From NCBI GenBank assembly GCA_026770025.1, contig JAMXDE010000007.1, positions 1,736,001 to 1,800,000 on the forward strand: a DNA stretch of 64,000 nucleotides. The letters are read 5' to 3'. Positions 1-64,000 of the stretch are shown here, in pieces (the first letter of the stretch is position 1; every line of letters starts with the position of its first letter). This DNA comes from Craspedostauros australis (Eukaryota > Bacillariophyta > Bacillariophyceae > Mastogloiales > Achnanthaceae). A program made the translations under genes and the position numbers. The notes below the pieces were generated by a model. That model had not been told where the DNA came from. It was given only the letters and a program-made list of their open reading frames with translations, and searched no databases.

Positions 1-1347
1 GAATCCTGACAGTGTTCAACTCCGTGCTTTCGGGAGTTGTGATGGATCAATGACCCTCGTTCTTTGTTGTGCCAACTCACGTGTGTCAACAGAGTATCGT
101 CGTACTATAGTTGTTGTTGTTGTTGTTGTAAGTACGAATGCTACTATACTTTGGAGGGGTTCCGCTCAGCAAAGTGTGGCAGTTGCTGCTTCGGTTCTTT
201 TCGCGGCCGACTTTGGCGACTGTTGCACCTCTTGGGTGTTGCTGTGTCCAATTCGTTTGCGCCTTCTCTTGTGGATGCGTGCCCAGATGTCTGCGTTGAT
301 GGGATTTTGTGGATCGCACGCAGGGGTGAGAACGATGCCCCTCCGACCGCAGCCGTTGTTCGTGAAAGAATTTGGTCACAAAAGCGCATCACAACAAGAC
401 TGGAAGCGGTGTTGGTCAATTCGGAGAGCCAAAAATGCGCTGCGCGAGGTTGCGACCGCGCGTGTCGTGTGTAACTTTGCGCAAACGGTAACAACTTGTG
501 TGAGGATTTTTGTCACCGGTAATCTTATCCACGACTTTTGGCTAATTTTGTCCATCTCCATGTGCTTCACACGAGTCGGCAGGTTCCGAGAAAATCCCGC
601 ACTTGCACGATCCTGTATGAATCACGCGTAATCGGGATTGGTTACCTACGATTGAAAGTGAGCCAACCATGTGGGGGCCCATCACTCCGACACGCACATT
701 CCGAGTCCCAGCAGTCCTCATGGAAGGGGCGCCGCAGATTGCAAGTGCACCTCCGAAGAGAGGAGAAGGGCATGGATGTGAATGGAAAGAGATCGTCATG
801 CCTGACGGTGGCAATGAGTTGCGTTTGATTGTTTGATTGGAATGTGTTGGCTTCAAAACATGTGGATCCAGGAGACACTACGACGACGACCAGCGTCGAC
901 GACGGTGTTACTTCCGCAGGTGGCGTGGATGAAAATGAGATTGTCCGTATGTATAGTAAGATGAGGTGTGGATCGGGCTGTTCACAAGTCACGTCGATGG
1001 CAAACCATCTGCATTGCGTTGCTGGACAGAGGGCAGATCTCGACAGCGATGGGGTGCCGCCAAACGATGATCCGACATCAGTCACGAAACACTCATCTCG
1101 GCTCATTGTCGAGTGATCCCATGCATAGCATGCATTTCAGAATCGTTGTTGTGTCGCCCCCACATCATGCACACAAAGCAGCTGCAGCACCTTCCTTCCA
1201 AACATTAGATCAGCCGTCGCATTCAGCTCAAGGTCTGGCAAGTCCAGAATGGAGGGTGATGATGATGAGAACACGCAAACAAGCTCTGCATCGAAATCAC
1301 CATCGGAAGAGAAGATAAACTTGCACAGGTGCCACAGATGCAACAAA
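1..1347. other. Intergenic; no supported gene
   Basis: Several overlapping open frames of 60-190 codons exist on both strands. None has a recognisable domain, a convincing splice partner or sensible composition. Part of a gene lying outside the window at the left edge cannot be excluded. The only structure seen is a GTT microsatellite near position 111. Confidence 0.5.
111..129. repeat. (TTG)n trinucleotide microsatellite
   Basis: About six perfect TTG units lie in non-coding sequence. No function is inferred. Confidence 0.9.
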
Positions 1348-1427
1348 GACATCGTGGCCGAGCGGTCTAAGGCGCAACGTTAAGGCCGTTGTCTTAATTG
1401 GCGTGGGTTCAAATCCCACCGATGTCA
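1348..1427 (+). tRNA. tRNA-Leu (anticodon AAG), copy 1
   Basis: A full cloverleaf can be drawn. Acceptor strands GACATCG and CGATGTC pair perfectly, followed by discriminator A. The D stem is GCC/GGC. The anticodon stem CAACG/CGTTG closes the loop TTAAGGC, giving anticodon AAG (reads CUU). A class II-type variable region follows, then the T stem GTGGG/CCCAC with loop TTCAAAT. No intron is present and CCA is not encoded, as in eukaryotes. An identical 80-nt gene lies at 14406-14485. Confidence 0.95.
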
Positions 1428-1430
1428 TCC

Positions 1431-1439
1431 TTTTGTTTT
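1431..1439 (+). terminator. Pol III T-run terminator of tRNA-Leu copy 1
   Basis: TTTTGTTTT begins 4 nt after the tRNA discriminator base, the usual RNA polymerase III termination signal. Confidence 0.7.
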
Positions 1440-1757
1440 CCCCGAAACGGAGACTGTCTGTTTGTGCGTTGTTGTATGTCTGTTCATTTACATCGTTTCA
1501 TCGCGTGTTTGGGAATGGTATTGAACACAATCAGTTTAGACAGACAGACAAATAGCTTGAAATACAAACAGCTCTTCCTTTTGTTTCGGAAGCACACCGA
1601 AAACGAACGAACTCTTGTCTGTCGTTTTCCTCATCCACACGAACACACACAACAAAACCATTCTCACATGCGTCCGCTCATTCACAATCTCACACCACCT
1701 TGCACAACCCAGAACATCGCAGCAGAGGAGCAACAGCAACAGTAGCAGCAAGAAGCC

Positions 1758-2656
1758 ATGGCATCGCAAACAGAGCAGAACGGAATCGACATCAAGCAGG
1801 CATTGGAGATCCTTTCGGAGAGACCTGCGCATCATCATCATGGGCATGCGCACGCAAATGGCAAGGACGGGTCACAGCCACGATCCTGCGGCTGCCAGAG
1901 CACCGACATGCCCGACAACATCAAGGCCATGGGACAGGTCATCGACATGATTGGCAACGAAGACGAGGAAGATGCCGAAAAGAAAGCAGCAGAGCTTCAG
2001 AAGGAGCAATCGAAGCAACGGCAGCGCAAGATCCAGCAAGAACTGGAAGGCATGAGCGTCGTGGAGTTGCTCCAGACCGTCCAGAAGGTGCAGCAAGATC
2101 GCGTGTCGACCTACAAGGAGTACGAAGGGTGAGTGAGGCGCCAAGTTGCTGCGTTCTGGAGCAGCAGGCAGCATGGAGCGTATTTTGTTTCCTGTCTTCG
2201 CCTCGAATCTGCGCCAGTGCTAGTTTGTCTCATTGCACTCACACCTCATCCTCCACGCTACCCTTCCCTTGCCTCTCTATTCTCAGCTGTCTGGAAACCG
2301 TCCTCAAGTCCGGCAACCTCTCCCAATACCCAGAGACTGTCACCAAGATCACGGCCATCTTCGCTGTGTTGAGCGATACCATGAAGCGTGTTCAATCCAT
2401 CCTGCAGCAACAACACCAGCGCAACGATTTGTCCAAATTCGTGCAGCAGCTGCAGCAGCAGGAAAAGGAGAAGCTGCAGTACACGGCGGCATACCACTTG
2501 GAACGGATACGGCAGCAGAATCACGATGGCAATGGCGATTCGATCGCCGATGTGTACACCAAGAATGTGCAATCGTTGAAACAGAAATTGGCGGTGTGCG
2601 TCGAGCGCATCAACGAGATCTTGGAAGAGCTGCGTTGCGAGATGATGGAAGATTGA
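1758..2656 (+). CDS. REX1B-domain (DNA_repr_REX1B) protein
   Basis: Two exons, join(1758..2128, 2287..2656), encode 246 aa. The 158-bp intron starts GTGAGT, ends TTCTCAG and splits a Gly codon in phase 2. The N-terminal ~75 residues are low-complexity with a His-rich tract. The rest matches the REX1-B family: a region starting VELLQTVQKVQQDR, then YKEYEG joined across the intron to CLETVLKSG, then LQQQEKEKLQYTAAY. This corresponds to the family's 'ER..ly...' helix and its 'lQelEkekL.lTa' helix. REX1B was named from a Chlamydomonas excision-repair gene, but the molecular activity is unknown. A coiled-coil, probably soluble protein is expected. The start ATG is in good context (GCCATGG). The family assignment is fairly secure; a repair role here is inference. 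Confidence 0.82.
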
Positions 2657-3607
2657 ATGGAATGGTTCGCATGGTGGGCAGGGCAGAACGGAAACAGAAT
2701 GAGATGCGTGAAAGGAAGAGGCGAGCGCAGCAGTCTTTCGCGGAGATCTCCTCCTGCCACAGGCGCTATAACTGTACGACACCATTATCACGTCCAAATA
2801 AGCTAGAAGAACAGACGAATTGATGTGGGTTCAAGTTAGAATTGAGCATGTGGCAATGCTACGAGCAGCAGAGCACAGGATACCGACAGCAAGACCAAGC
2901 ATCGGAATAGTTCCACAAAGGGCCAGACAAGCAATGATGTGACGGTGCTGTTTGCGTTAACGTGCTGGCTATCGTTCCCTCTCTTCATCATGTCGATGAT
3001 GTATGTAGCCCGCCCGTTCGCCTTCTCTTCGTTTGAGTCATTCACATTATCCACTGACTGATTTGCTTTTAAAGTAGAATATATGGTACTCTAACTATCT
3101 TCTCTTTCTCTTTTTTTCTCTCTCTCTTTGGCACAAGCACCATCGTTGTCGTGGTGACTGTGATTGTTTGCACTGTTGATCGGACGTATAGTTGTTGGTT
3201 TGTTGATTGGTTGTTTGATTGCTTTGTTGATTGTTTGTGTGTTTGCTTCGTTGTTTGATTGATTGCTTGGTTGGTTGGTATGTTGGTTCATGTTGAACGT
3301 TGCTGATGCTCTTTTGTTTGTTGGGTGGGTTGTGTGATTTCATTCCTGGCTGTGTCTTGGTGGAAGGCTACTGACCTGTTGCGGTGCATTCACGTGCGGT
3401 GGCCGGTGATGGTGCGTGGTTCTCATCTCCTGCGTATCCCTTGCAGTCGATCGTCACCGGCATTTATGCCATACTCGCAGTGTGCGGTATGGTAGAGTTG
3501 GCAGTAATATGGCATGTACTTCTGGTGGCCCACAGCTGACACCCCATTGATAACGATGAAGACGTTGAGCAACAGCGGCCTCCTTTCTGCCTCGCTTCCC
3601 ATTCGGT
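2657..3607. other. Intergenic, low-complexity
   Basis: Convergent spacer between the REX1B gene and the kinase. Positions ~3100-3130 are CT-rich. Positions ~3190-3350 are a T/G-rich degenerate repeat of GATTGNTTG type. No gene seen. Confidence 0.6.
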
Positions 3608-5675
3608 CTACGATCTTCTCGAATGGTTTGACATCCATGAGAGTTTCTGCAGACTGTTGACCCAATCGACAGCGATCATGGCGGATCGGAGCTTCATGCG
3701 GGCGTTGAATGTCTTTAATCGCTGCGAGGTGCGGCCCAAGGAATTTCGCTGTAGCTGGTCGTTGGACATGCGCAACCACCGATGTCGGAGGGCGTCGTTG
3801 GCCGTCATCCGCTGGTCGGGGTCCAGGACGAGGAGGTTCCTGACCAGGTCCTTGGCGTCGTCGGAAACATCACACCAGTCCTCGTCGTCGAACTCGTACT
3901 TGCCTGACACAATCTTCCGAAACAGGTCCCTTTGCCGTCCCGCCATGAAGGGCAGGCTGCCGCTGAGTAACAGGTAGACGATGCAACCAACGGACCACAT
4001 GTCGGACTGCTGATCGTAGGGTTGACGCATGAGGATTTCCGGCGACACAAAGAATGGCGTTCCGCACTGCTTGGTCAATGACTTGGAGTCATGACAGCGT
4101 GCTGCGAAACCGAAATCAGCCAGTTTGATGTAGGAGTCGTTGTCCTCGCTCATGAGGAGGAGGTTTTTTGGTTTCATGTCGCAGTGAGCAATTTTCTTGG
4201 CGTGGCAGTAGGACATCGCCTTGAGCATTTTGACGACGAGGTCGCGGGCATCGGCTTCGGAGTATGATTTCTTCTTTCCGATTCTGTCGAAGAGGTCGCC
4301 GCCAGACATGAGTTCCATGACGAGGAAGTAGCAATCCTTTTCTTCGAAGAAATCAATGAGAGGGACGATGTGCGGGTGGGAGAGGGATGCGAGGATGGCG
4401 ACTTCGTCGTAGATGGCAGCATCATCCGTCGGTGGTAGGTCCTTGCGGAGGACGCACTTGATGGCGACCTTCTTGCCGGATGCACGGTGGGTGCCACGGC
4501 ACACGGTGGCGAACGAACCTGATTTCAACTGTAGTTGCGAGTGCATGTGTGTGGTGTGTGTGCATGTACGTGTACGTGTACGTATATGTATATGTGTAGG
4601 GATAGGTTGCCATGCCATGCCATGCCATGCCATGCCATGAAAGTGCGATGAACAATGGTAGAAGAAGAGACAAGGAACAACCCGATGAAGAGGAGAGGAG
4701 CGTGAGGCACAAGATTCATTGTACGCACACAGTGGCATGTTGCATCAAGGCATAATGAAGAAGAGAAGAGAATGCAGTTTCCGTCACAGAGTCATCCGAC
4801 TCTGCTGTTCTGTGCTCGACTTGAACCAATGTCCGCATCGATGCGCCACGCTGTACCACAATACACTACGCCGCATCACGTGTGTATCACGCCACATGTG
4901 CATATGATTTCCTAGATCGCATCAGGTCCCATTGCGCTGCGCTGCGGCAAACCAGAGCACAAACATGGGATGCGATGCAACAAAGCAGAGCCACCTTCGT
5001 GTGTGACAACATCGACATCGACGCTGACGACAACGTTGCTGTTCTTACCCTTGCGTTGAGCTGATAGACTTCTCGGAAGGCACGTCCCTTGCATCCTTCC
5101 GGGAAATCCGGGAACTCGCACTTGACCACGGCCTTTCTGACCTGCAAGGCGGCCATGTCGAAGGTGGCCTTGGCCTCGCGGAAGCCCGGCAACGAGGTGG
5201 ATCCCACAGCCGAAGGGTCCGTCGTGACGAGGTTGGTGTCCACGACGTAGGTGTGAGAGTTGGAGCCGCCGCCTCCGGTCTTTCTGGCCAGGCACATGAC
5301 CTCGATCTGGTAGGAGGCGACGCCTAGGTTGGGGTGGAAGCCCATCTCCCAGCGGCAACCGCGAGCCTGGAACTGCAGGTCCACGAGATCGGCATTCTTC
5401 TTGCCGACGACGTTCTCCAGGAACTCCGTGATGGAATCGGTGATGAAGCTGAGCTCCTCGTTCTCGTCCTCCAGCGTGCGGATGTCCTCCTTGAGGAAGA
5501 CGGATCCCGTCTGGTAGGATCTGGTGAGAGCAGCACCGGGCGATCCGTTGGCTCTGGATGGCACCGAATTGGAGTGCTTGTCGTTGAGCAGAGAGGGGCA
5601 TAGACCGTCGCGTCGCTTGGCGATCTGCGGTGTCATGTAAATCTGGGACTCCGAAGGAGCGTTTGGGAGGGGCAT
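3608..5675 (-). CDS. CaMK-like Ser/Thr protein kinase with unique N-terminal region
   Basis: Two exons, complement(join(3608..4528, 5049..5675)), encode 515 aa; the phase-0 intron runs from GTAAGA to CTACAG. The splice rebuilds the kinase start exactly, joining VYQLNAR to LKSGSFATV. Residues 1-205 hold a predicted coiled coil (EDIRTLEDENEELSF) and a region with no domain I recognise. The kinase domain covers ~206-465: VAIKC lysine ~233, catalytic loop HCDMKPKN, DFG intact, and SPE in place of APE. The HRD arginine is replaced by Cys, making it a non-RD kinase. After the domain, FNARMKLRSAM resembles the autoregulatory, calmodulin-binding helix of CaMKs. Substrates are unknown. It is divergent from the BCS1-like gene. 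Confidence 0.88.
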
Positions 5676-7116
5676 GGTGTTGTGTTGTATTGTGTTGTAT
5701 TGTATTGCACTGAGCTGAGGTGCGGTTGTTTGGGTCCGTTTGGGTCTTTTTGGAGTTCGTCTCTTTGCCGGTGGCAGGTGGGCGTCTTCGCTCCCGATGC
5801 CGACGCTGAGGTTATGGACGGTTTGTTGCTCTGAGGGGAAATCTGGTGCCTCCTTTCTTGCTGGTCACGCTGTATCTTTCGCGGCCGTCAATCAGTCACT
5901 CCACTGCGCTCTTCAGGTGTGGCACTGGCTACGGGCAGAGTCCTCTGTCCTTTCTTGCCGTTGAGCTGCGGTGAGTGCACTTTGACAATGGATGCGCTGA
6001 ATGCGCTGAATGCGATGGAAGGCAGCGGAGCAGAATGGAATGGGCGAAGGCGCCTTTCGGTTTCGGTTTGATGGGCTTGATGCGAATTGAGCTCTCTTCA
6101 AGTCTGGGGCTGCGTTGTTGGCTTCGCGGGTCTTGGAAGTATACCACTGTGTGCTTCCAGTCCACCTCCGCGTGTGCACTTGCTTGATTGCTTGTCTCGT
6201 TGCTTCTCTCGTTGCTTGCCTTTGGATCCGGTTGCTGCGACTGCCGCAAGAGTGGTGCCACTGTTATCGTTGGTGCTTGTTGTGCTGGTATGTATGTATA
6301 ATCGGTCGTAGTCGTATTGGTAACCGTAATCACCGCAGTTGTTGATGCGGTTGCTCGCGCTGAGATTCTTGTCGCTGATCCTCGTTGGTCGCTCCGTCTC
6401 ACGTTGCCGCTGTTGGTGCTCCTTGTTCTTGGCAACTCGTGTCACATGCCACCTGCGACAACACGCAAACGCAACCCGCCGACCACCTTCTTCGCCTTCC
6501 GCGGTGCCAAAATCAGCCAACCAACACGAAAAAATCGAAAGACGCAGAAAGGCAGAGAGGGGCAAGATCCTCCCAACGCGAAACTGCGATGACCGCTGTG
6601 ACCCATCGTGTGACACCGAGGAATGACTCCTTTCTGATTTTAACGCTTTATAACGTCAATACGACTGTCCGTCTGTCACATCATATCCAGGTATCTTGTT
6701 GGATTCGTCCGATCTGCAACACCAATCCAGACGTGGCTTTCTCGTTTCCGAGACGTGTTTTTGGTTGTGTCCACGATTGAGACAACGAGTGTGGGCGCAA
6801 GTTTCGGAATGACGCGATTTGTTGGGGGGAAGAAATGTGAACAACACAACAACCAGCGGAACAACGCGAGAGGAGAGGAGCTCAGAATTCGACAAACCAA
6901 CGAGCCAACAAACCAAGAGCACAACAACATCAAAAGCAAGCATGCTGTGGAGGTGTGAGGGAATGAATGAAGTTCATGCATTCATCCACTGTCTGCGTTG
7001 TATTACACGACTTGCGTGTGATTCCCCGCTGCGATCCGCCGTTGCGGAATTTCCCACCATCCCAATAGTTATCGTTCTCTCCTCATCTCTTTCTTCTCTC
7101 ACAAAAACAGAGTTGA
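5676..7116. other. Divergent upstream region of kinase and BCS1-like genes
   Basis: About 1.4 kb with only short overlapping frames and no recognisable coding sequence. It must contain both promoters. A paired TAACG motif lies at about 6649-6659. Confidence 0.5.
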
Positions 7117-7195
7117 CACAACAATTCAATCAACAACAACCACAAAAAGAAACAACCACAAAAAATCTACCAACAACAACAACAAGACGACAAAC
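7117..7195 (+). promoter_or_regulatory. CAA-rich 5' leader of BCS1-like gene
   Basis: The ~80 nt before the start codon are almost free of G and are built from CAA/ACAAC runs, ending in CAACAACAACAACAAG just before the ATG. Such unstructured CAA leaders are known to favour translation in other eukaryotes. A leader function here is inference. A similar one precedes the gene at 51072. Confidence 0.45.
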
Positions 7196-9388
7196 ATGTT
7201 CATGTCCAACGGAAACATCCAATCCGCCCAATTCATGGGCCTCATCAACGCCATGCGCACTGGAGATCCCACGGTGGACATGATTGGCGCCATGGTGATT
7301 CCATTCGTGCTGCAAAAGGCCATGCACGAGCTGCCTGCGGGTCTCAGGGCTCTGCTGCGCCGCAAGCAGAAGGTGGCGAAGAAGATGTGCACGCGCACAG
7401 TCTCCTACCGCACCACCAACAACAACTGCGGTGTCAAGATGGACTACGATGACGGTTCCTTCAACATGTACCTCATCCGCGCCATGAAGATGTACCTCCA
7501 CAAGAGATGCAAGCTCAACCTCGACGAGGCTGCCGTGGATCTCGTCATGCTGGATCACAACGCCACCAACGGCAACAACCAAGGTGGGCGCACCCGCGCA
7601 CGTCGCAATGGCCAAGGCATGTGTTCCACGTTTGAGATGCTGCAGGACACCAGCATGGTGGAACGTCCGCTTGCCAACGAGTGGCATGCAGTGGGAACCT
7701 TCGAAGGTTCCGAAGTCGAGATGCTCATGTCCGACAGCGTCGAGAACCCCAACGGCGGAGGCGGCGAGAACGACGGTGGTGATGGCAACAGCAACGGCAA
7801 CGGTGGTCGCAAGGGAGGCAAGGGAGGTGGTGAGCAGCCATCCATCCGCACCATGGACATCACGCTGCGCTCGGAAGGCGGCGTCAAGCCCATCGACAAG
7901 TTCATCAAGGACTCGTACAGCTGGTACATGGATGAGCTCAAGAAGCTCGACTGCAGCGACAGGTACATGTTCGACGTCAACTACGGCGCTGCAGGCAGCG
8001 GCGGATACCGCAACGGTTCCACGCCCAACTACTCCGCCTACAAGCTCAGCGACGAGAAGACGTTCGATTCCCTCTTCAGCCGCCAGTGCCACGACCTAAT
8101 CAAGACCGTCGATCAATTCCAAACCCGCACCGGCAAGTACGGCATCCGCGGCTTCCCGCACAAGCTCGGATTGCTGCTGTCGGGTCCCCCAGGCACCGGC
8201 AAGACGTCCCTCATCAAGGCCATGGCCAACCACACTGGGCGCCACATCGTCAACGTCAACCTCGCCAAGATCCAAACCAACGAAGAGCTCATGCTCCTCT
8301 TCTTCAACAAGAACTACTTCATCAGCGGTTCCAACCCGCAGAACCTCAGGCTGGATTACTCCGACGTCATCTTCGTGCTCGAGGATGTCGACTCCGCCTC
8401 CCACGTCGTCATGGACCGCAACCTCAAGAAGAAGATGCTCGAGAAGCAAAAGAAGAAGAACAAGAGCAAGGACAAGAAGTTCAAGAAGATGTTGCGACAG
8501 AGCGGGGCTGGCAGACGCGGCAAGACCATGCGCACGCGTCAAGGACGCTTCCGCGATGATCGCATGCACCACGCTGAGGAGGGCGAGGATTCTGATTCCG
8601 AATCTGACTCTGAAGACGAGTACCCCGACGTCTTCGGAAACCGCAAGTCCAACTCCTACTTCGCATCCAGCGACGAGCTCAACCTCTCCGGCATCCTCAA
8701 CGTCCTTGACGGCGTCGTCGACACACCCAACCGCATGGTCATCATGACCACCAATCATCCAGAGATGCTCGATGCCGCCTTGATCCGTCCAGGACGCATC
8801 GACAAGCAGCTCGTTCTCGGCCACATGATCCAGCAGGACATCGTGGACATGGTGCAGCACTACTTCCAATCCAAGATGGACACCAAGCAGAAGCAGGAAG
8901 TCGGACGTCTCATCAAGGAACACGATCTCAAGATCACGCCTGCACAGATCGAGCAGATGGCGGTGGATGTCAGCACCATCAATGACTTCCTCACCTGCTT
9001 GGAACAGTTTGCCGTGAAGGGTGGCCAGGACAACGGTGCTGCCATGATCTGCACGTCCGATGATGTCGTGGATGGATCCGACAGCGAGGAGGAAGAGGAA
9101 GAGCAAGAGCAAGAAGAGGAAAAGAAAGAAGGTGATAAGAAGGGAGAAGGTGAAACAGAGAAGGCGGAGAAGCGAGAAGCAACGAAGTCGCCAAAGGCAG
9201 GCGACAATGATTCCGCCAAGACTGTCACGTCTTGCTCCAGCATGAGCAGCGGAGAAGACGAAGAAGATCCAGCAACAGCAACAGCAACAGCAACAACAAA
9301 AACAACAACAAAAGAGGCAGCGAAGGATGTCATCGTCCTCCTCGATGATGATGTCGTTGATGGTGGCAAGAAGATGATCACCCAATGA
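7196..9388 (+). CDS. BCS1-type AAA+ ATPase
   Basis: Single exon, 730 aa. The AAA core has Walker A GPPGTGKT at ~residue 330, Walker B VIFVLEDVD at ~390, sensor-like MTTNHPE at ~519 and arginine finger ALIRPGRID at ~530. The LEDVD Walker B and NHPE sensor are hallmarks of the BCS1 subfamily, the inner-membrane chaperone that inserts the Rieske protein into complex III. The AAA core is interrupted at ~400-490 by a Lys-rich then acidic insert, and the C-terminal ~120 residues are a Glu/Lys and Thr-rich tail. An N-terminal transmembrane helix is less clear than in true BCS1, so this may be one of the many BCS1-like paralogues of uncertain location. A Gly/Asn-rich low-complexity stretch lies at ~183-215. 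Confidence 0.88.
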   Translation: MFMSNGNIQSAQFMGLINAMRTGDPTVDMIGAMVIPFVLQKAMHELPAGLRALLRRKQKVAKKMCTRTVSYRTTNNNCGVKMDYDDGSFNMYLIRAMKMYLHKRCKLNLDEAAVDLVMLDHNATNGNNQGGRTRARRNGQGMCSTFEMLQDTSMVERPLANEWHAVGTFEGSEVEMLMSDSVENPNGGGGENDGGDGNSNGNGGRKGGKGGGEQPSIRTMDITLRSEGGVKPIDKFIKDSYSWYMDELKKLDCSDRYMFDVNYGAAGSGGYRNGSTPNYSAYKLSDEKTFDSLFSRQCHDLIKTVDQFQTRTGKYGIRGFPHKLGLLLSGPPGTGKTSLIKAMANHTGRHIVNVNLAKIQTNEELMLLFFNKNYFISGSNPQNLRLDYSDVIFVLEDVDSASHVVMDRNLKKKMLEKQKKKNKSKDKKFKKMLRQSGAGRRGKTMRTRQGRFRDDRMHHAEEGEDSDSESDSEDEYPDVFGNRKSNSYFASSDELNLSGILNVLDGVVDTPNRMVIMTTNHPEMLDAALIRPGRIDKQLVLGHMIQQDIVDMVQHYFQSKMDTKQKQEVGRLIKEHDLKITPAQIEQMAVDVSTINDFLTCLEQFAVKGGQDNGAAMICTSDDVVDGSDSEEEEEEQEQEEEKKEGDKKGEGETEKAEKREATKSPKAGDNDSAKTVTSCSSMSSGEDEEDPATATATATTKTTTKEAAKDVIVLLDDDVVDGGKKMITQ

Positions 9389-9692
9389 ACATCTGCGTAT
9401 GGTGCGGAACGCAACGACATGCGAAGCATCGCAAAGGCCAACGCAACCAACTTGAATCATCGGCAATCATGCCTGCGATAGTAATGCACATGCATAGATA
9501 TCACAAAAGTTAAAAACACACATATCATAGTATGGTGCGAGTGCGAGTGCATGAGTGGCCGTGCTCCAATTTTGCAAATGACTGTACGCGGAATCAACTG
9601 TTCCAGCCACGGATGTCTCGACCAGCCCACACTAACTAGCACGTATGATATCGTTGGTGCATTGTCTCTCTAGACTGTTACGACTATGCTGT
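9389..9692. other. Convergent spacer (3' UTRs)
   Basis: About 300 bp between two converging genes with no coding signal. It is presumed to hold both 3' ends. Confidence 0.6.
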
Positions 9693-13013
<3,321 letters not shown>

Positions 13014-14405
13014 TTTGTTCGGTAGTGATGTATGTGTTGCGTTGCGATGCGATGCGATGATTTGGTGTGTGGTGCTGTCCCTGTATTCCTTCGTAATGAC
13101 AATGGAATGGAATGCGATCGAATGTGATGCAATGTAAATGGAGATTGCAGGATCAGATTGATCTCAAGATTCAGACGATGATGTTGTGATGTTGTGGTGG
13201 ATTGACGAGTTGACGGAAAAGTGATGGCCGTGTCCAAGGGTATTCGAAGTGGAAGTCGCAGATACAGTTGCAGTCGTTGTTGTGATGAACCAATTGCTCA
13301 AGACCTCCTCTTCTCTCACTTCTTCGATGTTTGGTGTGGTGGCAGTCCAATGGCGGAGATGCTTTCGATGTTGCGTGTAACGACGACGTTGACGAGGACG
13401 ATGTCGGTGATTGGCATCCAGGAAGTGGCGGATTGCCTCATCATCAATTGTCCTGTCATCTCATCCCATCCCATCATGGTCGTTGGTGTTGCTCGTGTCG
13501 TGTTCTTTGGTGGAGATGTTGTTGCTTTGTGGCGTTACAGGTGTCGAGCGTCTGCTTGTCAACCGCGCGGTGCACAACGAGAAAATCGCGTTGATGCGTG
13601 TTCAACCTCGCACTTCAACAAAATACGTCACACGCCGCAACTTCCACCTGGCACCAAATTCACGAAGGCCACAAAGAAGTACAAGCGACTAAATAGGATA
13701 ATCAAAAAAGTATGTCCAGTCAAACAAGTCAAACACCACGCTTGGCAGAGAAACGGAGGCACAGTTCGTATGCTCAGTTCCATTGGTTTTGGAAGTGGTA
13801 GCACCGTGACGATAGATAGAGCACTTCGTCTTACGATCTATAACACGAGTGTAATAGTACATTGATTCGTTCCGGGCTTCCTTCATGTGGCAGCAGTGTT
13901 TGTGTCAGGCGTCTCCTCCATGTGTACTATACGAGCATATTGATCTGTCTGTTGTATTGTATCAGAGCGAGTGTCTCGGACGGTAAACCTCCTCCTCAAC
14001 GACGAACCTGTCGGCGCTCCACTCTATGGGTGTTTGCGGTGTGGTATCTTGAGCATTCCTCATTCTTTCATGCGTAGTCGTAGGGTATGAGTGACGTGCA
14101 CGTTGGTTCGACATCCAAGGAATGTGGCGCGAGAAGCAGAATGTTGTGTGAGGCTCAAACCAGGAAGATTCGAAGCATCGGTAGGGCCTGCCCAAGACGA
14201 TCCTCCCCACTTATCCCCAGTTCATCGCTTCCAACCGCAGTATAAGAATCAGGTCATATACAGGACCATGAACCAGATGAGCTCTTTTGCGGGGACAAGC
14301 ACACAGGTAGGTTGCAGCTGTAGCGCTGATACAACGAATGTTCACCTGAAATCACACCATTGCAATAGAAATATATACTTTGGCTGTTTGCAAAAGAGCA
14401 ACCAA
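13014..14405. other. Intergenic upstream of plastid Cdc48
   Basis: No supported gene. A 214-codon plus-strand frame at 13221-13865 has no domain and looks like chance. The Cdc48 promoter should lie in the first few hundred bases. Confidence 0.5.
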
Positions 14406-14485
14406 GACATCGTGGCCGAGCGGTCTAAGGCGCAACGTTAAGGCCGTTGTCTTAATTGGCGTGGGTTCAAATCCCACCGATGTCA
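14406..14485 (+). tRNA. tRNA-Leu (anticodon AAG), copy 2
   Basis: Identical over 80 nt to the tRNA at 1348-1427, including the stems, the AAG anticodon and discriminator A. It is followed by ATCC plus a T run. The flanking DNA differs beyond a few bases, so it is a dispersed copy and not part of a recent large duplication. Confidence 0.95.
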
Positions 14486-14964
14486 TCCTTTTGTCTCGCA
14501 CATCAACGAACGTCTGTTTGTGCCTTGAGGCATTTTGCATCACACCCTTCGCCCATTCGCTCCATTACCGAAACAGACAGACTTTCCTGCCAGTACTCAG
14601 TCACCCCTGGTTCTGCAAACCGGTGCCCAAGTCCACATTGTTTGCATCCTCATGTGATGTGTCCCATGTCGATTCCACACATCCGCGAAGTCATTCTGCT
14701 CCTTTTGCTTCTGGGTGAAGCCGGCAATGGAGATGGAGGAGTGGCGACAACGTGGATGGCACAAATGGGCTGAATGATGAACCGTCAGCATTCCGAGCTC
14801 ATACTCTTCTCACCTCCAACACGATTGCAACCAGCCCAAGTAACAAGCAACAAGTGTCAAGCACACTCCTCTGATTATTGATACATTCACGTACTCGCAT
14901 AATACTATTGTATATTCCATAATATTTGTATTAGTGCCATACATCGGTCCCAACGCTGTTCGCC
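14486..14964. other. Intergenic upstream of LRR gene
   Basis: No coding signal. It contains the presumed promoter of the LRR membrane protein, with AT-rich sequence in the last ~80 bp before the ATG. Confidence 0.5.
14489..14492 (+). terminator. Pol III TTTT terminator of tRNA-Leu copy 2
   Basis: A TTTT run lies 4 nt after the tRNA 3' end. Confidence 0.6.
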
Positions 14965-16986
14965 ATGAAGAAGGCGGCCCACCCCAAGAAGGAGTCCCTT
15001 GCTTCCGACGCCAGCGGCGAGTTGGATCATCCCGACGATGGTTCGGAGTTGCTGCAAGACATCCAGGATGCTCGTGATAAAGCAGAGGCGATGCATCTTC
15101 GAACGCAGCAATTGGCACCACTGCCGCCATCTTCTGCAGCACTGGCCAAGGCACGATCGGAGGCAACGATGAACTGCTCTCATGCAGCTTCGCAGCGGCG
15201 TTCCCAAAAGGCGCAGCGCAGCTCCCAAGGTCGACGGGCACAATCGGCGATGAGCAAACAACGAACATCCGAAGGACGACAGTCGGATGCTTCCTCAGGA
15301 GCCATGCTCGCCTCATCGCTGCGCGAATACAAACTCATGCAATCCCACAAGTCAAACCAATCAACACCCGTTCCATGCGATGCAGAGGCATCACGTAGTT
15401 CTTCGAAGTCTCGAGAAAACGAGACCGTCAGGCATCGCGACGCCTCATCCGATTGTGAACAGCCTGCCCTCATCCGCGCTACGACGCAGCGACCTGCACC
15501 ACGTCCTGGCGCCTTTCGACATGCAGGCATCGATCATTCTTCAAGCGAGAGCGATGTCGACGATGATGAGTTGCACTCGAGTCACGATCCACCGACGGCC
15601 TTGACGTCCGACCAGACTGAGTCGAACTTGACGAAAGCGCACTTGATCGATGACACGGAAACGATCTTCGAGGCGCGCGATGTTCAGTTGGATGATACGC
15701 GCAGAAAGAATGTGATCCTCTTCGTTAGCGGACTTGCGGTCATCGCCTTGATCATCGCGGTCACCTTGATCGTCATGTACGCCTTACCTGGAACGAACGG
15801 GTCCGATCGGGATGACACCCAAGATCCTCGTTGCGTTGGGCCGGCAGAGGAACTCCCGATTCCGATCCTGTGCCTTTGTTATGAAAGCACGCAGGCGACT
15901 TGGGATGCGCTGGATGAGGACCAACTTGAGATCTATGATGGTCTTCTGGAGCGACTCCAAAATGAGGACATCATCGATCCGGCGATCGTTCTCAATGCAA
16001 CCGGATGCCAACCGGAGCATCAAGCCTTGTTGGGAACAACTATAGGGCTTTCCGTCCGCGAAACAACCGCCACGAGAGAATCCATCCCCTACGGTTCCGT
16101 CGGAAAATGGTACGCTCTGTTGTACTTCTTCGTCGTGATGGGCGGTGTGGACTGGAAGGCGAATGAAGGGTGGTTTGTGGAAGGTAGGAATGTGTGTTCC
16201 TGGGACGGCATCACATGCATCTTCCTCGACACCATACAGAAGCTGACCTTGCCCTCCAACGACTTGCGGGGCACGCTGCCGAGCATCATTCAGTACATGA
16301 CCGATCTGCGACAGCTGGATCTCTCCGACAACAAAGACATCGCCGGTGCCATCCCAGCGGAGATTGGCAACATGACGGCCTTGGCCGCCCTCAGCTTTTC
16401 CGGCAATGGCCTCGCCGGACCGATTCCATCCGAGATCGGCCTGCTGACTCGCTTGGACACCCTAGCGCTGTCCTCCAACAATCTCAGCGGCAACATCCCA
16501 TCGCAACTGTTTCAGATGGAGACCTTGGAAACGCTGCAACTATCGCGCAATCAGCTGACGGGGCTGATTCCCATCCCCGCGCACTCTACACCGCGCAACA
16601 CCCGTCTCACGACATTGGAACTCAACCACAATCGATTGACTGGCTTCATCCCATCTTCAATAGCCCATCTGACGTCGTTGGAGATTTTTAACATTGCCGT
16701 GAATCAGCTGAATCAAACCCCACCCACAAGCATGGAACTGCCAGTGCGATTGGAATTCGTCAATGTCTACCAGAGCGGGTTGCGGGCGTTGACAGTTGGG
16801 ACTATGTGCGATCCCGAAGTACCACATCCGCCGCAGCGCGTGATCGCTGTGGACTGTCTACGCTATGGCAATTCGGATGATGACATCCGAGAACTTTGTC
16901 CGTGCTGCACGCTGAACGGCGACAATGAAACGGCGATGGTCCGCATCATTTGCGCAGAGGATCTGGCCGATTTTGGTGAAGTGTAG
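14965..16986 (+). CDS. Single-pass LRR membrane protein (diatom-type)
   Basis: Single exon, 673 aa. Residues 1-~248 are a charged, Ser-rich, probably cytosolic region. One transmembrane helix at ~249-275 (ILFVSGLAVIALIIAVTLIV) is followed by a Cys-containing outer region. This leads to an LRR N-cap (NVCSWDGITC) and about six plant-type LRRs at ~425-600 with LxxLxLSxN and GxIP consensus (for example LDTLALSSNNLSGNIPSQL). A C-terminal Cys cluster (ELCPCC) follows. There is no kinase domain and no N-terminal signal peptide, so the helix probably acts as an internal signal anchor. Such proteins are abundant in pennate diatoms and are presumed surface recognition or adhesion proteins; the ligand is unknown. 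Confidence 0.87.
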   Translation: MKKAAHPKKESLASDASGELDHPDDGSELLQDIQDARDKAEAMHLRTQQLAPLPPSSAALAKARSEATMNCSHAASQRRSQKAQRSSQGRRAQSAMSKQRTSEGRQSDASSGAMLASSLREYKLMQSHKSNQSTPVPCDAEASRSSSKSRENETVRHRDASSDCEQPALIRATTQRPAPRPGAFRHAGIDHSSSESDVDDDELHSSHDPPTALTSDQTESNLTKAHLIDDTETIFEARDVQLDDTRRKNVILFVSGLAVIALIIAVTLIVMYALPGTNGSDRDDTQDPRCVGPAEELPIPILCLCYESTQATWDALDEDQLEIYDGLLERLQNEDIIDPAIVLNATGCQPEHQALLGTTIGLSVRETTATRESIPYGSVGKWYALLYFFVVMGGVDWKANEGWFVEGRNVCSWDGITCIFLDTIQKLTLPSNDLRGTLPSIIQYMTDLRQLDLSDNKDIAGAIPAEIGNMTALAALSFSGNGLAGPIPSEIGLLTRLDTLALSSNNLSGNIPSQLFQMETLETLQLSRNQLTGLIPIPAHSTPRNTRLTTLELNHNRLTGFIPSSIAHLTSLEIFNIAVNQLNQTPPTSMELPVRLEFVNVYQSGLRALTVGTMCDPEVPHPPQRVIAVDCLRYGNSDDDIRELCPCCTLNGDNETAMVRIICAEDLADFGEV

Positions 16987-17259
16987 AGCGGCGCACCATG
17001 CTGTGTGGTGCGAAGGCAGTAGCAAGATGTACAAGTACTAATTGTATCCTAATGTACCTACTCTACGTATGATAGTCTACAAGTTCATTATCCACCATGC
17101 AATGAACAATACGGCGAGAGCCGACATCATTGTGAAGTGAGCTTCCCTCTGTCGTTCCTGTTGTGGATGAAAGTTTGCCTCGCGAGCTGCATTTGCGGAT
17201 GGTGGTGTCGAGGTTGTTGTTGTTATTAAACAATGAAGACACAAGGTGAGTGCATGCGA

Positions 17260-18914
17260 CTACTCTGTCAACTCCCTCCCTCTCTTTCACATTCACATAC
17301 GTACACCCATCGCCACCGCCATTCCATCCAAACCGACCTACCTTGATGTTCCCATTCGATTCCATCCGCACCGACGATGCGCACAGAGCACGCCGTCACC
17401 TTGCTCCCGAAGTTGCCTTGCCAGAATCGCTCATCCTTGCCGTAGACGGCCATGTTGACGTGAGTTGCGTTGTGCGGGATGATGTCAAATGTCAACGTGG
17501 CCGTCTCCCAAAAATCAGATGGTGCACGCAGCAGACCAGTCTGTTTGGATTGGAGGACCGCACCGCGTTGATTCAGCAGCTGCGCTTGCAACACAAACAC
17601 GGACGGGCAGTCCGTGCGCGCCATGTAGTGGCAACCGACCTCGATGCAGATGGCATTTCGCTGTGCCGCTGCTGCTGGAGGCAATGGGACAGCTTGCTCC
17701 ATGGCGCACCATTGAAAGCTGCTGACAAAGTTGGTCCTCGTTGCGGGGTCGAGAGGGATCTCCGACTGCTCGACGTGCCACATTGGAGGCGATCGCTGCT
17801 GCGCGCGTCCGGCCGTTGCTGCGGATGTGAGTGCTTGCCATCCACGTAGTCCGTACTCGCCAGACGGGTTGTAGATGAGGTTTGGAGATCGCCGATGTTG
17901 ATCTTGTTGCTCCCGTTGGGCTGATGCTGTCGTTTGATCCCTCGATACACACCAAGCGCAATGATACACCTGTTCACAATCCGGCGTGGCTCCATTCGTG
18001 TGATGCTGTTGGTGTCGAGGCTTCGGAAAGCAGCAATCGGAGCCAGCACAAGGAATGGGTTGCAACGGTGCCGATTCACGCCGCCGCACCCGCCTGGTGT
18101 TTCGGTCGTGGCAGCTGGTGCAGAAGTGCACAGTCCCATAACAGACGAAGGACGATGGCTGGCAGCAATACCGACATTTCCACACATGGAAGCCTCGGTG
18201 CTGTTGAGGGTGGTCGCAGAGCATGCGGCGTTGCCTGCGTTGCGGGCCTTCTTGCTGCTGTTGTTGATCCTGCTGTTGTTGAAGTTGTGGCGAACAGGAC
18301 GTGCAGAACCGATCATTGGATGCCTGCCTTTCGCCATCTCGTTGATCAGCGCACTCGACGGTGCCGCCGAAGTACGGTTCCTGACATGAAGCGCACAGAT
18401 AGAACGCGTACGTGCGTTGACCGAGCTCAATGAGGTCCTGCCTTGTCAGCTGCTTCTGGTGATGGCTCCCGCTTCTGCCAGCACGCGTATTGCCGGATAC
18501 GGCTTGCTTCCATTCCTTGGGACGATCCACCTGCAATTGCTCCACCACCAGCTGATGCACCTGTTCACGCAGCGCATCCGTCTTTCGAGTGAGGTGATCC
18601 AACTCCGGGTGATCGCAGTAGTCACCGCATTTGGCACAGCGGCAACCGTGGAACAGCAAGCGTCTGGATGTGTCTGGTTGCGCATGCCGCAGCTGGTCCT
18701 TGAGGCAATGCAGATGCCAGCGATGCCCGCAGGACAACGTGATCGTCTCATGATCCTTCAGATCCGACAGGCAGATCGCGCACTCCGTGGACTGGTCCTC
18801 AAATCGCGCGGTGTTCCGGTCTTCGGAAGCGGTGGATGGCGATTGGCGATCATCCTCCTTCTCCTCTTCCTTCTTCTGCTGCTGCCGCTGCTGTGCTGGT
18901 GTCATTGTGACCAT
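17260..18914 (-). CDS. RING E3-like protein with MYCBP2-type zinc region and FBA domain
   Basis: Start ATG at 18914; the frame upstream to 19034 begins with GTG and was not used. Preferred model complement(join(17260..17264, 17342..18914)), 525 aa: the donor AAG/GTAGGT and a 77-bp intron give a stop two codons later. Without splicing the frame ends at 17268 (548 aa). Residues ~45-110 form a RING (ECAICLSDL, CGHRWHLHC, CRCAKC). Then come AFYLCASCQEPYFGG and WKCRYCCQPSSFVCYGT...HFCTSCH, matching the Cys-rich region after the RING of MYCBP2/PAM ligases. The C-terminal ~160 residues match an F-box-associated (FBA) domain: NLIYNPSGEYGLRGW, FVSSFQWC, FWQGNFGSKV. The predicted role is a ubiquitin ligase with the FBA domain as substrate reader. 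A Gln-rich linker lies between. Confidence 0.8.
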
Positions 18915-19180
18915 CGCTGTCTTGGTCTTGCGTTTGATCTCTCTTGATCTTCCATGTTGTGAGACTTGTTGCCCTTCCTCACATCTTTGCTTCCACGAAC
19001 GTGTCAGCAAGGCACGGGAAAAACGTTGAAACACAACTTCGAGCGTCTTCGACTACTACGACCATTTGTCGCGAACAGCTGAATCGATATTGCTGCTCGA
19101 CTCAATCGATTGTTTTCATTGGTTTGAGGATAACGCCTTTAACGCCAATATTTTAAAAAGCGAACTCCAACTACAGTCAA

Positions 19181-19340
19181 CTGATTCAATGAAACTAACA
19201 GCGATTCAATGAAACTAACAGCGATTCAATGAAACTAATAACGATTCAATGAAACTAATGACGTTTCAATGAAACTAATGATGTTTCAATGAAACTAATG
19301 ATGTCTCAATGAAACTAATGACGTCTCAATGAAACTAATG
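19181..19340. repeat. Left subterminal array, eight 20-bp units
   Basis: Units begin every 20 bp from 19181 to 19321 with no indel. The core TTCAATGAAACTAA is conserved, preceded by six variable bases. The inner TTCAATGAA is a dyad with a 1-nt centre. This fits a transposase or accessory-protein binding array. Confidence 0.95.
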
Positions 19341-19587
19341 CTGGACCAAGACTGAATGAGGAAAACAAGACTCAGAAAATCGTGTCAAGACTCAACGTCA
19401 TCCACTGCAACGGAACGCAATGAATCACTGTTCCAAAACAATGACAACATGATGAACATCAACACGCAGCCAAGCACTCGCCATCCCCGTCACATCACTC
19501 CGCTTCGCAGCCGACTACTCGAACAGGAGACGGAGAACAAGAACCAGCCCACGCATTCAACCAAACAACGACAACGATCAGCCAAGC

Positions 19588-21478
19588 ATGCAATGCAGAG
19601 GCAGACCAGCAAAGCAACTGATCAACCAAACTACCAGTGAAGGCAATCAGTCAAGAATGGAGCAGAAGAGCAAGCCTGTGAGGCGACTGTCCAACCGAGC
19701 AACCAGCAAGGCAACCAATCAACCAACCGATACAGGCAACCAGAAAAGCGCGCAGCCGAGGAGCAGGCCAGTGAAGCAGCCAACCAGCCGAGCAACCAGC
19801 AAGGCAACCAATCAACCAACCGATACAGGCAACCAGAAAGGCGCACGGCCGAGGAGCAGGCCAGTGAAGCAGCCATCCAACCGAGCAACCAGCCAACCCA
19901 ATCATCCAACCAATACAGGCAACCAGAAAAGCACGCAGCCGAGGAGCAGGCCAGTGAAGCAGCCAACCAACCGAGCAACCAGCCAACCCAATCAACCAAC
20001 CGATACAAGCAATCAACCAAATATGCAACGAAGGGGAAGGACTGCAAGGCAACCAACCAACCAACTGACCAGCAAGGCAGCCAACCAACCAACCGATACA
20101 GGCAATCAACCAAATATGAAACGAAGGGGGAGGCCTGTGAGGCAACCAACCAACCGAGCAACCAGCCAACCCAATCAACCAACCGATACAGGCAACCAGA
20201 AAAGCGCGCAGCCAAGGAGCAGGCCAGTGAAGCGAACGACCAACCGAGCAACCAGCCAACCCAATCAACCAACCGATACAGGCAACCAGAAAAGCACGCA
20301 GCCGAGGAGCAGGCCAGCGAAGCGACCAACCAACCGAGCAACCAGCCAACCCAATCAACCAACCGATGCAGCCAATCAACCAAATATGCAACGAAGGGGA
20401 AGGCCTGCAAGGCAACCAACCAACCAAGGTATCAGCCAAGGCAATCAACAAAATGATCGATTCATCAATCAGCCACCCCACAACGAAGCATCCAACAACA
20501 CAACTGAAATTGACTTCTTGTCAAGCGATGATATTCTGGAGCTTGGGTTGCAATATGCTGGCTTCCGACAAACCAGAATGGCAGAACGGACCAGACAGAA
20601 TCGATTTTCAGCGATGTACGGTTTGAGTCCAGAGAGCTTTGGCTGTCTCTTTATTGATCTATTCAATATTGAGACAGCACACAAAGTCAATCACCCTCGC
20701 CCATATGATACATTCGTTGTTCTGAACTGGCTCAAAGCCTACAGTACGGAGCATGCCATGGCAGGGCGTTGGGGCTTGGATGAGAAGACAATTCGGTCTC
20801 TCATCTGGTCATATTTACCAGCAATCCAAGCCTTGCTTCCAAGAAAGGTAAGCCACTGTGCACACTGCGATGCCACTTTGCTTCATATTCTATCCTGACA
20901 CAATCTTCTGTTGCACTTCGTTTCTTTTTATTTCCTTCTCTCAGGTCATTTGGCCTCCACACAATATGAAACTCACCGCGGACGACAAGCACTTCCTCAT
21001 CAGCGTTGACGGCGTCCATATCAAGATTCATGAACCCAGAACAGACCCCGGGACGAAGTGGTATAGCCACAAGTCCCACTCGGCAGGGCTCACCTATGAG
21101 CTTGGAATCTCACTAGCAGACAGCAAGCTTGTCTGGATCAATGGTCCCTTCCCTGCTTCTACATCAGACTTGGTGATGTATCGCAAACCTGATGGCCTCA
21201 AGAGCAAACTTCCACCAGGAGGAATGGTCATTGCTGATGGTGGCTATCAAAACGAGCCGACCATCAGTGCACCAAACCCGATGGACTCTGCTGCGGTGAA
21301 GAAATTCAAGAACAGGGCAAGAGCTCGACACGAGAGCTTCAATGGGAGGATCAAGAACTTCAAGGCTCTTGTCCACGATTATAGAAACGATCTTGGCAAA
21401 CATCAGTGTGTCTTCGAAGCCTGCTGTGTGTTGATACAGTATGAATTAGATAGTGGTCATCCTATATTCGAAATTTAA
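19588..21478 (+). CDS. PIF/Harbinger-like DDE transposase with AT-hook-like repeats
   Basis: Two exons, join(19588..20847, 20945..21478), encode 597 aa; the 97-bp phase-0 intron starts GTAAGC and ends CTCTCAG. Residues ~28-300 are nine ~30-residue repeats, each beginning R(P/T)(V/A)(K/R); several carry the AT-hook core RRGRP, others PRSRP. A helix-turn-helix-like segment follows (~330-420, including SPESFGCLF and WGLDEKTIRSL). The nuclease core gives a DDE triad: D442 in ISVDGVHI, D518 in VIADGGYQ and E550 in RARHESFNGRIK, the DDE_Tnp_4/Harbinger pattern. No frameshift or stop interrupts it. It should cut and paste the element, using the AT-hooks or the HTH to hold DNA. An ISL2EU/IS5-like assignment is a close alternative. 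Confidence 0.88.
19669..20490 (+). repeat. Coding minisatellite, nine ~90-bp units
   Basis: In-frame tandem repeats inside the transposase exon 1, encoding units of 30-31 residues rich in Thr, Asn, Gln and Pro, with an Arg-rich hook at each junction. Copies differ by point changes, so the array is not a sequencing artefact of identical units. Confidence 0.85.
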
Positions 21479-21572
21479 GTAAATACTGACATACTCTTCA
21501 ACTTATTAGAGCACTCGTGTGTGTTGGTAGTTTCATGAAACTTATGACTCCTGTGTATCGGTATTGTGATAT

Positions 21573-23494
21573 CTAAGAGAAGTAAGCATTGAGAGGATCA
21601 TCTTCATCAATGTCATCAGTGGGTGACTGCTCCTTGGTAGATTGATTGAGAGCGGCATCCTCTGCATGCTTCAACTTCTTCGGTGAGCATACGCCGATGT
21701 CCGAAATCGCACGCTTGAGGTGATGCCCTTCATCACCCATGATGGTATCGTTGCCGCGAACCACAAGGGTATGAGGAGCGGGAGGAACAGAACAAACAAT
21801 AGGTTCGCGGACGAGTGTTGGTGCAGCCATGGCCAAGGCAAGTTGGTTTGGAGCAGGAGTATCCAACGTGGATGCTGGAACATCCGGAAAGTTGAGCCCA
21901 TCGAAGCCGTCTTGACCAGGGAGAGGGACTTGTAATGCGGACCCCGGAGCGTCTGGGAAGGTCATCTCACCCGCATTCGCACCATGGATCGTCGGGTTAG
22001 TGTGTGGTGGGCTTGGAGTGTTCACCACTCCAAACTTGCTGTTGGCCTTTGGAGCGGTTGGAGCGTTCACCACTTCGGAGATTCTGTCGATCTTTGGAGG
22101 GACGATCACGGATGCCACTCCGGTTCCTGGCAGGGGCGTGCTGCTGCTGTTGCTGCTCGAAGGGACTGTGGACGGGGTGGGAGAGCTGTCGACGTCCATC
22201 TTGTCCGCGCCGCCTGTTTTGATAGTCAGGTTTGCTACATCATCAATTGCTCGGACACAGAATGGCGAAAGGAGAGAAGATGATAGGTGAAATGATAGTG
22301 AGTACTCTAGAGTAGTGCGGATTAGATGTGATTGCATCATAATGCATGACCGAACAAGTCAATTGAATTGGGGGACTTCCATGGTTACTCACCAGTGCTT
22401 GAGAGCATCCCAAAGAATGCATCGTCGACGTTCTCGGTGTTGGGGTTGCACAGCCCGACCTTGCCATGAAATCCAGCGATTGCAACTCTCCAGCACACCA
22501 CATTTGTTGGGATCTTGAGCTGGGCATTCGTTGCCTTGTGGACCAACACCTTTGGCGTTGGACAGTACGTCTTGGTGAGGCACTCGACTTCATTCTGGAA
22601 GAAGTTGGCGCTCAGGATCATTCCATCTGGGCAATGGAAGTAGGTGTACTTGGAGCCGACTCCCTTAGTGGTTTCACGGTTAACCAGCTTATGGAAAAGG
22701 AGCTTCTCACGTGCGAGATTGCCATCAGGAGCTCCCTTTCGCTGCATGAACATTGCATCTGTGCTGGTTTCCAGCATCAACGATGGGATGGCTGGCTCTT
22801 GGATCTTGATGCAGGTACCCTCGTCACAGATGGATGCCTTGATCTGATCAATGTCATCCTTGTCGACGAACAGCTTGCGGATGATGAGGCAGTCGAACGA
22901 TCTGCCCTCCTGGATGACATCATCCATCTGGTAGATCATCGTATTCTCCACATGATGGAAAGGATGGTCGAGATCAATGTTGTAGTGCTCGCCTTCTTCG
23001 TTGTTGGAGATTGTGGTGCTGGTTTCGTCGTTGGTCGTCATCTTGGCTTCGGTGGAAAAGAGAATCTTGCGTCGTCGCTGTGGTGAGAGGGTTGATGCCG
23101 ATGTTGATGTTAATGGTGTTGTGAGACTCTTCGTTTTTGATTTGGCAGTGGGCGTTGATGCCCATGGTGCATTGGGATCGTTCTCACCCACTGCCTGCTG
23201 CTGCACCTTGCGCAATGCCTGCAGCCCTGCCTTGTCGAGATACTTCTGAAGATAGTACTTGCGTTGTCTGCAAGCGTCTCGCTGTGCAGAACCGGGCTTG
23301 CCGAGGAGATGTTCGAATCGATCGCAGTGCAGCTTGAATTTATCGAAGCGTTTTGCACCAAGGAGGAAGTCCAAGATGGCGATGTCGACTTCCGGTCCCA
23401 TCGATTTCAAATTTGAGCGGGAGGAAGGCGGTTTGCGGATGGCACGCTGAGCCGGAGTGCTGGGCGCGGTGTTGGTGGTGGTTGGTTTGTTCAT
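21573..23494 (-). CDS. Transposon accessory protein, unknown family
   Basis: Two exons, complement(join(21573..22249, 22393..23494)), encode 592 aa; the phase-1 intron runs from GTGAGT to CCGAG (a second in-frame acceptor 15 bp later, GATGTAG, is possible). Start ATG at 23494; the frame extends upstream but looks non-coding. Residues ~30-110 are basic and helical (LGAKRFDKFKLHCDRFEHLL). A central region follows that may be globular (DDIDQIKASICDEGTCIKI, CPDGMILSANFF, VVCWRVAIAGFHG). The C-terminal third is Pro/Thr/Ser-rich and disordered, with a possible nuclear signal SPKKLKH near the end. I recognise no domain. Position between the transposase and the small ORF3 suggests an element-encoded partner, comparable in place but not in sequence to the second protein of Harbinger elements. 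Confidence 0.72.
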
Positions 23495-24346
23495 GGTTGC
23501 TTGTGCTTCTTTTTGTGACGACAAAATAAAGGCGAACCCACATCTCGTGATTTGGGCGAACTCACAAGACCGACCGAAAATTTCTGCGCCACTGTCAACA
23601 TCTTTGTGGGATGGTGTCGTGAATTCGAATCGTGGACGATACTTTGCGTGCGAGCGCGGACAATGACACACGTGGAACTCCAAAATTCTCACACAATCAC
23701 CGACAGTCGATGACAAGCAAAGCCGCAACACAACCAATTCAGAACAACAGACGATCACTGCAACAGCAATGGCTAACACACACGATACTGGGAACAATAC
23801 TGGCAACGGTAACCAACAATTGATCAATTGATCAACCAATACACATCATTCGCGAACGGCCAGCAACAGAATCAACCAAGGCAACGGCAAAGAACACCAT
23901 GGCAGTGAGACTGGTGGCAACACTGCTGGCCCAGTTGAAGAGGATGGCCACAAGCTGGGGAGGGGAGTGACTCGTCCGCCAGCTATAACATCGACACTGT
24001 GGCACTGCGGACTTGGAGCAGCATCAGAAACATCATCCACAGCTGCACTCATAACAGCATCAATTTGCACACAAAAATTTGCGTCAGCTCATACTGCAAC
24101 ACCTGGAACACCATTCGCAATCGCAGCAACGGCCACACAACAACAGCCAGGTAACAGCAGCTCCAGCATCGCGATCACCAATGGCATTGGTGCGCAAGCC
24201 TTTGCACGCCAGCATTCACAGCAGTCTGTGCAGCAACACCTGCAACTGCATTGGCAAAGGCAACAGTTCGATACCAGCATCATCATCGGCATCAGCATCA
24301 GCATCGTCAGCATCATCAGCAGCATCATTGTCACGCAGAAAGCAAG
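23495..24346. other. Internal divergent region of the transposon
   Basis: About 850 bp between the two accessory genes. It contains runs of CAG/CAA and CATCAG-type codons in open frames, but no consistent coding frame. It likely holds both promoters and the 5' leaders. An unrecognised upstream exon of the small gene is possible. Confidence 0.45.
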
Positions 24347-24823
24347 ATGCCATTCACATGGTCTGATGCCAAGAAGATATTGGAGGAGGAGCTCAAGGCA
24401 GGGGCCATCACGAAAGAGATGAAGCCCAAGGAAATCTATGAAAGGCATGCTGACTTCTCCAATGTGAAGTACACCAACTTCCGCAACAACTTGAATTGCC
24501 TCCGAAAAAAGTGGAAGAAGCACGAGGAGGATGCAATGGAGGCAGAGAGTGCACTCATTGCTTTCCGCAAAATGGCAATTACGTCAATGCCAACAGGCAA
24601 GCTGAAATGGGATGGTTCCAAAGCTCAGAACGCGATGAGAAGAGACTTCAAAGATGAACTCTTGAAGTCTCTTACACCCAAGCAACTATACCAAAAGCGG
24701 CCATGCTATCAGGAATTCCCTATGGAGCAATTTCGGAAACACTTTCATGCAGCAAAACGATCGAAATACGAGTCTTTGTATTGGCAGCAACGCAGAAAGG
24801 ACAATCAGAACGCAAAGCGCTAA
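24347..24823 (+). CDS. Small transposon protein with a duplicated helical module
   Basis: 158 aa from ATG 24347; the frame is open upstream to 24251 but His/Gln low-complexity. Two related halves are visible. Residues 1-~57: FTWSDAKKILEEEL, MKPKEIYERHADF, VKYTNFRNNLNCLRKK. Residues ~85-140: LKWDGSKAQNAMRRDF, LTPKQLYQKRPCY, FPMEQFRKHFHAAKR. Each half has W, a basic helix, a K-x-(L/I)-Y-x-(R/K) motif and an aromatic-plus-basic helix, reminiscent of SANT/MADF-like DNA-binding folds. Harbinger elements usually encode a Myb/SANT-type partner required for transposition, and this is the best candidate. DNA binding is inference. Confidence 0.72.
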   Translation: MPFTWSDAKKILEEELKAGAITKEMKPKEIYERHADFSNVKYTNFRNNLNCLRKKWKKHEEDAMEAESALIAFRKMAITSMPTGKLKWDGSKAQNAMRRDFKDELLKSLTPKQLYQKRPCYQEFPMEQFRKHFHAAKRSKYESLYWQQRRKDNQNAKR

Positions 24824-25040
24824 TATAACAATAGCAACAGTCGTCCTGTGGTGGATGTATCTCGAATCCTGCTTCTACTGATTGTGGCACGTATATTGAT
24901 TGTGTCACATAGCATGGGCAAGCATTTGTTGTTGTGAGCACGTTTGGCTCATTTTGCGCCTGATTTCGTCGTTGCGAGAATGGAGGTCCAAACGTGGCAG
25001 AATCGGTCCATGTGCCAAGACACGAATCATTGGACCTCAG

Positions 25041-25200
25041 CGAACATTCAATGAAACTAATCCGCTTTCAATGAAACTAACCTAGTTTCAATGAATCTAA
25101 CCTCGGTTCAATGAAACTAACCTCGGTTCAATGAAACTAACCTCGGTTCAATGAAACTAATCCGCTTTCAATGAAACTAGTCTACTTTCAATGAAAGTAG
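25041..25200. repeat. Right subterminal array, eight 20-bp units
   Basis: Eight contiguous 20-bp units with the same core, TTCAATGAAACTAA, and the same orientation as the left array. Three central units are identical (CCTCGG spacer). The last unit drifts to ATGAAAGTAG. Unit number and length exactly match the left array. Confidence 0.95.
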
Positions 25201-25654
25201 AGATACCTCGTAGTACGTATATAACGTCTACTTAACGTTCCATGGATGAAGATCTTGCAATTGGTTTTGACTTGTCCGCATCGGAGACACTGTCGAACAC
25301 GGCATGGGTGGGGTGGAGGACAGACGTCCATTCTCCAGGCACGGTTTCAACGAATTTCCCGTGCCTTGCAGGCGTTGTTTTCGCAATGTCCACGTATTAT
25401 TACATGTATGATATATATTGCCGTGACTTCCACTCCTGATTGACTCATTGGACTATAATATCTGTCTGTCTTTCCACCCGTTGTCGCAGAATCCAACCAA
25501 CCAACAAAACGAAACAACACAAAACACGAAGGAGGCCACGCTTCTCACAAAATGGCGAAATCTGTCCACAGAATCCGACCACAACGCCTCACGACACACA
25601 AGAGCCAATCCAGAAGACGCCACCACCAGCAACATCTCCACCTTCCTGTCATCG

Positions 25655-25678
25655 TCATCATCATCATCATCATCATCA
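25655..25678. repeat. (TCA)n microsatellite in PPAN 5' region
   Basis: Eight perfect TCA units lie ~120 bp before the PPAN start, inside a broader CATC/CTGTCATCG repeat. Confidence 0.85.
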
Positions 25679-25796
25679 CCGCTGTCACCGCTGTCATCGC
25701 TGTCATCGACACCTACCCGTACCTATCCACAACTTCAACCTCAACACAGCACAACCGGCGCAACCGACATACACAACCGAACAAGCTGCAGCCAAG

Positions 25797-27331
25797 ATGC
25801 CCAGACGTGGTGGAAAACGCAAGAAGAGCCGCACCCATCAGCCGGAGATCGAGTCCGCGCAGGGTGCCCTCACAAGTTCGGAGGAGAGCAAGATCCCAAA
25901 GTCTCTGGTGGTGAGTGGACGCACGGGCAGTGTTCCTGCGCTTTCGGATCTGTTGCATCACTTTGGCACTCTACTTTCAGAATAGGACTTGCATGTTCGC
26001 CATCTCCACGATCTTTCTTCCACCAGCTCGCTCCCTTGCTCATCATCACCGGAAATTGCTCCTTCCTTCATCTATCTTTGCACCCACCTTCTCATCCAAC
26101 TATCTCATCCAACTATCTATCCATTCAGATTCGAAGAGGCAAATGTGAAAGCCAAGTGGCCGATCTGGTGCAGGACGTCCGAAAGATCATGATGCCGTAC
26201 ACGGCGCAGAAATTCCAGGAGGATGCCTCGTTCCGAAAGATGACGCTGAGCAAGTACTGCCAGCATGTTTGTTTGCCGCTCGGCGTCTCGCACATCCTCG
26301 CCTTCTCGCAGAATGAGGAACGTCTCAATTTCCGTGTCGCCAAGACGCCGCAGGGACCCACCCTGACCTTCCGCGTCCATCGTTTCAGTCTCGCCAAGCA
26401 CGTGCAGCGTTTGCAAAAGCGTCCCATCAACATCAACACGATCACGACCAACCCGCCGATCGTCGTGACCAACAACTTTGGAGATGCGACGGCGCCGCCG
26501 CAGGTAAAATTGATGCGGATCACGTTCCAGAACATGTTTCCGGCGATCAACGTTGCGGCCGTGAGCTTGAAGGATGTGCGACGAGTCGTCCTGTTTCATC
26601 TGATTGACGAGGAGGAAGATGCCGCCAATGGTGCTTCTGCAGATGGCGATGCCGAGTCCGATTCAGAACAGCAGCCAAAGACAACGAAACAGCGCATCGA
26701 AGTGCGTCACTACGCCATCAAGGCAACGCCCGTCGGCATCAACCGCAAAGTCCGGCGACTCGTGCAAACCAAGCTGCCCAACTTGAACAAGGTCCAGGAC
26801 ATTGCTGATTACATTGCCGGCACGGCGACGGCATCCACCAACGTCGACGCGGCAAGCGACTCCGAACCCGAAGATGGCAACGCCGTCGTGCAGCTGGCGC
26901 AGAACTACGCGGGACGCGGCAACCAACGTCAGCAGAAATCAGCGTTGAAATTGGTCGAGCTGGGTCCGCGCATATCGTTGGAATTGATCAAGGTCGAGCA
27001 GGGGGTGCCCGGGGACCGCAATTCCAGCAACGCCGTCATGTACAATGCGCACGTCACGAAGACGCCCGCGGAGATCAAAGAATTGCAAGCCAGGAAGGCC
27101 AAGGAAGCGATGCAGAAGCAGCAACGTCGGTTGCAGCAGGAGCGCAATGTGGAGCGGAAGCAGAAAGAGCGCGACGAGAAGCGGGATACCAAGAAACGGA
27201 GGCGGGAAGAGCGGGAGCAACAGGCAATGCAGGAACTACGAAGCGGCGGTGCGGCGGAAATGGACGACAGCGATGCTGATGATGGCAGTGACGATGAAAA
27301 CGACGACGACGGTAGTGACGATGACAACTAG
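25797..27331 (+). CDS. PPAN: PPAN/SSF1-family ribosome biogenesis protein (Brix domain)
   Basis: Two exons, join(25797..25910, 26129..27331), encode 438 aa; the 218-bp phase-0 intron starts GTGAGT and ends ATTCAG. The splice rebuilds the family signature PKSLV/IRRGKCESQVADL and the opening of the Brix domain (~30-300): LSKYCQHVCLPLGVSHIL, GPTLTFRVHRFSLAKHV, LMRITFQNMFPAINVA. A coiled Lys/Arg/Glu region and an acidic Asp tail follow, typical of Peter Pan/Ssf1 proteins. These nucleolar factors act in 27S pre-rRNA processing for the large subunit. MPRRGGKRKKSR at the start is a basic nucleolar-type signal. The transposon ends ~560 bp upstream. Confidence 0.94.
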
Positions 27332-27485
27332 AGAATAAACGAATAACCACACACTCTGTGAATTCTATGGCGTTGCATTCATGCTACCATACCATGCTTA
27401 GTCTAGAGAGAGTCTAACACAATTGTACAATAGTTCCAGATCCCATGATGTCCTCTGCGCTGCTCTACTCGCACGTCTTCTGCGA

Positions 27486-28598
27486 TTATCCTATCCGCCG
27501 CATGTCCAAGGTGTAATCTTGCAATGACACAGCGCGGTTTCTGGCATCAAAGTACAACGTGTCGCTGTTGGCGTTCAGATAGCCAGCAATTCTCAGCTTC
27601 CCAACCACATGTTGAGCATCGATGCGTTCCAGTTCCCAGATGTACTCCGTGTCCGTCGTGATTGGCGGCACGGTATTTTGATTGGTCAGAGCAAAGATGG
27701 AGCGTTGCACTTCGTATCCTGCCCAACGGCCATCGGTCGGCGTCTGCATCTCTCCATGGCTCGTGACGAAGACCTTTTGCGCAGCCGGTCCCTTGAAGGA
27801 TACTACGGTCGTTTGCAACGGATCTTCCATGGTCCCACCGGCTTTCAGCACGGACTGCCGGTTGGATTGGCGCACGTCAGAATAGTTGACCGACGCGACG
27901 ACCGATTTGCCAGCAAAGGAATTGAGTCGCTGTTTGGTGTTGTACAGACGATCTTCCACCACAGAAACAGCATTTTCGTTCTGGAATGTGGTGGAGATGT
28001 ATCGCAGCTTGAGCAGGATCGGCTTTTGCAATTGCTGCTTCGTTTCTTGCAACGAGGCCTGGGCGATGGATTCCGATCCGTTGGGGCCTCCGATGTATTT
28101 CAAGCCCAGCGGCGTTTGGACGTCGACGAGAGTTTGCGTGACATCCCATTCTCCTTGCAACCACGATGGGAAGCTCATGTTGTCAATCCCATTGCTGATT
28201 GCGGATGTTGCTGTGGCCGGTGGAGGAGGCAGAGTCAGGATCGTCTTTTCGAAACGCTCGGCTATGCGATTCTGCGAGGCTGATGCTGCGATAGCGTTTT
28301 GCGGAAAGCCAAGGCACAGCAATGATGCTGATGCGGATGTCGCAACCGTCGCCAATGCCGAAACAAAAGACCTTCGATCAGCACGTTGCGCTAAGGATGG
28401 AGATGTTTCAGTGAGTCCAGCGCCATCATGATTGACTTGTGCCGATCGCACATCCTCTGGATGGGATTGATGGTGAGCATTCGATCCTTGACATTTGCCA
28501 GCAACATCGGTCGTGCGAACGCTCCACGCATTGACGGGTGCTGTGTGATACAACACTAAGGCAATCGTCAGGAATTGAAGGTTGGAGGCGACAATCAT
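27486..28598 (-). CDS. Probable thylakoid-lumen protein (DUF6816-like)
   Basis: Single exon, 370 aa, start ATG at 28598; the open frame upstream is GA-repeat and not used. Targeting looks three-part. Residues 1-~24 are a signal peptide ending PVNA/WSVRTT, with Trp at +1 as diatom stromal import requires. A Ser/His-rich transit stretch follows, then a twin-arginine signal (RADRRSFVSALAT, a hydrophobic core, and cleavage near AIAA/SASQ). The mature part begins near LPPPPATATSAISNG and FPSWLQGEWDV. It continues with TPLGLKYIGGPNGSES and ends in a region of beta-type strands (TEYIWELERID). The FPxWLxGxW opening resembles cyanobacterial/plastid DUF6816 proteins of unknown function. The targeting inference is stronger than the family call. 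Confidence 0.75.
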   Translation of the reverse strand: MIVASNLQFLTIALVLYHTAPVNAWSVRTTDVAGKCQGSNAHHQSHPEDVRSAQVNHDGAGLTETSPSLAQRADRRSFVSALATVATSASASLLCLGFPQNAIAASASQNRIAERFEKTILTLPPPPATATSAISNGIDNMSFPSWLQGEWDVTQTLVDVQTPLGLKYIGGPNGSESIAQASLQETKQQLQKPILLKLRYISTTFQNENAVSVVEDRLYNTKQRLNSFAGKSVVASVNYSDVRQSNRQSVLKAGGTMEDPLQTTVVSFKGPAAQKVFVTSHGEMQTPTDGRWAGYEVQRSIFALTNQNTVPPITTDTEYIWELERIDAQHVVGKLRIAGYLNANSDTLYFDARNRAVSLQDYTLDMRRIG

Positions 28599-29635
28599 GA
28601 TCCCCGGATGGAAAAGGTGCCTGGAAGCAGGATGTCGGACTTCCAATCGTTCGCGTGATGGATGTGTTCGAGTCACACAGGAGATCGCTATCAAACGACT
28701 GCTCCTTCTTCCGTTTTCACAAGGTGATGGATGGACGAATGAATGAATGCATTGGTGGATTGGTTGTTGGATGAATGGGAAACAGTGACTCCCGGAAGGT
28801 TGACTGGTTGACTGGTTGACTAGCTGGTGAATGGCCGCAACAGGGACTTGCGCCTCACTTGGGGAATGGCTGTTGCAACTTGCTCTCTCTCTCTCTCTCT
28901 CTCTCTCACTCTTCTTAGTCGTAGTGCAGCTGGGTGTGCGTACTGCTGGTCTCACACGAGTGTATCCATGCAATGATGTGTTGTGTATGAATCACCATCT
29001 CGTCTGCGTCGGATGCCGATGACGAAGTTTCGGTGAACGAGAAGGAAAATTGGGTTGATGGGGGCCTGCTTTAGTCCCAAACTGACACGAAGCCAAAGAG
29101 AATCGTAGTACGAGTAGTCTACGACATGGGCATTAGTCCATGGATTGGCAAGGCCAAAGATCGACCAGCTGTTGTATGATAGCTACAGTGGATGAGACAC
29201 CGTAGGAGGACAGTGGACTTCAACGGCTTCAATGGCCTCAACGAGGGTTAAGTTGTTTTTGTTCTTGCCAAGGGTTGATCTTACTTGTTGACGAAGAGGG
29301 CGGGGCATGAACGAAAGGATGAATGAAGGAAAGGATGAATGAAGGAAAGAAGGGACAGTCGCACGAACGAAGCTGGTCGGGTCAGGCGCGCGGTGGGCAT
29401 CGCAAGTGCTCGAGAGCGAGCATAGGTACAACTTGGAGCGGACAACACAGGGCAAAGCAGAGAGGAATATGTGAACTGGGTGGTAAAGCTCTACTATTCT
29501 ATTGTATTTTGCAGTGATCAACGTTGTATGCACTTGCGTGCTACTACCGTCCCACTTTGTGTATATGTAAGATTGTGCGAGTGCATGTACGAGTGGCCGC
29601 GTGTCCGGTACAGGTATGGTGCGTATGGACGTCGC
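28599..29635. other. Intergenic with simple repeats
   Basis: Contains (TC)n at 28882-28907, GGTTGACTGGTTGACT repeats near 28800, and AGGATGAATGAAGGAA repeats near 29316-29350. No gene supported. Confidence 0.6.
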
Positions 29636-30868
29636 CTAAGAAGCCTGGAACGGAAGAATGGGAATCGTTGGGAACAGGACAAGCGGTGATACTCGTGGAG
29701 AGAGGCTGGTTGCCAGATCGCTGGCCCGTGGAGACGCCAGCTCCCACGATTGCGACGACCTTGACAAGTTTCTGCCAAAGCAGGACAGCAGCGATGACCG
29801 CGCGCCCGCCGTGTTGTGAGGCTGCCTTGTTTCATCCTCGCTTTCTCCTTGGTCCTCTTGTTGTGCTTGCCACCGCTGTTCTGTGTATCGAGTCGTACCG
29901 TCGTCTGCTTCCATGGCTCTATCAGCGTCACCGTCAGGCTCCTCAGCATCGAGCGATGACAGTTCCACGTCTCGAGGCAGCGTCTTGATCGTGATCGACT
30001 GCTTGGAGAGGGCGCCCGGTCTTCGACCGTACCTGCGGCGCGTCTTCTGGCTGCTCTGATCGCCATCAATGCGATCGCTCTCTATGCTGCTGCTGCTGTT
30101 GCCGCGGCTCTCTGGAGTGATCGTGGTTCTGTGGCTTGACGCTGCGCTGGTTGCGTGTTGTGCGGACGAGTAGGCATCGGCATGGTCCGGAAAGATGGAG
30201 GCTTCGGCTTTCCCGTCAGCCCTCGTCGTCGTTGGTGACGGCACGCGTGGGCTTTCGCAATCTTCCTTGCCGAACGGAATGGATTGCACAGATTGAATCA
30301 GCGCCAGCAATCGTTGGCTTGAACCTGGGAGTGAACCAGAAGATTGCTTGCGGGTGTTTCGATGCCCAGCTCCCATACCTTGCAATGATGTGCTTTGCCG
30401 TTGCATCGTGTCTTTGCTTTGGTCCCGAAACTCGTGGATGCTGGGGCGGCGGTGGATCGTTCGCAGCTGCTGAGACTTGATACTGCGTGGCGGCGGAGCT
30501 ACCAAGGTCCATCCTAACGACGACGATGAGGTTCCCGAAGAGGTATTGCCATCCGTGTTCATGGGTGTGCTGCGCCAGATGCTTTTCAGGAACTTCGACG
30601 TCCGCAGGGATGAGCACTTGAGTTCACGGCTCCATTCCAGCGGTTTCTTCTCATCTGTCGTGATTGTTGGCGATGTATCAGACATCTTCATCGCCGCATG
30701 CTTCGTGGAAGACCGTGAAGGCTGCGTTGGAGGCATCGGCGGCATTTCCGCCTTCATGAATGATGATAGCATCGAATCGGCCTTCGCCAGCTCTTCTGAA
30801 TGCATGGGTGATGGGGCGATCGATTCGTTGGCCTCGATGGTGGCTTGGTAATCAAAACAATCCTGCAT
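29636..30868 (-). CDS. Ser/Arg-rich hypothetical protein
   Basis: Single open frame of 410 codons from ATG 30868 (MQDCFDYQATIEANESI). It is Ser/Thr-, Arg- and Gln-rich and probably disordered. A basic cluster KTRRRYGRRPGALSKQS (~260-276) could be a nuclear signal. A short hydrophobic stretch ends the protein (PLVLFPTIPILPFQAS). No domain recognised. It is accepted as a gene because the frame is long and unbroken and its antisense and alternative frames are broken. The C-terminus could instead be altered by an unseen intron. Confidence 0.55.
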   Translation of the reverse strand: MQDCFDYQATIEANESIAPSPMHSEELAKADSMLSSFMKAEMPPMPPTQPSRSSTKHAAMKMSDTSPTITTDEKKPLEWSRELKCSSLRTSKFLKSIWRSTPMNTDGNTSSGTSSSSLGWTLVAPPPRSIKSQQLRTIHRRPSIHEFRDQSKDTMQRQSTSLQGMGAGHRNTRKQSSGSLPGSSQRLLALIQSVQSIPFGKEDCESPRVPSPTTTRADGKAEASIFPDHADAYSSAQHATSAASSHRTTITPESRGNSSSSIESDRIDGDQSSQKTRRRYGRRPGALSKQSITIKTLPRDVELSSLDAEEPDGDADRAMEADDGTTRYTEQRWQAQQEDQGESEDETRQPHNTAGARSSLLSCFGRNLSRSSQSWELASPRASDLATSLSPRVSPLVLFPTIPILPFQAS

Positions 30869-33217
30869 GGTGTTATGCGATGGTTATCGATGCTGTTGCG
30901 TTGGCGTGATAGGTGGCAGCGCTGATGTGCGGTTGCTCGGATTGTGGCTGGATGGTGATTGCGATTGTTGCGATTGTGGTTGTGACAGCGATTGTCAAAG
31001 AAATAGATTGTGAGTCCTCTTCTGCACACGCAGACACGGACTGGTGTTGGTCTGCGTGGTTATCTTCCCTCTCTCTCGTTCTCTCGTTCTCTCGTTCCCT
31101 CGTTCCCTCGCTCTCTCTTTCTCTTTTATCTCCCTCCCTGATTGTGTCGTGCTTCTTTCCTCTCCTGCAAGCCAAGTGGTCCTTCTTACGTCGCTTCTGT
31201 TAGCGTGTCTGGATTCTCCGGCCAAAATTGAACCGGTCAACTGACGAGCGGCTCCACGCTCTTGATTCACCAACGGAATGATCGTGTGTGGGGCAGTCCA
31301 AACTATTCCGTCTCTTTGTATGTTGGTGTCTGTACGAGTACAAATGCCTTGTGTGTGTCGTTGAAGGCGTCTCGGCCGTTTGTGTGTGTGATGATGTGAT
31401 TGTGTGATTGTGTGACAGCGTTTGTGAGTATGTGTGCGTGTGCGTGCGGAGGGTTACGGCCTGTGGTCTTCCTCTTGTGCGCCGCGCGTTCACTTCGGTG
31501 CGCTTTGTGGGCGACTTGTTGTTGATAGCACCAACAGCCAACCTCCTCGTCGTCGTTGTCTTAATTGTCGTGCTTGATGTCACACGCTCCACATACGAAT
31601 GCGGGTACGACTGGAGCAAAGAGCAACAACCGTCATTTCTTCGAACGCGATCGTCAATCATCCATCGTCTCTCTATTGTCTATCATCTGTCATTTGTCAC
31701 CCATTCGTTGACCTCTTCCTTGCCGAGAGTGCGCAAGGGACGGGAGTCATGATGTGCCAGCGCTTGTGTTTGACTTTAGATGCGCCTCGTCCTCCGAACA
31801 TCGACGCGCGCTCTCTCATGTTCTTCCCTTGTTGTTTTGGACGCTCTTGTGTTCGCAGCGTGTAACTTTTTCGTTTCGTTTTGCTCGCCTTGTGTGTGCT
31901 GCAATGTGTCAATTGTTGCACTTTTGTTTGTGCGACATGCCACACGACTGGAACAAATATCATTTGCGAGGACGTCGTGCAACAACACGAAGCTCGGTGC
32001 AAGGGCGTTGATCGTTGCATGACCCATATACTTATGCCTTTCGATCATGTTCATGATTGATCGAGATAAGGACTATCGTGTGTCCGAGCTGGCTGAGTTG
32101 CTTGGACTCATGGCTTGTACGAGGGCTCGTGACGCTCCCAACGTCCAAGTTCCTCTCTGCAACAGTCCGTAGTACTTGGAGTTCAGAGTGTTCCGCTGTG
32201 CCGCAGCCACGGTAATTGTGCTTTGCGGTCATTTGATCGCCAAAAAGGATGATTCCCCAAGAAAGGAGAAGTGACTCACAAACATGGCGGTTGGTTGCGT
32301 CTGGCCCACTCGTTGACGGTACCAGCCGCGTTCTCTCCAAGAAGACGCGATGGGGAAACAGCACGGAGACGCCACAATCATCGGCAAACGAAAATTTGAA
32401 CTGCAAGGAATTGGCCGGAGTGCGTTGGAGCAGTGATGTTACTCTATTTCACAAAGCAATGCGATGAACTGAAAGGCAAAGGGAACACAAAATGCAGAGA
32501 GCAATCTCTCTCTGGGACGCGTTCGCGCTCCCTCTGGAGAGAGCAAGGACAGGCGTAGCAACGAATGAGTGCAGCTATCGTCATGGTTGCGTCAGCATGC
32601 ATCGTGCTCTGGACATCATCTGTTCCGCGCACTGCGGATGTCGCGTTCTGCTGCACACTCTTTCCTTCTTTGGTGCGGCTTCTGACAAGAACAACAGTCT
32701 TGCCATTCCCGTACACCACTCTGCACGTCTTGATTGATGCTCCACTAGAATACGCAAACGGTTGAAGACACGAACGTAAGTGCAAGGGAAGGACGAAGCA
32801 ACGGAAACGAATTCTCTAAGCGAAGTAGTTCTGTCGGTATTGGTACCTGTGGCATGTTGAACCGCTAGAACTAGGCGTGATTGTGAAGCGGCAACATTCT
32901 TCTGGGTTGTGATGATTGGCCTCAACTTCACAAAATCTTGACGCTCAGCCAAAACATGACCGGCGACTCCTTCCGCAGCTAGTCCGCATCCCGCAACACT
33001 GGAGTTCCAAATCCTTTTGCCATGATGTACGTATGAGTGCGGGCATTGGGATGCGCAGCAAGTGCAATGTTAAGAGTAAAATAGGGTATGAAACTGGGCC
33101 GTCCAAGCGATCTTGTTTGCGTACAAGGATATAAAGTTCCGCCCAACGCGATACGACCTACTCCGCTCCACTCCATGACACGGACGACCGCTCTTCAGGC
33201 GTGAATGGCCCCGTACG
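30869..33217. other. Long intergenic region, no supported gene
   Basis: About 2.3 kb. It holds a CTCTCGTT-rich tract (~31065-31125), TGTGTGATTGTG runs (~31385-31440) and a perfect spaced palindrome TGTACGAGTACA (31331-31342). Open frames up to ~150 codons lack domains. A non-coding RNA or small gene cannot be excluded. Confidence 0.45.
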
Positions 33218-34609
33218 TTACACGACCTGCATGTTCCTGAGCTTCTTCATGCTCTCGTCCCACAGCGTGTCGATTTCCTCCGTTGACTCTTCATCGCCAT
33301 CCGCATCATCGATCGATCTTTCGTCCGGGGTGTGCTTACGTTGCTTCCTTCGTCGCCGCACCACGAAGCAGTGACGCAGCGTGAGGAGGACAAGGAAACC
33401 GCAGGCAGCCATCGTTCCGGACGTCACAATCAACTTTTCGAGATCACTGATCGCGTACCGCGTCACTCGCGTCTCCAGCGCGAAAACGGCGCAGACCGCG
33501 AGCACGAATTTGGGAGAGCACACGCTGGCGGTGAACTTCTTGAGCTGTGGCATGAATGGCGCCGTTGTGGTGGCCGAGCCGGCGGAGCAGGTTCCTATCA
33601 CGCAGAACAGGACCATCGCTGTCTGTGTGAGGCAGTTGAGACGGATGTTGCTGATGCCACCCGGGAACATCAAGCCGGCGTACACCCAAAACACGGAACC
33701 GATGGTGTGGTGCAGACCAATGAGGAAGATGTAGGTGCCGCTCGTGAAGCTCTCAACGTGCCTGAACTTCCTGTACATCTGAATCTGGGGCAGCAACGCA
33801 AATGACTCCAGGATGGACGCCGTGTCCTGGAACACCATCTGCGGTTGATCGTGGGACATCCAGCGATCCAATCCCAGGCAGATGCTGGGCACGAGCAGGA
33901 AGAGCCAATGGGGGAAGTCGTCCTGCTCGGCCCTGTACGTTTTGTACACGGGGTGCTGCATCCAGGGCGTCATCACCGCGATTGCGCAGAACGTGGAAAG
34001 CGCGAGGAAAAGGCTGAGCAACGTTCCGTAGGCGTTCCATCCATGGAATTCAAAATCTTTGAAGAAGAGCTGCTCAATGTGACCATACCTCAGCAGGTAC
34101 ACGACCAGCAGGATCTCCTGCGTCTTGCGGGATATCCCTGCAAACGAGGCGATGCGCGCAGAGATGGATGGGGACGAGAATGGACAGGGAAAATGAGTGA
34201 GGCAGAGATAGACAGAGAGAGAGAGAGAGAGGGTTAGCCAGTCATCCATCCATCCATCCATCCATCCAACCAGTCAACTGGAGAGAAGAGGATTTTGACG
34301 AGCGCGAAGATGGCGAAGCAGGCGAGATTTGCCGGGCGACCAAGGAACGATCGTGTCTACTCCACGTCGGATTACGATGTAACTCCAACGCATATGGCAC
34401 GAAAGCGCCAAACAAAGCACATCTGAAAGAGAGAGTCCGCTGGACGGAAACGCTCTTTTTTGCACCAAGAAGTCATCCGCATCTTCGACAATCGAAGCAT
34501 GGGTCTTACCCTGAGCATTCTTCGCCACAAACAATCGGTGCAGCAGCACGAATGTGGCTATGGTCTTCGTCCACAGCGCGGCAACCTCTGCCACCTTCCA
34601 CGAGATCAT
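33218..34609 (-). CDS. ERD2/KDEL-receptor-like membrane protein A
   Basis: Two exons, complement(join(33218..34137, 34510..34609)), encode 339 aa; the phase-1 intron runs from GTAAGA to TTTGCAG. The splice restores the ERD2 signature, joining LFVAKNAQ to GISRKTQEILL, equivalent to the family's ..CAGISGKSQ... It has about seven hydrophobic helices. Conserved points include ALLPQIQMYRK (family AILPQL) and VESFTSGTYIFLIGLHHTI (family ..ESLTSHYLFALG.YR). KDEL receptors return HDEL/KDEL proteins from Golgi to ER and are usually ~210 aa. This one has extended loops and a 60-residue charged C-terminal tail, so ligand binding may differ. Paralogue B lies at 40639-42163. Confidence 0.83.
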
Positions 34610-35012
34610 CGTTGCGTCTCTTCGTTGATCAATGGGTCGTCAAGTTTGGTACCCCGATCTTCTGTGATGGTTGTGGAATGTGTACAGTCGAGCGTGAGTG
34701 CGGATACGAGCAGATGACCATGTCCCTCCGTTCCTCGTTTGTTTGTTCTCGTGGCAACAACGCGCCGAAGTGTTTCTCTTGTTGTTGCTGTTACTCTCGT
34801 TGGAGGGAGGTACTGTGAAAGTCTTATACATGAATGACTCAAGGGAATGACTCATGTGACTAAACAACTGGTAGCCTGCGAAGTAGACAGAAAGAGACTG
34901 CAAATCGATCGACAAAGGCTGGCGGAGGCACTGCTTTCTTGAGAGTACTCACTCATAAGAGGACGGTAATCTACACGTTATATCCACTCTACTCCCTACA
35001 TGTGCTAGTATT
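34610..35012. other. Intergenic spacer
   Basis: Between the ERD2-like A start and the MFS gene's stop. No coding signal seen. Confidence 0.55.
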
Positions 35013-36608
35013 CTACATGGAACCATACCTGGTCCTCTCCAATTCAGCAATGGATTCGTCATCGAACAATGATTGACTGTTTGCATTTGGTGCAAGCCGG
35101 TGACGGCGTCGGAGCTTCAGCCGGTCCTCTCGTAGTTCGATGACAGGACACGCAAGTAGAACGGTGAACACCACGAAGAATGCGATGTGCACGGTATTCC
35201 ATCCATGTGTGGTGTGTGCATACCGTACCAACGTGGCCTGCAGCAACTGCGCGACACCTCCCAGAGTGAACCCAACGCCAACCAGCACCCCAAAGTTCGT
35301 GAAACCGAACTGCTGCGACAGAGAAGTGAGGAAGACGGGGTACATGAACTGCTGGAACAGGCTGTTGGCGACGAAGGCCGCCTCCATCATGACCCGATGT
35401 GGACCAGCAAGCAGCATCAGAAGCACGTAGAGTTGGCCCAGCCCAATGGCCACGAAGCTCACCGCAATGACTCCGTACCGATCGATGGACGCCCCGGCGA
35501 ACACCGATGCCACCGATCCAAGCGAGATCACGAACGTGAAATCAATGGTCAGCTCGTGGTTCGTGGCTGCGTCGAAAGCGCTCTTGTCGTTCAGCTCGGT
35601 GCTCAATGATACAGTCGCGAAGCTCGTTGTGAAGCACGACGCCACGAAGACCAGCAGCGCACGGGCGTACGTCCACGTTGAAAGCTGGACATACGCTGGT
35701 TGACTCTTCAAGTTGAGGACCACCGGCCGTGATTTTGCATCGTCATCATCTAATTGGGGGACGGTCGAAAGAAAGGGCTCTGAGCTTTTCTGCGTCTCAT
35801 CACATGCGGTTGGCTGCTGCGACGATTGCCCTTTCGACCCGCCTCCATCGTTGCTCCCTGTGCTAACGCCCGCGTCCATCTCGATGTGATGCAACAGGTT
35901 CGAGTCCGAGGAGCTGTCGCATGTTCCGTTCTTGTCGCTGCGTGGAGTGGTTTTGCTTGCATCATCGATGCGCTCAAAGGGCGAATCCGGGTACATAAAA
36001 TAAGACCCCGCTGCCAAGAGTAGTACGACCGCACCGTAATGCCCGAAGATGCTTCGAAACGTGATGCCTTGACACGATCGCCAGATGGTGTCAAAGATGG
36101 CAAATACCGAAACGCTGATTGCCGTGGTTCCAGTCAGCAAACTCATCATGAGGTTTTCGTGTCGAGGGAATAGGTTGGAGATGTGGATGATGGAGCAGAT
36201 GGCGCCGGGCCCTCCAAATGCAACCATAGAAAGGCCCATCATGATGGAAAGGTAACCTTGGGATAGTGCCACAATGAGGGCTCCCGATGCGACTATCAGG
36301 CAGGACACCATCGCGCACTTGCGTGGACCGAAGACGTCCAACACCACACCAAGAATGAGCGAAGCACCCATCGCCAAGCTCGCCGCCACAGTGAAGATCT
36401 GTGTCGTTTGGACGGGTGTCAACTCAGCTCCGCCATTCACTTCGGCTGCAGCAAGCATGCCGCGATCGAGGCTGGCCCATCCAGAGATTACGGAGCCCAC
36501 AAGGCTGTTCTGGACGATTGCAAAGCACACGCGGGCTACTCGGAACTTCTTGGAGATCGGTGGCAGCACCGATGACGGCGTCGGTGGTGGCGATCGTGAT
36601 GATGTCAT
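35013..36608 (-). CDS. MFS transporter, SLC43/ApiAT-like
   Basis: Single exon, 531 aa, about 12 predicted membrane helices in two blocks of six. They are split by a ~100-residue polar loop rich in Ser, Asp and Gln. The N-terminal block has GWASLDRGMLAAAE and, after helix 2, VVLDVFGPRKCAMVSC. The latter is the MFS loop 2-3 signature in the form seen in SLC43 (LAT3/LAT4) and apicomplexan ApiAT amino-acid transporters. The predicted role is facilitated transport of amino acids or similar solutes across a cell or organelle membrane. Substrate is not deducible. Confidence 0.82.
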   Translation of the reverse strand: MTSSRSPPPTPSSVLPPISKKFRVARVCFAIVQNSLVGSVISGWASLDRGMLAAAEVNGGAELTPVQTTQIFTVAASLAMGASLILGVVLDVFGPRKCAMVSCLIVASGALIVALSQGYLSIMMGLSMVAFGGPGAICSIIHISNLFPRHENLMMSLLTGTTAISVSVFAIFDTIWRSCQGITFRSIFGHYGAVVLLLAAGSYFMYPDSPFERIDDASKTTPRSDKNGTCDSSSDSNLLHHIEMDAGVSTGSNDGGGSKGQSSQQPTACDETQKSSEPFLSTVPQLDDDDAKSRPVVLNLKSQPAYVQLSTWTYARALLVFVASCFTTSFATVSLSTELNDKSAFDAATNHELTIDFTFVISLGSVASVFAGASIDRYGVIAVSFVAIGLGQLYVLLMLLAGPHRVMMEAAFVANSLFQQFMYPVFLTSLSQQFGFTNFGVLVGVGFTLGGVAQLLQATLVRYAHTTHGWNTVHIAFFVVFTVLLACPVIELREDRLKLRRRHRLAPNANSQSLFDDESIAELERTRYGSM

Positions 36609-37276
36609 GTTGCTCGTCTTGTGAGAGTTTTTATTGCCTTGATCCGTTCAAGCATGGTGAGCGGGCATTGGCTGTTGCTGCTCCTCATAAATTGCGTTGG
36701 GTGGGTTCATGCAATCGAAAGAGAGAAGAGTGTCTGCACCAGAATGTGATGTACTCGTACGTATTGGAGAAGAGAGCAACGTCGTGCTCTGCCAAACCTG
36801 CGCTCACGGCTGGGAGGAGGCGGAAGAAGAATCGCTGTCGAAGTCGCCATCCACAATGAAGCGTTTGTAGTTTCGTGGAGGTGTTGGAAGAACAAATGAG
36901 TTGCGGAAGGTCGTCTTTTGCATCTTCAGGTGAGTCATCGTTGGTTTTTAATTCGTATTTCGAGAAATAAAGTATGTAAAATAAAGTTTTGCCGCGGCTT
37001 ATGTAATCGGACGATAATGGCCCGATACCAGACAACAATCACAAGAACTAGACTGCATTGAGAATACAGCTTAGATAGAACGGACCAACTTGCTGAGTGC
37101 ACAAAGCAACGCTGCGACCTCTTGAAACACATTCATAGAAAGTGGGTAGGGTAGACTCTCGTGAAATAATGAAAGGGATTAATCTCTACGTTATTGACAC
37201 GACGATGGCGGAAGACTGGACTTGCGTATTCCACCATCGCGATTGATTTTGCTGTGGTGCATCGACTCTTCTGTGC
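36609..37276. other. Intergenic; MFS promoter region
   Basis: No coding signal. GTACTCGTAC at 36751-36760 lies ~140 bp before the MFS start. The AT-rich part near 36950-37000 may hold 3' sequence. Confidence 0.5.
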
Positions 37277-39643
37277 CTAAAATGACTCAAAGAGTTTCTG
37301 GTCCGACTCGGAAAGGTTGCCGTATCGGATGCTCTCATCTCGCAAGGAGGAGAAATCATCAAAATTGTCGGACACGTCCAACGGATCCTCCGTCAGCTTC
37401 GGCTTCCATGGTGCCTTGAGCTCCTTCTTGTGGATTCTTCGAAAGTCCAGGTTGACCGCCTGGAACCACTCGTGGCGCTTGATGTCAACATATCCATTGG
37501 CCTGATTGCCCAGACGATTCGCCTGCTTGCGGACGAGGAGCTGCATGACGAACGACTTCTGATGCTCGTCCAGGAACTCTGGCATGTCGTATTTGACCAT
37601 GACGATTCGCTTGAACATGTCCATCTGACTCGAACCTTTTTGGAAGAACGGAGACAGACCGCACATCAATTCGTAGACGAGCACGCCGAAGGACCAGTAG
37701 TCGGCGGCGTGGTTGTGACCCCTGGACATGATGACTTCCGGTGCCAAGTACTCCGGCGTGCCCACCATGGTGAATGTCTTGTCCGTCACAACCTTGGCGA
37801 AACCAAGATCGACGATGATGCAGTATCCCTCGTTGTCGAGGAGCACGTTTTCCAGCTTCAAGTCTCTGTACGCGATGTGCCGCTGATGGAAATGTCCCAG
37901 AGCCTCCACAATGCAAGCCGCGTAGAATGCGGCATCGTAGCTCGGCAGCCCACGTCCATCTACCGATCTGCTTCGCACCTGGGAGTACAGCTCACCACCC
38001 TGGATAACCGGCAGCAGCAGGTACAGGTTGTCCTCGTCTTGGAAGGTGGAGACAAGATGGAGGATGAAGGGATGCTGCAAGAGGCACAGCATATCCTTCT
38101 CCCTCAGCACGGACTGCACCTGGTGCGACCGCACGAGCTTTTGCTTCGAGATGACCTTGAGCGCGTACGATTCAGTGCTGGATTTGTGGCTGACCAACCA
38201 GACCTTTCCGAACCCGCCTTGGCCCAGCACGCGATGCCGCTTGAGATGAGACAGCATGATCGATCGATCTTGCTTCGTCTTGGCGAACGCCTTGCTGCTT
38301 CCAAGTCGGCTGATGTCGCCGATCACCAGCTCAATGTCCTTCCTCGTGAGCACCCAGGTCGTCAGATTCTCTTCACACACCGCTGTGTGGGATCCGATGC
38401 GGTCGGGATCCCCGCTGATGCTCTTGTCCCCGAAGTAGTCGCCGTTTTGAAGGTTGTATATGTTTTCAGGACGCTTGCTGCTGTACACCAGCAGCGTCCC
38501 GCGCTGGATGATCCAGAGATTCATGCTGTAGGGCTTGCCGGATTCCGCGAGGAAGTGTCCCTTGCGGTAGCAGAGCTCCGTCATCATCCCCGCCAGCTGA
38601 TCGATCTCTTCCTCTGTCAATTGGCTGTCCCGGATGAGCGGCAGTGCTTTGAGGAACTTCTTGCGCATATTCCGTTCCAAGAGACCCTGAAGGGGACCGA
38701 TGTATTCTTCAAATGAACTCCTGTCGATGGCCATGGTGCCGACGTCCGTGATGGCCGTGACGTTGGCAGCACGTGGCTCTCCAGTCAGAAGCGCGCGTTC
38801 TCCAAAGGCCTGACCCGGCCCAAGGATCTGATCATCGTACTGCGAATCACCCAGCCCAATGTCGTGGATGCGGACCTGACCGCTGGTGATGATGTAAAAG
38901 ACGGTACCTTCCTCACCCTTCTCCACGATGCGTTCACCTGACGTCCACGCTATCGGCGCGAGGTTGTGAATGAAGCGGTTGAGCAGCGTCTCATCCAACC
39001 CTTTGAACATCTCAATGTTCCGCACCCTGTCCTTCATGGAGGACATGCGTTTGTAGATGTTGTGCGCCACAGTATACTTGAACGACTTTTGATCCAGCTT
39101 CCACAGCTTGGCCGTGCCACCTTCCACCTCCGTGACGACCTTGCACGTCGCAACGCGCTTGGAGTCGTACAGCAACGCCGCCATACCGAAGAACTCACCA
39201 GGGGTGTACTCCGACACCTTGGTATCATCCTCAAAGTACTCCGCAGTGCCTGACTGAGACACGTAGCAGTAATCGCCTTCGTCACCTTGGCGGAACAGGA
39301 TGGTGCCATCGTCGACTTCTTCCATCTGCATCGCCAATGCAATCTGCGACTTTTCGTTGTCATCGTGATCGTCGAAGATGAAGCTGTGGTTCAAGTAATC
39401 GATGAGGGACTGCATGTCCTCTTCGGACTTTTCGAATTCGGGCGGCCGGAATGTGCATGTCATCTCCGTGCACAGAGGCTTGGCTGTGATGGTGTCGCGG
39501 CAACGGTTCTTCTTCCTGTTCAACTTGGATATCTGATGCTCGACATGACGGATGTGCTGCTTGGCATCTCGCTGAGACTGTACGCGTTTCCACTCCTCTT
39601 CATCGGCGTCCGACAGCGCAGCCTGTTGGTTATCGGCATCCAT
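37277..39643 (-). CDS. cGMP-dependent-type protein kinase (PKG-like), three cNMP domains
   Basis: Single exon, 788 aa from ATG 39643 (MDADNQQAALS). Order: a short charged N-terminus, three tandem cyclic-nucleotide-binding domains (~90-440), an AGC kinase (~465-720) and a C-terminal tail. The middle cNMP site is intact (FGERALLTGEPRAA). The first has FFGMAALLYDSKRVAT, lacking the Glu of the phosphate-binding cassette; the third has YFGDKSISG...DRIGS and looks degenerate. The kinase has GQGGFGKV, ALKVISK, YRDLKLENVLL, GTPEYLAPEV and WSFGVLVYELM. The DFG motif is DLG. Such multi-site PKGs occur in apicomplexans, ciliates and algae. Likely cytosolic or peripheral signalling, with the ligand (cGMP or another) unproven. 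Confidence 0.92.
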   Translation of the reverse strand: MDADNQQAALSDADEEEWKRVQSQRDAKQHIRHVEHQISKLNRKKNRCRDTITAKPLCTEMTCTFRPPEFEKSEEDMQSLIDYLNHSFIFDDHDDNEKSQIALAMQMEEVDDGTILFRQGDEGDYCYVSQSGTAEYFEDDTKVSEYTPGEFFGMAALLYDSKRVATCKVVTEVEGGTAKLWKLDQKSFKYTVAHNIYKRMSSMKDRVRNIEMFKGLDETLLNRFIHNLAPIAWTSGERIVEKGEEGTVFYIITSGQVRIHDIGLGDSQYDDQILGPGQAFGERALLTGEPRAANVTAITDVGTMAIDRSSFEEYIGPLQGLLERNMRKKFLKALPLIRDSQLTEEEIDQLAGMMTELCYRKGHFLAESGKPYSMNLWIIQRGTLLVYSSKRPENIYNLQNGDYFGDKSISGDPDRIGSHTAVCEENLTTWVLTRKDIELVIGDISRLGSSKAFAKTKQDRSIMLSHLKRHRVLGQGGFGKVWLVSHKSSTESYALKVISKQKLVRSHQVQSVLREKDMLCLLQHPFILHLVSTFQDEDNLYLLLPVIQGGELYSQVRSRSVDGRGLPSYDAAFYAACIVEALGHFHQRHIAYRDLKLENVLLDNEGYCIIVDLGFAKVVTDKTFTMVGTPEYLAPEVIMSRGHNHAADYWSFGVLVYELMCGLSPFFQKGSSQMDMFKRIVMVKYDMPEFLDEHQKSFVMQLLVRKQANRLGNQANGYVDIKRHEWFQAVNLDFRRIHKKELKAPWKPKLTEDPLDVSDNFDDFSSLRDESIRYGNLSESDQKLFESF

Positions 39644-39917
39644 GGGCAGTATGGAATTGTATGGAGTATGCGGTATGGAGTATGCGGTATTGAATACCGT
39701 ACTTGAACAAGTATGGATGGAGAATGTGAGCAGAGTGCAATGTCTGGCAAAATACATGATCATGTTCGAAAACATGTGGGGCAAGAGTGCATCAGAACGA
39801 CGTCGCGGTCGTCGTCTTCGTCACCACTATTGCCCGTTTTCCAAGAGTATCCGTACGAGTACGGCATTGCACACAGGCGGAGCATCCACACATGCGCATA
39901 TCGTTGCATCATTGCAC

Positions 39918-39980
39918 GTCGCCAATGGATGTCGCCAATGGATGTCGCCAATGGATGTCGCCAATGGATGTCGCCAATGG
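39918..39980. repeat. 13-bp tandem repeat, ~5 copies
   Basis: Unit GTCGCCAATGGAT repeated without error, upstream of the PKG gene. Confidence 0.95.
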
Positions 39981-40074
39981 AAGCTGCAGTTCGTCCCGAT
40001 TGCTCTGGACAGGTGCCAGCCAACATCGTACGAGGAAGGCACGCCACAGCATTGAACATGTCGGTGCGATACTG

Positions 40075-40090
40075 CCCCCCCCCCCCCCCC
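40075..40090. repeat. Poly-C/poly-G run of 16
   Basis: Sixteen consecutive C on the plus strand in non-coding DNA. Its length may vary or be a sequencing uncertainty. Confidence 0.9.
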
Positions 40091-40341
40091 AATGAGGAAG
40101 ATCATGCTGTGGCACGGTTCCCCTCACATCCCTTTCCCACACGCTGCCGCATGTTCACACCACCCACTTTATCTTGCACTCACCGTGACCGCGCTCAACT
40201 TCCTGCCTTCTTCTTCGCCGCCGCAGCAGACTTCGAATAGTGATGCAAACACCATGGTGCTCTAATCTTCCTTTGTCTTCGTGCTCTTGTACTTGCTGGT
40301 CTGTTGTGTTGCCGATGCTTTACATTTTATGACATCTCCGT

Positions 40342-40403
40342 TGGTGCAGTTTGTGCAGTGTGTCCGGTCTGTGCAGTCTGTGCAGTGTGTGCAGTGTGTG
40401 CAG
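40342..40403. repeat. Degenerate 9-bp tandem repeat (TGTGCAGTG)
   Basis: About seven units of a TGTGCAGTG/TCTGTGCAG type in non-coding DNA ~240-300 bp beyond the ERD2-like B stop codon. Confidence 0.85.
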
Positions 40404-40638
40404 TTGCCGTTCTCATTCTCTCGGTTGTGACGAATGTGATCCTTCACACAAACATTGCTTTTGTCATCGTCAGCCAGAAAGGCGGAATGGCCTCGAACAA
40501 GTGTTACCGGCGAGTCGAGGAACAACATCGAAGATGCTGGAACGGACACGTTTGCAGAAATACGACAACACGGACTACATGAATGAAGGCGGTTTGTAGT
40601 ATATATTATCGAATATAGAGTGATATTTGTGCATGGTT

Positions 40639-42163
40639 TCAGAGCAAGTCATCGTCATCACCATCGTCACCGTCTTCGATTTGGTGCTCCTGGCTAATTC
40701 CTTCACCTGCGGGTTGGGTATCCATTGCTGTTTGGATCTCATTACCTGCGCTGGCGTCACCAGCTGTCGATGCGATCGAGACGCCCAAATATTGCCGTTC
40801 CTGCTGCACCTGCTGGGATTGGGATGCACCCGTACCGCCATTCTCGAGATGCGCCACGATTGGACTGCCATCAGAGCCGATCAGCAATGGCTGCTGCATC
40901 CGTTCCTCCAGCGTGACTGGCGTCCTAGCTGTGGGTACTGCGATCGGTGACGCGACGTCCGTCCATCCCAACGTGGGTCCCAAGAAGATCGTCCCGTTGA
41001 AAATGAAATGATCCAATGCCAGGAACAGCGCGAACAACAGCGAGCTTGTGAAGACCACGACGACTGACACGATCTCAAAGATCCCGAGATCGGCGTTCGC
41101 TCGTATGCTCATCCATGCGAACATCATCATCGCGAGCATCGTCCACTTCGTGAAGGCCCTGCCGCAAAGCGTGACGACGCGGGAAACGATCGATTCCACG
41201 GGTTGCTCGCTGGGAACGAACAGTCCCAACCCGCAGACGACGATCACAAGGAGATCCAAGCCGATCCACAACCACCCGCCGTGGAATCCTCCGTACTGGA
41301 CCATCGCGTACGCCAATCTGACAATCGCCACAGCAGCGTGCATGCCCATGACCAAAATGATATAGCCACCGGTGAAGTTGGAGACTTGAGTATTTTTTCG
41401 ATACATGTGTATCTGGGGGATGACCGCTGCCGCTTGCAAGTAAGACGTGGTAAGAAAGGCTGCGAGAGCACTTTTGGAGGAGACGAGCCACATGAAGACG
41501 CCGACCATGACACACGGCAGCACCATAAGCGGCCAATGTCGGACGCTTTCATGGTCCGAGTTGTAGGTGCTGGCGGCGGGATGTCTGGAGACCTTGCGCA
41601 TGAGAAGGACCGTCAGCACGCCCATGAGTATGTCGATCCATCTGTAACAATTCGTGTAAACGTCCAGTTCCATGCGTCCATAGTAATGGGGCAGAATCAC
41701 ATCCCAGTCCAGCTCATTGAGGACTTGCGCCAGCAGAAGGATCTCCTGCGTGTTGCGAGAAATTCCTGGTGGAATTGGAGAGTGAAAACACGAGAGATAT
41801 CGCGTGAGAAATGGGACTACGCACAATACGGGGTTGCTTGCTTGAAGATCTCGGATGATTGCGCAATTTCCGCAGCGGTGATAATGCAGATGCACAGGCA
41901 CATGAAGTGCTTTTCTTGGTGACATCGATGGCAGTAGCTCGCGCCAAAACCAACGCCAATCAAACATGCGAATGGCAACGAAGATCTCCAAACATCACAT
42001 CACATCGCATGGCATGGCATGGCATGAAACGAGTCGTATCGTATGGCACAGTACCTTCTGCATTGTGATCTGCCAAGAGACTGTGCAACACCAGCACGTT
42101 CGACGACGAGGTCATCAATTCGGACAGGACAGCCAGCACCCTCATGCCGACGGAGCCATTCAT
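40639..42163 (-). CDS. ERD2/KDEL-receptor-like membrane protein B
   Basis: Two exons, complement(join(40639..41765, 42055..42163)), encode 411 aa; the phase-1 intron runs from GTACTG to CCACCAG. The splice joins LLADHNAE to GISRNTQEILLLA, the same position and phase as in paralogue A. Features shared with A are VIPQIHMYRKNTQVSNFTGGY, placed as in ERD2 helices 5-6, and seven or more hydrophobic helices. The C-terminal ~110 residues are a polar tail ending in a strongly acidic stretch (EDGDDGDDDDLL), absent from canonical KDEL receptors. Probable ER/Golgi membrane protein; a retrieval function is inferred from family only. Confidence 0.82.
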
Positions 42164-42604
42164 CTTGGCTTGTTGTGCGGTCTATGAGAGTAGTGCTGCT
42201 GTGATGGTATTAGTAGTATGTGTCGTAGAGTATGTGTCCGTACCGATGTTGCGGCTGATCTTGTTGATGGGAACTGTCGTGTGGGCATGGCGAGGGATTG
42301 TGTGGGATGTGATGTTGATGGAAATTCGCGCGAGACACTGTGCCTCTCGACATGCTTGTTCTCTCCCACGAATCAAATCTTGCGCGTGGCAACAAATCGT
42401 GTCTTTGGATCTTGTCTCTTCCTGTTTCCGACTTCTCTCATCACCTCGCGCCGCGCTAATTCCCCACCATGCAATCGCGATCACAAGGACTATGGAACGA
42501 CGCTCACATCAGCACGCTCGATGCATTCCAACGCTTCACAAGAAAAGACTTGTTGTGCCGTTAGGTTTACTGTCAGGCTTTCATTCTATCATAGAATAGT
42601 ATCT
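42164..42604. other. Intergenic spacer
   Basis: About 440 bp between the ERD2-like B start and the TFIIF beta stop. No coding signal seen. Confidence 0.55.
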
Positions 42605-43924
42605 TCAACCAGAGCCACCGCCACCGCCACCGCCACCCCCGCCGCCTGATCCACCAGGCCCGCTGCCGCCTGCGCCGCCCGACGACACCGTCTTGTTTTG
42701 GAACTCCTTCCGCAGTTCCCATGTATTCTTGTGATCGCCGCTGCGGTGGTACTCTCCGATTTCTCGCAGCGAGTCTCTGATCTCCGTCTCCGGCCGTCCA
42801 CCGCAAGCGATCTTGAGATCCTTGACGCTCCAATACTGCTGCTGTTCGAAGAGCTCGAAGAGGACAGAGCGCGTGGGCTGATCGTCCGTGAATCTGGTCT
42901 TCTTTGCGATTGGCATGTTGTTCGCATCTCTGGCCTCCAGCATGCGCTTTCCGAATTCGTGCACGGCGTTGCCGAATCCTCCACCCGATGAGGACTTCTT
43001 TCCACCGGTGTTGCGTCGACGCGATTGCTGGACGACCTGGTTGGCCTCCACAGGCTTCACAAAGCCTGCGCCATCCCAAATGTTGTGCGTTTTACAACCG
43101 CCAAACGCCCAAGAATTGTGAGAAGTTAGAGTGCATCCAAGTGTGTATCCAAGTATGGAACGCAGCAACCAAGCAGTATGTTTGCAAGTTTGAGATATCG
43201 ATAATTGAAAAGGATGTGAGCAGCTGGATGCACCAGCCTTCTATCTCAAGCTACGAGTGTTCTCAACTTGGCTTCCATTGAACCCAGCAAACCGCTCGAT
43301 TCATCGACAGCACATGGTCAAACACCAACGCAAGTAACATCACAGCAACTCACGGTTCGTGTTGACGGTCGCATTGAGCAATCGATTCTTGACGAGGTTG
43401 CGGTAGTTGGAATCATCGATCTGCGACACCTGCAGGTTGGCCGTGCGCGACACCACCCCCTTGATCGTGACGCTGCCGTTGGGTTGGCGCGTGAAGGGGT
43501 GCAAGGTCGGGATCCTCTTCGTCATGGCCTGCAAGGAGTACTGCAGCGGCAAGGCCTTCGTGAGGTTCTGGTTGTAGGCGACGGGATTGTGGGGAGCCTG
43601 CTTGCTGCCGCGGCTGTTTCCCAGGCGATCTCTCTTTTTGACGCCCGATGTCTTGGCCTGCATCCGCGTGGGATCGGGCGGCGTGACGTCGATGCGAATC
43701 TGCGGCTTGATCGTCTTGCCACTCTGCTTGCCTCCCTTGACGAAGACGAGATCGCCGAGCTCCGTGCCCTCCGGCAAGGCGTCCCAGACCTCCGCCAGCT
43801 TCGGCGGGATGCGAAGCATCCAGCATTCCTTGTAGGCATCCTCGGTGTGCAAGTTGCCGTAAGATTCGATCGTCACTTCCGATTTGTTCGTCTCGCCTCC
43901 TGCATCCTCGTTGGGTTGGGACAT
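42605..43924 (-). CDS. GTF2F2: Transcription factor IIF beta subunit (RAP30)
   Basis: Two exons, complement(join(42605..43065, 43354..43924)), encode 343 aa; the phase-1 intron runs from GTGAGT to GGCGCAG. The splice gives VNTNR/FVKPVEANQ, matching the family's conserved ..VTTNYKPVANH. The N-terminal half is the dimerisation region (ECWMLRIPPKLAEVWDAL, LQYSLQ, and GVVSRTANLQV as in GIVVQRAEC). The C-terminal winged helix is clear (SVLFELFEQQQYWSVKDLK and KNTWELRKEF). It pairs with TFIIF alpha to recruit RNA polymerase II to promoters. It ends in a pure Gly/Ser tail of ~25 residues, not found in most orthologues. Start ATG at 43924; the frame's earlier codon is TTG. Divergent from crcB. Confidence 0.95.
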
Positions 43925-44421
43925 GGTCAACGTGGACTATTACTCTTGCAATGTAGGGGGAGATGGAAGGCTCTATGGGCTGCGATGGCGATTGTGATTG
44001 TGTCTGTGTTTGAGGTTCGGAGATGTCTGAAGAGATCTTCGTGTGGAAGCAGTTCTTTCCGGTTTCGTTGGTTTGGTTGTGTTGATGGCACATCGAGTCC
44101 CGATAGATGCGTGACTTGTGATTGCGGGATTGGGTATTCGTGATACAAAAAATGACTTCCGTATCCGTCGTGACACTTTCGTTTGATGTGCATGAAGCGG
44201 TTGGCGCGTGTGGATGGATGGATGGATGGATCCTCGGAATGTTCCTGCCCCAGAGCATTCTGACAGAACAATCCTCTTGTGGACGCAGTGAAGTGCAACA
44301 GCATCTCACATCTTGCAGCTGTCATACTCGTACGACTACGAGCATCCAACAACGAGCACCTGCAACGATCTCTCCATCGAATTCCAAGAAATCCAAAAAC
44401 ACCAAGACCACCACTACCACG
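43925..44421. promoter_or_regulatory. Shared upstream region of TFIIF beta and crcB
   Basis: 497 bp between divergent starts with no coding signal. TACTCGTAC (44325-44333) lies ~95 bp before the crcB start, and a GGATGGAT run lies near 44212. It is inferred to be a bidirectional promoter. Confidence 0.5.
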
Positions 44422-44862
44422 ATGACAGGAATGATCCCAGCCGATGCCGTGGCCGTCGGATTCGGCGCCTTCCTCGGAGCGCTGAGCCGGTACCAAGTGG
44501 GCCGCATGGCCGCCGAATGGATTGCCACGGATCCCAACAGGCTCGGCAAGCTGGGTGGCTGGCACACGGCCGGCATCAACATGGGCGGTTCCTTCCTGTT
44601 GGGCGGCATCACGGCAAGCCCCGTCGTGCAGGCAAAGCCCCGATTCGCGTCCATGCAGGGTCTATCCCCGCGCGCCAAGCTCATGATGGGCGTGGGATTC
44701 TGCGGATCGTACACCACCTTTTCCACCTACAGCGTCGACGTCGTCACGTGGTTGCAGCAGGGCAAGACCGGCAAGGCGCTGTCCTACGTCGCCACCAACA
44801 ATATCGGCGGGTTCGTCGCGGCGGCGGCCGGCATGGTCTTGGCGAAGAAGTTCTTCGGGTAG
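44422..44862 (+). CDS. crcB: Single-domain CrcB/Fluc fluoride channel
   Basis: Single exon, 146 aa from ATG 44422 (MTGMIPADAVAVGFGAF). Four predicted helices carry the Fluc motifs GAFLGALSRY, INMGGSFLLGG, GFCGSYTTFSTYSVD and NNIGGFVAAAAG. The pore Asn and the TTFST(F/Y) signature are both present. Fluc channels export fluoride as antiparallel dimers. Bacterial forms are single four-helix domains like this; the fungal and plant FEX proteins are two such domains fused. The frame is open upstream (to 44122), but that stretch is low-complexity. No plastid or secretory presequence is evident in the chosen model. No intron is seen. Confidence 0.9.
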   Translation: MTGMIPADAVAVGFGAFLGALSRYQVGRMAAEWIATDPNRLGKLGGWHTAGINMGGSFLLGGITASPVVQAKPRFASMQGLSPRAKLMMGVGFCGSYTTFSTYSVDVVTWLQQGKTGKALSYVATNNIGGFVAAAAGMVLAKKFFG

Positions 44863-45509
44863 AATATGGGTGGGGGAGTGCAAGAAGCATGGAGCGTCTC
44901 TGTCTCCAGAGAGAGAGAATGAGAGAGTTCCTCTCCTTTTGCAGAAGCTACTCGATTCCAGAAACACTTGCGAGGTGGGTGGGTGTAGAATGAGTCGATG
45001 TCGTATCTCCGCTTTCAATGAGGGCACTCTGCCACAGCCCTCTCAACACGGTGCTGATAGTTTCGCAGACACTAAATGCGATAGGCGAAGCAGAGTTTCA
45101 TACCATCAGTATCCACATATTCATGCGGCGTATCGACAGCTATGACGAGACGAGCCAAAGCGCAAGTGAATGGGCATAGGAACGATGGTACTGGTAAAAG
45201 TGCATAGCAACACTTGACGAGTGCTGCGTACAGTAGTCTTTACCACGTTGCTCTCATGCGTTTCTCCTTGTCATCATTCCCACATTTGTTGTTGCTTCCT
45301 TTCCTCCTTCCTTCCTCCGTCTCTGTCTTCTTTGTTTCTCATTCATCGAATAAGACGGACACCCACATTCTCCCAACCGTGCTCTGATGGAATGGAGAAT
45401 CATAGCTTTCATGCTTTGGACATCCTGTTTTGCAAACGCTGGACATGGTACTCGTGCTGCACCGGTGCGTATAGTACTGTGTATGAATCAATCCACCTGT
45501 TTGCAATCA
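44863..45509. other. Convergent spacer
   Basis: Between crcB and the SPRY gene. It includes a CT/TCC-rich tract near 45290-45330. No gene seen. Confidence 0.55.
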
Positions 45510-46576
45510 TCACACGATACTCCTGGCAACAATGACGGGCCCGAATCTTGGACCAGGACTGATCTGTTTGAAATCGGACTCGATCAGTATCAGGTTGGTC
45601 ATCACCTTGGTTTCGTCATCTTCCTTCATTTCCGGCAGACATATCGATGGATACACGGTGCCGCGGAATCGATTGATCGCGCAATCGTACAGCGCTTCAC
45701 CGTTCAGGAAGAACTGCACCATGGGCAAGTCTGACTGCTGCACCGCGACTCCCACGACATCCCCATTCTGCACCTCGATTTTTCTCATCCATTGCGTGCC
45801 CGTGTCTTCGCTTGATGAATCTGTGATAAGTACAGTTGCAGGTTTGTTTCATTTTCATTTCGCCAATGGGTAGCGTTGCCATCATTGTTGTCGTTGATGA
45901 TGCAGTTGGTATGGACGACGTCGGTGCAAAGGCGTTGCAGAATGATAGGCGCATGAGCAGATGTTCCAAAAAGCAAAGTTTGGGATTGCACAACACCATT
46001 GCTTGCACCTCTTCCTTGGAAGCCACGCACTGCCATGCATGCAACACCTCACCAAACAAATGAATAGAGTACATTGGCCATATCCACAGCATGTCATTCA
46101 CTGCAAGTCATCCAACGTCTTGGATGCAATTGGATATGGATTTGATACATCGAACACCAAGCAAAATCCATCCAATTGATTCATCCAATATGTCCACACA
46201 TCCATTGACTCGAATCATTGAGTCTCCCCGTACCTAGCTTCTTTCCTTCGTCCTTCATCTTCTTGTAGAACCCTCTGTTCTTGTTGGTGGCAACTCCAAA
46301 GAGGATATCGTCAATATGCTTCGTGCCTGGTTCGATCTGGATGTGCCATTCCCAGTAGGCCGCATCCTGCTCAATGGAGACAGCGCACAGCGCCAGACCA
46401 TGTCCCGTGACCTGCGTCCTGCCATCCTTGACTTGGATCGTCGGCGAGCTCTTGGACCGGCTCACCACCAACGCCTTGAGCTGCTCCTTCGTCGGCTTGT
46501 CTCCCGACATGCCCTGCATCTCGGTCTCGCGTTCATCGGTGCCCTCCGAATCGCAACATGAGCAGCAGCCACCCAT
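45510..46576 (-). CDS. SPRY-domain protein with N-terminal lipid-anchor motif
   Basis: Two exons, complement(join(45510..45820, 46234..46576)), encode 217 aa; the 413-bp phase-1 intron runs from GTACGG to ATCACAG. The splice joins GKKL to DSSSEDTGTQW. It begins MGGCCSCC: Gly2 suits N-myristoylation and the following Cys residues palmitoylation, so membrane attachment is likely. Residues ~50-205 fit a SPRY fold. The signs are YWEWHIQIEPG (SPRY's early W), ILFGVATNKNRGFYKK, then VQNGDVVGVAVQQSDLPMVQFFLNGEAL (the GD.IG...D...v.f..NG pattern) and VYPSICLPE. SPRY domains bind peptide partners; the partner is unknown. Close diatom homologues would be expected. Confidence 0.84.
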
Positions 46577-47113
46577 TGTGTATGCCTATGAAGATGTATT
46601 GCGTAGTATAATAGTGGACGGTATGGAAGGCTTCCAGTTGCAGATGCGAGAGTCTGTGCTTGCAATGGTGATTGTCTGAGTATGAGTGCGATGAGAGATG
46701 GGCTCCTGTGCTGTATTCGCAGAGCAAGTGAGCCTCTGGTTGTGTGTCGAGTTGAATTGGCGAATGCAAAGTCACAACGGTGGTGGTTGGAAGGAGATGG
46801 CAGCCGTTGCGCCAAGAGAAGAGGCAATCCACGTTGCGCAATGCGGACTGTTTCGCCATCTGTTCGGAGGCAGTTGTGTTCGTAATTTTCACAAATTGGC
46901 ACGAGTCGACCTATTCGACTTGGCATGAATGTTAGTTCATCAAAACTAGAGGCCTCCAACTCAACATGGCACCATCGCGGCACGAGCACACATTCACGTG
47001 AAGGCCTTCCCTAACGATGATACTGTACTCATATTACAACAGTGTACTATACATGACATATATCATGGCAGAGTAGTCCTTGTGGATTACAAAAATAGTT
47101 CGACGCTCCCTCT
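46577..47113. other. Intergenic spacer
   Basis: SPRY gene upstream region. No coding signal seen. Confidence 0.55.
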
Positions 47114-48884
47114 CTAGGCTGACTCTTCGGCCTCCACAGCCGAGTCGCTGGGTTCCATCGCTGCAGATACAGTCTTTTGTTTGTCGTTGTCATCCGATGA
47201 ATGCTGCGACACGCTGATACCTTCATCCTTGACCACCTCGTGGTTGGCTTCCGCAACGACCTCGTCCCACGGATTGGAACACCGCAGCAGACAGATGGCG
47301 GCGAGAAACCCAAAGCTCGTGATGACGACGCCCCATGTCTGATCGATACCGGACTCGACGAGGACCGTGAACAGCAGCGGCGGCAGCCAACCCAGGATCT
47401 GCGTCGCATAGACGAAGAATCCGGACAGCTCGGCTTCCTGGCCCTTCGGCAGGCACATGCTGAAGTACAGGTTCTCGGTGCAGTAGAACCAGCCAAGGCA
47501 GAGACCGACGCAAACGCCCCAGATGTAGGTTGCCAGTCCGCCCAGATCGCCGATTCCCAGGATCAACGCGCCGGCCACGAGCACCAGCAGCAGCACGCCC
47601 ATGCAGATGCTCCAGGAGGTGTTGGGGTTGAGGCGAGATGTCACCATCGATCCGAATTTGGCGCCGGGCAGGGTGCTGAGCAACGTGACCAGGAAGAAGA
47701 TGCCAATTTCAGCCGAGCTGAGGCCCAGCGTCTCGTCGAGGAAGATGACGGCAACCGAGGTGATGGCGGCGGCGGCTGTTACAGCGAGAGAAGGATCATG
47801 TGGAAGCCATAGATGGCATATCAGTATGCACGAGTATGGATGTGAGACAGTTGCCTTTGCATACATACGTTCAAGAGTACCACAACAAGACAGAGTAAAC
47901 GCACGATGATGTCACCGCCGCAATGACGACTCATGAACTCGACTTACATGCTTCCGCGAAGACGACGGCCAAAAAGAACCACTTCAAACCGCCACTGTAA
48001 TGTTGGTGAATCTTCTTCGCCGTCAACCAATTCTGGCGGAAACCTTCCGTGAGCAGCGAATGTCCCTCCGGCAGCGGATTGTTGGCCTCCGCCTCGGGCA
48101 TGCGCTTCCAGCCATGGTAGAAGCACAGGGAGATCCACACGACATTGATTGCCTGGCTGACTTGCCCCGTCACGACGTCCGACAAACCCAAGATGGTCGA
48201 AACCACGATGATGAGGAGAAGGTACGATGTTTGCGATCCGAACTGGCAGATCGTGAATCGCGACGTGTATTGCGTCATCTTGTCTTGACCGACATCGCTC
48301 GCCGTCTGCGGCAGGTACGCGTAGACCACGACGACTAGAATTTGGTAGATGAAGCCGGCGAGGGCCTGCAGGATGAGCATTGGAAACCACGTCGCAGCCA
48401 CCGTTCCGACCTGAATGGCCTGGATGATGGTCATGGCAGCCACGGAGCCAATGCCGATGGTCTTGCGGTGTGGCGTGAAGTCGACGATCGCACCGACAAT
48501 GGGCATGAGGAAGGCGGACAGCAGACCCGTGATGACGACCGTGTTGGCCATGAGACCCGCGGGCGTGAAGCCGTACACCCTTTTGCCGCAATCGTCGATG
48601 GTTTCGTCATTTTCGTCCAAGCATCCAGCCTCGTCGTTGGCCAGGTACAGGAATGACGTCGTGAGGAAGATGTTGGCCATGACGACCGCGCCACGGCCCA
48701 TGGCCAACATGGACCAGCCGATGGCTGGCAGATATCCATCATAGTGGAAGTAATTGCAGCACTTGTTGCATGGAGAGAAACACGCACAGCACGATGTCAT
48801 CGTTTCTTCATGTTTGATCGCCGTATTCTTTTCCGACAGTTGTTCTGATCTGCAGACGTCGTCGTCACTGTGATTTTGCGCCAT
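47114..48884 (-). CDS. MFS transporter, Atg22/UMF1-like
   Basis: Two exons, complement(join(47114..47775, 47948..48884)), encode 532 aa; the 172-bp phase-1 intron runs from GTAAGT to GTAACAG. The splice joins AVVFAEA to SAAAITSVAVIFL. Start ATG at 48884 (MAQNHSDDDV). It has a Cys-rich cytosolic N-terminus (SCCACFSPCNKCC), then about 12 helices. FHYDGYLPAIGWSM stands where Atg22-like proteins have the 'yD.aNS.y' region, and VGAIVDFTPHRKT matches their 'G..aD....Rk' loop. Atg22-type proteins export amino acids from vacuoles. Here membrane location and substrate are unknown. The C-terminal tail is acidic and Ser-rich. Confidence 0.8.
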
Positions 48885-48909
48885 GGTTGCTCTGTGTTTC
48901 AACGATTAG

Positions 48910-48934
48910 TATGGTATGGTATGGTATGGTATGG
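48910..48934. repeat. (TATGG)5 pentanucleotide repeat
   Basis: Five perfect TATGG units, 26 bp upstream of the Atg22-like start codon, probably in its 5' UTR or core promoter. Confidence 0.95.
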
Positions 48935-50506
48935 TGGCTCGTACTGCTCGAATCTTCTTTGGAGATTCGATGGGTGGAGATGTTGCTTGTCTGTTTGCCG
49001 AATCCTCGTACGTGCTGTGAACAGAAATATGATCGCTGCGTGCGACTATGGACTGGAATGATATGGTGCAGTGGCTACACTCGTACTCTTGCGGATGCTC
49101 CAGTATTAGTGCAGTTGCGTCGTTCTGCGTTGTGTTGTGAGATGAGAGACTCTCGATTCTGAAATGACGAAAGGCGTTGTCGAAGGGTGGGTGGGAACAA
49201 AGAGAAAGTTGTGGCGGCAATGTCGAGAATGGCAAGTGCGCAGAGCCGGGATGGTGTCAACGCGGAGAGAGAGTACGAATTGTCGTGTGAGAGGGAAAGT
49301 GGAGACATGGAGAAAGGGTAGCCTGTGCACGTTTCCTGCTACCCAGTCAAGTGTCGCGATCTTCGCATCCTGTCGACCAGGCGAGCAACGGTCGTTTTGC
49401 ATGCAACCATCGCGCGTGAAGAGGTCGGTGAAGTTGTATGTGACGATTCGCCGCGTGCGCTTGTGGCTATGTTGCGTTGGATGTCGCATGGAACCGGTGA
49501 ATCCAAGTTCCACGGTTCACTCACACCAAATTATGATTCCAACGGTCTCCGATTTGAGCTCTTCCCAACACAATTCGTTGGGTGGTTGACTGGTCGATTT
49601 GCTTCCTCTTTCTTTGTTCAGTTGGGATCTTTGGATGATTGTGCGATTGCGTTGCGTTGCGTTGTGCTATCTTTTGTGAGCATCGGGGTGGTGATGCCGG
49701 TTTGAATGGGGAAGACGTCGTCGCCACAGTTTGGTGTCGTGGGCGTCAGGATTGGAACAACGACTCGCACAAGAGATGTGACGCAGAAACACGGTGCGAA
49801 CGGTGACATTCTGCATGCTCCTCAAGGTGACACCGCACACTCGCGCCAACAACAACACGGAAGCCACGTGGGAACTTGTGGGATCACAGCGTCGACCCAA
49901 AAACTGTGTCGTTGTGACACTCGCATTGAGGACCCCCCATTCAGGGTTCGCAAGTGGAATCTTGTCGATTCTGAAACGGACAACACGACTTTTCTTCCAA
50001 GTCCGTCCAGTTGGGCTAGACATATTTAGCTAGGAGACAGCCGAAACACCAACGTGAATGGTCACCTTGTGATTTTTACCTCCAACACAACAGAACACTC
50101 ACAGGATCGCACACTTGGACTCATTGGACCAGAAATCTATGAAAGGTCCATAAAATTTCAAATATGAACTGTAGCAACATGAGCTTAACTTTTCCTTTTT
50201 CATGCGACGGTGAGGATTCTGAATATGTGGTCGTTTTCCATATATCAAGAAAAAGTTGACATGCTTGATTGCGGACAGCAGGTGGACTCGCTCGGCGGGG
50301 TCGGAACACTCGTCGACCTAGCCATCAGGCATCCGTCCTTGTCTGACCAAGGGCTGTTCCCCTCAGCTCTTTGCCAAAGGGTGGTTCCACAGGCGAAGGG
50401 CGCGCCACGAAGCCCAAGTGAGCATCATCAATCGAAGATGCGCACAGAGAGAGCAAGTCCCGCTCGCAACAGACATCACCAAAAAGCACTTCACGACCTC
50501 GAACAT

Positions 50507-50660
50507 CCGTTGTCACTGGAGCACGTTTATGCAGAGATCTTGCGACGTCTGTTGCCACAGCGGGAGCTGAAGTAATCTCCCGTTGTCACTGGAGCACGTT
50601 TATGCAGAGATCTTGCGACGTCTGTTGCGACAGCGGGAGCTGAAGTAATCTCCCGTTGTC
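50507..50660. repeat. 73-bp tandem duplication
   Basis: Two copies beginning 50507 and 50580, nearly identical (one C/G change noted), and the first 8 bp of a third at 50653. A degenerate inverted piece (CCCGCTCGCAACAGACATC) lies at ~50459, so a hairpin is possible. Confidence 0.9.
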
Positions 50661-51007
50661 CACGGAACGCTGAGCAAAAATGGCGAGGCGAAATGAAATG
50701 AGCGCCACAATGTCCGATGCCCAACTGTGGCTTCGCCGTTGTTGCCACCTCCACGAAGTTGAAAGTTTTCCGAAGTTTCTGGGATCCAAACTCATGCTCA
50801 ACATCCACAAGGAGGAAGAGCACGCAAACAACGCAAACAACTCAAACAACGCAAACAACGCAAACAAAGCAAACAAAGCAAGCAACGCCAGAGCATGATT
50901 CGGGTGGCATCCAAAGAGTTTCACCCTTCAAGCGATTGTTTGCCATCACCCACAAAATCGAGAACAGACCAGCTCAACTCAACTTGACTCAAGGCCAAAG
51001 CGCACAC

Positions 51008-51008
<1 letters not shown>

Positions 51009-51062
<54 letters not shown>
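51009..51062 (+). repeat. (CAA)18 microsatellite in 5' leader
   Basis: Eighteen perfect CAA units ending 9 nt before the start codon at 51072, so almost certainly within the 5' UTR. They could act as an unstructured translation leader (inference). Confidence 0.95.
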
Positions 51063-51064
<2 letters not shown>

Positions 51065-51071
51065 CGCAACC

Positions 51072-52964
51072 ATGCCACCCATGAAGAAAGACATCCTCGC
51101 TCTCGTCATCGCACAGAGCATCATCTGCAACGGCGTCGATGCTGTGCTCGACACGAGCAGCCGCACCAAGGTCGCCCCAGATCTCAACGTCGATGTCGAC
51201 ATCAACGCTCTTCAAGCGAAGTTCGGCAAGCTGGCAGCTGAGCGCAAGGCCAAGATCTTGGCGTTCAACTCTGCCCACGCTGACAACACCAAGATCACAG
51301 CACAAGACACCGAAGACAAGGTGAACATGCTCCTCTCTGACACCTCCTCCGTGCCCAACATCGATGATCTTGTTCCCAACTTCAAGGACGCCAACACCAA
51401 GGCCAAGACAAGCAACTTCCGTCGTCGACGTGCCACCTCTTCCACCAACACCAAGAGCGAGGACAAGAACAAGCTTGAGCGTAAGCTTGAGCGCAAGTTC
51501 ACCGATCTTGGCCGTCTTCAAGGCACCATTGATGATGCCGAGAAGGGTGCGTTGCTTGCGTCCATCGCAGAACTTCGTCATGAGGGGACGGCCGAAACCC
51601 TCAATGCTCACAACCGCCACCTCAAGTCCCCCAAATCTGAGAAATCGTCAAAGGGAGCCAAGTCTGAGAAGTCGTCCAAGTCCAACAAGGCATTCAAGTC
51701 GTGCTTCACTGGAACGGCCGAAGATGTCATCGCAAAGTGCGCAGACGAGGAGGCTAGTTGCTGTCAAGCACCAGTCAATGAGACAGCGTGTGCGTGGGGC
51801 AGCGACCGACTCGTGACGGTGTGCCCCAACTCCTGCAATGGCAATTCCTCTTGCGCATTCAGTCTCAACGAGACAACGGCCATCACGATTGCTCCCTACG
51901 CTTGCAATGGCGTGGTTGCCTGCGCTGGCATCGAGATATCAATTCCTTCTTACGCTTGCAATGGCACCTACAGTTGCACAGACAGCACCGGTAAAGTCAG
52001 TGAGTATTCTTGCAACGGTTACGGTGCTTGCTACAAAAACTCAGGCGATATCTCCGCATCCTCGTGCTTGGGGAGGGATTCGTGTGATCGGAATATGGGC
52101 GACATTAGCGAGGATTCTTGCAATGGCCGCTTCAGTTGCGGATACAACACCGGCAAAGTCAGTGAGTCTTCTTGCAACAGCTACGCTGCTTGCTCATATA
52201 ACTCAGGCGATATCTCCGCATTCTCGTGCATTGGTGGGAGTTCGTGTGATGCGAATAGGGGGGACATCAGCGAATTTTCTTGCATCGCAGACTACGCATG
52301 TTCCTCCAACAAAGGCGACGTCCCGAAAAACTCCTGCAATGGCCGCTTCAGTTGCGGATACAACACCGGCAAAGTCAGCGAGTATTCTTGCAGCGGCGAC
52401 AAGGCTTGCATATCAAACTCAGGCGATATCTCCACATTCTCATGCGTTGGGAATCATGCTTGCAACGCCAATGAAGGAAACGTCGATGCCGGATCCTGCA
52501 TTGGGAATGATGCTTGCGACTGCAATGGAGGAAACGTCGATGCCGGATCCTGCATTGGAGAGGAAGCTTGCTACTACAATGAAGGAAACGTCGATGCCGG
52601 ATCCTGCATTGGAGAGGAAGCTTGCTACTACAATGAAGGAAAGGTCGATGCCGGATCCTGTATCGGCGAAAACGCCTGCACCGCCAACGAAGGCACGATT
52701 GCTGCAAGCTCCTGCCTCGGCAACTTCACTTGTCGCGAGAACGCTGGCGACATCGGCCAGGACTCCTGCCAAGGCCCATACGCCTGTTTCTTCAACAAGG
52801 CCGACGTGGGCATGGGATCGTGCTACGAATTCGCAGCATGCCGCCTCAACACCGGAATGGTTGGGGACGGAGCCTGCCGTGGCAATTCCTCGTGTTTCAA
52901 CAACACTGACGTCATCCCCGATGGAGAATGCATCGGCGTAGAAGCGTGCGCTGTGATGCCATGA
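51072..52964 (+). CDS. Secreted Cys-rich tandem-repeat protein
   Basis: Single exon, 630 aa. A signal peptide is likely at 1-~24 (a Leu/Ile-rich core, then CNGVDA/VLD). Residues ~25-215 are Lys/Ser/Asp-rich with a short coiled region and KSSKGAKSEKSSK repeats. From ~220 to the end run about 20 repeats of ~18 residues with the consensus SCxGxxAC..N.G.(I/V)...S, for example AGSCIGEEACYYNEGNVD. Two cysteines per repeat suggest a disulphide-stapled solenoid. Some neighbouring repeats are identical at DNA level (52535-52640), showing recent unit duplication. Similar repeat proteins occur in diatoms as secreted or wall-associated proteins of unknown function. No enzyme motif seen. Confidence 0.82.
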   Translation: MPPMKKDILALVIAQSIICNGVDAVLDTSSRTKVAPDLNVDVDINALQAKFGKLAAERKAKILAFNSAHADNTKITAQDTEDKVNMLLSDTSSVPNIDDLVPNFKDANTKAKTSNFRRRRATSSTNTKSEDKNKLERKLERKFTDLGRLQGTIDDAEKGALLASIAELRHEGTAETLNAHNRHLKSPKSEKSSKGAKSEKSSKSNKAFKSCFTGTAEDVIAKCADEEASCCQAPVNETACAWGSDRLVTVCPNSCNGNSSCAFSLNETTAITIAPYACNGVVACAGIEISIPSYACNGTYSCTDSTGKVSEYSCNGYGACYKNSGDISASSCLGRDSCDRNMGDISEDSCNGRFSCGYNTGKVSESSCNSYAACSYNSGDISAFSCIGGSSCDANRGDISEFSCIADYACSSNKGDVPKNSCNGRFSCGYNTGKVSEYSCSGDKACISNSGDISTFSCVGNHACNANEGNVDAGSCIGNDACDCNGGNVDAGSCIGEEACYYNEGNVDAGSCIGEEACYYNEGKVDAGSCIGENACTANEGTIAASSCLGNFTCRENAGDIGQDSCQGPYACFFNKADVGMGSCYEFAACRLNTGMVGDGACRGNSSCFNNTDVIPDGECIGVEACAVMP

Positions 52965-53788
52965 ACAATCTTCGCATTTGATGTCGATGTTCATCGTCAT
53001 CCCCGTTTCTGAAGAGCAAGATATAATACTACAGTTCCAGAGTAAATAAATAGCAGTTGAATGCATGTATTTGTGTCTCTGCGCCCACAACCTTCGCCGT
53101 GTGAATATAGACTCTGTCACTGCCACCACAATCATAATCATCGACGTCGACCATCGTCATCATCATCGACGACAGCACGCACACTTGCACAAACCTGTTT
53201 CTCCTCTCTCTCGCTTCGCTCTTTGTATCTCAATTTCCCATTGCCACTGCACATCCAACGAACCAAAACGGCGGCGGGATCCTTTCCGCAACTCTCCCAA
53301 CACAGCCAACGATAAGAAAACAGCGACGATGGCGCTCACATCGCAACGCAACGCACCACGCCGTCAATCACGCAGCCGCTCTGCTCAAATCGTCGCACAC
53401 CAACGAAGCTGCCGACAGATTGTTTTGCCCCCGTCGATTGGTCTTGCTTCCTTTTGTGGTGTCGCGTTGTTCCGCTCCTTTTGTTGAACAAACACAAACG
53501 TCGATTGTATCTCTCTTCCCAACGTTGCACATGCAATTGCGGGATTGGCTGTTTGCACAAAGCATGACCCCATTCAGGGTCCGCAAGTACAATCCTCCTG
53601 ATTTTGAATCGGACATCATTGCTTTTTTGGAAAACGATGTGGCGTGTTGTGTATTAGGGTTCTGTGCACTCTTGCCTTGCCTTGCATGTCTGGATGGGTG
53701 GGTGGGTGGACCAGCCACCACATGAGATCGCACCTCGCTGCACATCACCAAGATCGCCCTTGCCACGCATCCTTCGCACACGATGCGC
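52965..53788. other. Intergenic between Cys-rich and sulfatase genes
   Basis: Contains the second copy of the ~50-bp dispersed repeat (53566-53615). Open frames up to 140 codons have no recognisable domain. Presumed convergent 3' regions. Confidence 0.5.
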
Positions 53789-55948
53789 TCATATCTTGGC
53801 ACCCGAGATCACCTGCTGCTCCAAGTCGTGCATCCTCGCCTTCATCTCCTTGAGGGTGCTTTTGTGGTTTCGCTCCCTCTCCTCCGCAAGCAGCGTTTGG
53901 TTATTGGTGTGCAGCAGGTCGTTCTCCTCGTACGGATCCTTGTCGAGGTAGAAGAGCTGCTCGTAATTGTACTGCGGCCAGAAGATGTACTTTGCTTCCT
54001 TGCGGACCAAAGCCGTGTTGGATGGCAGCTGGATCTTGGGACCGACCCATTCGTACCAGAACTCCTTCCTCCACGTGGCCTTGGCTTCGTGTGGATTGAG
54101 ATACAGCTGCGCAATGTCTCTGCCCTGCATGCGTTCTGGCACGGTGACGTTGGCAGCACCCAAGATGGTCGGTGCCAAATCGATGTTCAAAGTGAATTCA
54201 TCATTCGTCGTTCCCCTCAGTTTCTGCGGCATGCGAGGATCTCGAATGATCAGCGGGACGCGTATCGATTCCTCGTAGGCAAACCATTTCTCAGCGAGAC
54301 CGTGTTGACCTGATCATTGACATCAACATGAACATGAACATCAGCATGAACATGGTGAACAGGATTTTGTGAGCCAGTGTGTTTGTAGAATCAGAGAGTT
54401 CGAGTGTGAGTGCGAGTGAGAGTGCGAGAGAATACTAGAGTGCATGCGCCCCATGTGACTAGATGCAGCATCTGGTCCACAAACAAGCATCGATATGAGC
54501 ACACACGCATCATACATGAACACTGCATTGCACTGCACTTACCATGAAAGTTACCATTGTCTGTTGCAGAATCAATGTGGACGTGTGGGTGAAACGATAA
54601 CAAGTGGCAGACGTGGCAGAATGTGAAATATAATTGCATGATGGAAAGGATCGGAGTGAGTGACAACACCGACATGCTCGTACCAACAGAATGCGCCATT
54701 TGCACGCAGCGTTGAACATATCAACAAGTCCGGCGGTACCCCATCTCCATTTCCATCGCCATCCCCGCTACCGACATGATCCGATTCACTGTTCGATGAT
54801 AGTCTCGAATTGTACGTACCTGTCGTGAAGATGATGAGCGTGTCATCGTACACACCTTGGGCCTTCAATTCGTCGATCAATCTGCCACAGGCCGAGTCAA
54901 CCTCCGTCGCCATACGATACGTGTTCTTCATCATGTGCTGGAACTTCTCCTCCGGAAAGTACCGCTTCCTCGCCCGTCCACGTCCAAAATTGTTCGGCTT
55001 CTTGAAGAAGGGCGGCAAATCATCGATATGCTTTTGCGTCATCGTTTTGGGACGCGGCACCGGCTCGTTGACATACACCCACATGCTGCTGTTCATCGGC
55101 CGGTACTGCTCCTTGCTGCCGTCTTCGGCGTGCGTGGCAAAGAAGCTCACCGTCAACAGGAAGGGACGGCGCTTGGGCCGTTTGCGCAAGAATTCCATCG
55201 CGTCTTCCTCGTTCCATTGCGTGATGTGCTTCACGACGTCGCCCCTTTTGGGATAATGATTGCCAAAATAGAATCGAGAAAAGTCGAACGTCGGTTGCGC
55301 CTTGTACGGCGGCGGCGATGGATGATGCCACTTGCCGACGAGCGCGTTGACGTAGTTGGTTGCGGACGTGCGCAGCATCGAGAACAGCGAGTACTCCCAA
55401 TTGTCGCCTTGATACATGCCGATATCAGAGTACGGCTGCCACGTGTTGTGCACGGAGGCGTACTGTCCCGTGTACAGAGTGGCTCGGCTGACCATGCAGA
55501 TGGAGGTCGTGACGCAGTTGTGGGTGAACAGCATGCCTTCGCGCGCCAGTTCGTCGAGGCGTGGCGTTGCGACGTACTTGTTGCCCAGCGCTCCCAGCGT
55601 CGTGAAGCTCCAGTCGTCGGCATAGAGCAGCAAGATGTTCAGTGGTTTCGATCCACGCGGATTGGGTGCTTCGGAATCTGGCGGATCTCCGCTGCTGTTG
55701 TTGTCGCTGTTGTTGGGATGGACGGAATCGTAGTAGGAGTGGAGCTTGTCCACGACGCCGTCAATCTCGAAGGCGAGGTTCTGCGGCATGGCATTGCTGT
55801 GAGCCACCGCAGTGATGATTGCTGCAAACACAATGAACGCAAATGCCAGCAGCACATTCCGGCTCGTTGACTGCTTCACCTTCGGACGAGCGGCGCCATC
55901 GGATGCATCTGCGGCGGTCCCATGCTCTCGTTCTTGGGATGCGGCCAT
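53789..55948 (-). CDS. Type II membrane sulfatase
   Basis: Three exons, complement(join(53789..54309, 54543..54560, 54820..55948)), encode 555 aa; both introns are phase 1 GT-AG. The middle exon is only 18 nt and supplies the conserved DNGNFH segment, joining IIFTT to GQHGLAEKW. Without it the sulfatase fold is broken. A transmembrane anchor lies at ~31-50 (NVLLAFAFIVFAAIITAVAH), so the enzyme domain faces the lumen or outside. Metal site NILLLYADDW; active-site motif ICMVSRATLYTG with Cys151 as the formylglycine precursor (CxVSR, a variant of CxPSR). Also VGKWHHPS and HGLAEKWFAYEESIRVPLI. It would hydrolyse a sulfate ester, such as sulfated polysaccharide or choline sulfate. Substrate is unknown. 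Confidence 0.92.
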
Positions 55949-56306
55949 CCTGTTGCAAGGTCAGACAAAGCTGTGTGTTGTGATGGTGGTCGGAAGATTT
56001 CCCGTTTGGTGTGAGGGGAGATGAGGAAGGTGTCTCAGAGGTAGAGCTTCTTGGAAATTTCACTTCTGGTTAAATTAGGCCATTTTCGGTATGTTGTAGC
56101 TACCAAAGTGGTAGGTCGTCATGCTTCGACTCCAATCAAGAGAGGTTGTGGATGAAACGCGATGGGGGAGTGTAGCCTTGGTCGATCTCTGCGAGCTGTA
56201 CGTGTACACCTACCTCCAGAGTACTCGACCCTACAAGCATTCGCTCAAAAAGGGATAGTGTGCCAAACATTGTGCTCGATAGGATCTGTCCTTTTCATCG
56301 CCATGT
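55949..56306. other. Intergenic spacer
   Basis: About 360 bp between the sulfatase start and the BUD13 stop. No coding signal seen. Confidence 0.55.
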
Positions 56307-58259
56307 CTACATTCCAGCCGAGGTGTAACGGTACGCCATCTCCTTCTTGTGCTGACGGCTGTACGACTGACCCAGCAGCTTGTCCTCAAAACCATTTCCA
56401 CGATCTGTTCCATCCCATCTGTACCCAGGACGGATGCCGAAGCGATTGGCCTTCGGAGGTGGGCCCTTGTACACCGGGCGTGTCATCATTGCCAATCGCT
56501 TCGCTGCTTCACCATCGACATCCATTGACTGCGTCCTCTTCTCGCCACTGCCACTGCCACTGCCACTACTACTGCCACCGTCATCACTGTCTTCGTCACC
56601 AGAACCGCCACCACCACCACCTCCTCCTCGCTTCCTGTTCTTCTTGCCTTCCTTCTTCATCCGCTTCTTCTCCTTCTTCTCTCGCTTCACCTCCTTCTTC
56701 AGACGCTTCATCTCTCGCGTCTGCCTCATCTCCATCTCGTACGCCGCCATCGGATCATCCTTGTGGATCACGCTCTTGCGATAGTCCTCCAGCTCGCCAT
56801 CATCCACACGACGAGCAAACGATGAGTCCTGCAGATTCGCAAACTCCTGTGCAGCAGCACGGTCTCTCGCAGCCTGGACACGACCAGTGTTCAACATCTG
56901 TTGCTGTTCCTTTGACAGCTTCTGTTGCTGCTTCTGTATCTGCTTCTGATGTGCTCCACCGCCATCACCGTTGCTGCCTCCATCCGGAAGCTGCGTCTTG
57001 CGTCCTTGCTCGTCTCTGTACACGGTCTCTCCCATTCCGTACTTGTCCACCATGTGCTGGGCATCACGGTGCTTGCTCTTCTGGAGGTTCACTTCGGCCT
57101 TCGTGAAGTCCTGTGCATTCTGAAGTCCGGCCAGATGCCCTGACTCCATCCGTTTGCGTGGGTCCTTGTTTCCATCGCCGTCGTCATGGTCATCACCACC
57201 GCTGTCGCCGTCGTCGTCAGATGAGTCGTATCGTCTTCTTTGCTGTTGGGTCTTGTGGCTTTGCACAGGTGATGGGCTCCTGCTTCCACCGTTGCTTCCC
57301 TTGCCATCGCTGTCATCGTCGCTGTCATATCGACGCGCGCGATCGCGGGCATCACCATCATTGCTGTTGCTGCCACCATCGCTGGAATCACCGTTGTCGT
57401 CATCAGAATCGTACCTTCGTCTCTGCTGTCCTCGCTTCTTGTTGGCACTTCGCACTGGTGATGGACTGCGATTTGCATCATCATCATCATCATTGTTGTT
57501 GGAATCGTTATCACCGCCATTGCTGTTGTTGTTGCTGCCATCATCATCAGAATCATATCGACGGCGTTGCATGTTGCTGCCACTATCACTGCCACCACCA
57601 CCATCGCTTGAGTCGTATCTCCTTCTCTTGGATGCTTCGTTCTTCTGCTTCTGTTTCTGTTGCTTCTCACTCATCTCCCGTGATGATCCATCATCGTGAT
57701 CGGAAGCATCGGAAGCACCCGACGCATCAGAACCAGACTTGGATCCATCATCACTTCTTCCTTCCGTCTCCCATGATCCACGCGATTGCTTCTGTGCATA
57801 CATCATCCCACCAGACTTCTTTCCAGATAATGGTGATGATGATGAGATTGCATGACCTGCCAACTCTTCCGATTCAACCACCACGGGACGATCTTCGTCG
57901 TCAGAATATCCATCCGCAGAGCTGTCGGAACGCTTGCCAGCGTAGGATCCATCCTCATCGCTGTCACGCAGCATCATGGCCGAGGATTTGGACTTGGACT
58001 TGGATGATTTGAAGAGGCCTGAGGACAGTCCATGGGTGTTGTTATGTTTGCCACGCTTGTCATGTTTGTCTCTCTTGCTCTTTTTCTCCTTCTTTTCTTT
58101 CTTCTTCTCATCTTTCTTCTGCTTCTTGTCCTTCTTGTCTTTCTTTGACTTGTTGGGTGCCTTGTTGGATGACTTGTTGGATGGCTTGTTGGATGACTTG
58201 TTGGACGATGAGGGAACGTCAGCGTACTTGGACAGGTAGTCGAGCTTGGAGGATGGCAT
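56307..58259 (-). CDS. BUD13: BUD13, RES complex / spliceosome subunit
   Basis: Single exon, 650 aa from ATG 58259 ([15 protein letters not shown]); the frame extends upstream only with a GTG. The N-terminus matches the short BUD13 opening motif. A Lys-rich tract follows, then Ser/Asp-rich disorder with five [9 protein letters not shown]-type repeats, equivalent to the RRRHDS(D/P) repeats of animal BUD13. The conserved C-terminal half has [26 protein letters not shown], a coiled region and the terminal signature [27 protein letters not shown]-like (here GTDRGNG). BUD13 with Snu17/RBMX2 and Pml1 stabilises the activated spliceosome and helps retain unspliced RNA. A Gly/Ser/Asp insert precedes the last 60 residues. 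Nuclear. Confidence 0.95.
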   Translation of the reverse strand: [650 protein letters not shown]

Positions 58260-58649
58260 GGCTGCGACTGGGACTGAGGCTGCGACTGGGGCTGCGACAC
58301 TGGATACTGGTACGCGTTGCCCTTGCCCTTGGCTTTTGACGCTGTCTTTGTCCACGATCGGAGACAGATGGAGCAGGTGATCTGAGATGTCTTCAGTCTG
58401 TGCCGCTGAAGGATGATGGTGATGATGATGGTGATGATGTTGTTGGTCGATTGATGTGTTGGTTCGCGAAGATCTCTTGGTTGGTTGTTTCGTTGATTGG
58501 TTGGTTCACGACAACTCACGAAACGCAGAGAATCCACATCATGGACTCGCACGACTACAAACAAAGAGAATCGGAAATATGACGTGATTCGATCATGAGA
58601 AACGGGACCCGATACAAAGATCTTCTCTCTGTGACACACCAACACGTCC
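58260..58649. promoter_or_regulatory. Shared upstream region of BUD13 and methyltransferase
   Basis: 390 bp between divergent starts, partly T/G-rich (GGTTGGTTG runs near 58440-58510) with a GATGATGGT repeat near 58410. It is inferred to be a bidirectional promoter; no coding sequence seen. Confidence 0.45.
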
Positions 58650-59870
58650 ATGTCATTCATCTCTCTTCCGTCCACGTTCGTGCCCACGCTCGTGTCCACG
58701 TTGACGTCCACATCCAGTCGTCAAAGTATGAGTGCTCATGCTCTCTCCTCGCACCATCCAACCCGTCCAAGATCATCCAGCATCGTGCAGCCCATGCGAA
58801 TGAGATCGCAAGTACGAGTTCAACCAGCCATCGGCAACCGATTGCGCATCTTGATTGGATTGAGCACGCTCAGCTGCGTTGTGGCAATGTCACGACCATC
58901 TTCAAGCGCACCGGTCGGTTCATCGGGTTTGTCCCAAGCACCATCACAGCCGCAGTCCCAATTGGCGTATCCGTCCTTCGATTCCAGACCAACCTTGAGC
59001 CGCGCGAATGCGAGGGACGTGTACGATAGCTTCGCAGTCCATCAGCATGAGACAGCAGGCAAGGATGCGGCGTCAGGATACGGTGGGCCTGCCATCACGG
59101 CGTTGCTGCAGATGGCGGATATGGATCATGCCACGAACGTTTTGGAATTCGGGTGTGGATCGGGCAAGTTGGCAGAGCTGGTGTTGTCACGACGGCAGGA
59201 AGATGCAAATGGCAGTTCGTATGGCGATGCATCGAGTGAGAGGTTGTCAAGTAAACAGCCAATCCACTGGAAGGGCATCGATCAAAGTCCGGAGATGATC
59301 AAGGGGTTTCAGGAGCGTTGCGTGGATGTGTTTGGAGCGGACGTATGTTCCGTGGAGTATTTGGAAGGCGGAGATCCATCACAGATGCTCTCGCTGGTGC
59401 AGGATCGAAAACTGAAACCACAAAAGCAGCAGCAGAAAGTGACAGACGCAGCAAGCTCCATGCAATTGGATGACAGCTACGATCGCTTCGTCTCCACCTA
59501 CTGTCTGGATCTGCTCTGCGAACAGGATATGTACCAAGTCCTCGACATCGCCAAGGCGACGTTGCATCCCGAACGCGGCATTCTGCTTCTGGCCGGCATC
59601 ACATGGGGGTATCGACGTTGGTCCATCCAGACCTTCGTCATGACGCTTGTTTGGGAGATCTTGTATCGATTCCATCGCAAACGAGTCGGTGGTTGCCGTC
59701 CACAGAATTTGCGGCCTTACCTCGAAGCACATGGGTGGGAGATACTGCAGTGCGTCGAGACCATGCCGGATGGATATCCATGGATGGTGTCGGAAGTCAT
59801 CGCAGCGCGGCCCATACAAACACCGCAGGTAACGACGGCTGGGCAGGGTGGACAGAAGAAGATGCAGTGA
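58650..59870 (+). CDS. Class I SAM-dependent methyltransferase
   Basis: Single exon, 406 aa from the first ATG; in-frame Met27 and Met49 are alternatives. The first ~90 residues are Ser/Pro/Arg-rich with one hydrophobic stretch (LRILIGLSTLSCVVA) that could be part of a targeting signal. The methyltransferase fold begins with DVYDSFA. SAM-binding motif I is VLEFGCGSGKLAE (~165); a later acidic strand is WKGIDQSPEMIKGF and post-motif FVSTYCLDLL. A second hydrophobic segment (~325-345, FVMTLVWEILYRF) and a CxxxMPDGYPWMVSEVI C-terminus follow. The substrate cannot be told from sequence. A small-molecule or lipid methylase is as likely as any. Confidence 0.82.
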   Translation: MSFISLPSTFVPTLVSTLTSTSSRQSMSAHALSSHHPTRPRSSSIVQPMRMRSQVRVQPAIGNRLRILIGLSTLSCVVAMSRPSSSAPVGSSGLSQAPSQPQSQLAYPSFDSRPTLSRANARDVYDSFAVHQHETAGKDAASGYGGPAITALLQMADMDHATNVLEFGCGSGKLAELVLSRRQEDANGSSYGDASSERLSSKQPIHWKGIDQSPEMIKGFQERCVDVFGADVCSVEYLEGGDPSQMLSLVQDRKLKPQKQQQKVTDAASSMQLDDSYDRFVSTYCLDLLCEQDMYQVLDIAKATLHPERGILLLAGITWGYRRWSIQTFVMTLVWEILYRFHRKRVGGCRPQNLRPYLEAHGWEILQCVETMPDGYPWMVSEVIAARPIQTPQVTTAGQGGQKKMQ

Positions 59871-60109
59871 GATCCTCATGCCACGAATACGAGTTCGCGT
59901 ATGTCCAGCGAGAGTTTGATTGAATGGCACAATCCGTTGCGTGGCTCAGACGCCATGCAAGGGGTTTGGTGAAACCAAAGCAGTGGAGTATGGTGTATTG
60001 GTAATCTTCTTCTACGATTTACTGTACTTGTGTATGGTATGGTATGTGATGTTTATCTTCATTTGTATTGTTTGTTTCCAAAGCTTGCAAAAATGTGCGA
60101 GTCATTCGT

Positions 60110-62848
60110 TTAAGCACAAGGCGCGCCTTCCGGATGCAGAACGGCGAATCCGTACAGATGAAAGCCGGAGAGCCGCAGCTCGTCCTCACTTCTGCCGACG
60201 CTGCGCAGGATGCGCGCTGCTCTGGACATGATGTCGACGACGCTCTGCGTGTTGCCATTTTGCAAGTGCACATTGGCGATGCTGTTGAGGGTGCGTGCCA
60301 TGGGCGCTGGGTCGTTGCCGTTGCTTCGGTTATTGGAGTTCTTTGCGTTACTGCTGTTGCTGACGAGGCTCTTGGCCGCAGTTTCCTTGCAGATGACGTT
60401 GTCATTCTCGTCGAGGCCGAGGATGTTGCGCTTTTGGATACGCAGGACCTCGTTGTAACATTGCAGGGCGTCCTTAAGTTCGCCGCGTTGCTGGTGCACT
60501 TGGGCGGTGTACTGCAAGGTGAGGATGACGTCGGAATGGTTGGGTCCCAGTGCAGCACGTTCCACTCTAAGAGTCTCCTTGTAGCACTTCATGGCCTCCT
60601 CCTCGTCTCCTCTTTCGAGGTGGATGGTGGCGATGTTGTACAAGATGATCGCAACGTCACGGTGGGCGTTGCCGAGGATGGATCGGCGGATGCGAAGACT
60701 TTCTAGGAAGGACTGCATGGCCAGCTCGTGGAAACCGAGCTTGAACAGGACGAGCCCGATGGAGTTGAGGGAGGATGCCACGTCGAGGTGCTGCTCGCCA
60801 AAGGCATCGCGGCGTATCCGCAGGGCCTCCTGGTAGATGTCGAGGCTCTTCGTGTAGGACTTGTTCTGGTAGTGGATGAGTCCCATGTTGGAGAGCGTGA
60901 CGGCGATGCTGGGATGCGATTCGCCCAAGGATCGCGTCTGGATGTCGAGCGCCTCCTTGTAGAGCTGCAGCGCCTGCGTGTACTCCCCGCGTTGCTTGTG
61001 GATCTGGCCGATGTTGGTGAGCGTGACGGTGATGTTTGGGTGCAGGCTGTGCAGCACGGTGCGCTCGACCTGCAGGCCCTGCTGGTACTGCTGGATGGCG
61101 GAGCTGAAGTCGCCCTTCTCGTAGTAGAGGTTTCCCATCTTGTTGTAGATGGATGCGACCTCGGCATGCATGCCCAACGAAGTGCGCCCGACCCGCAAGG
61201 CCTCCTCATACAGGGACAGGGCCTGATCGTAGTCCCGGCGCTCGTGGTAGATCTGCGCCATGCACTTGAGCATGATGGCGACATCGCGGTGGTGCTGCCC
61301 CAGCTTGGGCACGGTGATCCTCATGAACTCCTGGTAGTACTTGAGCGCCTTTTCGAGCTCGCCCTGCTGGTGGAAGGTTTGTCCCGCGTTGTAGACGGTG
61401 GCCGCGACATCGAGATGGTCCTTGCCGAGGATGGTGCGTCTGATGCGCAGGGCCTCGAGGTACTTGGCAAGGGCGGACTCGTACTCGCCCTTGATGTAGT
61501 GAACGCGGCCGATGTTGTTGAGCGTGGTGGCAACCTGCTGGTGATGATGCTGCTGCATCTGCCTCTGGCGCTGCTGTTCCTTCTGCTCGTACTGCTTGCG
61601 CAGCTCCAGGGATCGGGTGTAGCACTCCATGGCACGCGATGTGTCGGACTTTGGGAGGTGGAAGTATAGGACGCCCACGCAGTTGAGAGTGGTGGCCATC
61701 TCCAGGTCGAATTCGTTGGCCGTGGTCGACGCTGCCTGCAGGTGCTGCAGGTGCTGGTAGACCTCGTTGTAGGTTCGGAGGGCCTTCTCCAGCTCCGAGT
61801 TGCGGTACTGCAGGTAGCCGATGTTGTGAAGGATGGTCATGATCATGGTGGAGTTGATGGTGGCGGCATGCGCGGATGCTGTGGCCGGCGGGTGGTTGCA
61901 CTGCACGAGGTAGAGCGCCCGCAGGAAGCACTCCTGCGCTCTGTCGTCCTCGTTCTGCTGCTGCAGGTAGCACTGTCCGATGTTGAAGAGGATGAGGGTG
62001 GCCATGTAGGTGGTGGAGAAGTCCTCGACCATGAAGTAGGCGCTGGCGTCCATGCGCAGGGGCTGGCTGAAGACGTGCATGCCCTCATCGTACTCCCGCC
62101 TCTGGTGCTGCTGGTGGTGCTGCGGTTTGTTGGGCTCCGCCATCGACACATCCCTGTCATGATGGGCCGCCGCGTTGGCATCCGCGTTGCCTATTCTGTG
62201 ACCGCCGTTGGTGTCGGCGGTGGCGCAATCAAGTGCAGAAGCGACTCCAGGTGGGGAGGTGCATGTGGACGTTAATGTCGATGTGGATGTCGATGTTGAT
62301 GTGGATGCGCCCAAGACGTTTCCAAGCGAATCCAGAGACCGCGTGGAGCGACCGGAGGAGTCGGAAGACACCACGGAGCAGGCGGAAGACGTGCTGATGC
62401 GGTAGCAGCTGGTGGCCGCCAAAGCGGCGCTGCTGATGGGAGAGTTCATGATGCTGATGCCGCTGCACTCCTCGAGATGTTCCAGGGCGCATCGGAACAC
62501 ACCGAGCGCGGTGTCCATGTGAGATGCCTCCAGCTGCGTGACGCCCATGTTGTTGAGGTTGCAGACTGTGTGGTACAGCGACATCTTGTGGTTCTGGCAT
62601 GATGGGGATCCGCTTGGTGATGGGCACACCATGGAAGGAGAAGACATGGGCGGCGGCGGTGGAGGAAGAGGCGTCAATTGCGACGCTGTGATCATGAATG
62701 GCTGGTGCAAGCCGTTGTTGTTGAATGCGGAGCAGGAGAGAGGCGCGTTGGTGATGGAGCCGTCGGTGACAGTGGCGGCGCACAGGGTGGACATCGCCGA
62801 GGCTGCTGCTGTTGTGGTTGCGCGTGTCATCAGTGTGTCTCTTGTCAT
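60110..62848 (-). CDS. Tetratricopeptide-repeat protein, kinesin-light-chain-like TPRs
   Basis: Single exon. The ATG at 62848 (context CAACCATGAC) is preferred and gives 912 aa. An in-frame ATG at 62971 adds ~41 His/Gln-rich residues; the frame's first codon is TTG. The N-terminal ~290 residues are mostly low-complexity. They include a proline run, a Ser/Thr stretch and (ST)n. An early TPR-like pair lies there (YHTVCNLNNMGVTQLEASHM). From ~330 onward come about twelve 42-residue TPR_12-type repeats, such as VATTLNNIGRVHYIKGEYES and VAVTLSNMGLIHYQNKSYTK, with linkers LG..H.DVA. These stack as a protein-binding superhelix. No catalytic domain. The binding partner is unknown. Confidence 0.86.
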   Translation of the reverse strand: MTRDTLMTRATTTAAASAMSTLCAATVTDGSITNAPLSCSAFNNNGLHQPFMITASQLTPLPPPPPPMSSPSMVCPSPSGSPSCQNHKMSLYHTVCNLNNMGVTQLEASHMDTALGVFRCALEHLEECSGISIMNSPISSAALAATSCYRISTSSACSVVSSDSSGRSTRSLDSLGNVLGASTSTSTSTSTLTSTCTSPPGVASALDCATADTNGGHRIGNADANAAAHHDRDVSMAEPNKPQHHQQHQRREYDEGMHVFSQPLRMDASAYFMVEDFSTTYMATLILFNIGQCYLQQQNEDDRAQECFLRALYLVQCNHPPATASAHAATINSTMIMTILHNIGYLQYRNSELEKALRTYNEVYQHLQHLQAASTTANEFDLEMATTLNCVGVLYFHLPKSDTSRAMECYTRSLELRKQYEQKEQQRQRQMQQHHHQQVATTLNNIGRVHYIKGEYESALAKYLEALRIRRTILGKDHLDVAATVYNAGQTFHQQGELEKALKYYQEFMRITVPKLGQHHRDVAIMLKCMAQIYHERRDYDQALSLYEEALRVGRTSLGMHAEVASIYNKMGNLYYEKGDFSSAIQQYQQGLQVERTVLHSLHPNITVTLTNIGQIHKQRGEYTQALQLYKEALDIQTRSLGESHPSIAVTLSNMGLIHYQNKSYTKSLDIYQEALRIRRDAFGEQHLDVASSLNSIGLVLFKLGFHELAMQSFLESLRIRRSILGNAHRDVAIILYNIATIHLERGDEEEAMKCYKETLRVERAALGPNHSDVILTLQYTAQVHQQRGELKDALQCYNEVLRIQKRNILGLDENDNVICKETAAKSLVSNSSNAKNSNNRSNGNDPAPMARTLNSIANVHLQNGNTQSVVDIMSRAARILRSVGRSEDELRLSGFHLYGFAVLHPEGAPCA

Positions 62849-64000
62849 GGTTGCAAGGTGCTGTCTGCGATGGAGGTTGTGGATGGCTGGGTGTGGATGT
62901 TGATGTTGATGAGTATGATGAGATTGATGAGATTGTGGGCGCGAAACGGGAAGGAAGGTGTGCCTTTGCATTCTATGGGCAATGGATGTGGTTGGTTGTT
63001 GTGTTGTGTTGATTGTTGTGTTGTGGTTGTGGTGACGGATACAATGATGCTTTGATGGCAGCAGCAATGTGTATTAGTATGAGTCTGTTGCGTTTGCTTG
63101 TTGCAGCGTCAACGTATCTGTTTATGCACAAGCTGTGGTGCCACACGCTGATCGTTGATTGTTGCTGTTTGTTCTTTGTTGAGATTGGTTGTTGTGCATG
63201 TGCCTGTGTCTTTGCGTGTGCGTGTGAGTGCGAGTGTGAGTGTGAGCATTAGTTACGGTTATGGATGCGAGTATGAGCACATCAGTGCAGGGATGATAGT
63301 GCACATGTGCGGAAATGTGGTGGTTGGGTTTGTGGTCGTGATCGTGATTTCTTCACTTCTGGATGATGTGACAAAGGGTCGTCCCACACATTCCCGGAAC
63401 ACAACCTGGTGTGACCAGTACGGTTTGTTGGGAAGGAAGGGGAAAGTGGCTTCTGGTCTGGTGCCTGCGTGTGCGTCCGCGTACCAGTACCCCCGTTGTG
63501 TTCGTACTACTATGTTCTCGTTTCTTTCTGGGTTGGCTGTGGCGGCGGTAGGAGGTGGTGCCGAATGCTGCGAGTCCACGCAGCGCATTTCGTTTGGTTT
63601 TGATCGTCGTTTCATCCTCAACACGGCGCAACACGGTGCAACACAGTGCAACACGAGTAGAACGCTCGCGCTCGGTTTCCATTTCTCCGATCAACCGCGC
63701 GAAAACACGGCGTTACAGCGCGCCGCGTGCCTCGCACTCCCAGGGGCCGTGATTTGTGGACAACGAACAAGCAACAGCCTCTAATCGTAGAGTATCTGTC
63801 CGATTTCTTGGTTAACGACACACAGGACGCTCCCGGCAGGGAAGGGACGAGTACGACTATCAATGACTGCTTGTGGCAAAACGGACTCCATTTCGTTTAT
63901 TTCCTCACGTTGAAGACATCTGCGTGGACATTTCCACTGTTACAATTAGTAGGGGCACAACAACAACGTGTCACAATGAGGAACCCGCGGGTCATTTGTG
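62849..64000. other. Intergenic to window edge
   Basis: Upstream of the TPR gene. It is T/G-rich with GTGAGTGCGAGTG runs near 63220-63250 and a CAACACGGTG repeat near 63622-63655. A 209-codon plus-strand frame (63155-63784) has no domain and is not accepted. A gene entering from beyond the right edge cannot be excluded. Confidence 0.5.

Follow-up and report, generated by a model that had tools for sequence, protein, structure and literature searches.

As described in the portions of the papers cited here, elements of PIF/Harbinger proper have a TWA target duplication and two genes (PMC4482050, PMC9179366), and the main text of PMC9179366 does not contain the terms "subterminal", "direct repeat" or "tandem". 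The NuwaI group, reported from 16 animal genomes, has a 3-bp CWG duplication, inverted ends that usually begin with GGG, and two ORFs, one of which encodes a Myb/SANT protein; the same paper states that what the additional ORFs of PHIS elements do is unknown, and its main text does not use the word "subterminal" (PMC4482050). Subterminal tandem repeats have been described for Muta1 and other Mutator-like elements of Aedes aegypti, in which nine copies of a 12-bp repeat are present at the ends, the repeat number varies in non-autonomous copies, and movement was shown in yeast (PMC5225508). In the hAT element Herves (PMC3143072) and the P-superfamily element Galileo (PMC3688188), the transposase or its DNA-binding domain binds repeated motifs inside the ends, and a higher-order end complex has been proposed for Galileo (PMC3688188).

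The window, which is the whole 64,000-nt stretch of Craspedostauros australis contig JAMXDE010000007.1 that was analysed, contains a transposon of 6,361 bp (positions 19008-25368) with two arrays of 8 x 20 bp inside its ends. A preliminary description of this DNA had placed the element at 19130..25240, with arrays in place of the short inverted ends usual in PIF/Harbinger elements; an element is indeed present there, but it is wider and has inverted ends of approximately 25 bp and a CAG duplication. Its ends were fixed by comparison with a copy on contig C60. An empty site for the window insertion was searched for, and none was found. The features are as follows.

19005..19007, no strand: target-site duplication CAG, left (CAG also on the right)
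19008..19032, + strand: left terminal inverted repeat, CAAGGCACGGGAAAAACGTTGAAAC (ends defined from the C60 copy)
19131..19149, + strand: TAACG-type block, left, with two TAACGCC 9 bp apart (motif search)
19181..19340, + strand: left array, eight units of 20 bp (pattern search)
19588..20847, + strand: transposase exon 1, with an uncertain start codon; 30-aa repeats containing many R[GS]R motifs precede a conserved region
20945..21478, + strand: transposase exon 2 with PF13359 DDE_Tnp_4; putative splice sites from GT/AG and reading frame
21573..22340, - strand: second open frame of ORF2, probably a further exon, with a putative junction
22385..23494, - strand: ORF2, first exon or main open frame, family not recognised
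24347..24823, + strand: ORF3, 158 aa, predicted helical, candidate DNA-binding protein
25041..25200, + strand: right array, eight units of 20 bp, oriented like the left array (pattern search)
25222..25239, + strand: TAACG-type block, right end (motif search)
25344..25368, - strand: right terminal inverted repeat, CAAGGCACGGGAAATTCGTTGAAAC, pairing with the left inverted end
25369..25371, no strand: target-site duplication CAG, right (the window flanks overlap by CAG)

Our searches confirmed the earlier account of two arrays of 8 x 20 bp in the same orientation without indels, with eight cores each at 19185 + 20k and 25047 + 20k. When up to two mismatches were allowed, TTCAATGAAACTAA matched 17 times in the window: at each of the 16 array cores and once more at 25082, where a minus-strand match overlaps. 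In 100 shuffled versions the pattern matched 0.33 times on average and never more than twice. The ORFs located between the two arrays have uninterrupted reading frames.

Exon 2 of the transposase matched PF13359 (E 2.4e-15, 57 bits, cut-off 24.8), which we take to be a marker of the PIF/Harbinger-type (PHIS) superfamily, and residues 442, 518, and 550 of the putative spliced protein form a candidate DDE triad. With its PIF/Harbinger-type DDE domain, short target duplication, and terminal inverted repeats, the element appears from its sequence to fit this superfamily, with duplications of the NuwaI type. Full copies encode the DDE transposase, ORF2, and ORF3, and both ORF2 and ORF3 are under purifying selection. 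ORF3 could not be confidently assigned to a family or fold: Pfam gave weak matches at best, and a single-sequence structure model (pLDDT 68) gave no clear match. Among seven ORF3 members scanned, two had a weak HTH_71 match (best E 0.043) and two an equally weak match to a plainly unrelated family.

The element resembles NuwaI, as described in PMC4482050, in its DDE transposase of the PIF/Harbinger kind, its short inverted ends, its CWG duplication (33 of 34 elements here), and the presence of an additional ORF, which in NuwaI is said to encode a DNA-binding protein. It differs from NuwaI in that its ends begin with CAAGG or CAAGA rather than GGG, three genes are present rather than two ORFs, and no Myb/SANT domain was recognisable in the seven ORF3 members (PMC4482050). 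With PIF/Harbinger proper, as portrayed in these sources, it shares a DDE transposase accompanied by a further DNA-binding protein, here a candidate (PMC4482050, PMC9179366), but its duplication is CWG rather than TWA and its genes are three rather than two (PMC4482050). The Muta1 type belongs to another superfamily with 8-9 bp rather than 3-bp duplications, and the Muta1 repeats, with spacers of 3-4 bp, lie inside a 145-bp inverted repeat, whereas the arrays described here face the same way and lie approximately 150 bp inside a short inverted repeat, outside its sequence (PMC5225508). Herves and Galileo are likewise of other superfamilies, and the sites in the accounts cited are few or irregular, with no fixed-pitch array seen (PMC3143072, PMC3688188). 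The suggestion that the locus represents an undescribed system holds in part; matched subterminal arrays are already known in Mutator-like elements.

We delineated 24 complete copies in this genome, which fall into five subfamilies; 17 were located via array or transposase similarity and 7 via inverted ends alone, and copies on C11, C27, C56, C43, and C1 (320-328 kb) were excluded as incomplete or interrupted. Ten further end pairs were picked by the inverted end alone; 505 bp were read per end, and their unit counts were not used. The listing of inverted-end matches covered 100 of 126, and part of the pairs in it were read. Because the copies are related, five subfamilies is a safer count of independent cases than 24, and because short copies were assigned to subfamilies partly by their units, unit agreement within subfamilies is partly circular for them. 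This collection of copies with flanks, which the preliminary description had proposed, defined the ends, the target duplications, and the spread of unit counts for the 24 elements. The 3-bp duplication matched between left and right in all 24 (CAG or CTG) and in all ten further pairs; it was CAG or CTG in 33 of the 34 and CCG in one, with a search pattern that was biased towards CWG duplications but neutral as to whether left and right agree. At 99.84% identity, the C5 and C60 copies occupy different sites with different duplications, which indicates recent movement. The element is a cut-and-paste DDE transposon of which the arrays form a conserved component.

Both arrays lie inside the ends in every complete copy. 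In all 24 copies the two arrays are on one strand with an exact 20-bp pitch (20 being the best of lags 16-24), the first left core is 175-178 bp from the end, and the last right core is 164-168 bp from the end. The stretch that separates the inverted repeat from the array shows identities of 48-59% on the left and 31-53% on the right (10 pairs of five representatives). The inverted ends start with CAAGG or CAAGA in 24/24 and extend over 25-40 bp at 80% identity, and the TAACG-type blocks (search with two mismatches allowed) sit approximately 120-145 bp inward of each end. Among the elements picked by inverted ends alone (7 + 10), the left array was present in 17/17 and the right array in 16/17; in the ten further pairs, these numbers were 10 and 9. 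The exception, C78:90050-98103, has matching CCG duplications, yet only one recognisable right unit, and a full right array may be dispensable or may have shrunk later. Ten copies of 0.97-1.34 kb retain both arrays and have no listed match to the three element proteins, pointing to a role of the arrays in movement. The 20-bp spacing and the array position are kept; the repeat number is not.

These results suggest, with a probability of roughly 70%, that the arrays are docking sites for element-encoded proteins during transposition, in a three-gene PHIS-type transposon with composite ends. Each end consists, from the outside inward, of the inverted repeat of approximately 25 bp, the TAACG-type block, and the array at 20-bp pitch from approximately 165-178 bp. 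The arrays would be cis-acting binding sites for an element protein, with ORF3 as the leading candidate and the repetitive Arg-rich N-terminus of the transposase as an alternative. Since 20 bp is close to two turns, the bound protein would be aligned on one helix face; it would raise the local concentration of transposase at a defined distance from the cleavage position and assist in pairing the two ends. Binding itself, the identity of the protein, and a role in end pairing beyond recruitment or regulation are what we infer to be most likely.

A purely regulatory function, in which a host or element protein bound to the arrays controls transcription or silences the element and takes no direct part in cutting or joining, is unlikely. 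The left array is directly upstream of the transposase gene and may have a promoter role, a series of equally long sites would be appropriate for a transcription factor, and the array position is the same in gene-bearing copies. However, the right array is downstream of ORF3 on the far side of the element, and both arrays are kept at the same distances in the 13 of 24 elements (ten short and three of 3.9 kb) for which no protein match was listed after transposase exon 1 matches ending before residue 300 (the N-terminal repeats) had been dropped.

It is quite improbable that the arrays are passive tandem repeats produced by slippage and gene conversion and kept by homogenisation rather than selection. 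The arrays in one copy do resemble each other, and left arrays contain 4-13 units and right arrays 3-17, with three copies of 96-98% identity carrying 8/9, 8/10, and 7/8 units. However, departures from the local consensus were found at 243 of 5,824 positions in the 14-bp core and at 607 of 2,496 in the 6-bp spacer, a count that omits arrays of under 4 units and favours the core in that cores were recognised at 11/14 letters (417/422 positions). Homogenisation should affect core and spacer alike, and this sixfold difference occurs inside the same arrays; moreover, the unit length stays at 20 while the unit sequence changes, and the distance from the end to the outer array edge varies by no more than 3-4 bp across all 24 copies. 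That the unit number is itself the signal, the counted platform of equal copy number suggested at the outset, is hardly credible: the window copy and its sister have 8 and 8 units, and equality in 8/24 exceeds the average of 3.5 obtained by shuffling (P about 0.01, inflated by and not corrected for relatedness), but the counts are unequal in 16/24 over the ranges given above, which refutes a strict rule. A weak link between left and right counts is possible (r = 0.31).

As an extension of the docking-site reading, we tentatively consider it possible that these elements form a diatom branch of PHIS with its own end plan, in which the arrays face the same way, keep a fixed pitch, and lie at a constant distance from the cleavage site, where an element protein would assemble on them side by side as a filament and join two unlike ends. 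Pitch and distance, not sequence or copy number, would then be selected, and the same layout would recur in other families of the genome, with different units and with pitches of 19 and 29 bp. In this one genome, five subfamilies changed the array sequence largely in step at both ends and kept the three genes, which makes the pairing between protein and array testable by swapping. They also provide a natural test of spacing and distance, rather than site sequence or number, as the basis of a transposition complex. If the grouping holds, CWG-duplicating PHIS elements extend beyond animals.

In 14 of 24 elements the left consensus core equals the right one; the two differ at one position in 6 elements and at two in 4. 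The choice of C or G after TGAAA is the same on both sides in 24/24. TGAAA[C/G]TA is common to all five subfamilies, and the dyad TTCAATGAA, earlier taken as the unit core, is the consensus in two of them but not in the rest. GAAA, resembling the array unit, is present in the inner part of 47/48 inverted ends. Opposite-strand runs of units are absent at every end (longest chain 1), and same-facing arrays are unexpected for a mirror-symmetric end complex. Minus-strand matches to the TAACG-type block are also present at the right end of 8 elements and at the left end of those on C33 and C7. In six to ten elements, the left and right arrays differ slightly in consensus, and the C54 element has a mixture of C and G units.

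The preliminary description placed two arrays of eight 20-bp units (14-bp core and 6-bp spacer) on either side of the intact ORFs of a DDE transposon, and direct reading confirmed both, on one strand and with no indels. The unit pattern matched 17 times in the window, compared with 0.33 expected.

Arrays of the window element, from direct reading of the window
19181-19340: left array, eight 20-bp units, in the orientation of the right array
25041-25200: right array, eight 20-bp units, in the orientation of the left array

The limits of the element were set at 19008-25368 because a copy on contig C60, 99.84% identical across 6,363 bp, ceases to match beyond both ends. The inverted ends are CAAGGCACGGGAAAAACGTTGAAAC and CAAGGCACGGGAAATTCGTTGAAAC; the window copy is flanked at each end by CAG and the C60 copy by CTG. 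This near identity between copies with unlike flanks shows that the element transposed recently.

Across the genome (74.8 Mb, 90 contigs), the inverted-end pattern gave 126 matches, 100 of them listed, and its reversed control none. The genome-wide collection of copies proposed at the outset now comprises 24 complete elements with ends, duplications and unit counts, 17 of which came from similarity to the arrays or the transposase and seven from inverted ends alone. All 24 are flanked by identical 3-bp duplications, CAG or CTG, and contain two arrays on one strand, for which 20 was the best of the lags 16-24; no opposite-strand run of units was found in them. The first left core lies 175-178 bp from its end and the last right core 164-168 bp from its own. 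For ten further end pairs, 505 bp of each end was read; the duplications matched in every case (nine CWG, that is, CAG or CTG, and one CCG), and the left array was present in 10/10 and the right in 9/10, at 175-178 bp and 163-167 bp, respectively. The exception, C78:90050-98103 (loci L063 and L064), has nine units within the left stretch read, one recognisable right unit and the CCG duplication. Long inserts interrupt the copies at C11:1690583-1713465 and C27 ~318.2-328.3 kb (L017, L018, L021, L022), the latter in the left array region.

Equal unit number at both ends, suggested by the eight and eight of the window, did not hold for the family: it occurs in 8/24 elements. Arrays contain 4-13 units on the left and 3-17 on the right (r = 0.31), and shuffled counts gave 3.5 equal elements against the 8 observed (P 0.01, with related copies treated as independent). 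The cores are better kept: in arrays of at least four units, 243 of 5,824 core positions departed from the local consensus versus 607 of 2,496 spacer positions.

Core consensus of the gene-bearing copies in the five subfamilies
Subfamily 1: left TTCAATGAAACTAA; right identical
Subfamily 2: left TTCAATGAAAGTAA; right identical
Subfamily 3: left TTCGATGAAAGTAC; right TTCGATGAAAGTAA
Subfamily 4: left AACGTTGAAAGTAC; right identical
Subfamily 5: left AACGTTGAAACTAA; right ATTGTTGAAACTAA

Left and right consensus were identical in 14 of the 24 elements, differed once in six and twice in four; the choice of C or G after TGAAA agreed in 24/24. The distance from end to array is kept even though the sequence that separates the array from the inverted end shares only 48-59% identity at the left end and 31-53% at the right, over 10 pairs. 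A TAACG-type motif occurs on the array strand in all 24 elements, 120-133 bp from the left end and 124-145 bp from the right, with some additional minus-strand matches.

Eleven elements, representing all five subfamilies, matched three proteins in fixed order: transposase, ORF2 (opposite strand) and ORF3. Exon 2 of the transposase matched PF13359 (E 2.4e-15). Damaged copies include C7, with a stop in ORF3, and C35b, with broken transposase and ORF2. The dN/dS values were 0.06-0.16 for ORF3 and 0.09-0.29 for ORF2 (seven pairs each, dS being near saturation in several). A model predicted from one ORF3 sequence (pLDDT 68) consists of two helical units that resemble each other, and family and fold searches returned weak signals only. 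In the window, a 90-bp (30-aa) tandem repeat with many R[GS]R motifs encodes the transposase N-terminus (19691-20449); the repeats at this place differ in other subfamilies.

The remaining 13 elements (ten of 0.97-1.34 kb and three of 3.9 kb) had no element protein among the matches listed, and all 13 retain both arrays, which points to a function in movement and not just in gene control. We consider it probable (about 0.7) that the arrays dock an element protein, most likely ORF3, at a set distance from the cut; the docked protein would form a side-by-side complex that recruits the transposase and helps the ends to pair. Binding is inferred at every point, and the imperfect agreement of the arrays in 10/24 elements slightly weakens this reading. 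Since both arrays share one orientation, the two ends of the element are unlike.

NuwaI, a group of the PHIS superfamily, is defined in PMC4482050 by its CWG duplications and is described there from animals; the same paper calls it unknown what the extra ORFs do. Muta1 (PMC5225508) has nine subterminal repeats inside its inverted ends, their numbers varying in derivatives; for Herves (PMC3143072) and Galileo (PMC3688188), binding to repeated motifs within the ends is shown. The combination of PHIS-type transposase, CWG duplication, three genes and same-facing fixed-pitch arrays was not found in the literature searched.

ORF3 relatives elsewhere in the genome are 24-36% identical, and for seven of them one of the scored DDE_Tnp_4 matches is found at a distance of 2.7-3.0 kb. 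Right ends were read beside four (L067-L070). Loci L067-L069 terminate in ACCGGACGGT plus one base before a CWG flank and carry TATAACGTCTA with a short 19-bp-pitch array of 2.5-2.9 copies, around which further TTCTGAA occurs less regularly. At L070 (C1:2396300-2397150), 5.8 copies of a 29-bp unit with the palindrome GTGCCCTAAATAGGGCAC adjoin a relative that is 25% identical to ORF3 and has a DDE_Tnp_4 match 3.0 kb away. For the relative at L071, the left end shows an inverted end that matches, next to a CAG flank; TTCTGAA is repeated there irregularly, in part on the opposite strand, and exact TAACGTCTA was absent. Judged from these few ends, subterminal arrays seem to be usual for this kind of element in the genome, unlike the strict 20-bp pitch. 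DDE_Tnp_4 matched at least 150 times in the genome, where 150 of 227 candidates were scored, and most of these matches do not belong to the present family.

Matches to PF03842, the silicic-acid transporter family, number 88 in the genome, about 32 of them spanning most of the model. On this ground the host is probably a diatom rather than a member of another silicifying lineage, and for a diatom the family looks large. In the window, a perfect 13-bp tandem repeat (4.9 copies) occupies 39918-39981, and tandem repeats of 162 bp and 54 bp, lengths divisible by three, lie at 51955-52693 and are possibly coding.
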